A DNA stretch of 64,000 nt from Alligator mississippiensis. Lineage: Eukaryota; Chordata; Crocodylia; Alligatoridae. The position numbers were made by a program, and so were the translations under genes. The DNA lies in contig NC_081824.1 in NCBI RefSeq assembly GCF_030867095.1, positions 146,597,433 through 146,661,432 on the forward strand. The letters run 5' to 3'. Below are positions 1 through 64,000 of the stretch, one piece after another (position 1 is the stretch's first letter; each line of letters opens with the position of its first letter). The notes below the pieces were generated by a model that worked only from the letters and a program-made list of their open reading frames with translations, was not told where the DNA came from and searched no databases.

Positions 1-505
1 CTTCTTTTTCCCCCCCCTAGTGATCAGGCAGGGAATAGAGATAGTTACAGTCATTGTGTCTTGCAAGCAGGTCATTTATCCTGTTGGCTTCTGCAGGAGA
101 ATTCACTCTTTCATGACTGTCATAATCAGTGATCTAAAGCAAAATTCAGTCTTTTAAGTAAATAAACAAACAAAAGAAAATCTGCTGTCCTGCCCCATAC
201 ACTAAGAGAAAAGCCCTTTTCTGCTCTGGGCCCAGCACAGCAGCCTCCCTTCTTCTTGCAGCAAGTTGTTCCCTTCACAGCTTACTTCCTCCTCATTTTA
301 GAGCTCCCTGTAGGTCATTCCCTCCATAGCCAATTGGCCCACAGCTGAGCTCTCTTAACAGGGCTGACTGTTCCTCCTTTAAGGGACAGTCTGTTCTATT
401 TATAATATGTCCCTTATGTTAGCAGGGAGTAAATCCATTTTAGGGAATAAATTTATGAATACTGCTTATAAAATCAGTATTATTTGTATTACAGAATAAT
501 CTAGG

Positions 506-790
506 GGCATCTTTACATGTGCCTGGGGTCGGGGTAGAGGGAGGTGCTTTAATTAGAGAGGCTTTTGGGAGCTGCTCTAATTAAAGCACCCACAGCACCT
601 TGTGTACTCAGCGTCCCATGTTTCAAAATGGTGGCAGAGGTGCTTTACGTAACGCTCATTTACCAAGCTTTAGTCAAAGTGCTTGCATGCTCCAGCAGAC
701 TCAGTTAATCGAGTCTGCTCCAACACACTGTAATTACGCGTAATTACAGAGCATTGCAGCAGACATCTTGCACACCTACAGGCATCCTCA
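506..790. mobile_element. MITE-like element with three internal palindromes
   Basis: A roughly 285-bp stretch has loosely matching inverted ends (GGGGCATCTTTACATGTGC on the left, and a right end whose complement reads GAGGATGCCTGTAGGTGTGC). Inside are perfect inverted pairs: 16-bp arms at 543-558 and 575-590, 8-bp arms at 695-702 and 711-718, and 10-bp arms at 728-737 and 740-749. There is no coding sequence. The end motif resembles other MITEs in this window with 'ATGTCTACA'-type termini. The boundaries are approximate and no clear target-site duplication was found. Confidence 0.5.
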
Positions 791-1602
791 ATGACTAATA
801 TTATTGTACTGAGCATTGTACAGAGATAGTCCTTCCCTCAGTAGAGTTTAAAATCTAAATGGACAAAGAAGCATTGCCTCCATTTTAGAGAGCAGAAAGT
901 TTCTGAAGTTCTCACAGAGCCCCATTCTGCTGGCTTTAACCATAAAGTATCCATTCTTCCTGTAGGGCTACTGTACAAAGTATTTGTTGAGAAAAAATTC
1001 CAAATCCAAGTTAATTGTGAATGTGAGAGTTTTGGGGTTTTGTTTAGAAAAGAATGGGTGTAAAAATGACTGGAAGTCATCAGGAGACCTTCTTAGAGAC
1101 AATGATGACATGCACCTATGCCAAAGTGTTGGAAATCCTGGAATAATAGTTGTCAGCTGTAACACAAATCTTTTGGCTGCTAGCACGCTTCACATCTGGA
1201 GGTTGAGCCTTGAGGTAGGCCTGGTGTGCACTACAGTGTTCTGCCTGCAGAACTCAACTTCTACAGCCAACACTTCAAACGCTTCTAAACTGAAAGCTCC
1301 TCTCTGGTGGCAGTACTTACCTTTCTCCCAGCAGAGTTGGACCACATCTCCTGGGCAAAAGGCTCCTACTGCCACCCAGCAATCAGCTAAGATGTATGTA
1401 ATTGTTAGGGTAATGATACGGACTTTGGATGTTGGGGCAACAATATGGAATCTGGGGGTGCTGAGTGTGCAGCTGAATGAACGTTTTTCCTGTGTCTCAG
1501 CAAAAAACTGCTGGTCACAAGGCTGGATGATATATTAAAAGTAACTAATTTTGCAAATGCTTAGGCAAGTGGTTTTCTAAACAAAGTAGTGTTAGAGCCC
1601 AT
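791..1602. other. No recognised gene
   Basis: Unassigned sequence. An open frame of about 184 codons lies on the plus strand at 984-1538, but its product is low in recognisable motifs, has no homologue I know, and has antisense open frames of similar quality. I treat it as chance. Confidence 0.4.
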
Positions 1603-2087
1603 TGTGTAAGAAGAACAAGATGCAGCCCACCAGCTATCGTCAGAAGATAAGACAGAAGCCAAACCTTGGAGATGGTGCTGAAATCAGCAAAGAACAGGCA
1701 AGTGACTAAGAGTACCAGAGTTCATGGTCTTACTCATGCGCTCTTAGCAGAGAGGCATGTAAATGGAGGAAATGCATAGGCAATTACATGTTAATGAAGT
1801 AAACAGTAAACAGAGGCAGAGCTTGAGATGGGAGGAGAAATGGGTAAAACAGGAGGAGGGACAGAGGTAGAATGAATGTTAATGAGTATAAACCAAAGTG
1901 TATAAATATGGGAAAAAACTATTCTTCATTGAGGCTCCCCATATTCTATCGGTGTGGGAACTAATCCGAAGCTGTCTCCATTTTAATAAAAAGCTGTTGC
2001 GAGCAATGTATGCTGGTGTTTGCTCCCTGCTCTGCTCTGGCTAATTACCCAGATCCCCGGGTAATTGGACCGTCATCTCCCTAGTCA
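1603..2087 (+). mobile_element. Retroviral-type LTR remnant
   Basis: This segment begins TGTGTAAG and ends CTAGTCA, giving TG...CA termini of about 485 bp. It has a TATA box (TATAAATA at 1901), then AATAAA at 1985-1990 about 80 bp downstream, the usual U3-R spacing. Directly after the end, from 2089, TGGGCGCCACATGG resembles a tRNA primer-binding site. No gag, pol or env follows, so this is the 5' LTR of an otherwise lost element or a solo LTR with an unresolved end. I could not settle a target-site duplication, so the exact ends are uncertain. Confidence 0.5.
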
Positions 2088-2106
2088 TTGGGCGCCACAT
2101 GGAGTC

Positions 2107-3441
2107 AGGGGTTAACAGGAATCATCCCCAGACTTTCTGCTACTTTGAGCAGACAAGTCAGCAGCTGATGCTTTTACAGGTTGCACTTGATACACTGGCA
2201 ACACAGCACTGTAGTGGAGCTGTGCAGAGCTGTCAGAAGAGCATAGAGGTGCAGGTGTTTTGGTGGCTTGGCAGTAGCAGCTGCTGGCTTTCACCAAAAT
2301 TTCTTCCAGGAGATCCAAGTAAGTGTAGACAAGGCCAGAAAAGCATTTTGAAAACTCAACCTGCTGCCACTAGATCATAATCATACAAGAAGCAGTACCA
2401 GGACATTACAGAGAAGTTCCTTTGCATTGCACAGCACAATTGCCTTTGAATCAGGGACCCTGTTCATTTGTGGAAGGAATCAGATTTATAAAATTAATCC
2501 ATGCTAGTTTGCTACAAAAACTGCAGACATCAGAAGGAGCAATGATGATTCTCCTGAACTCCTAAGCTAAGTACTGACTTACCAAGACTCAATCATTTTC
2601 CCATCCCCACTCGTGCAGCATTGGTTTTATTCATCCCAAGGGAATCATGGCACAGTGTGGCCAGATGTTAAAATGTAGTTATCAGATCTTGAGCTCAAGA
2701 GCATTTGTACAGCGTGTCTGTTTTCTTCCCCTGAAACGCCTATCCTTTCCTGCATATCATGCAAGTACAATACCTGTTGCAGACCCTAAAAAACACAAGT
2801 ACTAATGGAAAGGGGCTCTTTTCCCTCATATTGCAGTAAATCAGTTTCTAAGACTTTCCTCTCTGATTTTTAATGTTGAGTTTATACAAATCATGAATGT
2901 TGGCATCTTGGCCTTTCCCTCAGATTTCCTAAATGGCACCATGTGGGAATTACAGAAAGTTTCTTTCACATCTTTGCTCAAATGGTCTTCAGACTCTTAA
3001 GATTAAAAGTAAGTAAGTGACAAGTGGTGGTGGTGTGGTGTTGGCAGGGGTGCCAGGGGGAAGAGGGAGCGGAAAACAGATGAAGCAAAATACATCACAG
3101 AAGCAGGCAGATAAGATTAACTGAAATAGAAGCAAATTAAGCTCAGAGAGTCTATTTGGTTATAGTGGCGATTTGGTTACGCAATCTTCAAAACAAATAC
3201 TGGACCGAAAACTTCAACGTGTTTTTCCTCTCTGAGTCATAAATGCATCAGGCTCTCTGTGGAAGGCCAGCCAAGGTAGTTCTCGCTTCCCTTCTGTTTC
3301 ATTCCACTGACCATAAACAATTCCTGGTGATATTACTCAGTGATACAAATAAGTACAATTTGATCTGCTTTCATAGGGAGATTATCGCTGTTCCATAACA
3401 AATCGTCTTAGCCCTTGCCTTTCTCGTTGGGTTCATAAACT
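2107..3441. other. No recognised gene
   Basis: Unique-looking sequence with short open frames only (for example 2099-2380). The GTGTAGACAAGGCC motif at about 2323-2336 resembles the end of a reptilian MITE, but I found no clear partner. Nothing else is recognisable. Confidence 0.4.
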
Positions 3442-3490
3442 CAGCAGAGCTTCTTTTTTTTTTTTTTTTCATTTATACAGCAGAGCTTCT
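3442..3490. repeat. Poly-T tract between 13-bp direct repeats
   Basis: CAGCAGAGCTTCT occurs at 3442-3454 and again at 3478-3490. Between them are about 16 T residues and CATTTATA. The layout resembles a target-site duplication around a minimal poly(A) insertion on the minus strand, or a slippage duplication. Confidence 0.5.
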
Positions 3491-3809
3491 CTTGTCTTCA
3501 TAAATAATGATAGATTTTCAGGCTAAAGGTGAAAAGAAAAAGACCTCTATTTGGAAATTATTCTAATATTCTGTAGCCAAGTAAAGTACTATCCGGTTTT
3601 GGCTACCAAAACCTATCTTTTCCAGCCTACTCCACCCTTTTGCTGATTGCATCTGATTAGGCTGTCCATGTGGGAAAGTGACAAGGTAAAAGGGGAGGTT
3701 GGCACTGGAAGAATACTATTCCTGGGGTGATTGTGAAATGTTTCCTAAACAGTGGTCCATGTACAACCACTTATCTGCAGAGCTTTCACTTGAGGTCCAT
3801 ATTAAGTTG

Positions 3810-4198
3810 ACTGATCACATAATCAGCTGAAAGAACTAGTCTAGATAATAAAAGATTGAGTGGGGACTTGATAACAGTCTTCAAGTACCTAAAAAGGATA
3901 GAGATGACCTTGTCTCTGTACCTGTAGGCGACAGTTCCAGAAGCAATGGCCTCAAACTGTAGCAGAGGAAATTTAGGTTGGAGATTAGGAAGAACTTTCT
4001 GACTATGAGAGTGGTCAGGCATTGGAACAGGCTGCCTAGAAGTTGTGGAATCTCCATTGCTAGAAATTTGGAAGAGGAAGATGGACAGACACTTGGCTGG
4101 GATGGTTTAGTCAGGGATGATTATGCTTTGAGCAGGGGGCTAGACTAGATGACATCATGTGGTCCTTTCCAGCCTTACTTTTCTATGATTCTGTCATT
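3810..4198 (+). pseudogene. CR1 LINE 3' end fragment
   Basis: The plus strand decodes, with interruptions, the last part of a CR1 ORF2: 'STGDLITVFKYLKR', then 'LRWRLGRTF', then 'RHWNRLPRSCGISIARNLEEE'. It is followed by the typical 3' UTR wording (GGGATGGTTTAGTCAGGG ... GAGCAGGGGGCTAGACTAGATGAC ... CTATGATTCTGTCATTCT). It is a 5'-truncated, dead insertion, the usual product of incomplete CR1 reverse transcription. The tail repeat ATTCTATG-type near 4190 marks the 3' end. The 5' limit is approximate. Confidence 0.75.
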
Positions 4199-4739
4199 CT
4201 GGATCACCTCCCTATTCCACACTCTTACATCTAATAAACAGAAGCTAGAAATGCATTAAATGCCATTCCAATATTAGTTTTCCACATTAGAAATTGTTTT
4301 TTCACAAGGATATTGTTTCAACCCCAGGGCTTAAGGGATCGTGGTTGTGCCATCAAATAGAATTAGTATCCAGGGGAGAAATGATTGTGGGGCAGTGCAT
4401 CTAGGACAATGAAGTCCACATTGTGGAAGAGCTCAAGAAACTGAGGCTGACAATGCCAAAGTCCCCACAAGGTCATTTTGTGTTGAATATAGTAGGAGAA
4501 GGACATTTCACTGTTTAATGTTGAATAACACGATACAATTTTCAACAGTCCAATCCTAAAAAATATGCAGAGCACCAAAACTTAGCTTTCTAGGTTGTAA
4601 TAGAAATCAGTTGTCCCACTATTGAATTAAAAAGGAAGTAAGCATAAATTAAGATTCTGTCAAGTAAGCTAATAAAACACAATCTAGATGAATCTCCTTA
4701 AAGGTGAGGACATAGCTGGTTGGCTAATCATGCTCAAAG

Positions 4740-5425
4740 ACCAATCGCCAGTGGCTTAATGTCAGAGTGAAAAGAGGCATCAAGTGCAGTTCCCTGGGGT
4801 CTGTCCTGGGTCCAGTACTGTTCAATAACCTCATTAATGAATTGAAAGATGGAATTGAGTTTAATACTAGTAAATTTTTGGTGATACTTGACTGAACTGT
4901 AGGGAACTTTAGAATTTAAAGTGACAGGTAAAGTGGTAGTATTAAGGTGGTGCTACTGAGGAGGTGTTGAGGTGATGTTGCTTGATAAACTGGGGGAAAT
5001 AGTCTGAAATAAGTAGTATGGACTTCAGTGAGAACAGGTACAAAGTGCTCCACTTAGGAGAGAACAATCAAATGCACAAATATAAAAAGGAGAGAGACTG
5101 TCTAGGCTGTACTACTTCAGAAAAGTATTGGGTATTGTGGATCACACGCTAAGTGAAAGGCAAAAGTATAATGCAAAGAAAGCTCATAGCATACTGATAT
5201 ATATTAACACGGTTGTCATATGCAAGTCACCAGAAGTGATTCTTCCACTCTATTTAGCACTAAGGCCTCACCTGGAATACTATATTCATATTTGGGAGCT
5301 GTCCTTGAAGAAAGATGTAGACAAACTGGAAAAAGTCCAGAAGTGACCAACGATGATTAGAGGCCTAGAAAACCTGGTATATGAGGAAAAAAGAAGAGAA
5401 GGTTGACATTTGATATCAAGGGCTG
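4740..5425 (+). pseudogene. CR1 reverse transcriptase fragment, left part
   Basis: This is a degenerate CR1 ORF2 segment on the plus strand. SLGSVLGPVLFNNLINELKDGI near 4785-4860 corresponds to RT motif 4 (PQGSVLGPLLFNIFINDL). The following FADD box is destroyed ('SKFLVILD*'). Further on, KAHSILIYINTVVICKSPEVILPLYLALRPHLEYYIHIWELSLKKDVDKLEKVQK at 5177-5343 matches the CR1 thumb and C-terminal region. The copy is broken at 5425 by a solo LTR and resumes at 6911, so it is older than that LTR. Stops and frameshifts are frequent. Confidence 0.8.
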
Positions 5426-6905
5426 TGTCACAGCGGGGTCCTTCAGGAGGGCCGTGATCTCCTCGAGGTCCCTCGCTCCGTGTCAAGGCCGGCCCAAGGC
5501 ACCCTCTTATTCTCGCCCGCCACGTCTTGCTGCTAAATATAAGGTTGGGAGGCTGCCTATGACTTCCTGGGCACGGCTACTCGGGACCTCTGTCCCCATG
5601 TGTTCCTGGACCCCCCGGGGGTCTCCCGGTGTAATGGGTGCTCCCCAGGCACCCTAGCCTTATGGGCTATGCGTGGCTCCTACCACCCCTAATACCACGC
5701 CCCAAGCCTCGCTGATGTGAAAGACTTTGGTGTGTCTGCACGCCCGCTTCCCAGGCCCTTCTTCTATAATCTAGCCCACTCTTGGGCCTTCCCTACAATA
5801 GGCTAGTCCCCTCTGGGACATCCTCTTGATCCACCGGTCTTTTAGGCCCACCGCACCACCACCCTCTCTGGTACAGGCTCACTGCGCTGCTACTCCCCGT
5901 CCTCTCGGGGACAACCGCAGCACCTTGCCCTTCTCTGGGTTTTCCGCGGTGCTAGCCTGTTACCGGGCTCCTCAATATTGCCCCTCTCGGGCTCCTCAGT
6001 ACCGCCCCTCCCTGGGGCTGGGGTCTATGCACCCCGCAAGTGACGCCCTTGCTGGCATCTGCTGCACCCGTCCTGGGCTCCCTAATATGGCGCTCCCCCT
6101 CTTTGGGGCTCACCACGCCCACCTTGGGCTCCCTGATAAAAATCGCCCCTCTCTCTGGGGCTGGGGTCTACGCACCCCGCACACAACCCGGGGTCTATGT
6201 CCCCCATCTACAACCTACGGGTTGTGCCCGCAACCCACTGGTTGCGCTCCTCGCCGCCAGTTGTGCCCTCACTGGCGTGCAAGCTGCGCCTTCACTGGCG
6301 CTAGGGCACCCCACACTCTCTGGGGTCCCTATGAGGATAATGCACCTTCTTGGCGCAAGACTGCGCCCTCACTGGCGCTAGGGCACCCCACCCCTATGGG
6401 GGTCCCTATGAGGTCAATGCGCCCTCTTGGCGCTAGGGCACCCCACGCTCTCTGGGGTCCCTATGAGGCCTCCTCCAACCCCTACAGCCTCACCCAAGCC
6501 TCCGGTGTAATAAACAGAGCCAAACAAACTCAAAGTACAAGCCTCTAGGCTATAACATAACTACAAGCTGCATGGCCATAACTTAGTATCGTGGCTCGAG
6601 CCTCCAGGGCTATCATGAGCTATACTTGCAAATCAGGCTTCTTCCCATATCTTGGCTGAGAGAGCTCCTGCCTCTCTGGCTGCTGGCAGAGAACTGCCAG
6701 CCTGGCCTCAGCCCTGGGCTTTATAAGGGCCAGGCCCTGCCCCCTACAGGCAGCTGGCTCTGCTTGGTTGCTCCGGCAACCCGCAGCTGCGCTCGCTACC
6801 CGGGCAACCCTCAGCTGGGCTCGTTATGTCAGGCCAGGGCTCGCTCACTCGCTCCCTGGCAGTTTCTCCTCTCTAGGAGCAGGGGCACCGGGGTGCCCTG
6901 CGACA
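5426..6905. mobile_element. Solo LTR, 1480 bp, with 5-bp target-site duplication
   Basis: The element starts TGTCACAGCGGGGT and ends CCGGGGTGCCCTGCGACA, so it has TG...CA termini with short inverted matching. It is flanked on both sides by GGCTG (5421-5425 and 6906-6910), a 5-bp duplication typical of several LTR retroelement groups. It is CpG-rich and unlike its AT-rich surroundings. A TATA-like TTTATAAGG lies at about 6719 and AATAAA at about 6508. Removing it rejoins an older CR1 (4740-5425 and 6911-7090), which supports the boundaries. The open frames inside (5826-6548, 6040-6381) look like chance products of high GC content. Confidence 0.85.
6297..6468 (+). repeat. Short tandem repeats inside the solo LTR
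   Basis: Three imperfect units begin GGCGCTAGGGCACCCCA at about 6297, 6374 and 6429. Each is followed by a variant of GGGGTCCCTATGAGG. Units are 77 and 55 bp apart. The repeats lie in the part of the LTR upstream of the TATA-like box, where U3 enhancer-type repeats would be expected if the element is in plus orientation. Confidence 0.7.
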
Positions 6906-6910
6906 GGCTG

Positions 6911-7090
6911 TTATAAAGAAGGGTTATTATAAAGAAGATGATGATTGACAGTTCTCAGCATCCATAAGAAACAGGACAAAGAGTAACATGCTGACATTGT
7001 AAGAAAGGAAGTTTAGATTAGATATTTTTAAAAACTTTCTGTTTATGAGTGATAGGTTGGCTAAGCACTAGAAAAGTCTCCACAGCAAAG
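6911..7090 (+). pseudogene. CR1 fragment, right part after the LTR
   Basis: Immediately after the LTR and its GGCTG duplication the plus strand reads 'ERKFRLDIFKNFLFMS' and then 'RLAKH'. This is the CR1 ORF2 C-terminal pattern 'FRLDIRKNFLTVSVVKHWNRLP'. It continues the copy that stops at 5425. The true CR1 3' tail is not recognisable beyond about 7090. Confidence 0.65.
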
Positions 7091-7457
7091 AGAGGCCACT
7101 GTTACGCACATGAATAATATAAAAGTAGCAATTTACTTTGTCACTTGATTTGGCTTCAAAAACTGATAGTGATCCTACAATATAGTCTCTCCATCCATGA
7201 AAACAAACCAGATAGGAACATTGGACTTCCAGCTGTTACACACAAAGAGTATCAAAGCACCACAGTGTTCATAATTTGAGGTTGACTGTGATCCTCCTCA
7301 ATTTAGTCTGGCTGTTCTTTCAGTGGTTTTCCCAGCCTGACCAGAAGCAAGAAATTCTGTTCTCACAAGATCTCCAACCCAACTGTGTATGCTTGAATAA
7401 TCAGGATAGTTCATATAAAGCTCACTGAACATCCAAATTTCATTATACATGAGTACA

Positions 7458-9105
7458 TGTAACAACATGGTAGTCCCAGGGGGTGGCCACAGCACCCCCT
7501 GGTGGCTGCTTAGCCCTAGCTAGGTCCTCCTTTCAGGGGATCTCTCCCCTTTGCTCACCCACCATACCTTGATGTTCAAATCCTGAAAGAATGGAGGCTG
7601 CCCCAGGGCCTTCCAAGCCAGGACTCACCCCCTGGTTCATGGGCTATCTGTGTGTCTTGGGATACCCGTAATATGCTTATTGGAGCTTGGCCTTTCTGGC
7701 CCCAGCCCATTTGTCTCTTGGGTGGTTTCCATAGCCTAGGCTCACTACACTGGACCTGGCTTCTGAGTCCCAGCCTTTTTCCAGCCCTCCATGGGCCTTC
7801 ACTGCCCTGCTCAGGGCTTGCTGGCCCCCCACACTCTGTCCTGCTCTGGGCTTGCTGCTCTGTCAGAATACCTTGAGCCTACCCTCAGCCCGGCTCGAGC
7901 TGAGCACCTGCCCCTATGATAGTATTAGCACCTCCAAGCCATCTCTTCAGTCCCAAACCCAAGTCACTAGTCTAAACTACAACCAAAAGAGAAGCCCCCA
8001 GGCTATGATACAAACTCTCCTTCTGGGCAGCTGAACAACAAATGGGAAAAAAAGATGCTATTTAAAACTTAGGAAAACATTCCATCCCCATCAGGGTAGG
8101 TAAGTGAACACCCAAGGCAGCTCTCCCTGGGTGCCAAACTAACACCCAGCTCTGGGTTATGTCCTCCTGTAGGCACTCACAATTTTACTGGTAGCTTCTA
8201 GGCAGCAGAGCAGTCCACCAGGCCCTCCCTGGCAGCTTTCCTAACCAGGAGGTCCTTCACTGGCAACTTGCAGGGCCAGCCTTCCTCTGGCTCAGGGCCT
8301 CTGTTTATGTGGCTCTCTGGCCCTACCCCCAATGGTCACCTGCTTCCCAGAGTTGCTGCAGCTGGTTGCTGATTTGGCTTATTGGGGCAGCCTCAGAGGC
8401 TGTGTCCAGACAAGTGTGGATGTTTCATTCCCCGGAGACAAGTAGCAGTGGTGCACCTTGCACCGCAGCTACCCGTCCCCTAGGAAAGCCTATGGCGCAC
8501 ATGCTTTGGTGCTCGACAAGGTACCCCAGGGGCATTAGGGGAAGCTGAGTCCAGCACAGTGCTGGCCCCAGCAGCCTTACCTGGGGTCTTGGGGGCCTCC
8601 TAGAGCTGCAGCCACAGTGATCCTGCTGGGTGTAGCCTGGCTGTCAGCTGCAGCACGACTCTGGGCCACCCAGCTCTGCTTTTCAGCAGCACACGCTACT
8701 CAGGCATGCGCTGCTCCAGGTTTTTTTCCCTGGGTTTGTTCAACCTCTGGATACTCAGGGGTCAAAAAAACCCACGGAAAACAATACTGGAGCAGTACAC
8801 ACATGTGCAATACTCCCTTGCAGTGTGGAGAACACCTGATTGTGCAATATGTAGTGCTGCAGGTGTGTTTGTGGTGCCACATACTGCATGGCTACACTTG
8901 TCTGGATGTGCCCAGGGAGATCTCTTGCTGCTCAGATCTGTGGGGGTTTTGTGCAAGCCCCCAGTTCCTGATATTGCTGTTGTTGCTGGCTCTGGGGTAA
9001 GTGTTCACCCAGGTCTTTTCCACCCTAAAGTCTGCACCTGGGGTTTGTCTGGCAGGCCCTGGGATTTGCTCCCCTTCTCAGTAATGAGGGAAGGGCCCCA
9101 CTACA
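7458..9105. mobile_element. Solo LTR interrupted by a MITE, 5-bp TSD
   Basis: The segment starts TGTAACAACATGG and ends GGGGCCCCACTACA-like (GGGCCCCACTACA). The five bases GTACA lie directly before it (7453-7457) and after it (9106-9110). Its ends are TGTA...TACA. A 516-bp MITE at 8398-8913 sits inside, so the LTR itself is about 1.13 kb. A short inverted pair (CCAGGGGGT / ACCCCCTGG) lies near the left end at about 7477-7501. There is no viral coding sequence. The open frames here (7652-7876, 8309-8548) are not convincing genes. Confidence rests on the TSD plus TG/CA termini. Confidence 0.65.
8398..8913 (+). mobile_element. MITE nested in the solo LTR
   Basis: The left end GGCTGTGTCCAGACAAGTGTGG is matched by the complement of the right end (GGGCACATCCAGACAAGTGTAG), giving terminal inverted repeats of about 20 bp. 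An inner landmark, TCAGGGGTCAAAAAAACC, recurs in inverted orientation in a second copy at 24853-25319. No transposase is present. It inserted after the LTR. Confidence 0.7.
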
Positions 9106-9110
9106 GTACA

Positions 9111-12100
9111 CCATCCTCATCTTTTGAGGTTCACCACACCATAAAATTATGAAACAGGAAGGTAATGTTTTTTGATTGTACCTCAGTACAATGGAGTTAT
9201 TTGCACTTGGAGCTATACAAATCAGGTTTCAACTAGACATGATATAAATTCTTATTCAAAAGGTTTTTCTAAAAAAACCTTTTTTTCTGACAAGCAAGTT
9301 TTCATGGAACAGCTGTTTTAAAATCATTTGGTCTTTTGTTGGAAAGGTACTCCAAAATAAAATTTCACATTCTTAAAGAAGAATACTTTTAAAATGTATT
9401 ATCCAACCAAATCTAGCTAAACTGGGTTGCTAGTTTGGAGTTAAGCAGTAGGGTAGAGGGGAGAATTGAATTTTATCCATACTCAAACTGGAAAAAGAGA
9501 GCGATGAATAATTTTAACATGCTGCAACTAGTGCAGAAGAGAACTTGTCCCCTAGCCCAAGTTGAGGGAAGATGCATGACTCACATGCAGTGCCCAGACC
9601 TTTCAAAGAACCTTTAAAACAGAGCTAAAATAGTAACTTCCCCCAAAAGAGCAAGACTTCAATCCTAAATAAAGTACATCGGGAAAAGTGCACAGTCCCC
9701 TGTTGATTATCCCCTACTTTTAGAAAGCAGTATCCGATTTACAAACAACTTGGACCAGTCCTTACTGATAGCATTCAGGAGTCCTTCCCAATCAGTATAA
9801 CCAGTGTGATCTTCCGTGGTCACCAGAAGTAGTCGGGGAATACTAGGAGTTCTCATAGGCAGAACATTCTACAACCTGAAACCTTTTGAAACCTGCTATT
9901 CATACTTTCACCAAAACAAAGAAGAAACATTTATTTTGTGTCTGACTGAAAGCAGTCATGGGCTCTGGTTCATTGTATTTAGGCAGGCCTTATGCTTGTC
10001 TTACTGATTTTGTGAACTTGTTCCGATCTTGCACTTGCTCTGGCTGCCCACTCCTCCCTGCCTTATACTTTCACATTTTGGGAACCTAAGGAGCCACCCA
10101 GTATCTTCCTACCCTTCCAGGATCAGAGGTTATAGTGCTTATCCTAGATTTTTTTTTAACTCTGCACAGAGAAAATGAGGGTTCCAGCCTTTCTACCCAA
10201 GCTCAAGGGACCTTATCCTGAGGGCCTCCTGAAAAAGAGCGTTCCTCCTTGTCATCAGGGAGGATCGAGGTCCATACGGTTTAGACTAGAATTTCAGCTC
10301 GAATTCTCTACCCTCACCCCTCAAGCTTATATATCATCCCTCAAAACCAGAAGAAGAGTCTGTCACTCAATAGCAGGAGATAAGGCATAAGCAGTGACAA
10401 CCCTGAACTGTGAACTTTTTTCTCATTTGTTCAGTGGCATGGAAAAGATAAACACATTTTCCTGCTGTCATGACATGCAGCTGGCCGCTGGCATGAAGTT
10501 CAACAGCTGGAAGCCTGCAGCTACCAAGTGCTATCTAGAACATGATTGTAGCCAATGGGGCTCATTATAACACTTTTAATAGTAGAAAATGCCAAAGAGG
10601 AAGGAAACATAAAAACAACAAAAGGAAAGAAAAACTTTAATTGACATAGACATTTTTGCTATGTCAGAAAGAAGAGTAAAGACTCATGGCTTTCAATAAT
10701 GCAAAGCATATGCAAAATAAATGAAGGAGACATAAGTTCAGGTTCACTCACCGTAAATGGGAAAGACATTGGTCTACTTGGTTAGCCAAAGTGTAGATAC
10801 GATGGAGAATTGTTTTAAAATTAGTGGGAGCATAACATTGACTTGCCTAACCTTTGTTTCCAGATTTATTTTAAGTGAAACTTGACAGAATGCTGACTTT
10901 TGGCATTATAAGCTATTGTCTTATTTACTGAGGTTAATTAATAGAGCTGACGTGAAATTTTACATTTTTTTAGCCTTTGGAAAAAGGCTGATACATCAAA
11001 ACATAAATGTTTCACAGAAGGGCATCAGTTTTGATTAATTTCTACCAAAACACAAGCAGGTTTCTATCAGAAACCCACCTGGTTTCTTCTCAGGTGGGCT
11101 CTGGGAAACACAGCTTTGCAATAGTTCTGCCACGTGTGCTGACACAGAGCTGAAACTATTGGGATTTCTGGGATCCCAACTCTACAAAAACTCATGGTGG
11201 AGTTCTCAGAGCCTCAGCTGTTGTCAGGGGCTCTCTGGATATAGGTCAGTAAGAGGTCTGGAGATGGGATTCGCTGGGCTTCCAGTCGCAGCTCTCAAAG
11301 TCGCTATGTTTCCCATTCCATAGAGAAAGGCACCTGGAAGCCCTACTGTCTCTGCTACAACAGGTAGGTTGGAGGCAAAAACTGATATATTTAGATATAA
11401 TTGAGGCAGGTTACTTTGAATACATGTGTTGTGACATTATGTATCTGTGAGAGCATGGCTCTTCTCAACATCATTCCTCTGCGGGCTTCAAAAAATATTA
11501 GGCCAACGTGGATTAATATAAGAGCACTGTTTTTGTAACTTCCTTTTTTTCAAGCGGCATTTTGAGTGTTGATGCCACAAATGGAAGTGTGAGTTATGTG
11601 CATGGCCATTTAGTCAGTGTAGCGGGACAGAATGAGTAATGCCTGTCATAGACTAGACTTGTTCTTGTTTTACTGATGATACTGAGTTGTTCTTAGGTCC
11701 CATACTGTAAAGTTATTTTTCATATTAGTATGGACACCTTCATACTATAACATTTTCTAACAGTGTCAATATTTCTTTATATTATAAATATAATATTATC
11801 ATATTATGCAAGCACGGTACTAACAAGTAGTAGAAGATGGTTCATGCCCCAAAGTCCTTTCAAACAGGTTCTCATCAGTCACAGAGTACTGTAGCAGTGC
11901 ATTTCAGTGAATCATGTTTCCCAGGACACCTCACATCATTTAATTACATCACTACCAACCATTCCTTCATAGGAAATAGTAGAAGTAAAAACAAAGAGGA
12001 ATCAATGATGGGTTAATATCAGGGAGATTTTTATGTTACCAAAGGGAGTCAGGTGCCTATATCCCCTTAAATATCATTGGAATTAGGGAGCTAACTCTTT

Positions 12101-14740
12101 TTGGTGGTTCTGAAAACCTCTTACCAGATTCTGAAACCTTTACTTAAGCCAAGTGGCACCTTCTTCTTTATTAAGTGCTATTCAGCATGAATGCTTCAGA
12201 GAGAAATGCATGGGAAGGCACAGGATAGAATGCATAAGAAAGAAGAAAGAAACAGGAGGGGAAAAACAAAAGCAGAAGGGAAAACAAGCAATCTATTGAT
12301 TTGTAAGACTTTTTCCAAATGGATTGCAAACTTATGCCACAACAATTCAGCAAGAAATATGCCATTATGTGAATCTCAGGATCCTAGAAATAAGTAAAAC
12401 TGAACACACGCCAAAGCAGTGGCAATATTTAAAAGTAAAGATCATTTAAACACGTGTTTAATACACTCAGTATCATTTCAAGGGGTAATCTAAGTTTTTA
12501 GTTTTCAGGGGGGTTCAATTTTATGCCTTTAAGGAAAAATCCTATGGAATGTAGTAAGAACGAAACCAACTGGGCCCAACAGAAATTATTTCATGCAACA
12601 GAGAATTATAACCCCATTACACATTTGTAGGAATTGGTTTTAAAATTCTATAGAAAGACCATCACTCTATTAAATTCTGTCAGAGTTTTTCCAGGGCTAC
12701 GTGCAAAAGTGCTTATATCAAATATTCCAGCATCTTCCTGAACAAAGAAAAAATGACCATTTTATGTCCATTAACTTGCACTCACTTGATTGATAATAGA
12801 GAAGGGACACCTTCCTCTTTCTTTGGGCTTACTGGTATTTGGAAAAATACCCCCTGCAATCCCTCCAACAGGGTTTAGTGATGCAAGGAAGGAGACTGCT
12901 AACACCTCAGCATTCTGTGATATTGGAAGGAAGACCCCTCTTGCCCTGAATAAGTGCCTGGAAAAATCTGCTCCCCTTCTGCTTTTTCCATGTGATTCAC
13001 TGGAGCTAATTCTTGCTCCATTGCTGGGAAAGCCAGGACATCTCCCCTGGCAGTGTTTAAAACTTTTATAAACTGGAAAGTATTTTGCTGGCTTGGATTT
13101 TGCTTGCATAGAATCTATGAAAGATGCTGCTGTTATTGTTGGGGTGTTAGTTGAGTGAAGCTATGTTATTCATTATTATTCTCAGGGTTTAATTGGGTTA
13201 TTTTTAAAGTTTTACAATTCACTTCTTAATAATGCTTAATAGCATTTTCTGCTATTAATTTTGCATTTTTTGTTGTACCTCTTTGTTTCATTCTGGTATT
13301 TGGATGAACTTTGTGGGTCACATTATTTCAACCTGGCTTCCAAGGCTTTGCTTCAGTCTGGGTGAAAAGGCTAGTTTATAATTATTTAAATGCCTGCAAG
13401 ATGGAAAGAGAAGGGTGGTTTTAATGCCAGGATAAAGGATGCTTGTCTAGGCAGAGACTGGTTACACTTCTTAACAACTGAATTTTATCACTGTTGAAAT
13501 TTGAGGAAGCCATCTATGCAAGAACAGAACATTTCAGAAATGATATTTCAAATGAAACCAGCCTAAAAAGGTTGCAATGAAACCATTCTGTGATAAGAGC
13601 CCATCTGCTTTCAATGTTAATCCAGTGACACGTCATTTTACTCTTTATAAAATAATGAATTGGATCTCCTTGAATATTTACCAGTTGAAATACTGGCTTG
13701 AAACTGCAACACTTGTGGGGGTTGTATGAGGTATTTTCTAGTCTCTTTCCAATTTGTATAAAAATCACTTGTAAAACAACTGAAAATGGATATAAAGTTA
13801 AGATCTCAAAGCTGTTGCCATTCAGTGCTCTTAAGAATTTGGCAACAAGTCATTCACTAACTTACTTGGCTCCATAAACATTAATTCACTATGGAAGGAT
13901 TTAAATAAAGAGGTTGGTAGAAATGGGAGATTGAGTCAAGAATGAATTCCTATGCTGCTGAAGAAATATAACTTGAGTAAACTGAATGTGATTTTTCATA
14001 TGCTTGAATTTGAGTTTAAGTTATTGTTTGTAGAAAGGATTTATAGACTTAGGAATTTGTAGGTAGAAATATAAGTAAGCACTGCTTTGGGTAAGACTAT
14101 CTATTGGAATAGCTTTTGTTTCAGAGATATGCTCTCCTAGTTAACTAAATGGAAATAGAGTTGGGCAAATAATTTGGGGAGGGAGGGAGGGGGATTTCCC
14201 TGAGAGTTCTGCCCATTTTTAGAAGCAACCCCAAAGCAGTTTCTCTTGAAAGTCACGAAACACTTGGTTATCATTTGTTTTCATGTTTTTATGCATCTGC
14301 CCACTTACACTGCTATTAAAAAGCCAATATTTCCCTGAAGGTACCACAGAGTAGTATAAGTATGAAGTACCATGCGTATTTCTTAGTCTAGGCAAGAAGA
14401 AATGACTGGAAATTGAAGCTCAGAAAAATCCAAACAGGAAATAGGATACAAATTAAATAGTGGCAGCAATAAATGACTGAAATGGAAACTTCACAACATG
14501 AAGAAGAAGCCAAACTCAATGGCGACATATATTTTCTAAGTCTATGCAAGAAACACATCATTTACAGAGACCAGCTACATTCTTCTATAATCAGTCCAAC
14601 ATTCCCCTCCCCACCACACACCTGTCTCAGATTTATTGTCTCTTACCCTTCTGATTCTCACTGCCACACATTTGCATTTTCACTGATCTGTATTTTGCTT
14701 ATTGGCTTCTAGGAGAGAACACAATTCACCAGCAGATTCT
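9111..14740. other. No recognised gene
   Basis: About 5.6 kb of mostly AT-rich sequence. I see only short, unconvincing open frames (for example 12790-13071 and its antisense 12771-13109) and no repeat family I can name. A small hairpin-like pair lies around 11055-11095 (AGCAGGTTTCTATC ... CCACCTGGTTTCTTCTCAGGTGGG). Ancient repeats may be present but are beyond recognition by eye. Confidence 0.4.
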
Positions 14741-14850
14741 TTCTACAGCCAAAGAAGGGTATTTGTGCTCAAAAGCTTGCAAAGAACAATTTTTGCAACT
14801 ATTCAGTTGTTCTAATAAAAGATATCACATCTACCTAAAGAACCTTGTCT
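14741..14850 (+). mobile_element. Penelope-like element terminal fragment
   Basis: This is the end motif shared with the Penelope-like element at 38878-40105. It reads '...AAGAAGGGTATTTGTGCTCAAAAGCTTGC', then 'CAACTATTCAGTTGTTCTAATAAAAGATATCA', then 'AGAACCTTGTCT'. There is no coding sequence. It is a short relic of an insertion, in the orientation opposite to the GIY-YIG frame at 39321-39710. Confidence 0.65.
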
Positions 14851-14993
14851 ACCAGAAGTTGTGAATTTTCCATCACTTGAATCTTTAATTCAAGACTGGA
14901 TCTCTTTCTAGGATGATACATTGTACTTTTACCAAAAGTGACTGTGTAATTGCAGTGATTGGGATATGAAAGTCTATGGCCTATGCTATGTAC

Positions 14994-15648
14994 TAGGGCT
15001 GTGCAAAATGGCACCGTTCCATTTCGCCTTGAGTTTCAACAGTTCGATGGAACAGATTTCCATTTCGAATTTCATTTTGATTTGAAACAACTGTTCCATT
15101 CCATTCTGTCGAAACAGAAAGGCTGTTTCAACACTGTTCAATGTTTTGCTGGGGATGGGAAGTCAGCCCAGCTGGCTGACTTCCCAACTCCAGTGTTAGA
15201 TCACGCCAGGAGCAAGAAGTCAGCCCAGCAGGGTTAACTTCCCACCCCTCGCACTGCCATCAGGTGGAAAAGCAGCCCAGCTAGGTTGACTCTGCCCCCC
15301 GCTCAATGGCAGCGCCAGGGGTGGGAGTCAGCCCAGCTTGGCTGACTTTCCACACACCCCTGCCCGATCACAGTGCTGGGGAGGGAAACTGAGCCTCAGC
15401 TCAGTTCCCTTTCCTTGCACTGTTATCGGCTTCCCACAGCCCAGCAGTGGGAGACGGAGAGTCTCCCACTGCTTCTGTCTCTCACCACCTCGCTGCTGGC
15501 TTTGAAACTCAAAATGTTTTGACTAGCCTCGTTTTGTTTTGAGGCTGTTTTGATGCCCTTCATTTTGATTCGATTTCACTGTTTTGAGCTCAAAATGTGT
15601 TGAAACAGTGTCAAATCAAAACAGCTGGCAAAATTTCACACAGCCCTA
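14994..15648. mobile_element. hAT MITE, 655 bp, with 8-bp TSD
   Basis: Terminal inverted repeats are TAGGGCTGTGCAAAA on the left and the complement of TTTCACACAGCCCTA on the right. Eight-base flanks CTATGTAC (14986-14993) and CTATGTAA (15649-15656) are a near-perfect duplication, diagnostic of hAT-type integration. The interior near both ends has many GAAACAG and TTTCATTTT blocks, with a GC-rich core. The termini match those of the larger hAT at 34825-41000, so that family probably mobilised it. The 92-codon open frame at 14959-15237 is chance. Confidence 0.9.
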
Positions 15649-15656
15649 CTATGTAA

Positions 15657-17396
15657 GTCAGACTAAGAAAATTGTAACAGTCCCTTCCAGCCTTAAAATA
15701 AACAAAGTGATGAATTAGGGTCTGATCAGCCTAACATTGAATCAATGGGAGTTTAGTCAAAAGGAGCAAGCCCTCTAGAATATGATTTTGTAATGATTAT
15801 CATTAAGCACTTGGCACTTGTAATGAGTCTATTAGCAAAAGATCAGATTCAACAGTGCATAACCCCTATTTGATTGCAAAAGATTTGCACTAGTATAAAA
15901 CTGGCAAAATAATATGTTGCATCATGCCCATAAAACTAAGGTAACGTAAACATAGAACTCTGTTAAGAAGCCCCAAACACTCTCCGTTCCTTTATTTTAA
16001 GACAATTAGGTCTTCTTTGAAAAGGAAATTAAGGTGGGGAATCTGTGTAATAGTTATCCAACATCCAGGAGATGCTTCTGCCATCAGTTTTGTAGGGAAG
16101 TCTGTGTGAAGAGTGGCTATACATTTTCTGGCTATGACCTGTTGTGCAAGTGCCAAAATACCATGGAAATACCATAAGAATAGCTATCCCCAAAACAAAA
16201 CACTCTGGAAAGCTCCCAAACAAGCCTGTTCTTATAAATCCATAAAAACCTAGGTAAATTACCCTGATTACCCAGGCTGTGTTCCTAAATAATAGTATTT
16301 CCCCTTGGCTGAGTCAGATGCATTGTTGACTGCCTTGCCTCACAAATTCTTCATACAGGCCACTGCATAACCAACAGATGGATGTAACACTTGGTTACTA
16401 CAAACCAGTGCCAGATTTAAACCAATGATCTAGTAGTGAAAAGTTCTTTGTTCCATTACCAATCCCTTGAGCCATCCAATTCTCCTCCCCTTGCCGCCAA
16501 TGCTCCATATTGATTAATTGTTCCTGCATTGTGTTCCACACGTTTCTGTCAGACACATGGTCACAATATGTGACTTGTATTGGCAGCAGTGATGTATTTT
16601 GGGAATAGCACATGTATGCAGAACTTTTATAAAGGTCACTTATTGTAAACCATGTTATAGAAATGTGTTTGTAAAAACAACAGGAAGAAGAAAAAAGAGA
16701 CTTCAATTTGTATTTTTAAAACATGACATTTGCAAAAGGCTTGGATCTCAGTTTTGTGACTCAGATCTCCATGCTCAAAGAAAAAAAATTGGAGTAGGAA
16801 ATGAGGAATGAGTTTTCTAGACAAGTTTGAAAGTAACCAAACTAATGCCAATCTGTTTGGCAGAGATCTTTAAAGTTGTTTAAATCAAATGAATATGCCT
16901 TTTCAAGACATGCATAGCAAAACATAGACCATGGGCAAATGGACAAGAACATTTGCAAGTCTATACATGGACAAAGGACTCATTGAATCAGCTGGACTCC
17001 TGCAGACGTGTAAACAGATGCTGCTAAGCAAGCTTTACTTTCAGAATACATAGTATTACTACTGAGCAATTTGGTGCAAGTCATGGGCATATTGCCATTA
17101 TATTACATTATGTTGCATCAAATATATGAAACTTTTTGCATTCATTTCAGTATAGGCTTACAGCATGTTGAAATTAATATTATATCTTCTAGATGTGGCA
17201 CTAGCCTGGGGTAGGGTGATAGATCTGTTAAAGGGTCCTTAGACATCTCCAGATGGCACCATCACTCTGCCACTGTGCCAACAGCTGCCCCCAGTTGACA
17301 AAAACAATTAAAAAACCCCTAATTATTTGGGTTGGGGTGTCAGCGGTGACCAAATATGGTGGTAGCTACGTCATTCTCCTTTTCTCTCATATTAAA
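15657..17396. other. No recognised gene
   Basis: Unassigned AT-rich sequence. The open frames at 16398-16706 and 16599-16811 overlap on opposite strands and carry no family motif I know. Confidence 0.4.
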
Positions 17397-19830
17397 GGGA
17401 TCACAGAAACCTGGTGGGATTCATCCCACAACTGGGTGGTAAATGTTAGGGGCTACAGACTATACAGGCAGGACAGAACGGGGAGGAAAGGCGGGGGTGT
17501 GGCACTCAACGTCAAAGAGCAATACACGTCCTCAACTAACAGGATGGCGTCAGAGGAGGGGCAGGCTGAAGTGCTCTGGGTCAAAATACAGGGGGGGTCA
17601 TGGGGAAAGGGACTTAACAGTGGGGGTCTACTACAGACCACCCACCCAAGGGGAAGAGCTGGACCGCGAATTCTTGGGTCAGCTTGTGGAGGCAGTTAAG
17701 GCAAGGGATGTAGTCATCAGGGGTGATCTAAATTACCCAGACATCTGCTGGGAGGAGCAGTCAGCCAGGTTGGACCACTCATGAAGGTTCCTTGCTAAGA
17801 TACAGGACCTCCACTTAACCCAGGAGGTGCACAGTCCCACCAGGGGGGATGCCCTGCTAGACCTGATCCTGGCCACAGTGGATGACCTGGTGAGGGGACT
17901 CCAGGTTCTTGACCACCTGGGTGACAGTGATCATCTCTATCACCAAAGAGGAGTATACCTCCATCGCTCGGGTCTGTAGGGGGCTATTAGGAAAGCTAAG
18001 GCAGATATGGAACTAGGGCTAACATCAAGGATCAAGGACAACAAAAAGTCCATTTTTAAATACATAGGGAGTATGAAGAAGGCATCAGGTAATGTGGGGC
18101 CCCTGCAGGATATGCTAGGCAATCTGGTGGTTGCACCAAAGGAAAAGGCAGACCTTTTTAACAATTTCTTTGCCTCCATTTTTTTGTGCAGGAACAGGGA
18201 CTCCCCACTGAGATTCAGGATGGACTCAGGAGAGACCCCGCTAGGGCTAGGGTCAGGGAGGACTGAGTTAGGGAACTTTTGGAGGGGCTGGATGTATTCA
18301 AGTCAGCAGGTCCAGATGCTCTCCACCCCAGGGTGCTGAGGGAATTGGCAGGGGTTATTGTGTGGCCCCTGGCATGGCTTTGGCCTGGTGCCAGATAACT
18401 GGAAGAAGGCCAATGTGAACCCTATTTTCAAAAAAGGGAGGAGGGAGGACCTGGGCAACTATAGGCCCGTTAGTCTTACTTCGATCCTGGGGAAGCTCTT
18501 TGAGAAGATTATCCAGGAGCACATCTATGAAGGACCAGCAGGGGGGATGATGCTCAAGGGCAACCAGCATGGGTTCATTAGGGCAGGTCCTGTCAGACCA
18601 ACCTGATTGCCTTCTATGATCAGGTCACAAAATCAGATGCAGGTGTCGCAGTGGATATAGTCTTACTGGACTTCAGGAAGGCCTTTGACACTGTCACCCA
18701 CCACAGTTTCATTAAAAAGCTAGGCAGCTATGGCTTTGATGCCTACACAGTCAGATAGGTCACAAATTGGCTGAGGGGCTGCACCCAGAGAGTGGTAGTG
18801 GATGGGTCATATTAAACCTGGAGGGATGTGGGCAGTGGGGTCCCCCAGGGCTTTTTCCTCAGGCCCACACTGTTCAATTTCTTTATTAGCGACTTGGACG
18901 AGGGGGTGTAAAGTACCCTGTTCAAATTCGCTGGTGACACCAAGATTTGGAGCGAGGTGGGCACACTAGAAGGGAGGGACAGGATACAACTGGACCTGGA
19001 CAGGTTACAGGGGTGGGCAAATGAGAATATGATGGGATTCAATGCTGACAACTGCAGGGTACTGCACTTGGGCAGTAAGAACCAGCAGCATACCTATAGA
19101 TTGGAGAACTCCCTTCTCGAAAGCACAGTGTCAGAAAGAGATATTGGAGTCATTATCGATTCTAAAATGAACATGGGCCGCCAATGTGAGGACACAGTCA
19201 GTAAGGCTAACCGCACCTTGTCATGCATCCACAGATGCATCACAAGTAGGGCCAAGTAGGTGATCCTCCCCGTCTATGCGACACTGGTCAGGCCACAGTT
19301 GGAGTACTGCATCCAGTTCTGGGCGCTGCACTTTAGGAGGGATGTGGCCAGCATTGAGAGGGTCCAGAGCAGGGCCACTCACATGATCCAGGGATAGCAG
19401 GGCAGACCCTACGAGGAGAGGCTACAGGACCTGAACCTGTTCAGCCTTCACAAGAGAAGACTGAGAGGGGACCTGGTGGCTGTCTATAAACTTACCAGGG
19501 GGCCCAGCAGGGTTTGGGAGAGACCCTGTTCCCCCAAGCACCTCCCAGAGTTATAAGGAATAACGGCCATAAGTTGTTTGAAAGTAGGTTCAGGCTGGAC
19601 ATTAGAAGGCACTAATTCACAGTCAAGGCAGCTAGGATCTGGAACCAACTTCCAAGGGAAGTGGTGCTGGCTCCTATTTTGGGGGTCTTTAAAAGGAGCC
19701 TTGATAATTACCTAGATGGGGTCATATGAGCCCAGTATTCTCTCTTGCCCAGGGCAGGGGGTCAGACTTGAAGATCTACTGAGGTCCCTCCGAACCCTAC
19801 ATCTATGAATCAATGAATCTATGAATCTAT
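17397..19830 (+). pseudogene. CR1 LINE ORF2 pseudogene, 5' truncated
   Basis: The copy starts mid-endonuclease at 'KGITETWWDSSHNW' and runs to a 3' end of repeated AATCTATG at about 19830. Recognisable parts in order are: endonuclease motifs ETWWD and GGGVAL; then, one frame over, YRPPTQGEELD and GDLNYPDICWEE; then LGDSDH at about 17920. About 300 bp is then missing before 'TKEEYTSIARVCR', so the inter-domain region is deleted. The RT part shows [51 protein letters not shown] and VLHLG. The catalytic box reads FAGD (18927-18938) instead of FADD, removing one metal-binding aspartate. Several stops and frameshifts confirm it is dead. Family function when intact: target-primed reverse transcription of its own RNA. 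Confidence 0.9.
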
Positions 19831-21913
19831 AAAGGTACTAAACTTAATGTGAAGTAGCAAAAGCACATTAATGAATGTGTAGATGTGCCCCCTGTATTGT
19901 AAGTATGGCCCAGTGTTCTTTATTCCTGAACCATGACTTCAAATTTTTGCTGTATAAGTGCTTGTGCCCAGCCTAGCAAGTGATTCAGATTTCTCTGTAT
20001 CAAAAATGTATCCCTTTCGTTGTTTGTCACTCTCCCAATCCTTGTGTCACCTGATGTGGTTTTATATTTTATAGCTGCTTCTCAGTAGCAAAGTACGATA
20101 CCATTTCCTTGAGTAACTCCTGTTTGTGATTGGTAATGGCTTACTCAGAAAAAGTAGCCACCAGCTAATTTATCCATCTCCTGTCCTTCTCCATCCACAA
20201 TGGCAATTGCAGTACCTTTGCTGGGCAGCAGGCTCAGGGCAGGTTATAATCATCACAGAAAAAGAACTTGGGTCCGTACCTAATCTTTGTCCTAATCCTT
20301 CAGTCAGCTGCTTTACTGGGTCTTGAAGTCTTTACAATGAGCATTGTTCCATTTCTGTGTTCCCTCCTCAAAAAATGAATGTCAAAAGAGCAACTTCTGA
20401 CTCCACAATATGCCCCTCCATCCATCTCAGCATAGCCTTACTGCTGAGATCCTGCTGTGAACTTCCAGAGAAAACCAGTCATACATCCATGTGCTGAAGG
20501 CACAATGCTGTGACCCTGCATTCAGACAATAACTCCATAGACACTCTCTTAACCCTGAAAGAACAGATAACTGGGATCTCTTTAGCCCACTTATAGCATG
20601 AAATTCCCCTCCATGACAAGGGCTGCTGTAAACATTTATGTATCCAGAGTCCATCATTGAGGCACAGTGTGTTTTCAAGCTAGGCATTTCAGTCCTGAGT
20701 GACTGGACTGCCACTTCACCAAGGGATGTACTTTTTGACATCACCATGAACTAGTTTTCTTTTCTGTGATAACCACTTTCTTATGAAGAAACAGTGACCT
20801 GACACCAGCAGGACTCTGCATTAGACAAATCCATGCAGCTTTGAGAGGGCAAATGCCTAGTCTCCCCATACATTTGCTGTACCATTGATTCACCTTGTCA
20901 CCTCTAATTGCTTGGCATCAAGTGTTATAATGTCAGAACCCTTCCCTTCTATTCTTCAACTGGAGATCCTTAAACCCCCAAAACTTCCAAAGTCCTTCTT
21001 TGCTGACCATTTAACAGTTCTGACCAAGGGCATTCCTCCAGTGACTTAACTCAAACATAGTACCAGGGGTGTGATAGACCAGTATGCCTCTGTGAAGTGT
21101 GCTGTTCAATAAACAACACCAAAAATACCCTAGCACCAACCCCACACTGTAGTGATCATACCATAGACTGTATCATTCTATTTGGAAATAGGTCAAATTC
21201 TGAGAAGACTTGCCTTGCCCTCAGCAAGAGAAGCATAAATTTCTCAACCTCTCTAGCAGATGTCTGAAGGTTCAAAGGGCAGGTTGCTTTACACTGAGAC
21301 AAAACTGATCCAAGGCCAAAGTTCCAAATATGTCTAGCTGCACCTGAGTAAGTCCTCTCTGGCTCCCAGCACCAGCTCTCAAATTCCAACCACCTCATGC
21401 ACTGACTTCAAGGACTAACAGTTCCCAGCATGGACCAGTGCCTGGCTTTTAATTCAGAACTGCATGCCTTGCTTCTGACCTCATCCCTAAAGGTAGTGAC
21501 TGCCAGGAAGATGAGAAAGAGCTCCTACAGGGTTATTTCTTTTAATATCCCCTCCCAGATCCAATCATCACTGTTTGCCCTGGTGGAAACCCCAGACCCC
21601 GTATTCACCAGTGAATCCAAATTAGCTGTGAGATACAATTCTGGCATCCAATCCTCCCTTCAAAAGAAACCATGGCACTGATTCAGAAACTGTCCAACAC
21701 TCAATAAATCCTCCATTTCTTGATTTGCCCTTAATAATAAACTGGGTCTGGCTAAGACTAAAGAGGCAACTGACTGCCAAGTGTATGATACCCATTTAAA
21801 GGATACTACCTGATGTCCTGCATTCCATGTGGCTTCATATAGCATTGCATTTGGCTGTATCACTCATATTTTGTTTGAATAAATCTAGCTTACCAAACAA
21901 TCCACTTCTCACT
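19831..21913. other. No recognised gene
   Basis: About 2.1 kb without a recognised gene or repeat. Open frames (20126-20326, 20427-20747, 21156-21398, 21430-21681) are short and lack motifs. Confidence 0.4.
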
Positions 21914-23392
21914 GGAAGCATCTACATGAAATGCTTAACTTTGCGTTAGCATAGTATACTGTGAAGTAAACATGTGTGTCTACATGTCCACATGCTTACT
22001 TCGAAGTAAACCTCCCTAATACTGAGTAAATTTGCTACTTGCAAATTTGCATTTCTTATAAATAAACAAAGCATTTCTTTTGAAGAAGCAAGTAGCAAAT
22101 TTACTCAGCAGTATTAATGGTGCCATAACACTCATGTAGACGCCTGACCTACATCCACCAGGGGGCAGCTCCCTGCTCCAAGAGCTACCTGCTGCTGGGG
22201 TGGGCTCACCACAGGAGCCTGAGTGGGAACTAGATCCCCCAGCCTCAGGAGCAGGGAGCTCCAAGACCCCTGCTCCCAGATCACAATCAGGGAGTGGGGG
22301 GGCTGGGAGACCCTTATCTCCCAGCAGGGGCCCCACAGTCATGGAGCCAGTGCTGGGAGCTCCCTGCTGGCAGGGGCTGAGGATCTTGTTCCCCACCCAG
22401 CTCTGTGAGTGCAAAGCTAGGGGGGGGAACAAGCTCCCCAGCATCCACCCTATGTACCCAGGTGGAGACAATGTCCCCCTGCCCTGGCAGCAGGGAGCTC
22501 CCAGCCCCCGCTCCCTGACCACAATTGTGGAGCAAGGACTGGGGGCTTGTTCTCAGTCTCCGCTCTGCACAGTCATGGAGGTGGGGCTGGAAACAGGCTG
22601 AGAACAAGCTCCCCAAGCCCCATTCCACAAGGAGGGGCTGAGAGCTCCCTGCATGAGGGCAGTTCCCTGCCCAGACTGGAATGGTCTGGGACCTGCCCCT
22701 GACTAGGACAGTTCCCATCCAGCTCCAGGTTACACAGGGAAGCATGTGCAGCCTGTAGGAGGCTGGGAACTCTCCTGTTTCAGGCAGTCCCCAACCAGCT
22801 CCAAGCTCCACATGCAGACTTCCCTGCACAGCCCAGGGCTGGCCAGGAACTGTCCCAGTCAGGGGCAGGTCCCAACCCCATGCCCCAATCAGGTGATTGA
22901 GGCATGGGATTTGGAAACAGCTGCAGGGGTGGGGTAGGTCCCAGCCCCCTGCCCTGATCTGCCAGTGGGGCACCTAGAAGTGAGCTAGCTGCTAGCTGCC
23001 CCACTGGCAAATTGGTGCAGGAGGCTGAGACCTGCCCCTTCCCTGCAGCTCTTTCCATGCCCTGTGACTCTGATCAGGGAGCCAGGGCTGGGAGCTCCCT
23101 GCTGCTGGGGCAGGAGGGCATTGTCCCCACCCCAGCATCAGGCAGCCCCCTGGGGCCAGAAGACAGCTGTCTCCTGTCCTGGTGCTCCCTGCCAGCTCCT
23201 GGGCTAACACTGAGGGGGAGCCCGGAGATCCCCCTCGTGGCAGCATGTTCCCATTGAAAGGCTGCAGGGAACTAGGAGCAAATTTTCTCCCTAATCCTCA
23301 CATGTGTAGACACCTCCCCAAAACCCCTTACTCTGGCTTAATTTACACCACAGTAAATCCAGACCAGAGTAAAAGCATGTGTAGATCCACTC
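21914..23392. mobile_element. Large GC-cored MITE or non-autonomous DNA transposon
   Basis: The left end (GGAAGCATCTACATGAAATGCTT) and the complement of the right end (GAGTGGATCTACACATGCTTT) form imperfect terminal inverted repeats. A subterminal hairpin with perfect 21-bp arms lies at 22022-22042 and 22088-22108. The core from about 22150 to 23270 is GC-rich. It repeats variants of 'GGGAGCTCCCTGCTGC' and 'CAGTTCCCXXCCAGCTCC' in both orientations. It gives long open frames on both strands (22314-22973 minus, 22200-22601 plus) that are composition artefacts. No transposase is present. An alternative is two elements side by side, a 235-bp MITE (21914-22148) and a separate GC repeat. Confidence 0.6.
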
Positions 23393-23479
23393 AATATGTA
23401 ACCGCCCTGTCATCCTCAGAGTCTACAGTTCTGGCAATGCTTACGCTATCAGCAACATGTTATCAGCAGTAATTTTATG

Positions 23480-24060
23480 TTTATCTCCACATCCTTAGCA
23501 AAAATGTTGAAAAGCACTAGATGTATTACTGAACCCTGTGAATCCTCTTAGAAACAGAGCTGTTTGATCAGGATTGTCTAGTGAAAACTAGTTTTTGGGA
23601 TCTACCAGCAAAAAATTCCGTAACCCATTTAATATGCATTCTATGGATATTTTATGCTACCAAGTTTTCATCAGAATATCATGTCAATACAAAGTAAAGT
23701 GCCTTACAGTCCAGTTATATTAAAGCTGAGCAGTTATCTTTATTCAATAAATTTATAATCTCATCAAAGAATTAAATACATTTTTCTTGACCAGAGGTAT
23801 TTTTTATACAACCATATTGAATTCCATTAATTATCTCCTTATCTTTAACTATAAATTGAAACCTGAATCAGATTTTCCATCATTTTCCCCATTATTGAGG
23901 TCAAACAAATCATTTAGTTACCCGTGCTATCCCCTTAACCCTTTTTGACTATTAGAATATTAGCACTCTTCCAGTCTTCTATAATTTCCCCAGTATTTCA
24001 AGATGTAGTAAAAATTAACATCAGTGGGCCAGGAATTTCCTCAGCTCACTTGTTCAGGAC
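23480..24060 (-). pseudogene. Ancient CR1/L3-like RT fossil
   Basis: On the minus strand, near 23480-23545, the sequence decodes 'DSQGSVIHLVLFNIFAKD'. This matches the RT motif 'PQGSVLGPLLFNIFINDL'. Further upstream in that orientation (about 23580-24010) short stretches are consistent with the same domain, for example the LINE-typical wording around AGCACTCTTCCAGTCTTCT. Decay is heavy, so the limits are rough. It could extend to about 24500. Confidence 0.5.
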
Positions 24061-24852
24061 TCCTGGGTACAAGTTATCTGGGCCAGTATCCTTCTCAAAC
24101 TATTAATGGATTAGAAATAATTTCCTCATCTTCATATGATATAATAACATCAGCCTTCTTCTTTCTAAACATAGAACAAAAATATGTATGGAACACTTTA
24201 CCTTTTCTACAGAATTATTAACAGTTTCAGCATCTATATGTGGAAGTGAATGTATCTCATTGCTACAATTTCTTTTATCCCAATGTGATGAAATGCATTA
24301 TCTCTGCCAGGCCTAGATCTTTGCTTAATGTTATTAGAGTCCCTTAGCAATTGTTTTCCCTTTATAACTTATCCTTTATATCAACTGCTATCCATTTTCC
24401 CCTTTTTCCATTTGTTATATGGGAGGGGTTTCTAACTCCTGCCTGAAATTGCCACTGAACCAGATAGGCATTTAGACAAAGTCAGCCAAATATTTCTTGT
24501 GAAACTGCAACTTCTGGTTATCTAATAAGCCCCTTTTAAAAGAACTCCCAGTTTTCTTTCACTTATTTCAATTATTCTTATATTAAATTTCACTCATTTT
24601 CATGACCCTTCAGACATTAGTTTTTAAAAGGAAGGTATTTTGCCCCAGAGAAAAAGTAAATAAATGTGATGATAAATATAAATTTAATGTTTTGGCATGC
24701 AACCCATGAATGGCCAGTGCATAATGAGGTGACTTAAATACCACAAACAGTACCATACACTTTACTTGCTGTCTGCAATTTGCATTTATCTATGCAGCAC
24801 TGTGGGTAAGTGAATAGGAAGCTGGCACTTTGATCGCTTTCCTTGCACTCTG

Positions 24853-25319
24853 GGGCTGTGCCCAGATGGGTGCAGCCATGAGGAATATAGCACCGCAGAC
24901 CCATCTGCAGTGCCAGATGCCATATATTCAGGTGTTCTCTGCGCTACAAGGTAGCAGCACAAGGGAAGGTGGGGGGTTGACCCCAGGAGATCCTGATGTC
25001 AAAAAAACCTGAACAAAAAAAAGTGGGGCAGCACATACAGGGGCAGTGTGCGCCACCCAAAACCAGAGTCTGGCCTGCTGAAGCCATACTCTGGCTGCCA
25101 GCCAGGCTACGAGCAGCAGAATCACTGTGACTACACCTCTCCGATGCCTCCAAAACAGTTGCTGGCCCCAGCCTCCTCTACCCCACTTGGGGTACCCTGC
25201 CACATGCCAGGGGGCACATGGGACAGGCATTCCCTGGGGACAAGCAGCAGTGGCACAAGGTGTGTTGCTGGTTCTTATCCCTAGGGAAACAAATGTCCAT
25301 GCTTGTGTAGACATGGCCT
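24853..25319 (-). mobile_element. MITE related to the 8398 copy, inverted
   Basis: The left end GGGCTGTGCCCAGATGGGTGCAG and the complement of the right end (GGCCATGTCTACACAAGCATGG) form imperfect terminal inverted repeats. The inner segment with GTCAAAAAAACCTGAAC near 24998 and GTACCCTGCC near 25193 corresponds, in reverse order, to landmarks in the MITE at 8398-8913. There are no genes. The open frames on both strands (24928-25329 minus, 25048-25284 plus) are chance. Confidence 0.65.
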
Positions 25320-25876
25320 GGGGTTGCAAGTGGAGTGATGGTTAGCAGCCAAAACTGCTGAGATGAGCTTAACTTTTCACCTTGGCCCAACATACTTTTA
25401 ACTACTGGCCAGTCCTTTTGTTGCAGGCATTGTTGCATTTAGTAGCTAACCTGGTTAACCAAATAACAAGGAATGTTCCTGAGTAGCTCTGCCAGGACTT
25501 GGTGGCAGAGTGAATACACTGGCTTGTTGTGGACCCAGAAGCATGATTTCAAGCCTTAGTCCAGGCTTGTGATGAAGGCCATCCCTTTCCCTGTGCCCCT
25601 TGAAAGTGACTCACCTGTACATGGGCTCCTGGTCATTCAGGTTGAGGAGTCAGAAATAGACAGATATGATATTACAGCCACATCTTTCATTTTGTACCAC
25701 TGGCTAAAGAACCTGCTGTGTCTTAACCATGCTAGCTTAATGGGTTACCAGAGAGTCTTTGACTTAACTATTTAGAGGACTTAAACCTAAGGTACTTGAG
25801 CCTAACCCTCCATAGAAATCAATTTTCGAAGAACCTTTAATTTTAGAGGGCTTTAGTTTGTTTTGTTTAATAATTT

Positions 25877-25933
25877 GGAGAGGAGAGGAGAGGAGAGGAG
25901 AGGAGAGGAGAGGAGAGGAGAGGAGAGGAGAGG
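25877..25933 (+). repeat. (GGAGA)n microsatellite
   Basis: About eleven uninterrupted GGAGA/GAGAG pentamers occur, with no visible substitutions. This suggests a young or actively homogenised tract. Confidence 0.95.
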
Positions 25934-26239
25934 GCATTTTCCTTTTAAAGCAAACATGTATTTGCAAACTTGGAAAAGAATTCAGCAAAAGACAACTCAG
26001 AATGGAAAGAAAAATTCCAAAGACAGTGTAATCATTTATCTGTGCAGGACTGACAACCACACAAAGTGATGCCAACTGCATCCCTGTAATGGAGTTGCTA
26101 ACTGCTAAGGAAATATACAAATTACTGAGTGCATTGAATCACAACAATACTGTCAACAACATAACTGAAACCCACTTCAAAGAGAGGAGTGAAAGAAGTC
26201 AACTAGAAAGAAACCAAATAATTATGGCAGAGTTATAAG

Positions 26240-26705
26240 CAAGGGGTGGGTTCAAAGGAGGGCCACTCATATGATTAGTGGCCTCCATGCAAGACCCTAT
26301 GAGGGGAGGTTGAGGGATCTGGATCTCTTCAGCCTTCACAAGAGACATCTGAGGGGAGACCTTGTAGCCGCCTATAAGTTTATCAAGGAAGGACAACAGG
26401 GAATTGGAGATGCGCTATTTACCAGAACACCCCTAGGAGTAACTAGGAATAATGGGTGCAAACTAGTGGAGAGTAGATTCAGGTTGGACATAAGGAAGAA
26501 ATGTTTCACAGTTAAGGTGGCCAGAATCTGGAACTGGCTGCCAAGAGAGGTAGTACTATCACCTAACTTGGAGGTCTTCAAGAGGAGGCTAGATAGGCAC
26601 CTGGCTGGGGTCATCTGACCTCGGTCCTCTTTCCTGCCAGGGGCAGGGGGTCAGACACGATGATCCATTGTGGTCCCTTCCGACTCTACAATCTATGAAT
26701 CTATG
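26240..26705 (+). pseudogene. CR1 LINE 3' end with open C-terminal frame
   Basis: This is a 5'-truncated CR1. The open frame at 26271-26618 reads GRLRDLDLFSLHKRHLRGDLVAAYKFIKEG, then RNNGCKLVESRFRLDIRKKCFTVKVARIWNWLPREVV, then VFKRRLDRHLAGVI and a stop. That is the complete CR1 ORF2 C-terminus with its natural end. The 3' UTR follows (CCTTCCGACTCTACAATCTATGAATCTATGA), ending in AATCTATG units at about 26705. The intact frame over 115 codons makes this a relatively recent insertion. It cannot be autonomous because the endonuclease and RT core are missing. Confidence 0.9.
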
Positions 26706-28629
26706 AGAAAAATTCCCCAATACAGTCAACTGCTATAATCCATAACATGCTCAACAAGGTTCAGTACTGCACAGTGGTGAGAAATGAGGCTACCATAATA
26801 AAAGGTATGCTGTATCAGAGGCCTTCCAGAAGCCATTTACTCAGTGTGGCCTCATTTGTCCCTGGAATGGCCCCAATCATCCCTGGAGGAAATGGCCACC
26901 AACTTGACCACAAAAGCAGTCACCTCCAGGATACACATATCTCTTTAAAGTTAAAGTAGGCATGGCTGAATGCTTGTAAAAGAGGCAAGATCTCCAGCAG
27001 ATAGTGTCTCAGTGTAGCTACATGTAGTTCCAGTAGATCAGATACCCCTTAATCATAGTTTACTTCTAATATCCAGCTTCTGCATGCCTGCTCTCCTGCC
27101 CCCAAATTACTCAGGTATGAGCTGTGACGTCACAGGTTTTTATTCCACAAGCTTGTCTGCTGCATTCTTTCCCAAATAGTTTTTTCCACTCTCATTGACT
27201 TTCATGCCTGTATTCATTTGCCACCTCTCATTCCCTTCTTAAACCCTCCCCTTCTCCCATGCTTTCTCCCCACGTGAGATCTTGCCATTTTTTTCGAAGC
27301 AATCATCAACAAGACCTCTTGTCAACAGTAAGAAACTCATCTGACTTTATACCTCATTGCACCATCATGTATTGCTGTCTCACATTATATAATATCCAAA
27401 AGAGATATCTCCAATTATCCTTACTTTGTCTCCTAGAGTGTGCCAGCAGGCTGGCTCTAGGAATCACTGTAAGCCATTACTTCATTATACTAGCATACAG
27501 CTCAAGCAGGTAAAAGCAGCATTTAGCTCCTGTAGTAGGAGAGTGTTGGATACAATCTTGACTATGACAAAGACAAAGTTTCTTTGTTTTAAGATCTAAG
27601 AACTTGGTAGAGAACAAGATATATTATCTTAGCAAAAGTGCTCTTATGTTAGTCTTCCATTGGCTAATAGAAGATTTTAATATCTTGGCTTGGCAAACTG
27701 CAGCTCTCTTTGGGACTTGGAAAGCTATTCAGTTATTTTATAGTCTAACCTTTGTTTCTTTAAATTATCAGTGACCTAATCATCATGCAGACTACTATAA
27801 ATCTCTGGCCTGGACTGGCAGTTACTGTAGTCTGCCAGTTACATGTCTACAATTTATCTATACCTTTACATCTTAGTGCTTACACATTTGACGTTGAAAT
27901 GGGAACCTCCACATTTTCCTCAGTGAACTGGAAAGTTCTGGGCAAATTAACCAGCTGCATCACCTCTTGGCTTGATTTTAATGTCAGAGCTAAATACTAA
28001 GCATGGATTCCTGCTTATCTGATAACTATAAATCAAGACCAGGCCTAGTAAACAAAGTATAGCCTTTCTGGGCTTCAGCAGCAGTGATATTTTGAAGGGG
28101 AAGTGAAGTTGCCTGTGCCATTTTTTCAGACAATCAAATGTTTATAGAGTTTGATTCACAACTGTGGCTAGGTCCAAATACTTCCAGACATTGCACAACA
28201 TGTTGTATTTACAGCTTTAGATAAATTCAGAAAAGAAAGAAGAGAAGATGGATTTTTTTTGTGAACAACTGACCTGTTGCTTAAATCTAGTCCATGGAGT
28301 ATAATAGTCACAGCTGTGGATTGTTGGATTTTTAGTTCTTGGACAAAATGTTGGGGGGCGGGGGGGGGGGGGGATTTGCCAATGACATGGTTATTTCATA
28401 ATCCATAACTGTGCTTCCTGCATATTGCTAAACTGAAACAGTTTTTATAGCAGTTGGAGAAAGAGTCAGGAATATGGGGTTCTACTTCAGACTCTACTGC
28501 TTTCCTGTGTGCCCTTAACCTCTCTGTACCTTACTTCAACCATCTCTAAAACAGCTATCACTATACCTCCTTCACAGGTATAGAACAAAAGTCAACTGAT
28601 GCTTGTAGCAAATTCTGAAATCATAGGAA
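26706..28629. other. No recognised gene; contains poly-G tract
   Basis: No gene or named repeat is recognised. A G-rich run at about 28352-28374 (GGGGGGCGGGGGGGGGGGGGG-type, one C in more than twenty bases) is the only simple-sequence feature. Confidence 0.5.
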
Positions 28630-29640
28630 CATAATAAAATAGAGTGAGAAGGTACTTCCTAGGATTATAGGGAAAATAGGGCCTGAAGTGTCCTCAGGGG
28701 ATCATCTAGTCCAGGGCCCTGCTCAAGGCAGGAGCATTCTTGACTAAACCATCCTAGCCAAGCATCTACCTAACCCGCTCTTGAAAATGTCCAAGGGTGG
28801 AGAATCTATTCCCTCTGCAGGGTGCCTATTCCAATGCTTAACTACCATCAAAGTGTGGAAGTTCTTCCTAATTTCCAACCTAAATTTCCTCTGCTGAAGT
28901 TGGAGGCCATTGCTCCTAGTTGCATCTGCTGTGGCCACAAAGAATAGACTATTTCCATCCTCTTTATAATTGTCCTTCAGGTAGTTGAAGATTGTTATTA
29001 AATCCTCCACTAAGTCTTCTCTTATCCTGACTAAATAATGCTAGTTTTTTTCATCCTTTCCTCAGAAGTCACGTTCTGCAGACTTCTAATCCGTTTTTGT
29101 CACTTTCTGCAGATCTCTTTCCAAGCTGTCCACATCTTTCTTGAAATTTGAGGCCCAAAATTGGACACAATACTCCAAGTGAGGCCACCCCAGTGCTGAA
29201 TAGAGTAGAAGAAGTGATGCCTTTGATTTAAAAGTGACACTCCTAGTAATACATCCCTGTATGCTCCTGGAGTTTTTTTTTACAAAAAGAGCACGCTGTT
29301 GGCTTTTATTCAGTTTATTGTCCACTGCTGAATTCATCCAAAGGCATTCAGAAATAAAATGATTCCAGCCACAAATGTGGGTAAGAGTGCTGCACTGTTA
29401 GCCAGCACTGAATATACCTGGAACATAAAGTAAAGTTATGCATTAGTTGCCATCAGTAGATTCAGCACAAAAAAATGTAGCTTGGATTTTAGTAAGTGAA
29501 TTCACTACTTATCTCACATCCACTATAACCCTAAGTCCTTTTCTGCAGTTCTGCAGCATAGCCACTTATTTCCCAGTCAGTATTTGTGCATGCAATTATT
29601 CTGCCCTAAGTGCAGGACTTCCAGGAGATCATTTAGTCCA
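28630..29640 (-). pseudogene. Old CR1/L3-like LINE fossil
   Basis: This is minus-strand ORF2 C-terminal coding. 29337-29086 reads KLNKSQQRALFVKKNSRSIQGCITRSVTFKSKASLLLLYSALGWPHLEYCVQFWASNFKKDVDSLERDLQKV, and 29010-28744 reads MEDLITIFNYLKD to RSNGLQLQQRKFRLEIRKNFHTLMVVKHWNRHPAEGI and LDIFKSGLGRCLARMV. The 3' UTR lies at 28740-28630. More decayed sequence from 29450 to 29640 still resembles the adjoining RT region. It belongs to an older, more diverged group than the CR1s at 31-34 kb. Confidence 0.75.
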
Positions 29641-29875
29641 AAGCATAATCAAGGTAGTATCCTCCCTGTCTAAACCATTTTATTCACATGTTTGTGTAAT
29701 CTTTTCTAAAAACCAACATCAAATATAATAGGAATGAGAACAATTATCTGTAGAAAGTAGGAAGGTAAATTCTGAAGTTACACCACCTCTTAACATAGTG
29801 TAGATGGGTACCTAGGAAGTATAGTTTGGCTGTTCAGTGGATTACTTCCACCATCTAAAAAAGGCTGTTCACTAT

Positions 29876-30797
29876 TGTGATGTAAGGGGCCCTGCATGTT
29901 GTATTACCTGCCAGGTGTGTAGCCCCTCCCCTCAACTCGCCTGCCACAACTTGATGTTATTCTATAAAGAGAGAGGGCTCAATGGAGATAGTCTTCCTGG
30001 GAGGGCTTCCCCAGGAAATGGCAGTACTCACGATTCAGGCGTGATGTTCCATGGGGCTCTGCCTCCCCTACACCCTGTCCACTCGCCAACCAGATGGGCG
30101 TCAGCATAATGGTGGTTCATTCTTGCTGGCTCGACCAAAGCTTGCCTCGAGAGAAATCCCACATCCGAGTGGGCTCGGCTGGTATTTGTCCAGCCACCCC
30201 TCCTGCCTCAACGAGTAGCCTTCCCTCCCTCCAGGCTGACAAGCTATATATGCATAATATAGCACCTACTGCAGTGCCTCTGAGTAGGGTGCTTTGTTCT
30301 TACGCCTCTTCTCCCTCTCTCTTATTTTCCTTTTTTTTTTTTCAAAAGAAATAGACACCTGGGGAGGAGAGGGAAGTGGAGTTGCCTCCTTTCCCCCAGC
30401 CTCCTACAGGGAGCTCAGATGCCACCCCTGCTCTGCCTGCCAGTGATACACCGGCTGTGCTGCTCCTCCCCTGTGCAGGAGCCTCAGCCCATCTGGCGTG
30501 GTTCATGCCAGTGCACTCCCTCTCTGGCTCCTCCACCCCCCGGGTTCCGGCGGGGTTTTTAAATCTTCCCACGCTGGCCGTTCCAGCCACCGTGATTAGT
30601 CCAGCTGTTCCCCACCCGGGAAACAGCTGATTAAACAGCCGGCGTAACGCTGGCTCACGTGGCTGCGGTTCCTGTTCCTGCTCTGGCTGCCTGGCAGGAG
30701 GTAAATTTCCCCCGCGGGGGAGCTGTTTATGGGTTTTGGGGCCCACAGGGACTACCTTCTCCCCTTCGGGAGCCTGTGGCGGTGCCTCGCCACCACA
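29876..30797 (+). mobile_element. Solo LTR, 922 bp, with 5-bp TSD
   Basis: The segment starts TGTGATGTAAGGGG and ends CCTCGCCACCACA, so TGTG...CACA termini are present. The bases ACTAT lie immediately before (29871-29875) and after (30798-30802). It is GC-richer than its surroundings. A TATA-like motif CTATATATGCATAA lies at about 30243 in the plus direction, followed by a pyrimidine-rich stretch and poly-T. There are no viral genes. Open frames within (30342-30746 minus, 30376-30630 plus) overlap antisense and look like composition artefacts. Confidence 0.8.
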
Positions 30798-31028
30798 ACT
30801 ATATTATCCCTTTTGAAATCAGATGTAGTTCAAGTAGCTTGATAGGCCAACTAATTAGCTTAATATGTCTACTAATAGTGTTTGCCAGACCTCATATACA
30901 ACTGCTTGGATCTAAATCTTCTCTCTTTTGCTGCTCTCTTCCTGTAGCCAAGCAAATGCAAAGATGTCTTATATTGGCATCCATCATTGCATTACCTGAG
31001 TCTCCCTTGTGATCAGAGGTAGCAGAAC

Positions 31029-31077
31029 ATCATAGAATCATAGAGAAGTAGGGCTGGAAGGGACCTCCAGAGATTGC
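31029..31077 (-). pseudogene. CR1 3' tail, fragment of an older interrupted copy
   Basis: ATCATAGAATCATAGAGAAGTAGGGCTGGAAGGGACCTCCAGAGATTG is the reverse complement of a CR1 3' end. It stops abruptly where another CR1 3' end starts at 31078. Its continuation, GGTCACCTAGTGCAATTCTCTGCCTGAGGCAGG, is found at 32553, showing that the CR1 in between was inserted into it. Confidence 0.8.
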
Positions 31078-32552
31078 ATAGTTTCATAGTTGGTAGGGTC
31101 AGGAGGCACCTAAGCAGATCATCAAGTTCGACCCCCTGCCATGGGCAGGAAAGAATGCTGGGGTCAAACGACCCTGGCTAGGTGACTGTCTAGCCTCCTT
31201 TTGAAGACCCCCAGGGTAGGGGCGAGCACCACTTCCTTTGGAAGTTGGTTCCAGATCCTAAACACCCAGACTGTGAAGTAGTGCTTCCTGATGTCTAGCC
31301 TGAATCTACTCTCAGTCAACTTATGGCTGTTGTTCCTTGTTACTCCCAGTAGTGCTCGGGGGAACAGGGACTCTCCCATTGCCTCCTGGTCCCCCTTGGC
31401 AAGTTTATTGGCAGCCACCAGATCCTACCTCAGCCTTCTTTTGTGGATGCTGAACAGGTTCAGGTCCAGTAGCCTCTCCTCATACCCTGCTGCTCCCTGA
31501 TCATGCGAGTGGCCCTCCTCTGGACCCTCTCAATGCTGTCCACATCCCTCCTGAAGTGCAGCGCCCAGAACTGGACACAGTACTCCAACTGCAGCCTGAC
31601 CAATGTTGCATAGAGGGGGAGGATCACCTCCTTAGACCTGCTTATGATGCATCTATGGATGCATGACAAGGTGCACTTAGCCTTCCTGACTGCGTCCCCA
31701 CATTGGCAGCTCTTGTCCATCTTGGAATCAATAGTGACTCCAAGATCCTTTTCTGCCTCTGTGCTGATGAGAGGAGAGTTCCCCAGCCTGTAGGTATGCT
31801 GCTGGTTCTTCCTCCCCAGGTGCAACACCTTGCACTTGTCCGTATTGAAACCCATTCTATTCTCATCTGCCCACCTCTGTAACCTGTCCATATCTAGTTG
31901 TAGCCTGTCCCTCTCTTCTAGCGTGCTCACTTCTCCTCACATCTTAGTGTCATCTGCAACCTTGAGCAAAGGTGCTTTTTACCCCCTTGTCCAAGCTGCC
32001 GATGAAGATATTGAACAGTGCAGGCCCAAGGATCGAGCCCTGGGGAACCCCACTGCCCACATCCCTCCAGGTCAAAAATGACCCATCCACTACCACTCTC
32101 TGGGTGTGACCTTCCAGCCAATTTGTGACCCATCTGACTGTGTAGGCGTCGACACCACAGTCACCTAGTTTTTTAATGAGGATGGGGTGAGAGACAGTGG
32201 CAAAGGCCTTCCTGAAGTCCAGAAAGACTATGTCCAGCACACCACCTGAGTCCAAGGCTTTTGTGACCTGGTCGTAGAAGGCCACCAGGTTGGTCTGACA
32301 GGACCTGCTTCTAATGAACCCATGTTGATTGCCCCTAAGCATAATCTCCCTTGCTGGTCGCTTGCAGATATGCTTCTGGATAATTATCCCAAAGAGCTTC
32401 CCCAGGACCGAGGTAAGACTAATGGGCCTATAGTTTCCTGGGTCCTCTTTCCTCCCTTTTTTGAAAATGGGGACCACATTGGCCCTTTTCCAGTCCTCTG
32501 GCACCTCGCCAGAGCACCACGAGTGCTCATAAAGCTGTGTCAGGGGTCATAA
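31078..32552 (-). pseudogene. CR1 LINE ORF2 pseudogene, 5' truncated
   Basis: The minus strand decodes, from 32504 downwards, PEDWKRANVVPIFKKGRKEDPGNYRPISLTSVLGKLFGIIIQKHI, GNQHGFIRSRSCQTNLVAFYDQVT, DIVFLDFRKAFATVSH, GSGVPQGSILGPALFNIFIGSLDKGVKSTFAQ. A frame change follows, then VADDTK (31949-31960), which is the FADD catalytic box with F replaced by V but both aspartates kept. 31930-31460 continues with TLEERDRLQLDMDRLQRWADENRMGFNTDKCKVLHLGRKNQQHTY to RRDVDSIERVQRRATRMI. The C-terminus at 31418-31164 ends DSHLARVV. The 3' end is at 31078. It is broken by the frameshift and stops, but is well preserved and so moderately young. Confidence 0.9.
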
Positions 32553-32659
32553 AGCTATGACAGGTCACCTAGTGCAATTCTCTGCCTGAGGCAGGATCAT
32601 CCCCATCCAAACCATCCCATACAAATCTATAAACTAAACTCTTCATAAAAGTGCCTCTT
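32553..32659 (-). pseudogene. Older CR1 fragment, continuation of 31029-31077
   Basis: GGTCACCTAGTGCAATTCTCTGCC...CAAACCATCCCATACAAATC is the CR1 3' UTR and ORF2 end wording (minus strand) that should directly follow the fragment ending at 31077. The copy is interrupted again at about 32660. Confidence 0.6.
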
Positions 32660-32805
32660 CATAAGAGAGATCTTTAAGAGAAGACTGGACGGCCACCTTG
32701 CTGGGATCACCTGACCCCAGTTGTCTTTCCTGCCTGGTGCAGGGGGCCAGACCAAATGATCTTCTGAGTTCCCTTCTAGCCTTACAATCTATGAATCTAT
32801 GGGCA
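32660..32805 (+). pseudogene. CR1 3' tail, plus strand
   Basis: EIFKRRLDGHLAGIT-type coding ('ATCTTTAAGAGAAGACTGGACGGCCACC') is followed by the 3' UTR and the AATCTATG tail at about 32790-32803. It is a short, 5'-truncated insertion in the orientation opposite to its neighbours. Confidence 0.85.
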
Positions 32806-32980
32806 GGCAACACCTACCCACAGCAAAGCCATGTTGGCTATTTCTCGAATATTACTTTTTGTTAGCCTCTTGTTAATGGTTTCTTTGATGATTTTTTCCA
32901 AGATCTTTCTAGGGACTGAGGTCAAACTGATTGGCCTGTAGTTCCCTGGATCTTCCTTCCTCCCTTTCTTGAAGATAGAT
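32806..32980 (-). pseudogene. CR1 RT fragment
   Basis: The minus strand decodes SIFKKGRKEDPGNYRPISLTSVPRKILEKIIKETINKRLTKSNIR, which is RT motif 1-2 of CR1 ORF2. It probably belongs to the same older copy as 32553-32659, with the part between lost. It ends where the next CR1 3' end begins at 32983. Confidence 0.8.
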
Positions 32981-32982
32981 TT

Positions 32983-34824
32983 CATAGATGGTAGGGCTGT
33001 AAGGGACCTCAAAGATCATCAAGTCCAGCCCCCTGCCCCAGGGGCAGGAAGTCAACTGGAGTCAAAGGATCCCAGCAAGGTAAGCATCCAAACTCTTCTT
33101 GAATGAGTCCAGAGTAGGTACCTGCACCACTTCTGGAGGGAGTCTATTCCAGGTCTTGGGGGCTCGGACAGTAAAGATATATTTCCTTATGTCCAGCCTC
33201 AGATGGTCTTGGAGGAGTTTATGACCGTTGGTTCTTGTTTTTCCTTGGGGTGCTCTGGTGAACAGATGTTCTCGCGAGTCCTAATGTACACCCCTTATAT
33301 ACTTACAAGCAGCCACCAGGTCCTCCATGAGCCTGTGCTTTTCCAGGTTGAAGAGTCCCATGGATCTCAGCCTCTCATCATAAGGTCTAGTCTCCTGCCC
33401 TCTGATCATGCACGTGGATCTCCTCTGGACTCTCTCAAGCTTCTTGTCATCCTTCTTGAATTGTGGAGCCCAGAACTGGATGCAGCACTCCAGCTGCGGC
33501 CTCACCAAGGCCAAGTACAGCGGGAGGATGACATCCTGAGATTTACTTGAGAAGCATCTATGGATGAAAGCCAGAGTATTGTTTGCTTTGCCAGCTGCGA
33601 CATCGCATTGGTGGCTCATGTTCATCTTGTGGTCAATTATGACCCCCAAGTCTCTTTCAGCTGTGGTGCTAGCAAGCGTAGCACTGCCAAACCTATAAGC
33701 ATGCTGCGGGTTTTTTCTCCTGAGATGGAGTACCTTACATTTAACTATACTGAACATCATCAGGTTTGTATCTGCCCACTTACTAAGTTTATCCAGGTCA
33801 ACTTTGATCACTATCCTGTCCTGCAGTGAGGACACTGTGCCCCAAAGTTTACTGTCATCGGTGAACTTAGCCAGTGCACTTCTGACACCAATATCCACAT
33901 CATTGATAAAGATGTTAAAAAGAACCGGCCCAAGGACAGAGCCTTGGGGTGCCACTGGTCACAGGGCACCATGATGATTTGCTACTATCGACCACTACTC
34001 TCTGGGTCCAACCTTGGAGCCAATACCCAGCCATCAGACTGTGGTGAAGCTGAGGCCACAGTTGGCCAATTTTTCCATGAGGAGGTTATGGGACACCAGA
34101 ACAAAAGCTTTTTTAAAGTCCAGATAGATGACGTCAATTTCTTCTCCCTTATTCAGGTGATATGTCACCTGGTCATAGAAGGAGATGAGATTGGTCAGGC
34201 AAGACCTACCCACAACAAACCCATGCTGGCTATCCCTCAGGATGTTGTCTTCAGCCAGCTTATTGAGAAATTATCAAGGTGACGCTTCTGGATAAGTTGG
34301 CCAAAGGCAATATCCTGAGGGATAGCCAGCATGGGTTTGTCGCAAGTACCACATTAGCCCTCTTCCAATCTTCAGATACCTCACCTGAGCACCACGAATA
34401 CTTCAATATCCTCTCCATTGTCTGTGCTATGATGCCAGCCAGTTTCTTTAGCACTTCTGGGTACATTTTTTCTGGGCTAGCTGATTTGTGGGTATCCAGC
34501 CTCTCAAGGTGTTTCCGCACAAGATCTACACCAACGATGGGCATATGTACACCCTTTCCCTGCATCTTGGTAGGTGGGGTGATCCACTGATTGGTGGAAG
34601 ACGGACACAGAGTAATTGTTAAGGAGATTGACTTTTTCCTGGATGCCAGTTATCAGCTTCCCCATTGATTTAGCAAGTGTCTAATGTTGCCCTTGTTATT
34701 TTTCTGACTTTCCATGTATCTGAAGAAAGACTTATTGTCCTTGATTCCTGTAGCCAGTCTGAGTTCAGTTTCAGCCTTGGCTTTCCTAGTTCACTCCCTA
34801 CAGGTACTGGCCAGTGCTGAACAC
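32983..34824 (-). pseudogene. CR1 copy B, RT half (3' part)
   Basis: This is the 3' half of a long CR1 whose 5' half lies at 41009-42560, beyond an inserted hAT. The minus strand shows VGVDLVRKHLERLDTHKSASPEKMYPEVLKKLAGIIAQTMERILKYSWCSGEVSEDWKRANVV, then a local rearrangement at 34198-34345. Next come PQGSVLGPVLFNIFINDVDIGVRSALAKFTDDSKLWG, with the catalytic box FTDD at 33854-33865, and VKCKVLHLRRKNPQHAYRFG to RRSTCMIRGQETRPYDERLRSMGLFNLEKHRLMEDLVAACKYI. The C-terminus and 3' UTR run to 32983. The catalytic aspartates remain but the RT fingers region is scrambled, so it is inactive. Its subfamily differs from the 31078 copy (for example HLRRKNPQHAYRFGSATLAS). Confidence 0.9.
34198..34345. repeat. 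Local inverted duplication inside CR1 copy B
   Basis: The minus strand at about 34270-34198 reads NKLAEDNILRDSQHGFVVG. The plus strand at about 34285-34345 reads DKLAKGNILRDSQHGFVAS. The same roughly 60-bp RT segment is therefore present twice in opposite orientation, only a few bases apart. The second copy replaces the expected PIFKKG...NYRPISLTS segment. Confidence 0.8.
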
Positions 34825-36065
34825 TAGGGCTGTGCAAAACTTCAGCAGCCATTTCATTTCAGAGGTGTTTCAACCTGTTTTGGTGCCCGAAACACCAAAT
34901 CTGAATCAGAATGGAAGGCTCCGAAACACCACCAAAATGAAACAGAACCATCTGAAACATTTCAGAATGTTTTGGATGTTTTGGAATATTTCAGAGGTGG
35001 GCTTGCAGGAAAACAGAAACTCAGAAGAGGGAGGGGGAAGAGGGGAAAGGACTGCTCTGATATTGACATCTGTAGCTGGCCAGTGTCTGTGATCTGTCCC
35101 TGAGGTCCCTTCCAATCCCAGTGCTCTGGGGGAGGGACAGAGAAAGAACATATAAGGTTGTTTGTGAACTGCTCTCTGCCTTTTGTGAAATCTGTCTCTG
35201 GCAGCACAAGCAGCAGAGCACAGCATCTGAAGCAGGGGTGGACAAACTGCGGCCCATGAGCTACATGCGGCCCACCAAGCCATTTTATCTGGCCTGCAGG
35301 GCCCCTAAAAAGCTTGGACATGTCAATCATACAAACAGACATACACAAGCCTACATACAAACAGACATAGACAGACATACAGATTAAACCACTCCAGTAA
35401 GATGTTATAGTTACCAGCAGAAGTTACTCAATGTTAGCACTGGATGGCCAATTCCAGGCTCATTGAGGGTCATGGGATTGAGGGAAGAACAGATGAGCCT
35501 GTGTTCCAGGAGGTTGTAGAGAGTGGATTTCCCATCTTGGCTTGTCTGTATCTCACTTTTATAAGGATTTCAAGTCTTTGTTCAGCATTGGGGATTTTCC
35601 AAGCTCAGTTTTTAAATAGAGGTTGTTTCTTCTGGTTATCTCAACTTGAGGTCATTCCAGTAAGGTTGAAATCTCCATTGGTATCTCTGCTTTGAAGCAT
35701 TGTGTAGTTCAAATGGCAGGATATGCAAAATTCCTTTTTCTCACTATCTTCTTTGCACTTGATCACAGACGAGTTCTTCAGCCATCTACTAATTAGCTTA
35801 ATTAGTTTACTGTCTGGTAACTTAAACATTGGCTCCTTGTTGCTTACACAATCAGTTAAATCTTCTGTTTTCATGCAAATAGTTACCATTCTTTCACCAT
35901 TCACCTTCTCACACAGACACTCATGTACACAGGACATACAAAGTTCATTTACTCATGTCAAGCAGGGAACAAGCACAAAATGGAGTTCTGGTTGTTCATA
36001 AAATTAGAGAGGTTTATCAATTCAGTACTATTATCATTTAAACATAATAAATAATGCAAAAATTC

Positions 36066-38205
36066 ATACTACACCTGCATTGCTGATGCAAGACCAGCCG
36101 GGGCAAGGAGGTGAAACGCTTCAGCACCATGAGGATACTGATGCATCTCAGGCGGCACCAAGCCCTTGCCCTTGCTCTTCCTCAGCCTGGCGCCAGTGGG
36201 AGTGTGCCCTTCTCACTCCAAAGCCCCTGTCCCCCAGAAGCAGAGGCAGGCCACCCTGGACCAGTGGGGGAAAGGCAGAGGGAAAGGGGGGGCACATTCC
36301 AAAGGCCAACTAGGTCACCCAGAGCATTGGGGAGATGCTTCTGGAGGGAGTCTATTCCAGATCTTGGAGGGTCGGACAGTAAAGAAATTTTTCCTTACAT
36401 CCACCCTAAAATGGTCTTGGAGGAGTTTATGACCATTGGTTCTTGTTTTTCCTTGGGGCGCTCTAGTGAACAGATGTTCTCGTAGATCCTAATGTACACC
36501 CCTTATATACTTACAAGCAGCCACCAGGTTCCCCCTGAGCCTGCGCTTTTCCAGGTTGAAGAGTGCCATGGATCTCAGCCTCTCATCTGGATGGACAACC
36601 CTTCTCCTTTGTTGAGCAGCCAGGGTTCAGGCAGATCATGGCACTCATGGCCCTATCATACCAAATGCCTGCATACACCACCTTCAGCAGCATGGTGGTA
36701 CCCTCCCTGTATGAGGTATTCAGGGAGTACTTGAGTAAGGAGCTGCACAAGGCAGGTCTGCAGGTGGCCTTACACTTCACTTTGGATGTCTGGAGCAGCT
36801 GGGGTGGAGATCATGCCTACCTCTCCCTCACAGGACACTGGTGCAATCAGTCAGGCCATTGGTGGGCTCTCCTTTAAGCAGAAGTGATGAATGAATACCA
36901 CACCGCAACAGAGATCATGGGGGTCATGAACTGTATGGTGCAGGGCTGGCTCATTGGGCAGGGTATGCTCACCCATGGGTTCATGGTCACTGACAATGAG
37001 GCCAATATGGTCAAGGTGGTGCATCTGCCATGTGGCACACAAGTTACACCTCATTGTCAGGGATGCCTTGGAGAGGGACAGGGCTCCCAGTGTGGACACT
37101 GTCACAACTAGCCATGTCATTTCAAAATGCAGGAAGGTGGCAGGCTACTTCCACCGGAGCATCAAGGGGGACAAGATGCTGCGGGACAAAGAGGCAGAGC
37201 TGAGCATCCCATAGCACAAAATCATGCAGGATGTGGAGACTCAGTGGAACTGCACATACTTGATGCTCAAAAAGCTGGTGGAGCAACAGAAGGCCATCCA
37301 TGAGATGGCCTTGCTCGGGGAGATTGGGATCAGTGGCCCCCTTAACAAAACAGAGTGGGATACCATCTCCCAGATCTTGGTGGTACTCAAGCCACTCCTC
37401 AAGGCCGCTGAGAGCCTCAGTGCTGGGATTTCCTTCTTTAGCTAGGTGATCCCCATAGTGAGGGAAATTCAGAACCAAATGGAGAAGTTCCAGGGGATCA
37501 ATGTTCCTGGCTGGGGCAAGTTGCTGTCACCGGAGGTACAGGCACTGATGAAGCAGCTGAAGGAGGGCATCAAGGAACGGCTGGATCTCTTGCAGTCCAG
37601 TACATCCCACATGCTGGTGGCCATGTGTGACCCGAGGGTGAAGGGGAGTGTGTGCCAGAAAAACCCTGGATCACTGAACGGAGGTGCTGGTGGGTGAACA
37701 GAGTCAGGGAGGCAGAAGGGTAGAGGCAGGGGGATGTGGAAGAGGGGGAACCACTGTCCCGTGCCAGCACTCCATCCACCAGCCAGTCTCCTCCACCACA
37801 GGTGATGCCAATGTGAGTCAAGGGCAAGGTTTCCATGTTGGGGTCCAGAGGCACCAGACCCTAGCATCGGGCAGGTAGTGCCGAGGCCTCAGTGGCTACC
37901 TATCTCACCAAGGACATGGAGCCACTGCTCTGCAACCCCTTGGCCTACTGGGCAAGCTGCAACCAGATGTGGCAGGATCTGGCCACAGTTGCCCGGGAAC
38001 ATTTGTCTTGTCCACCAACCAATGTTCTGAGTGAGAGGGTGTTCAGCATTCCTGGGGATGTTGTTACACCCCAATGCACCTCCTTGGAGCCTGGTTTGGT
38101 GCAGCAGCTGGTGTTCCTGAAGGTGAACCTTCTGCTGCTGGGGTTCCTGAAGTTCCACATGCAGACAGAGTTTGTTCCTCTTATAATATTTTTTAAAATC
38201 ATTTA
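36066..38205 (+). pseudogene. hAT transposase pseudogene (ZBED-like)
   Basis: Fragments of a BED-zinc-finger hAT transposase appear in order across all three plus frames. 36080-36170 decodes C*CKTSRGKEVKRFSTMRILMHLRRHQ, the end of a BED finger with its H-x3-H pair. A linker with RQATLDQWGKG follows, then a foreign 250-bp CR1 patch. The catalytic core follows: QPFSFVEQPGFRQIMALMA, YEVFREYLSKELHKAGLQVALHFTLDVWSSWGGDHAYLSLTGHW, HGFMVTDNEANMVK, HKLHLIVRDALE, VETQWNCTYLMLKKLVEQQKAIHEMAL. The C-terminal dimerisation region is PPTNVLSERVFSIPGDVVTPQ...LVQQLVFLKVNLLLLGF at 38016-38148. The first two conserved aspartates (DVWSS, TDNEAN) are visible. Many stops and shifts show it is dead. The intact family cuts and pastes DNA with 8-bp TSDs. 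Confidence 0.88.
36338..36587 (-). repeat. 250-bp CR1 patch inside the hAT transposase
   Basis: This segment aligns without gaps to 33130-33379 of CR1 copy B, 250 bp against 250 bp, with about 22 mismatches by hand count. It lacks the CR1 3' UTR and tail, so it is not a standard retrotransposed copy. Transposase linker lies to its left and the catalytic domain begins directly at its right edge. Confidence 0.85.
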
Positions 38206-38624
38206 ATGCCCTGCTCTCAGAGCTGGAGGCAGCACTCACTGCATCACTAGCCAGCAGGGGAAGAACATGTCCCTGTTGAGCTCCCATGCCAGGACAAATT
38301 TGGAGGTATGGGATGGGACTATGGGGAAGGAGGAGGCCCCAGTTCCTGGGTATGACCTAAAACTGCACCCTGCCAGGGTTGGGAGGCCTGGTGGGACTCC
38401 CCATGGCATGGCAGCCCCCAAGAAATGCCAGGAGTGCAAACCTCCCCGATGAAAGGTGGGTAGCAGGTGCCTTATCACCTCCAGCCACTACACACACGCA
38501 CAGTCCTAGCTAGGGAAAGCCTAGACCTGTAAGATCTTTGAGAGACCTAAGGCTTGCTGGCTGCAGTGGAGTTGTGAGGCTCCAGGTGAGCTTAACTGCC
38601 TGGGATGCCATCTGTGAGGCATGG

Positions 38625-38875
38625 GCCGCAGTGTAGGGAAGGTATGGAGCTGCAGAATGGATGTCATCCCTAGACATCAGGGGCCTAAATGGACAGCCTC
38701 CTGCCTGGGTAACATCTGAATCGGTTTTCCATCAAGGTGTGGCAGGAGAAAGAGGGGTGAGTGGTTGGCTCAGAAACAGGTGGGTGGGCCAAGATCTTAC
38801 CCACACTGGGAAGGCCCCATGTTACAGGCTACCAACTCTGCTGCATTCATTCTGCTCTGCCTTAACACACACAAG
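38625..38875 (+). repeat. Direct repeat within hAT, copy 1
   Basis: GCAGTGTAGGGAAGGTATGG through TTACAGGCTACC and TAACACACAC is a diverged duplicate of 40297-40545. The pair brackets the Penelope-like insertion and is part of the hAT's own subterminal sequence. Confidence 0.75.
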
Positions 38876-38877
38876 GC

Positions 38878-40105
38878 AGACAAGGGTCTTTGAGTCAATC
38901 TGATATCTTTTATTAGACCAACTGAATAGTTGGAGAAATATAGCTTAGCAAGCTTTTGGATTTAAAACCCTTTGTCAGGCTGAGGAAGCATCTGCATTTG
39001 GTGTGTGTGCTGTTCCTGGATGGAAGGAATAGTAAAGAAGCCAGAGGCTGGCATGCAGTGCAGGCAAGAAAACTAGTCAATGAAAATGTAAATTGAGGTG
39101 TCAGGGGGCGAGGGACAGGCTTGGCGGGGGCGGGGGGGGAGGAAGGGGGATGTAGCAGGTAAAAGGGGTGAGTACCTGGGGAGCCAGATGTTGGGCAGGT
39201 TATAGTGTGTCATAAATCCAATATCTATATTGAGTCCATGAGTTTCTGTATCTAGGAGGTTGATGAAGTGAAGTTCATAGACTCATCTGTGAAAAGTGGG
39301 TTGTAAATTCCCTTTGAGGATCAGGCCTGAGAGCTTGGAGACAGAGTGGCTTTCTTGTGAAAATGTGTCCCCATAGGTAGTTGAGTATTCTTGTCTGTAA
39401 TAGATTTCCCGTGTACATTCATTGTGGTGCACAGTTGTTGCTTGGTGTCTCTTATGTATTTTCCATCAGGGCATTTGGTGCACTGGATGAGATATATAAC
39501 ATTTCTGGAGGTGCAGCTGTAAGATTCAGGAGTGGTGATGGTTCTGTTGTGGGATGTAGTAATTGTGGGGATACTGGAGATATGTTGGCACATTTTGCAT
39601 TTCTTGTCTTGGCAAGATCTGGATCCATTCAGTGTGTTTTGGGCTGTAGGAAGTTGGCTTCTGGTGATGAGGTTAGCGAGGTTCGGTGCTTGTTTGAATT
39701 TATTAACCACTTTTCACAGACAAGCCTATGAACTTCACGTCATCAACTTCCTGGATACAAAAACTCATGGACTCAATATAGACATTGAATTTATGACAGA
39801 CTATAACCTGCCTGACATCTGACTTCCCGAGTACCTCTCTACTTTTACCTGCTACATCCCCCTCCCAGCCTCCCACCCCCATCATGTCCCTTGCCCTCCG
39901 ACACCTCAATTTACATTTTCACTGACTGGATTTCTTGCATGCATACCAAACTCTGGCTTCTTCACTATTCCTTCCATCCAGGAAGAGCACACATCAACTG
40001 CAGATGCTTCCTCAGCCTGACGAAGACTTTTTAAACCTGAAAGCTTGCTACGATATATTTCTCCAACTGTTCAGTTGGTCTAATAAAATATATCAGAGGT
40101 ACCCT
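38878..40105 (-). mobile_element. Penelope-like element with inverted terminal arms
   Basis: The left arm (about 38882-39300) and right arm (about 39706-40100) are inverted copies of each other. Both contain the end wording 'TGATATCTTTTATTAGACCAACTGAATAGTTGG' (in the right arm as its complement), 'CTGAGGAAGCATCTGC', and the last 40 or so codons (YELHxINxLDTxTHGLNIDIxFMTxYNLP). Between them is the end of a GIY-YIG frame. Inverted or tandem terminal fragments are a hallmark of Penelope-like elements. The RT domain is absent, so this is a 5'-truncated copy with an inverted flank. It lies inside the hAT and is therefore younger than it. Confidence 0.85.
39321..39710 (-). pseudogene. GIY-YIG endonuclease remnant of the Penelope element
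   Basis: The minus frame of 129 codons begins VNKFKQAPNLANLITRSQL, continues to a Cys-rich stretch CQDKKCKMCQHIS (C-x4-C-x2-C), then ITTPESYSCTSRNVIYLIQCTKCPDGKYIRDTKQQL and MNVHGKSITDKN. In Neptune/Penelope-type proteins this is the linker zinc-like motif followed by the GIY-YIG nuclease, whose YIG box here reads YIR, losing the glycine. The RT upstream is missing. The intact domain nicks target DNA for priming. A non-reptilian origin is not indicated. The frame stays open, so decay is moderate. Confidence 0.85.
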
Positions 40106-40296
40106 TGACTGGTCCATGCTGGGGCCAGGACCCAAAGGTGGGTCAAAGGGCCAGGGGCCCACCGTGAAGAATGCCCAGAGCAAGAAGCTCGGGATTCTGA
40201 CTGGCCTGAAGGCAGGGCCAGGGCCTAAGGAGGAGCCAAAGGTCCCAGAGAGGGGACCACAGCTGGAGGGAGTGAAGGATGCAATCTGCAAGGAAT

Positions 40297-40545
40297 GGAC
40301 CACAGTGTAGGGGAGATAAGGAGCTACGGAATGGATGTCACCACAAGACACCTAAATGGGTAGCCTCCCACCTGGGAAACATCTGAATCAGTTTTCCAGC
40401 AAGGCATGGCAGGAAAAAGAGGGGTGGGTGGTTGACCCAGAAACAAGTGGGCAGACAGAGATCTAACCAGCACCAGGAAGTCCCCCTGTTACAGGCTACC
40501 ATCCCTGCAGGTTTCATCCTGCTCTACCTACACACATATGAGTGA
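40297..40545 (+). repeat. Direct repeat within hAT, copy 2
   Basis: This is the partner of 38625-38875. Shared wording includes CAGTGTAGGG, GGAATGGATGTCA, AACATCTGAATC, TTTTCCA, AAGAGGGGTG and TTACAGGCTACCA. Confidence 0.75.
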
Positions 40546-40815
40546 CACAAGTTTTGCTTTCAGAAGCTTGAGGTGCAGTTTCACAGAAACCCTTGCACCT
40601 ATCTCCTGGAAAGCTGGCAGGTCTTCATGGCCTCAGAAGGGGCTACCATGCCTGCTGTTTTCATCCCACTGCACCTTAACACACACACAAAGTCACACAT
40701 GTCATGAGTTTTGCTTTGAACAGTGTGAAGTATAATTTCAGAGAAACCCCTGCACCTATCTCCTTGAAGCTTACCACACTTCATGCCCTTGGAAGGGGCT
40801 ACCATTCCTGCAATT
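40495..40815 (+). repeat. Subterminal tandem repeat of the hAT element
   Basis: Two imperfect units of roughly 150 bp each contain GGCTACCAT...CCTGC, GAGTTTTGCTTT or AAGTTTTGCTTT, TTTCA(C/G)AGAAACCC(C/T)TGCACCTATCTCC and a closing GGGGCTACCAT. Repeated subterminal motifs are typical transposase-binding regions in hAT elements; that role is inferred. Confidence 0.65.
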
Positions 40816-41008
40816 TGCATCTGAATCAGGCAAGATATGACAAAGTTATAGGCATTTTAGTGAAACAGCGTCAAAACTCCAAAACAGATTAGGCCAAATC
40901 GAAACACAACAATGATCTGAAACACTGAAATGAATCACTGTCCCTCTGAAACATCTGAATCCAAAACCAAATCAAAACATAGCCATTTAGCATAGCCCTA
41001 CTGAATAC

Positions 41009-42560
41009 TCCTCCTTAGTGGTGTTTTCCATCTTCTAAAAACTTCTCTTTTTAGATACAAGAGGTCCATGAGTTCCCTATTGAGCCAAGGGGGTCGCTCA
41101 GCCATTTTGCTACTATTTTTTAGTAGGGGCTGAAATGGACTTCCATGTGCTTCAAGGATCACATCCTTAAGGAGTAACCACTCATCATGGACTCCCCTCC
41201 CTGTCAGATTGTGTTGTGGCCTCTCAGGGCCTTGACAACTAGCTTCCTGAGCTTGTGAAAGTCAGTTTTCTTAAAGTCAAGGACTTCTGCATTCCTGACT
41301 GACTTGCCAGCTTTGCAGTGGATAGAGAAAGTGATCAACTCATGGTCACTTTCTCCCAGCTTCCTTTTGATTTTCAGGACATTCACTAAATCTTCCCCTT
41401 TAGCTAGTACCAGGCCCACCAGCACCTTACCTCTTGTTGGCCCATAGACTTCCTGAGATAAGTAGAGCTCAACAATGCATGTGAGGAAGCTTTGCTACCA
41501 ATCAGATCTGACTGAGTGATCTTCCCATGAGATGTCAGGGTAGTTGAAGTGCAGAGTGTGTGCAGCTTCTGCCATCTCCCTAGCAAATTCATGGTCAAGC
41601 TCTTGCTCCTGATTAGGAGGTCTGTAGTAGACTCCTACTATTATATTCCCTTCACCATGTTCCCCCCATATTCTAACCCAGACAGTTTCAAGTCACTCTT
41701 CTTGGGTGCCAACCTCCACTTGTAGGGAAGTGTACTGTTCCTTCACATAGAGAGCTACACCCCCACCCTTTCTTGCAAACGATCTCTCCTGTATAAGGTA
41801 TAGCCATCTATACCTGTGGTCTAGTCATAGGTCTCCGCTATCCCTATGAGATCGTTGTCATTTCTGTTTAGCAGAAGGGCCAGTTCCTCCTGTTTGTTCC
41901 CCAGGCTCCTGGCATTTGTGTACAGGCAAGTGAGCCTGCTATCAGAGGCCCTAGGCTTCCCTGTACTCCTAGAAGAGCTCTGTCCCTCGACTGGGGTAGG
42001 ACTGAGTTTCCTTGTGTAGCCTGACCTGCTGATTTTGTGGTTGACACTTGGTGGGCTTGCACTGGTGGTTATCCACCCATCCCCTGGCAAACTTAGTTTA
42101 CAGCCCGGTCAAGCAGGTCAGACATTCTGGCTGAGAAGAGCTTCTTCCCCATTCAAGTGAGGTGGAGGCTGTTGCTTCCAAACAAATTGATGCCTTCTTC
42201 TGAAGTGTGGACTGTAGTCATAGAACCTGAAGCTTTCACAATGGCACCACCACTTCGGTCTTCTGTTTACTTCTTCGATTCGTCTCTCCCTTTGATTTGT
42301 ATGCCCATGACCCATAACCAGAAGGATTGAGGAGAAAACCACCTGAGCCCCCAATCCTCTGAGCCCTGCTCCCAGAGTCTTGTAGTCATTTACAACCCAG
42401 CTGGGATTGCTCCGAGCTGTGTCATCCAATTTGTTGGGACAATCTTGCATCTGCTTGCTGGGGATAATACGAAACTACAAGTGTGGTGTCCCTGTTGGGA
42501 CAATCACTCTCAAGTGTTCAGGCAGATGTAGAACACTCAGAAAGTAAATGCCCCTTAATC
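41009..42560 (-). pseudogene. CR1 copy B, ORF1 end and endonuclease (5' part)
   Basis: This is minus-strand continuation of 32983-34824 on the other side of the hAT. The ORF1 end at 42450-42118 reads NDTARSNPSWVVNDYKTLGAGLRGLGAQVVFSSILLVMGHG, the SGNH esterase GTND block with GT lost. One frame over it closes with DLLDRAVN and a stop at 42093-42095. ORF2 then reads without interruption from about 42097 into LTCLYTNARSLGNKQEELALLLNRNDNDLIGIAETYD. Further down come VGVYYRPPNQE, FNYPDISWEDHS, TRGKVLVGLVLAKGEDLVNVLKIKRKLGESDHELITFSIHCKAGKSVRNAEVLDFKKTDFHKLRKLV. It is inactivated by stops (for example after AETYD) and small indels. The 5' limit is uncertain. Confidence 0.9.
42055..42102 (-). promoter_or_regulatory. 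Decayed -1 frameshift site of CR1 copy B
   Basis: The minus strand reads T GTA AAC TAA at 42102-42093, equivalent to the T TTA AAC TAA of the intact copy with one T to G change. The downstream 6-bp arms GTTTGC (42092-42087) and GCAAGC (42060-42055) can pair (one G-U), enclosing a second perfect stem GGTGG/CCACC. The -1 frame from CTA onward is open into the endonuclease. Confidence 0.6.
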
Positions 42561-45500
42561 TGCCTGTTACATTAAAAAAAATCAAAAAGGCTGTTTGACA
42601 GGGGTGGATCTTTTTTGGTTTTGGTCCTTCCACTCAGAGCTAATAACATGTTTATTTTTAGCAATAATAAAGATTTTCAAATGCTGCTGTCAGTAATGAA
42701 TCAGGCTGGAGAGAAAGTAACACACAGCAGAGTCCTACTTTTTGTGTCTGTTCATCTGCTCTTGATCTTGCCAGAGAGCTTGAATGAGGAAATCGTGAGT
42801 CAACAATCCTTTCTGTTCAGCTAATATCCTCTGGGATTATGTATGTGCAAGCACAAAGCCATATGTTATGCGATCATGGAGACTAAGTGTTTAATCATTA
42901 TTACTATTATATATGGCCATCATTTTGATGGATCAACCAAGCATTGTTTACATAGCAAGCACCATAGAATTTATGCTTCAAGCCAAATGGCTAAACAAAG
43001 CCTTATTATTTACCATATGTTATGTGAACTTCATTATCGCCCTTCACATGTGGAGCTGAAAGTGATATTCTTTGTTGCATGCATTGCTTTCTGGCATTTA
43101 TATTCACATCTTCAACATTTTATACTTGCCAAAAATGGGGACAAATGCTCCTTTCTCCACCCTTTGAGAGGAGAGCTTTTTGAATGTGAAGTATTGTTCT
43201 AGTGATAAGCAATTCAAAAACGTGCTGACAGGAATGTGGGGCAATCCTCCACTGGTAGCAGTCTGAGTATGTACTATATGACCAAGTGAATCAGACTCCC
43301 CAGAGTGGTGTGCCCCTTCAAAGCTTGTACCATGGGCATATTCAAGCCCTACTAGTGTGATCACCAAGCATAAGAATGATTTTATGCAACACCAAGCTGG
43401 CATTAGGACTTTTACAGCATTTTTGCAGGACTTTTGCACCATCAGAGCAGCCATCATCAGTCTTGCACCAGCTGAATACACCAGTGGTGAATTTTACTTT
43501 AGTACATTACAACTGTTATTGTCATTTTGAATACCCAAAATTGTAGTCTGGGCCTGATAGAAACAACTATCCTTGCCCCAATATGTTTGCTCTGTAAATT
43601 GTGCATGATGCCATACTGATGGTGACCGAAGGACAAAAATGGGATGAAGAATGGACGAAGGACTGGTGTTTGAATAATAACCTTGCAGGTTTATATAGTA
43701 AAGCAAGCACACTTTTTGATTGTGCCATTAAATTAGTTTGGTTCCTAATTCTTTTCTAGTCAATGAGAGAGGTGATTTGGCAGCATATAAAAGCAAGGTA
43801 TAGAAATGTGAAGCTATTCTAAAACTCTCTGTTCTGAAACCTCTGTTTGTTCATTGAAAATTATTTTTTAAAGATTTGGCTTTTCACCACTTGAAACTGG
43901 CTGGGAAAGAGACTTGGATTAATTTAAAGGTAAAAGACTTGGGACATTCAACATGACAGCATGCAAAAAATCAATACAGATGATGTATGTGGGAACACCA
44001 AACACTAGTCTCTGGGTAAAAACCTGACCCCACTGAAGTCTATGGGACTTTTACCACTATTTTCAATAGCACCTGGGTTTTACCCTCTACATAGCTCTGC
44101 ATTTTATTGTCCTGCTCTCAGCCATTACATCATTTAAATGTGTAACTCTGTCCCATGAATGACCCATATGGAAAAGTTCTATGTAACTTAATGAGATGTC
44201 CTTTCTATAGCTTTTTAAAAATTCATCCTCTTATAGATGATAAATACATATATGCCTGCTATTGAATTCAATAAGAAGGTTTTAAAGAAAACGATCAATA
44301 CTGTTGTTATTTTCTGTTCAATGGTGCAATATTAAAATAATTTCTGTGAAAACTTATTGTTATGACTCCTTTTAAATTCTACAGTACTTTTCCATAAGAA
44401 GTAAAATGTTAATTCATGGCCACTGTTATGTCTTTAAAAGATCCTGTAGTTGTAATACTGCATATTTAAAGAGGCCAGGAGAAAGTGGTATAAATCAGTA
44501 GAATGGAAATATTGTTTCTCTTTCCTATTTAAAAGCATGACTAAAGATAAGGAAATAGTCACTCTGTTTGATTGTCATAGTTAGCAAGAAATTTGGCTTT
44601 GGACCCAAGAAACAAAAAAATGCCACTGACACAAAAACAAAACATTGATCATCAAATATAACTTAATTCTCTTTTCTAGCATATAAACAAAATTATTATC
44701 ACCCACCCACTGTATTACCCAGAAGTAGAAATGAATCAGTGAGTAATTCATTATGGTATTGAGGAAACATAGGCTGCTTTTGCGCACTGAATAACCTTTT
44801 CCATACTGCACGTGCATCAGAACTGATTCATTTCTGCACATACTGTTGCTTTTGTGGGACAAAATGATAGACCCTAGCTAAGACAAGTAATTATTCATGT
44901 AGTCTTTTTACCATCTACCTAACAAAGACTTTAGATAGCATGGGTTCTTAAACCTGGGTCACCTAAATCCAATAGTACTGTGTCAAAATTTAGCCTCTCT
45001 AAAGGAACCTCTAACTCAGTTTAAAATGGAAAACAGTTCACAACGTTAACATCACTGCCTCACTATAATAAGGAAAAGATATGCCGTGTCAGCTCATACC
45101 AGTGCATAGTATGATAGATTTTTGGCCTTTAATAACTTAATTTTGTTTCCCTATCTAAAGGAAAATATTTTACTTATTTCACAAGTAGAATGTACTTTCA
45201 GAAGGGAAGTGACCTAACTATAGTATTACATGTAACAGATACAAAGGATGAGCCACTGACTATAAAAATTTAATTGGAATCAAGGAAAAACACTTCCACT
45301 TTCTGGTTTAGTTAGCACAGCAAAGTAAATAAGATTTGAAGATGTGAATATGCTATTAAACTTAAGCAGCCCTGACAAAGTGATCTACCATGTCTGAAAG
45401 CTCTAGTTGTTTCTATTGATCAAATCTACTTTTCACATACTGTTTCTGAATTCACCCTTAGATAGTGTATGATGACTGTGCACCAGGAAGCAATCTAAGT

Positions 45501-46734
45501 ATACTAGTTGTGTTGGTTTCATGCCAACAAGTCTAGTCATAACCTCATCTTCTGATTGAAGCACTGGTTTAATGGAAAACCATTTAACAGATAATGATTT
45601 ATGCAGCAAAAAATGTGGAAAATGTACTTTTCAAAATATGGCAGTTAAGTGAAAATGGACTGACTGGATCCCAACCTGTGAATGACCAGTTTTACAAATG
45701 TTATATGATCTCTCAAATGGAAAGGAAGGTAGTAATTTGCTCATAAGACTATCTGTGTTGACCAGTCACTTACTGCTTTTTACATGACTGGCTTCTGGAC
45801 CCGACTTACAGAGGTGATAAGCAAGTATAGCTCATTAAAATGAATGGATCTTCTGGAGGCTTAGCACTTTTGAATTGAGGTTTATCTATTTCTTATGCTT
45901 TTTGAAATGTGATATGTAACTAACTATGCTTGCAAATGTGCTGATGGAATACTTTCAACAGATAATAAACAAGTTTCTTCTGGAAGTCTTCCTGTTTGCT
46001 TGCCAGCTCATTCACCCCTTACCCCTGGACTCCTTGGCAGCCCACCTGCTTGGCATGGTGCTATGAAACATGAGGTCTTGGGACTTCCAAGCTCTGCAGG
46101 TTCCTCTGAAATCTGAGTGACCTTCTTCCTAACTGATCAGCTTCTTGGATTTCCTTGCTTCTTGCATGCTTGTACTATGTATGGAATTAAACAACTTGGT
46201 CACTGATTGGCTGGTTTCCCTATCCACATGGTCAGCTTTTTAGGTTTTCTGGCAGGCTGGTTCCCCAGGTCCCAGACTTGCAGGGTTTCCAGGCTCGCCA
46301 GCAACCTGCTCCCTGAGTAGTTATTTGGCTCCTGAAGTAGTTTCTCAGAATTGTCCAGTTGCTACCCAGCTGCCCCCCACAGGCTCCCAGGCATCACAAA
46401 AAGCTAACCAGTTGGGGAAGCAGACAGCCTGCCTACCAGACAGCAAACTGAACAACTGCATTTCTGTTGTCTGAAATATTTTTTTTCTATACTCCCTTCC
46501 TCTGGGAAGAAACCAAAAACAAACATCCCTTTGGTTTTGATATTTTGTCCCAATTCAGGATAAAGCAATGTTAAGCCATTTTAAATTTTTCATAGGAAAA
46601 GATCTCCATTTTCTAGCCTGCTCTTGTGCATCCCTTTAGTAATTTTGATTTTTGATTTGTGACAGCTACACATTCCTGTTCTAATGTATGAAAACGTAAA
46701 AGGAACAGAACTGCTCTCAAAGAAATACCACTGC
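42561..46734. other. No recognised gene
   Basis: About 4.2 kb of AT-rich sequence. Open frames such as 42843-43202 and 43104-43481 are opposed and motif-free. No named repeat is recognised. Confidence 0.4.
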
Positions 46735-47219
46735 GCGTGTCTACATGAGAGGCTTTCTGCAGAGCTGCTTAATTAGCTCTGCAGTAAAGTCTCAGCATTT
46801 CTATGCATGCAGCCCTATTGGGCCATAAACTAATAAAAACCACCATAGGTTAGTACTTGTAAACACAGGTACTATCCTACAGGGGTGTTATTTAGTGCAC
46901 TGCAATGCACGTGTACATGCTGATGGGCCTGCCTGGGGCATGGGGGGGCTTCAGTGCAGGGGCTGCCTGCTGGCTAGCCTCACACTAGAGCACCCTCGTA
47001 CCCCAGCCAGCACCTCCACAGCATGTTGAGCTAGGGGGAGCAGCCCCAAGCTGATACGCTGACCCTCCAGGCCCCCTGCCAGCCAGGACTACTCTGACCC
47101 AGCTCAACATGCTGTGATCCTGGGCTCATGTGTAAACACAGCACCCAGGAACAATAAACTCTGGCACAGACTGTGCTGGAGTTTATTACATCACACTAAC
47201 ATGCCATGTAGACATGCCC
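46735..47219. mobile_element. MITE with GC core
   Basis: The left end GCGCGTGTCTACATGAGAGG and the complement of the right end (GGGCATGTCTACATGGCATG) form terminal inverted repeats. The core holds an inverted pair around CAGCATGTTGAGCT and AGCTCAACATGCTG (about 47020-47033 and 47100-47113). The core is shared, inverted, with 53346-53760. There is no coding capacity. Confidence 0.75.
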
Positions 47220-50200
47220 ACTAAGAGGAAAGCAAATACCTTTTCTGGACATGAAAGTTATGAGCATTTAGACACAATGACACAAACACTAAAATTATTA
47301 TTTGGCCATTCATTTTTGGCTGTCCAACCTGATGTCTAGGTCAGGTTCATTTTGAGTTATCAGGAATTATGTTAAAAGGGAGGTTCATTTTCTCTCTCTG
47401 CTGCCAGAAAACATCTCTGAAATGCACAGAAGCCATACATTAGTGGATTTTCACCTGCGTTTTAAAAATGGGCATAGATAGAAAAGAAGAAATATTCTCC
47501 AGCCCATTTCAAGTAGTCACTGGGGCACTGAACAAAAGACAGGGGATGCTGCCATGATACTGGAAGCAGGCTGGTTCCAGAATTTGGTCTCTGAAGGCAT
47601 GTGTGCTTAATTGTTCTTTTCTGCAACTGTAACTCAGCTTACCCCCGATACACTTTCGAGAGAAGTAGAATCTAGATATAATCAGAAAATTATGTTTAAT
47701 TTTGCCCAAAATCATTTTCCCCTCTATCTTCAGATAAATCTTGTTTTACAGAGAATTTGCCTAACTTATAAAGTTTCATAAAGGTTTCATTTTGGAAGAT
47801 CTCTGAAAAAAACCCAATGAAGGTCACATTACATGAGAGGACGTGAGTCAGGGAGGAATTCTAACATCCAGACCTCACACTGTGGTTTCATATCCAAGAT
47901 GAAGAGCAGAAGTGTCTTTTCTTCCAGTAGCAAATTCCCAAAGTACAAGGTGGCAGTCACTAAGCAGAATGCCTGAGAGACTGAGAAGGAAACAGGTAGG
48001 ATGAGAGACCCTGGTGTAACAATATTTTTTCCTTATAACACTTCATCCTCTCTCAGTTATACTTTCTTTGCAAACAACTTTACCGTCCCTAACATTCAAG
48101 CTACGTGACCCAGTAGGTTAGTGCCCCAAAGCAGGATGAGAGTCTCCAGTCTTTAGAGTACAGCAATATGACTCTGGACTCCAGAATCCTAGCCTGGGCT
48201 CCACTTCTCTTATGGTACATGACAACCATTAAGATCAAAACAGGTACCTAGAATCAGAGATTTAAAGTAGGTGTCAGAATTTTAAGGGTTGTGGGCATCC
48301 ACAGTTGTACTCACTGTAATGAGGAGATAGCAACCATGTGAGGACCGGAGAGCTTGAGAAGTGAACCTCTTTCTTCTTGCACAGGACTCAGCAACGTATA
48401 AGAGAAGATTTTTGAGACACCTGATTAAGAGGGATTTCCCAACCCCTACTGTAGCTTTTCCTAGGGGAGGAACATATTCCCCATCCTCATTGCTTCTTAT
48501 AGGTGCTATGTTATGTAATAGAATAATAAGTTACACTAAATATAACATTCACCCAGTAATGTCAATATATTTGCTCTTGTCTTCACTGTTTTTTATTAAA
48601 CGTTAAACATTTTCCAGCCTGCCTGCCAGATGAACATGTAGAATTATGATGGAATTATGATGACGTGTGCATGCATTACTATTATACATTTATAGGGTGT
48701 ACAACTTTGTCAGGCTTGACAAATATCTAAGTCCCTCTCCACATTTTTAAAAGAAATGCATTAAATCTCCAGTCACCTCCACCCAAAATATATATTTTGA
48801 CATCATCCCTTTGGGCTCCATATTAATCATAAAATGTTCTTAACCTGTTTTCAATAACAGTTCACAGTGTGCAAAGCATGTCAAGGGGAACTTAGAAGTG
48901 AAATAAATGTTATCATTATTTATTAAGATGTTGGCTGGCAGTCTGGGAAATGCAAGAGTTTAAAAGCATATTCATTTAAAGGATTTGCAGAGTGTCAAAT
49001 GAATGAAACTGAAAATGACCTGTTTACAAACCTCTTCCTACCCCCCATCCTTTCTTCTCTCTAGCTCAATTTACCTTAATATCATGAAGCCAAAATGCTG
49101 TTTCAGAGGCTGATAAATAGTGTTGAAAACTAAGAGGAAAAACAAACAAAAAAAGAAACCTTAAATCCTTTGAATATTATATTGTATTGGGGCAGAAGCA
49201 GGTAATTTGTATGAACTATTCTCCAGTTACAAGGGCTACACTGTGCTTGTTACATTTATTACATTTATTTAACCCCTGTGAGATACAATCACTATTATGA
49301 CTTCATGGGTGTGAGGGGATGTGAAGGGTGGGGTAGAAAAACATACCACCAAGCAGATGACCATTCAAAGCAGCTCCAACTAGTGGGAGGGGGAAGCTTA
49401 GAGGTTTTCCAACTGTGTTTTTCATAGTCCAAAATGTCATATGCTGGAATGCATTTCATTCATTCATTGAGCTTCTATTTCCTTTCCTCAAGTTGTCTTT
49501 TTTATCTGCAGTTATGGAGAATGCATTTTATATTCAGTAGGCCCCCGGTGTAACTCTAAGTATGTGGAGCTATGCCAGGAATACGGTCAGCTCCTTGTCT
49601 CTTTCTTTCTAGAACCATTACCACCTGAAACCAGCATCCTCCCATGGGACAGGGCTTTTTAGTCAGCTAGTCAGCATGCATAGACATAAGGCAACAGTTT
49701 CTGCCCTGTGATTGGTAGCTGCCTGTGAGTCCTGTCTACACACTGGTAAAATGAGACTCCTCTGGGCATTGTGGGAAAGAAAACTACATGTAATCATGTT
49801 TCTCCTCTACCACGAGAGCTTAAATGGCAGACTTAGGGGCAGGTGCTGCCCTGGAAAAGAAAAAGTGCTTAATCCAAACATTTTGGCAGATCTCTGCATG
49901 ATATCATGGAAGCAAAACTTCAACCATATTATTATGCACCTTCAATTCTCACAGGTCTAGCTGCAATAGGCTCTTAGGGGAAGGAGGGGAGAGGGCTTTT
50001 AAATTCAGACTCCAGAAAGAAATGGAAAATATTCAACAAATGGTCTAGTTAGCACTTCACCTAAGGGTATATTTAAGCTATTTCCCCTTCTTCGTTCACG
50101 GTGCCTCAATGTGGGTTAGAAAGGCAGAATGTACAACATGGTTCTGACTTGGTGATGATTTCTTCCACTTAACTAAGGGCAGAACTGGGCCCAGACAGCC

Positions 50201-51387
50201 TGACCCAATAGGCCTAGAGATACAAAGCTCCTATTAACTTCAGTAGCAGGTGTTTGGATTAAGCTAATCTGGAGCCCTTTTTCCACTGAAGAACCTGACT
50301 GCTAAAGAAGAACATAGTGGAATGAATAGGGACAGAAGACAATTAAGGTTCAGAACATAAAAATACTTTATTATTTTAAAATTGAAATATGTCACAGAAA
50401 AATCAAGTTCATTCTTACCCTTCCATTTCATTGTTATTAAATGCCTCTTCAGCAGCCTGGAACAATGGGAGCTATGTTCAGCTTAGATGTTCTTACACAC
50501 AGGAATGCAGCATTTCCTTAAAAAAAGAAGAAAAGATAATTCTTTTCTTCTGTTAATTCAACTGTTCTAAAACATGTTATGCAAGAATATTGCTAGCTTC
50601 TGGTATTTGATGCAGCTAATGACAGAAGCAGCAACAGAGGAACAGAAGTAGCTTTGCTGAAATTTTGTCAGTCTGTGTGGTGGAGCATTGGTGCCTTTTT
50701 TATGGAAGCCTCATAAATATCCAGCGATGGTGAAAGTACCACCGCTGAGATGAAAACAGTAATCCAATTCTTTCTTATGCCTTTCCAAAAGCTGCAAATC
50801 CTGTTGGTGTGAAAAAAAACACAGCCAAACTGTGTGGGTTTAGGACTGCTTTGTCCTTTGGAAAAAGAAGAAAAACTTGTTTCTCTTTCCTTTTATCAGC
50901 GTAAAACAGGAATAATTGTTTTAAAGTCAGTGGAGTGCTATGGGTATAAAACTTATCAGAGATCAGGCCATATATACTTATGTAATATGCTCAGTTTAGT
51001 GGTCAAATCTTGCTTCACTTCCCAGACTGAAATTAAGATGTGAGGAAGGAAAGCAACTTTTGTTTCTAAAGCTATATCTTCACAACAAAAGAGGATGCAT
51101 GTTTGTTTTCTTGTTTCTTACAGAAGAATAACTAATGTACCTTCATGCAATTCCAGTGGAGACACAGCACAAATAGTTTTTACCATAATCTAGCTAAGCA
51201 ATGGCAACATTATAACCTTGCTCACTTGCTGCTGTCCTCATATAGCTCCATCTCAGTAATAACAATAGTGCCTTGTCTCCACTGAGAAAGCCGAATCCAT
51301 TAACTGTCCCTGTAGAAAAGAAACACCTGCATTTAGTGGTGACATTAAGAGCTAACTTGGTACGGGAATGATTTGCCCCACTCTTAG
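47220..51387. other. No recognised gene
   Basis: About 4.2 kb without a recognised gene or named repeat. Short open frames only (48361-48606, 49712-49960, 50834-51043). Confidence 0.4.
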
Positions 51388-51515
51388 ATTTCATCGATTT
51401 TTAGGGTGGGAAGGGACCTCAGTAGATCATCGTGTCCGACCACCTGCCCTGGGCAAGAAAGAGCACTGGGGCCAGATTACCCCAGCCAGGTGCTTGTGCA
51501 GTCTCCTGATTCATT
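51388..51515 (-). pseudogene. CR1 3' tail
   Basis: ATTTCATCGATTTTTAGGGTGGGAAGGGACCTCAGTAGATCATC ... CCTGCCCTGGGCAAGAAAGAGC is the reverse complement of a CR1 3' UTR. It breaks off at about 51515 as a heavily 5'-truncated insertion. Confidence 0.8.
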
Positions 51516-53345
51516 ATCTCAGTAAGATGCTCCTGATTCTGGGATGGTCTCCCAACTCCCTTGCATTCAAAGGACAAGGGTGTACTTCACAAAATAACAA
51601 CCAAGCACAAACCTGCCCTCCCTCATTTAGAAAAAAATGCAAGTGTGGACTTAGGTATTAATATTAATAAGTGATGTGCAAACATTTCTCAGGGTGGACT
51701 AAAAACTCTAATGTATGTTTTGGCTCATTTACCTTTGGCTGACACAAAATCAGTCTGGATGTGTAAAGTCACATAGGACCAGAGTGCATTCCATATTATT
51801 CACATATATTAAACCAAATTAATCCTTGGTGTAATTCCATTCATTGATGTCATTGGAATTAAAACAAGGATATGTTTGGCCTACCCATATTATCTGAATT
51901 CTTCTTCTTAGCAATACATGGCTTTCATGGAACATCATAAACTTAATCTTGTGGACTGAAATATCTGTTTAAAGAAATAAAAAAATATTAATATCACATG
52001 TTTAATGATTTACCGCTAGTGTTCCAGAGAAGTTCCAGGAATAGAATTCCTCTGGGCATGTAAGTGTCAAAAATACCCTGTAAATGACCAAAAATGCCTA
52101 TTTAGACAACCAGGAAGGAACCTTATGCTCCCCATTCTCTTAATGTTCCCCATTCTCTGAACAGAGTGCCTAAACACTCTTAAGTGCCTCAAAAGTCTCT
52201 CCAGGATGATATATGTGGGGATCCTTGGTGCCTAACTGGGTCTTTTGGAGAGCTGCTTAAAAGATTAGGCAAGGCAATGCCTAAATTAAGGGAAACAGAC
52301 AATCTGAAGCTTGGCGAATAGGCCATTCGTTTCTATAGATAAGGCAATTGTAAGTGCCAGGTTATGCACATAGTAATAATGTCATATGGGCAAGATCCAG
52401 TGCAGTCTTTTAGTCATCAGGAGACTTTTTGATGAAGGCATGTTGCCTCCATTATTTCAGAAGGCAGTTTTCTTTTGCCAAGTCCTTTATGAAATAGTGG
52501 GGACAGAATGTTGCCAATGAGGCAGGGCAAGAGACTAAAGAGTGTTGATGAAATGCGTGAGAAAATTACATCAGAGCTCTGGAAAACTTTGTGTTCCAAA
52601 TGTCATTGCTAATCTTATTCACTCTTTTCCTTGTAGCATAACAGGCAAGTAGCTGAACAGCATGGAGGACTCGAAATACAGAATATTTCCTGGGTCATGA
52701 GTTCTCAGGTCATTTTACTCCTAAATCATGCTACAGATTGGTAATAATTGAACTTGAGTACTTACTGACAGTTGTTGAGTAGGCCTCATGAAATGAGCTG
52801 GCAGTATGTTCAAATCCCAATCAAGGTATCAAACACAACTGTAATAATAAGCTCTTATTAGTGACCTTAGAAACAATCTCCGATGAGATGTCCAGCACTG
52901 AACAAACATTGAAACTGTCTTCACTCACAGATGGAGGTCCTTTCCATATAGTGTCACAATACAGGGCACTCTGTGAGAAAACTTACATGGCCACTATTCA
53001 TACTATACTTATTATGCAGCTGATCATGTACCCATTAAAATCAGGAATTTGCCACTGACTTAAGTACAAGTTTCAGAATATGCTTATAAAATTTACCGAA
53101 GGATCTGAGACAGAGAAAACACTTATTTTTTCTCTAGTTTAGCCCTACAGCTAAACCCATGTTAATGTGACTCTTTACACTTCAGGCAGATAAATCCTGG
53201 TGCTGAAGATGGTAATGAAGGCACAACTTGCAGGCTATGTTTAAGTGAATTAGCTTTTAAGTATCGGCAGAATTCCATAGTAGTAGACTACTTTTTGTTA
53301 GTAGAACCCAAAGAGTTAATAGATACCTTACCTATTTTGACCATG
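51516..53345. other. No recognised gene
   Basis: About 1.8 kb with no recognised feature. Open frames are below 70 codons and lack motifs. Confidence 0.4.
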
Positions 53346-53760
53346 GGTGTGTCTACACATGCATATTAATGCAATGGAATAAACTCTGGTGCTTATCAAA
53401 CCAGAGTTTATTGCTCTGGGCGTGACATTTTCACATGCTCCTGGGACCATAACATGTTCAGCCAGGTCAGAGCAGCCCTGGCTGGCAGGGGCACAGAGGG
53501 CCACCCTGGATGTTCCTAGCACCCTACTAGTCCTCACTGATCCTAAGCTCCTTGCTGGGCCTCTGCAGTCCTAGGCCCATCGCTGGGCCTCTAGTGGGGG
53601 TTCAGTGGAACCAGGGCTATGCAAAGGTCTGGGGGCAGCCTTCCTATCTAGCATTATTGCATCAAGGTGTGGCAGACAAGACAAGAAGGTGCCCTAGGGG
53701 CAGAGAAGGGCATAGTCACAGAGCCTGCCAGGGGCATCATGGCCACCCCTGGGACCCCCA
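53346..53760 (-). mobile_element. Partial MITE related to 46735-47219
   Basis: The end GGGTGTGTCTACACATGC is followed by AATAAACTCTGGTGC...ACCAGAGTTTATT (an inverted pair). AACATGTTCAGCCAGGTCAGAGCAGCCCTGGCTGGCAGGGG is the inverted counterpart of the core in the 46735 element. The other terminus is not recognisable. Confidence 0.6.
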
Positions 53761-55436
53761 CCTTGTTATAATTTCTATAACAGTATTGAAAAGATCACTG
53801 CAACACTGCTGTCTATTAATTTGTTCAGTTAGGGTAGGAATCCCATATTTCTCTCTCATGGGTTTTTTTAAAAAAAGGGAGTAAATGGCATGAGAAGTAA
53901 ATTCAGTTGTGTGTAATAAGTCATCCAGGCACAAGTGAGCTGACTAGACTAGAGGATTATTATACAACATTTGTGATCCTTGGTCCTGTTAAATTCGGTT
54001 GGTTTGGCAGCATAATTCATAAGAAGTTGAACCATGCATATGTTGCCCAGCCTTGAAGAGTCAGAGACAATGAATAATTGGAACACCAGTTTATTATTCA
54101 AAACAGCATTTAGCATACTTTTCAAAGATTGGGGCATGTAAAACGGCATAGCTAGGAATGGTACAAAAAGAATCAGCACTTTTCTACAGAAAAAAACCTA
54201 ATCACTATTTGAACAACTAAACAAATCTTCTCCTTCTTTCCTTTTTTTTTTTCTAAAGAGTAGCAAAAGGGACCTGTGCAGTGTCACAACAAAGTTAAAC
54301 ATAAGTATATTATGAAAACAAAGCAACAAGTTAACTTTGTAACAAAGACAAATCCTTCAAAATTAAGCCCTTTTTACAGATTCTCTAAGAAATAACAGAA
54401 GCACTTAATGAGTACAGCAATACAAACGGCTGTGAATCACACTGGCTCTTAATGAATGAAGGCAAAATTCTGCTGCTTCCAGTAACTGCATTAGAGTTGC
54501 AATGGTATGGATTGTTCCAGCATAGCTGCAATATAATGAATGAAGAGAAACTCTCCTGTCTTTGAGACTATTTCAAGTCACGGGTAACAGGCAGACTTTC
54601 TGTTTAAAATGTGGAAGAACTGCTATTTTAATTGTGTCACCAATCTACAGAAGAAAAGCCTAGGCAAAGCATTATAGCACATGACATTTTAAGCATGCAA
54701 ACAGTCCATTAAAGTTATTACTATAGTGCTTGGTTGTATGAGGTCAGCATGAGTGCTTTTGTATCTCATGGTCTTTTGGCTTTACTTTTCCAATAAAAGT
54801 GACAGATTGTTTCTACACAGTAGTAACCTGTGAACACAGTTTGAATTTACAGAAACAGTTTTTTTTAAATGTAGTTCAAAAAGTAATATCGTGCTGTTTG
54901 ACCAGTTACTGATTATCTTGTTCTCAGTGAGCCGTTATTCTCAAGTGCCAATATTCCACGAACGGTCAGGGCAGAAACAACTGGAGTTTGCCATCCAAGG
55001 TGGCTGTAGTAAGCTGTAGGTCAGAAAGAAAAGAACATATAGTTTCAACAGAGATTTTTTTTTCAGCCAGTGAACTTTGCTTAGACAAGCACATAGTTGA
55101 ATAAACCTCATTAAAAAGGTATTTAAGATAGTCCAAGGTTAAGAGTTTCAGAAATCATTCTTAAAAAAAAAAAAAAAATCAGTTAAATTAATCCAATTAA
55201 TCCAAATTAATCTGAAAATTCCACTTTATTTACTGTTTCTTCTCAAATTGGCCATTTTTCAAGATCTGTTACCTCATGAACAGTTTTAGAAACTAAATCT
55301 TCAGTATATACTCAAACAGATCTGAGCATATTTGACTTAAGGAGGAAAACTTCTGGGTCAAGAGAAAGCCAATTAAGACAAATTATGAAGGAAAATATTT
55401 TGAATTATACCAGGAATATGAGCATATGTACTTCCT
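53761..55436. other. No recognised gene
   Basis: About 1.7 kb of AT-rich DNA with poly-T and poly-A runs (about 54241 and 55162). Nothing else is recognisable. Confidence 0.4.
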
Positions 55437-55730
55437 GGACATGTCCACACGTTGCCCTACAGCAACATAGTGACGTGCTACATCACTGTATGGTGTGCTA
55501 CAGCGACATAGCTATCATGCAGGTCTACATGATTGGTAGCTATGTTGCCATAGCAGTGCACTTTCTGCTTATAGCATGCCACTATGGTGACGTAGCAGGG
55601 AAATTTAAGTGTGTACCGCCCCTATGGCACAGTACAGGCAGTTACTGCACTGTGTTTTATTACATCCAAAAGGAAGTACTAAAGCACAGTGCAGTAACAA
55701 CATCACCATATGGCAACATGTAGACATACC
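55437..55730. mobile_element. Short MITE, 294 bp
   Basis: The left end GGACATGTCCACACGTTGCC pairs with the complement of the right end (GGTATGTCTACATGTTGCC). The inner part repeats variants of TGGTGACGTAGC and ACATAGCTA. The 112-codon open frame at 55385-55723 lies wholly within it and is a by-product. Confidence 0.75.
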
Positions 55731-56154
55731 TGCTATGTGCCATTAACTTTTACTGGTATTAAATTTCATAAAGTGAATTCTTCCATGTGACAGGTATTTA
55801 AAATAAAAAAGAACAACAACAATAAACTGCTATTAAAACAAAACATACAGGTTCAAATTTGGTCCGGATGAGGCAAGCCTAGACTCTGGGCCTCCTGCTC
55901 CCTAGGCAAGTGCCCTAACCAAGAAGTTAAATGCTTGACCTTCTTTTCCTTCTTATACCAAACACCTGCTAGTCATGATTCTTCTGCAACTAAAGCACTC
56001 ACACTTCAGCACCCAGAGCTCAATCACACATTGGATTTAGGTGCCCAAAACTGCAGTTATACATCTGTATATGTTCCCTTTAGAGGCCTAAAGGGAAATA
56101 GGAATTAGTCCTAAAAGTCTACTATGATAAGAAAAGTGCTGATTTACAAACAGA

Positions 56155-56212
56155 CAAGGTTCTTTGGGTGAATCTGATATCTTTTATTAGACCAACTTAA
56201 ATAGTTGGATTT
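56155..56212 (-). mobile_element. Penelope-like element end fragment
   Basis: AAGGTTCTTTGGGTGAATCTGATATCTTTTATTAGACCAACTTAAATAGTTGG matches the left end of the element at 38878-40105. It has no coding sequence. Confidence 0.75.
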
Positions 56213-56462
56213 ACAAACAGTACCTTTTATTAAAGAGATATACCATGTGAGTAGCACGAGTCATATAATTTGTGACTTGAGTGACAAATCCGATCATCTG
56301 AAATCTGTGCCATAGCTTTTACTCTAAACAGCTCAAGACAGCTCTCATCAATGTCAATTTTTTCCTAGAGCTGCTTCTTCTCATCCTTATTCTTTTGGGT
56401 CTGTGCTCTGGCTTTGATAACTCACTCCATTCTTCCCTACCTTCAGGTGAAGTGGCTTTTTG

Positions 56463-56679
56463 CCAGTGGTTTTCAACCTTTTTTCGTTTGCAGACCCCTA
56501 AAAAAATTTGAATGGAGGTGCAGACCCCTTTGAACTGTAAGTGTGGGCATTTACATACCTTTGATTGACCTTAGTCATCTTTTGTGTACTCCTACACATA
56601 GTCTGCAGACCTCCAGGGGTCTGTAGACCACAGGCTGAAACCCACTGCTCTATGCTCACCACAGGCTGAAACCCACTGC
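56463..56679. mobile_element. Small hAT-type MITE with duplicated right end
   Basis: The left end is CAGTGGTTTTCAACCTTT. The right end GGCTGAAACCCACTG occurs twice, at about 56633-56647 and 56665-56679, because a 31-32-bp block is tandemly duplicated. Flanks CTTTTTGC and CTATATGC match at 6 of 8 bases, consistent with an old hAT 8-bp TSD. Confidence 0.7.
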
Positions 56680-59600
56680 TATATGCTCTTTTCTAATGGT
56701 CTAATTATTTTTCTGTTCTAATGCTTCCCCTACCTATCATTTACCTTTCCCTTTAATGCTCCTCCCTACTTCTATTCTATCTAATATAAATTGTAAGATC
56801 CTAAGGCAAGGATCTTTCATTTGATTTTTTTGATAACTGCCAAGTATACCTGTGGTGCTATAAGCTATAGGATAATTAAACATGCTTTTATTAAAATGCA
56901 CTCCTGTCAACTCCCCAAAGCCTACACAGCCCTGGGAGTCTGAGATGGATTCTGTTCTACTGAATTATTAACTAATTTCTAACTGAAGTTTCCTTGTTAC
57001 TGATGACAGCATATGAATCAGAAATAACTCATTTTGATTTACTAGGCAAGCAGTTAGAAAAAAAGAAGCAGCCACCTGATTGAATCTGATAGTTATTAAA
57101 TGGCATTAAACAAGGAACCCATCATTCAGTTTTAGAGTCATTCCATCATTTTTTCAATGAGTTGACAGATTCTATAAACCTTTTCACTTTCATCAACAAA
57201 AATAGGCACTCAGTTTTTGAGATTAAATGGGTTGTGAAAGAAACTGTTGGAATTTCAGTCACCATTGGCATTCACTAATGCAGCAAAATGTACTTGTAAC
57301 ACCAACATAAAAAAGCATCACATAAGTTGCCATGCATTCGAGTCATTTTCCAGTTTCACATTCCATTGTTGAAGACCATGACAAGCCAGTGATGGAGAAT
57401 TCAGTGAAATATCTTGAATGAATTAGAGACCAATTCTAAAAATTTCCAGAGACTAAATTATTTGGACAGCATATTGGTCCATGCTTCTGAAGGCATGTCC
57501 ACACATCAAGAAAAATATTTTTCCATGTGCATCCTTTCTCCTCACCGTACCATGGAATCCTTAACATTTCATAAACAGTAACTAAAATGCAACATTATTT
57601 ACTGTAGAAATGCCAAGTGTTGAGCCAGCAACTGAACAGAGATTTGGACTGTCAGAGGGAGCTGAGGAGCTTGCATCAAACTTGACTGAGGTTTGTTTGA
57701 TTCTTGTAAGAATCTGGAAACTGCAACAAAGTCGACATTGTAAACGACAATTCTACTCAGCAAATTTGCATGAAGACAACTGACAGCCAGGATAGCACAG
57801 GCTTTGGAAAAAAGGTATGGAGCTTTCTACTCAAAGATCATTAATTGAACACAATCCAAACTGACAGAAATCACAAGATGCTTGTGTATACTTTTCCAAT
57901 TGCATCCTACATAAATCGAGCAGAGTAATCCCACTCCAATTACCAGCGGAGACAAAAATCCACAGCACAACTGGAAACCACAATGAACATCTCAAGAGAG
58001 GGGCCAAGAAGTATGTTTGTCTGAAGACTAAACTATCCTTGGACTTTATGGTGAGCCACCTAGATCAGTTGATGGTAATGGGAAACTTGTGTTGGGTGAC
58101 ATAATATTGTTCATATGCTCCCAAACACTAAATGTAATTTGCCCCCTATATTACACAGACCTCTCCTTCTCTTTTTATGTCCTAGTCTTTTTTATCAGTC
58201 ATCATAAATTCCCTCCCTAACTCATTCCTCCTTCTTTCCCATACTTCTGGCAATACTGCTTCTTCTACTCACCACTAACATTGACAAGTCCTTGAGAGCT
58301 CTTGTCCTCTCCTTGCTAGTCACCTATTTTGTCAACCCATTTATTTTGGGGTGGATAAATTCTCCCATCAACTTTTGTAACCCCCTCTCAAGGAACTTAT
58401 CTTTCTGCATTTATTGCAGATATATCTGAATATTCCCAGAACCCTGAATGTTTTAGGGGGCACAGCTTGTAGCCAGATTAGGGGGACAGGGTAGGGAGGG
58501 ATGGGGATGGACAAGATACTTCAAAAGAAGCCAGTAGGAGCCTATGGAGCTTCCTGAAATTAAGACGCATGTTTAGTATACTTCCCTGATTCTATGGTCC
58601 TCTGCTCTCTTCTTCAACACTCCCTACTGTTCCATCCTTTACTTCCACAGGCCAACAGCAAAAGGGGCAATCTTTACAGTCTGATATTTCCACCTGCAGA
58701 TCTTGCAGAGCTCTGCAGATTCACAGGTGTCACAGCACAGCTGGGACAGGCGTTACACCCATGTTTTCAGAACTGCTTTGTGTGTTTTCTCTGATGTCTG
58801 TAGCTCCACAGAGGACTTCATCATTGCTGTTTCATGTCAAGTCACTTTATAACAGCAGTAACTTACATGTAGTACTGAGGTGTGGAAATATGGGAAAGAA
58901 GAAAGTGGAATGCACTAAGTTAGATAGCTATTTTATTCCAGAAATCTCACAATACATGGATTTTGTATATTTCCATCATTTCCCTGCTTTATTGTTGGCC
59001 ACAAATGCCACCAGAAGAACACTATGCAAAACTTCAACGTATGCACTTGTTGGAATAGTCCCACCTCAAACCAGGAAATGCATAAGTGCAGGTGTACCCA
59101 GAAATGAAGATGTATTAAAAAAAAAACACAACCTGAAACTGAGTTTATTAAAATGACACCTTATACAACAAACCTGCTCCATGCAAGTGTTGAGAATCTT
59201 ACTTACAAATGTTGCTAATTGTCATACACATTTTACTCATGCTAGTGTAGGACAGCCAGACAACACAGATTAAGATAGTGTGTGTACTGGAACCCATCAT
59301 CAAAAGAATTGTTAAGTTTCAGCTTTAGAACCTTTGTAGATTTGTGTGTGAACACAGCCAGACATTTGGATTTCAGAGCAAGCCTGTATAACTCACGAGA
59401 ATAAAACACTGTTTTGCTTATTAAAAAAAGCACATTTGTGCTGGAAGTCATTGAAAGACAAATGTGGAATCTCATGATGTCATTTTTACACAGCATGGTA
59501 CTTTTTGCAAAGTACAAACTTTTTAATTAACACAATACCTCATTAATTTGTGGTAAAGCAAATTGCCATTTGTTCTAAAACAGATCAGGGAAGCTACCCA

Positions 59601-59824
59601 CTGTCCAACCCACAGTATCTCTGAATTCAGACACTGCCAGCTATCAGAATTAGGAATCTGAAAATGTGCTCAAATATATTTACAGTCCATTCAAATTTTG
59701 AACAAAACATTCCGCCAAAACAAAACTGTTATACTCCTCCTTGGTTTCCAAAAACAATTAAGCTACTTTAGCAAGAGAAATCACAGGAGGCAGAGATAAC
59801 AGAAAGAGCTTCCCCCTAGTTCAA
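56680..59824. other. No recognised gene
   Basis: About 3.1 kb. The longest open frame (58761-59156, 131 codons) has no motif I know and no supporting splice or promoter context that I can judge. I do not call it a gene. Confidence 0.4.
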
Positions 59825-60271
59825 CATGTTCATTATCATTGGCAGGCCCTCACAATTGAGGATGATTATCTATCTTCCATGACTGCCTTATCTATGGGTC
59901 TAAAGATGACTTACAAGGACAATCCAGGATCAACAGGTTCTACAGTAACTCAGGCACCTGTTTGTGTGTGGGGTAGGTGCACCTGGATTCTTGGTCCAGT
60001 CTGCAACACACTGTTCTTGCTGTTCCCACTTTTCCATCTCTTGTTGTCATCATAAGGTTTCTAAGTACTCAGGTCCTTGCAGCAGATTTTTTCTCCACTT
60101 GGGGTGGTCCTGGGCAATAGTCTCCCAAGAGTTGATGTCGATGTTGCATTTTTTCAAGCTGGCCTGAAGGACATCTTTGAAACATTTTCTCTGCTCTCTT
60201 GAGTATACAATTTGACTGAACTGAGAGAATAAAACTTGCTTTGGGAGTCTGGAGTCCAACATGCAGATGAT
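59825..60271 (-). pseudogene. Non-CR1 LINE fossil, C-terminal part
   Basis: On the minus strand 60262-60050 decodes LDSRLPKQVLFSQFSQ, KCFKDVLQASLKKCNIDINSWETIAQDHPKWRKNLLQG. This pattern follows the RT in a widespread animal LINE group. Further on at about 59960-59890 CLSYCRTC*SWIVLVSHL*THR resembles a terminal C2H2 finger (C..C..H..H). Stops are frequent, so it is long dead. I cannot name the clade with certainty; it is not CR1. It continues at 60425-60704. Confidence 0.75.
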
Positions 60272-60424
60272 TTACCGAAACTCCATCCTTGGGGGTTTTC
60301 AAACCCTGGCTAGACAAAGCTTTGGCTGGGATGATCTAGTTGGGGTTGGTCCTGCTTTGAGCAGGGGGTTGGACTAAATTACCTCCTGAGGTCCCTTCCA
60401 ACCCTAACTTTTTATAATTCTATA
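60272..60424 (+). pseudogene. CR1 3' tail inserted in the LINE fossil
   Basis: AAACTCCATCCTTGGGGG ... GGCTGGGATGATCTAGTTGG ... GAGCAGGGGGTTGGACTAAATTACC ... TTATAATTCTAT is a CR1 3' end ending in an ATTCTAT tail. It splits the LINE fossil between CWAGH and DSRLPKQ, which are adjacent in the intact protein. Confidence 0.85.
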
Positions 60425-60704
60425 TGGCCGGCCCAACAAAGTTGATGTTGGATGACCATCACCTCGATGCTTGTGGTGTTTGCTTGCGAGAGGATGCTGG
60501 TGTTGATGCATCTGTTTTCCCACTGGATTCGAAGGATCTTCTGCAGGCAGCATTGATGGTATTTCTCCAGTGACTTGAGATGTCTCCTGTACATTGTCCA
60601 CATCTCAGCTCTGTACAGTAAAGTAGGGATCAGGACTGCCTGATAAACCATGAGCTTGGTTTCAAACCTGATGTCACAATCTTTGAACACCCGTTTCCTC
60701 AGGC
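60425..60704 (-). pseudogene. Non-CR1 LINE fossil, upstream part
   Basis: The minus strand decodes KRVFKDCDIRFETKLMVYQAVLIPTLLYRAEMWTMYRRHLKSLEKYHQCCLQKILRIQWENRCINTSILSQANTTSIEVMVIQHQLCWAGHI. This is the RT thumb/connection region with the conserved LLYGxExWT and RxLxxLExxHxRCLRxILxIxW patterns. It ends where the full-length CR1 begins. Confidence 0.8.
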
Positions 60705-60705
60705 A

Positions 60706-61343
60706 TCCCAGGTCAAGCCCCGCCCAGGCCCCTACTTGGCCCAGCCCCCCAGGGAGAGAGAGAGAGAGAGAGAGAGAAGGGGGGGTACTCACCAGCCCCC
60801 CTCCAGTAAGGCAGGGTCCCCCAAATCCCGGGCAGGGCCCCCGTATTTGCCTTAAGAGCAGCTTCCTCGACGGCAGGCCCACTGCGCATGCGCGCAGTTT
60901 AAAAGGGCCCGCCGACCGGGAAAAAGCCCAGTTAGACGCGGGAGTGGCGAGAGACGCGCGGGTGAAAGCTCGCTGCGCCCCCGCTCCCCCGAAACCCCCC
61001 AGAAACCCTCCAGCAGCCGCGGAGCCCCCCGCTGACCCCCAGCGCAGCCGGGGTAAGCGGGGCCCGTGGAGAGAAGGGGCTAACCCCCTTAGTGTGTGTG
61101 TGGGAGGCGGCAGCTGAGTGGAGCCGGGCCGGGTCAAGCCCCGCCCAGGCCCCTACTTCGCCCAGCCCCCCAGGGAGCCATGCGACCGGAGCCACGCGAA
61201 CAGGCTGCACAAACAGGCGCGCTTCTCTGCCGGCGCGTGAGTTAGTGCGGAGTTCGCGCGGGAGGGCATGCGGGAGGGCGCCAGACCCTGCCTGCGCACC
61301 CCCCAGGGTAGACAGTCCCAGCCGTAGCCAGCCTACCTGAGGC
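60706..61343 (+). promoter_or_regulatory. CR1 5' untranslated region and internal promoter
   Basis: A CpG-rich block begins sharply after the LINE fossil and ends at the ORF1 start. It holds an (AG)n tract at about 60755-60777, a perfect NRF1-type site (60883-60894), a TATA-like TTTAAAAGG at about 60898, and a GGGTAAGC donor-like motif at about 61050. A 45-bp block (TCAAGCCCCGCCCAGGCCCC...) occurs twice, at about 60713-60757 and 61135-61179, with one mismatch. No homology extends beyond it. CR1-type LINEs are thought to transcribe from internal 5' promoters. Which part is element and which is captured flank is not decided. Confidence 0.65.
60883..60894 (+). promoter_or_regulatory. NRF1-type binding site
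   Basis: TGCGCATGCGCG fits the NRF1 consensus YGCGCAYGCGCR at all positions. It is just upstream of a TATA-like TTTAAAAGG and about 450 bp before ORF1. Confidence 0.6.
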
Positions 61344-62441
61344 ATGACACGGATGGGCACGCGCCGCACCCCGAGGGTCCCCTCAGGCTCCGCGGCCCCC
61401 CCCTCTGGCACCTCAGAGACGGCCACCCAGACGGAGCCCCTGGTTCCAGGCTCCACGCAGACGGAGCCCCTGGCTCTCGGCTGCGGGGGCTGCCTGTCCC
61501 TTTTTCAGGCTCTGGGGCCTGGGAGCATGGCGACCTCCCCTTGCGGGGTCTGCTCCCTTTTGGGGTCTCTGGCACGCCAGCTGGAGGAGCTCCAGGCCAC
61601 AGTCCACAGACTGCGTGCCATCAGGGACTGCGAGCAGGAGATAGACTCCTACTGCCAGGCCCTTCTCCCCCAGGAGGCAGAGGGTAGATCACAGTCTCCC
61701 TCCACGCCAGAGGAGGACTCTGGGACCTCCTGCTGTGTCCAGCCAGGGGCATGGACCAAGGTGGTCAAGGGCCCTAAGGCCCGCCGCACCAAGGCCCCTC
61801 CCCCAACAGAACTGAGCAACAGGTATGCACCTCTTGCTGCCCCAGCAGAGCCTGCTGAGTTGCCGGCCCCCACAGGCAACATGGGCCTAACTGCAACTCC
61901 CGCCCCTGCTCTCCCCAAGACAAAACGTAAGGTGTTTGTTGTGGGAGACTCCCTCCTGAGGGGGACGGAGGGGCCAATCTGCCACCCTGACCCCTTAGCC
62001 CGGCACGTCTGCTGCTTCCCAGGGGCCCGCATCCGGGACATTGCGGAGAGGATCCCCAAGCTCCTCAAACCCACAGACCACTATCCCATGCTCCTTATTC
62101 ATGTGGGCACCAATGACACGGCTCGGAGCACTCCCAGCCAGGTCATGAGGCGCTACAGGGATTTCGGAGCGGGGCTTAAGGGTCTGGGGGCACAGGTGGT
62201 GTTCTTGTCGATCCTCCCAGTCTCAGGCTATGGACTGAGAAGGGACAGGAGGATCTATGTGGTCAACCAAAGACTGCAGCGCTGGTGTCGTCAGGAAGGC
62301 TTTGGCTTTCATGACCACAGCCCGCTCTTTGGCGAGAGAGGCAGCGAGCTGCTGGGAAGAGATGATCTCCACCTCTCTCCCCTAGGGAGGAGGCTCTTCT
62401 CAGCCAGACTGGCTGACCTGCTCCACCGGGATTTAAACTAA
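61344..62441 (+). CDS. CR1 LINE ORF1 protein with SGNH esterase domain
   Basis: An intact 365-residue frame from ATG to TAA. Residues 47-70 carry two C-x2-C pairs (CGGC, CGVC), the zinc-finger-like motif of CR1 ORF1. A predicted coiled coil follows (about 72-100, LLGSLARQLEELQATVHRLRAI), suited to oligomerisation. A basic, proline-rich linker runs 140-195. The C-terminal SGNH hydrolase/esterase domain shows block I GDS (201-203), block II glycine in PGARI (227), block III HVGTND (253-258) and block V DDLH (340-343). All putative catalytic residues (S203, N257, D340, H343) are therefore present. In the family this protein binds element RNA in the RNP; the ester substrate is unknown. ORF1 ends in a slippery heptamer plus stop. 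No stops or shifts are visible, so this is a young copy. A second Met at residue 4 could also serve. Confidence 0.93.
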   Translation: MTRMGTRRTPRVPSGSAAPPSGTSETATQTEPLVPGSTQTEPLALGCGGCLSLFQALGPGSMATSPCGVCSLLGSLARQLEELQATVHRLRAIRDCEQEIDSYCQALLPQEAEGRSQSPSTPEEDSGTSCCVQPGAWTKVVKGPKARRTKAPPPTELSNRYAPLAAPAEPAELPAPTGNMGLTATPAPALPKTKRKVFVVGDSLLRGTEGPICHPDPLARHVCCFPGARIRDIAERIPKLLKPTDHYPMLLIHVGTNDTARSTPSQVMRRYRDFGAGLKGLGAQVVFLSILPVSGYGLRRDRRIYVVNQRLQRWCRQEGFGFHDHSPLFGERGSELLGRDDLHLSPLGRRLFSARLADLLHRDLN

Positions 62442-64000
62442 GCCCGCTGGGGGACGGGGGGACGACCGCCACTGCTGGCCCGCTGAACAATCCTTGCAAA
62501 GTCAGCGGATCATGGCACTCAAGGGAGCCCGCCCCAGCCCCAGCCCTGGTAAAATCTGTGGGCAAGGAAGGAGTCCCCCAGGGGGCACTTGCCTGCCTGT
62601 ACACAAATGCCAGGAGCTTGGGGAATAAGCAGGAGGAGCTCATCCTCCTGCTCAGTGCAAACAATTACGATGTCATAGGGATCACGGAGACCTGGTGGGA
62701 CTCCACCCATGACTGGACCACAGGGATAGATGGCTATACCCTGTACAGGAGGGATCGTGTAGAGAAAAGGGGCGGGGGTGTAGCTCTCTATGTTAAGGAA
62801 AGCTACGCGTCCCTGCAAGCCGATATTGGCGACCAGGGTGGACGGCTGGAGACCCTCTGGGTTAAAATCCGTGGGGAACACGGCACAGGGGACACAATGG
62901 TGGGAGTCTATTACAGACCTCCCACCCAAAGTCCTGAGCTAGACCAGGAGTTTGCCCAGGAACTGGCTGAGGCAGCTTGCTCCAGGACCATGGTTGTCAT
63001 GGGTGAGTTCAATTACCCAGACATCTCGTGGGAGGATCGCTCAGCAAAATCTGAGCGGTCGCAGAGCTTCCTCTCGTGCGTGGATGACCTCTACCTGACT
63101 CAAGAAGTCTATGGGCCAACGAGAGGCAAAGCGCTGCTCGACCTGGTGCTGGCTACTGGGGAGGACCTAGTCGGCGACCTAGTGATCGATGGGAAGCTGG
63201 GTGACAGCGACCACGAGCTGATCACCTTCACCATCCGCCGAAAAGCTGGCAAGTCAGTCAGCAACACGCAAGTCCTTGACTTCAGGAAAGCCGACTTTGA
63301 CAAGCTCAGGAGGCTTGTCAGTGAGGCCCTAAGGGACTGTGACCGCAGGGAGAGGGGAGTTCAAGAAGAGTGGTTGCTCCTCAAGGGAGCGATCCTCAAT
63401 GCACAAACTAAGTCTATTCCATCTCGGAGGAAAGGCAGCAAGAGGGCACAGCAGCCCCCCTGGCTCTCCAGGGACCTAGCAGACCTCCTGAGGCTAAAAA
63501 GAAAGGCCTATAAAGGATGGAGGATGGGAGTCACCTCCAAGGAGGATTATTCTGCACTGGTCCGGTCCTGTAGGGAGCAGACCAGGAAAGCCAAGGCTGC
63601 AACTGAACTCCAGCTAGCTTTGAGCATCAAGGACAATAAAAAGTCCTTTTTCAGATATGTGGGGATCCGGAGGAAAAGCAGGGGCAACGTTGGACCCCTG
63701 CTGAACCAGATGGGGCAACTGACAACTGACGCCCAGGAAAAAGCCAACCTATTAAATAGGTACTTTGCGTCGGTCTTTCATCAGCCCCATGGGACGCCTG
63801 TGCCTGCTACAGGGCCGGGAAGTCCGGGTGAGGGTGATCCCCTGCCCTCCATTAATGCTGACTTTGTGAAGGAACATCTTGAGAAGCTGGATACCTTCAA
63901 GTCAGCCAGCCCTGACAATCTTCACCCCAGGGTACTCAAGGAGCTGGCGAGCATCATAGCCCAGCCTCTAGCGCGGATCTTTGAAAACTCTTGGCGCTCT
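62417..64000 (+). CDS. CR1 LINE ORF2 (endonuclease-RT), truncated by window end
   Basis: A frame open from just after a stop at 62414-62416 to the last base of the window (528 codons). Its first in-frame ATG is at 62897, well inside the endonuclease. The APE-like endonuclease shows LYTNARSLGNKQEE (N at 62606), ITETWWD (E at 62687), GGGVALYVKE, VGVYYRPPTQ, GEFNYPDISWED (63002-63013) and LGDSDHELITF (D and H at 63209-63214). The usual GDFN catalytic aspartate is glutamate here. The connector follows (VLDFRKADFDKLRRLV, PPWLSRDLADLLRLKRKAY, IKDNKKSFFRYVG, NVGPLLNQMGQL, LEKLDTFKSASPDNLHPRVLKELASIIA). The window stops at FENSWRS, just before RT motif 1, so RT integrity cannot be judged. The intact protein nicks target DNA and primes reverse transcription. 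The start is uncertain; frameshift from ORF1 is likely. Confidence 0.9.
62432..62479 (+). promoter_or_regulatory. Candidate -1 ribosomal frameshift signal between CR1 ORFs
   Basis: T TTA AAC lies at 62432-62438 in the ORF1 frame, followed at once by the ORF1 stop TAA (62439-62441). A -1 slip continues as CTA AGC CCG, the ORF2 frame. Downstream, GCCCGC (62442-62447) can pair with GCTGGC (62474-62479) with one mismatch. An inner GGGGG/CCGCC stem has one G-G mismatch, and G runs lie between. The 3-nt spacer before the stem is shorter than the usual 5-9 nt, unless the basal pairs open. Confidence 0.6.

Follow-up and report, generated by a model that had tools for sequence, protein, structure and literature searches.

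In viral −1 ribosomal frameshifting, the replication enzymes are encoded downstream in the −1 frame, and the LINE CR1 shows a similar layout. A LINE such as CR1 differs from the viral systems in having no LTRs and, to our knowledge, no protease that would cut a fusion protein. The translation of the second ORF in two-ORF LINEs is a standing puzzle, for which L1 and SART1 have been explained by unusual initiation. Reviews explain the synthesis of ORF2 in LINE-1 and SART1 by unusual initiation (PMC2881922 and PMC5009743), which counts against frameshifting in CR1. PMC5009743 also considers mammalian LINE ORF2 more likely to be made by unusual initiation, ranks U_UUA_AAC with the heptamers on which mammalian ribosomes shift most readily, and describes the gag of HeT-A as said to need frameshifting. 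Natural stops right behind slip sites are reported for Rous sarcoma virus (RSV) and barley yellow dwarf virus (BYDV) in the accessible text of PMC4373837, along with a stop inserted behind the HIV-1 slip site that cut shifting by ∼70%; this last result also counts against shifting in CR1.

The window, a 64-kb stretch of Alligator mississippiensis DNA, contains a CR1 copy that combines several of these features. Its heptamer is identical to the U_UUA_AAC of IBV, and a stop lies directly 3′ of the slip site, as in RSV and BYDV. As in L1 and SART1, translation of the second of its two ORFs calls for a nonstandard route, but in contrast to their unconventional initiation and UAAUG coupling, the ORFs of the window copy overlap in the −1 relation at a slippery heptamer, and the stop has no AUG close by. 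HeT-A, the Drosophila telomeric non-LTR element, is likewise said to need frameshifting; there the shift occurs within gag expression in an element encoding no reverse transcriptase (RT), whereas a shift in CR1 would join ORF1 to the endonuclease-RT. Also among the closest known systems are vertebrate CR1 subgroup 7 elements with ORF1 type IV (PMC4120745, in the part available), which share the esterase ORF1 and the APE-type endonuclease ORF2.

ORF1 extends on the plus strand from 61341 to 62441, stop to stop, with its first ATG at 61344. It encodes a GDSL/SGNH esterase (residues 216 to 351; Pfam PF13472, E value of 2.8e-11) and ends in HRDLN followed by TAA; the nearest protein among the matches listed also comes from A. 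mississippiensis, with 93% identity. Direct reading of its 3′ end at 62430-62441 gives GAT TTA AAC TAA, which agrees base for base with the original observation of an in-phase T TTA AAC followed immediately by TAA. The heptamer TTTAAAC occupies 62432-62438, split as T|TTA|AAC in the ORF1 phase, and the stop at 62439-62441 adjoins its 3′ end. The ORF2 frame (plus strand), comprising the linker, the endonuclease, and the rest, opens at 62417 in the −1 frame relative to ORF1, as had been proposed and as frame reading confirms; it stays open across the heptamer and runs to 64000, past the window end. Pfam places the endonuclease (PF03372 and PF14529) in residues 70 to 266 of this frame. No RT match to Pfam is found in the part of ORF2 inside the window; PF00078 is common among the homologues (best 120 of 175 matches). 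The earliest ATG of the ORF2 frame, at 62897, is codon 161 and lies ∼455 nucleotides past the ORF1 stop, inside the endonuclease, in line with the earlier reading. Since the domain spans residues 70 to 266, initiation at codon 161 would leave out the first part of the endonuclease. No AUG lies on or beside the ORF1 stop, where SART1-type UAAUG coupling has it. Initiation at an AUG past the ORF1 stop is thus rejected for the window copy, with no AUG ahead of the endonuclease, and stop codon readthrough is rejected because ORF2 lies outside frame 0.

Upstream of ORF1, a 49-base direct repeat is present at 60708-60756 and 61129-61177, with 96% identity and a distance of 421 bases; it may be a repeated 5′ unit. 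An open frame on the minus strand spans 60412-61152, and its portion at 60412-60705, just upstream of the CR1 5′ end, resembles on inspection the C-terminal portion of a different LINE reverse transcriptase.

We propose, at a probability of about two in three, that the CR1 ORF1-ORF2 junction is a tandem-slippage −1 programmed ribosomal frameshift site. Ribosomes translating ORF1 would arrive at U UUA AAC, and the majority would stop at the adjoining UAA to give ORF1p. A minority would slip back by one base onto UUU AAA, continue with CUA AGC, and cross the AUG-less linker into the endonuclease and RT, yielding an ORF1-ORF2 fusion at a low level. Such a low-level fusion, which would put the esterase and coiled-coil module on ORF2p, would follow from the mechanism. 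The phase of the heptamer, the −1 relation, the lack of an AUG in the window copy, and the conservation of both frames in relatives at the protein level are observed, and we infer the slippage, its efficiency, its stimulator, and the role of the fusion. For the window copy, −1 frameshifting is the best-supported route to ORF2, and for its lineage it probably is as well.

TTTAAAC by itself is common, and the weight of the argument rests on the relatives and not on the window copy alone. The plus strand of the 64 kb contains five instances against ∼6.6 expected from base composition; the other four, at 12445, 16416, 36037, and 40030, are not at a junction found by BLAST. Within ORF1, the heptamer is the sole in-phase instance of X XXY YYZ (with Y being A or T). 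ORF1 has a GC content of 63% and uses TTA for only 2 of its 43 leucines. At the codon frequencies of ORF1, T TTA AAC would be the spelling of a D-L-N end ∼1% of the time.

Conservation was judged from predicted proteins in both frames, and not from the DNA of relatives. No DNA encoding a relative was obtained from four scans of viral contigs (1, 8, 14, and 172 matching stretches) or two scans of genome contigs (11 and 40 matching stretches). For the 0 frame, 54 ORF1 homologues were taken from the best ∼8,000 candidates scored; within this set, 32 end in Leu-Asn (31 ALN and 1 ELN) and 21 are without this end. Turtles, one swift, one tegu, a dart-poison frog, an alligator, and two more sources account for the 32, of which 29 share the C terminus RRALN. 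The Caretta caretta model P0009 contains RRALN followed by KVHQG beyond the ORF1 end, presumably because the annotation overruns this end via a predicted splice, while P0031 is homologous up to SRLA and then diverges. P0034 ends in RELN, and the base preceding its Leu codon therefore cannot be T.

For the −1 frame, ∼8,000 candidates were scored in the search for ORF2 homologues, and the best 120 of 175 matches were used. The endonuclease-start motif is found in 67 of 184 proteins collected from the matches listed, and 41 of these reach at least 25 residues upstream of it. Fourteen of the 41, selected by the FKL string itself, carry F-K-L at the junction (15 junctions): one duck, six stork, one ibis (two junctions), three godwit, one wall lizard, and two alligator models. 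On inspection, the other 27 either have a downstream start or form fusions with other sequence. Where the 0 frame reads L-N and the −1 frame reads F-K, TTTAAAC and TTTAAAT are the only possible spellings. Ten of 12 pairings of an ORF1 end with an ORF2 model are solvable, and every solution is one of these two heptamers; because the pairings cross species, they demonstrate compatibility and not the actual sequence. Storks P0077 and P0106 and ibis P0058 are solved over 8 residues with the swift ORF1 end. The lizard model P0071 is solvable with the tegu end over 8 residues and fails further out, and the remaining solvable pairings are the window with itself and five over 3 to 4 residues, with an ALN end assumed for two of the five. 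Neither P0162 nor P0099 can be reconciled with the swift end. In all 11 family groups, the residue after F-K-L permits a stop directly behind the heptamer, compared to 67 to 70% of residues generally.

These two-frame protein comparisons suggest that the heptamer is conserved in crocodilians, birds, and a lizard. Checked in this indirect way, the expected conservation of the heptamer, its phase, and the −1 relation is borne out for these three groups, which supports −1 frameshifting; in turtle and frog relatives, the agreement is limited to the 0 frame. Exceptions to the conservation are P0034, the two inconsistent pairings, and a second copy in the window, which carries TGTAAAC.

This older copy (copy 2) lies at 41003-42425 on the minus strand and is 68% identical to the main copy. 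Its junction at 42102 reads GCT GTA AAC TAA, one change from GCT TTA AAC TAA, and its heptamer is not slippery as it stands. The −1 frame of copy 2 remains open without a Met for 60 codons up to the endonuclease, for which approximate dinucleotide shuffling gives a probability of ∼0.04; the corresponding value for the 60 −1-frame codons of the main copy is ∼0.17. The linkers of the two copies are 53 and 57 residues long, a difference of whole codons despite several indels. These features fit translation of the copy 2 linker in the −1 frame at a time when the element was still active. Additional CR1-like fragments, among them an open RT-like piece and pieces matching ORF2, lie at 33281-33958 (minus strand), 34422-34821 (minus strand), and 17396-18349 (plus strand). 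At 5802-6548 (plus strand), Pro-rich words recur in an open frame of 248 codons, which is probably repeat derived.

Downstream of the slip site, a G-rich block on the plus strand at 62449-62461 encodes Gly-Asp-Gly in the ORF2 frame. Relatives carry Gly-Glu-Gly in its place at a fixed spacing after F-K-L: 16 of 17 junctions have a Gly exactly three codons past F-K-L (C-K-L in copy 2), and 14 of the 17 show the motif Gly-Glu/Asp-Gly. Seven nucleotides past the heptamer, GCUGGGG at 62446-62452 forms the 5′ arm of a candidate stimulatory stem. Two candidate 3′ arms, CCCCAGC at 62532-62538 and 62538-62544, can each form a 7-bp GC stem with it (all arms on the plus strand). This 5′ arm is paired with a probability of ∼1 in two of five folding contexts and shows weaker pairing or other partners in the rest. 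Folding z-scores against shuffled sequences are +0.99, −0.43, +0.91, +0.37, and −0.35, and an equally stable stem occurs at 6% of 281 control starts. One long-stem register from the 5′ arm was rejected, since its pairs have probabilities between 0 and 0.18; the pairing of the arm occurs in different registers. In contrast to viral −1 sites, no pseudoknot is found near the junction in a scan for simple pseudoknots with perfect stems, and the five Rfam matches at the junction (up to an E value of 5) all score well under the gathering scores. GC-rich RNA ∼7 nucleotides downstream may act as a stimulator, with a candidate stem that is not statistically special, and the G-rich block may act as RNA or as protein.

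In the strongest competing explanation, termination-reinitiation or internal initiation past the ORF1 stop would produce ORF2, starting at an AUG where one is present and at a near-cognate codon elsewhere. Overall we consider this unlikely, with a standing that differs between lineages. ORF1-dependent translation of ORF2 is reported for SART1 and L1 in the accessible part of PMC2881922, and in the window copy a CUG at 62447-62449 sits 5 nucleotides past the stop. This codon, the third after F-K-L and a Leu (CTG) in the window, is Val in Podarcis and Met in the duck model P0094, and the equivalent position is the start Met in P0174 (Zootoca) and also in P0176. Lys, Pro, Asn, or Ser takes its place in the junctions of stork, ibis, godwit, alligator, and copy 2, which speaks against a start at this position. 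The linkers themselves are similarly divided. At least one Met is present in 12 of 17, located 8 to 73 residues ahead of the endonuclease motif, and in 10 of the 17 a Met stands 8, 12, or 13 residues ahead of it, so that an AUG start there would still yield a whole endonuclease. The turtle models P0062 to P0064 also begin at Mets upstream of the endonuclease. The claim that reinitiation at an AUG could not provide a whole endonuclease holds for the window copy but may fail for these Met-containing linkers and turtle models, so that AUG starts are plausible outside crocodilians. An AUG ahead of the endonuclease in other families had been named as grounds for refuting frameshifting, and these Mets partly supply it. 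No linker Met is found in the remaining five junctions, namely, those of both window copies, the two alligator families P0114 and P0127, and the second ibis junction of P0058. On this distribution, reinitiation competes seriously with slippage in birds and lizards and only weakly for the crocodilian families. The Oxyura jamaicensis model P0163 starts with MKGGEG and, if the spacing is kept, may place an AUG directly on the ORF1 stop in a UAAUG-like arrangement; slippage may have given way to stop-start coupling in this family. Mixed use, with slippage in some CR1 families and AUG initiation in others, is possible. Reinitiation leaves the TTTAAA upstream of the stop, kept in both frames, unexplained.

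That sequence could also be a by-product, if the Leu-Asn C terminus were kept for the function of the ORF1 protein and ORF2 were made by an unrelated route. The conservation of adjacent ORF1 residues, with RRALN as the prevailing end, agrees with this explanation, which we nevertheless regard as improbable: protein constraint cannot fix TTA among six Leu codons, nor the preceding T, in an ORF of 63% GC, while F-K in the −1 frame needs both in the bird, lizard, and crocodilian pairings. Nor would it account for the spacing to the Gly, which is fixed in all but one of the 17 junctions. A joining of the frames by transcriptional slippage, splicing, or editing is hardly credible, as UUUAAAC contains no long homopolymer and the splices that P0031 and P0149 appear to show near the junction look like automatic predictions with differing joints.

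The literature searched contains no description of ribosomal frameshifting in CR1; the founding CR1 papers were outside its reach, and priority is thus uncertain. The available parts of PMC1925062, PMC2734521, PMC4255032, PMC4316615, PMC2612034, and PMC4120745 do not describe it, the word "frameshift" is absent from the main text of PMC4120745 as available, and CR1 goes unmentioned in that of PMC5009743. Frameshifting itself is known; on the best-supported reading, CR1 would use it in a class of element where it is not the accepted mechanism.

According to PMC4316615, no transposed element is more abundant than CR1 in birds, crocodilians, turtles, and snakes. A wider proposal, offered tentatively and a step short of what we would favor, is that a tetrapod-wide CR1 lineage depends mainly or entirely on an ORF1-ORF2 fusion for its endonuclease-RT, produced through a coronavirus-type −1 shift at U UUA AAC followed by a stop, with a G-rich element at a fixed distance. 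This would represent a gag-pol strategy in a LINE, predating the split of crocodilians, birds, and lizards. If frameshifting at the junction is true, a short RNA signal would set the dosage of ORF2p, and ORF2p would carry the ORF1 esterase module in cis. An intact heptamer would then be usable to screen for potentially active CR1 copies.
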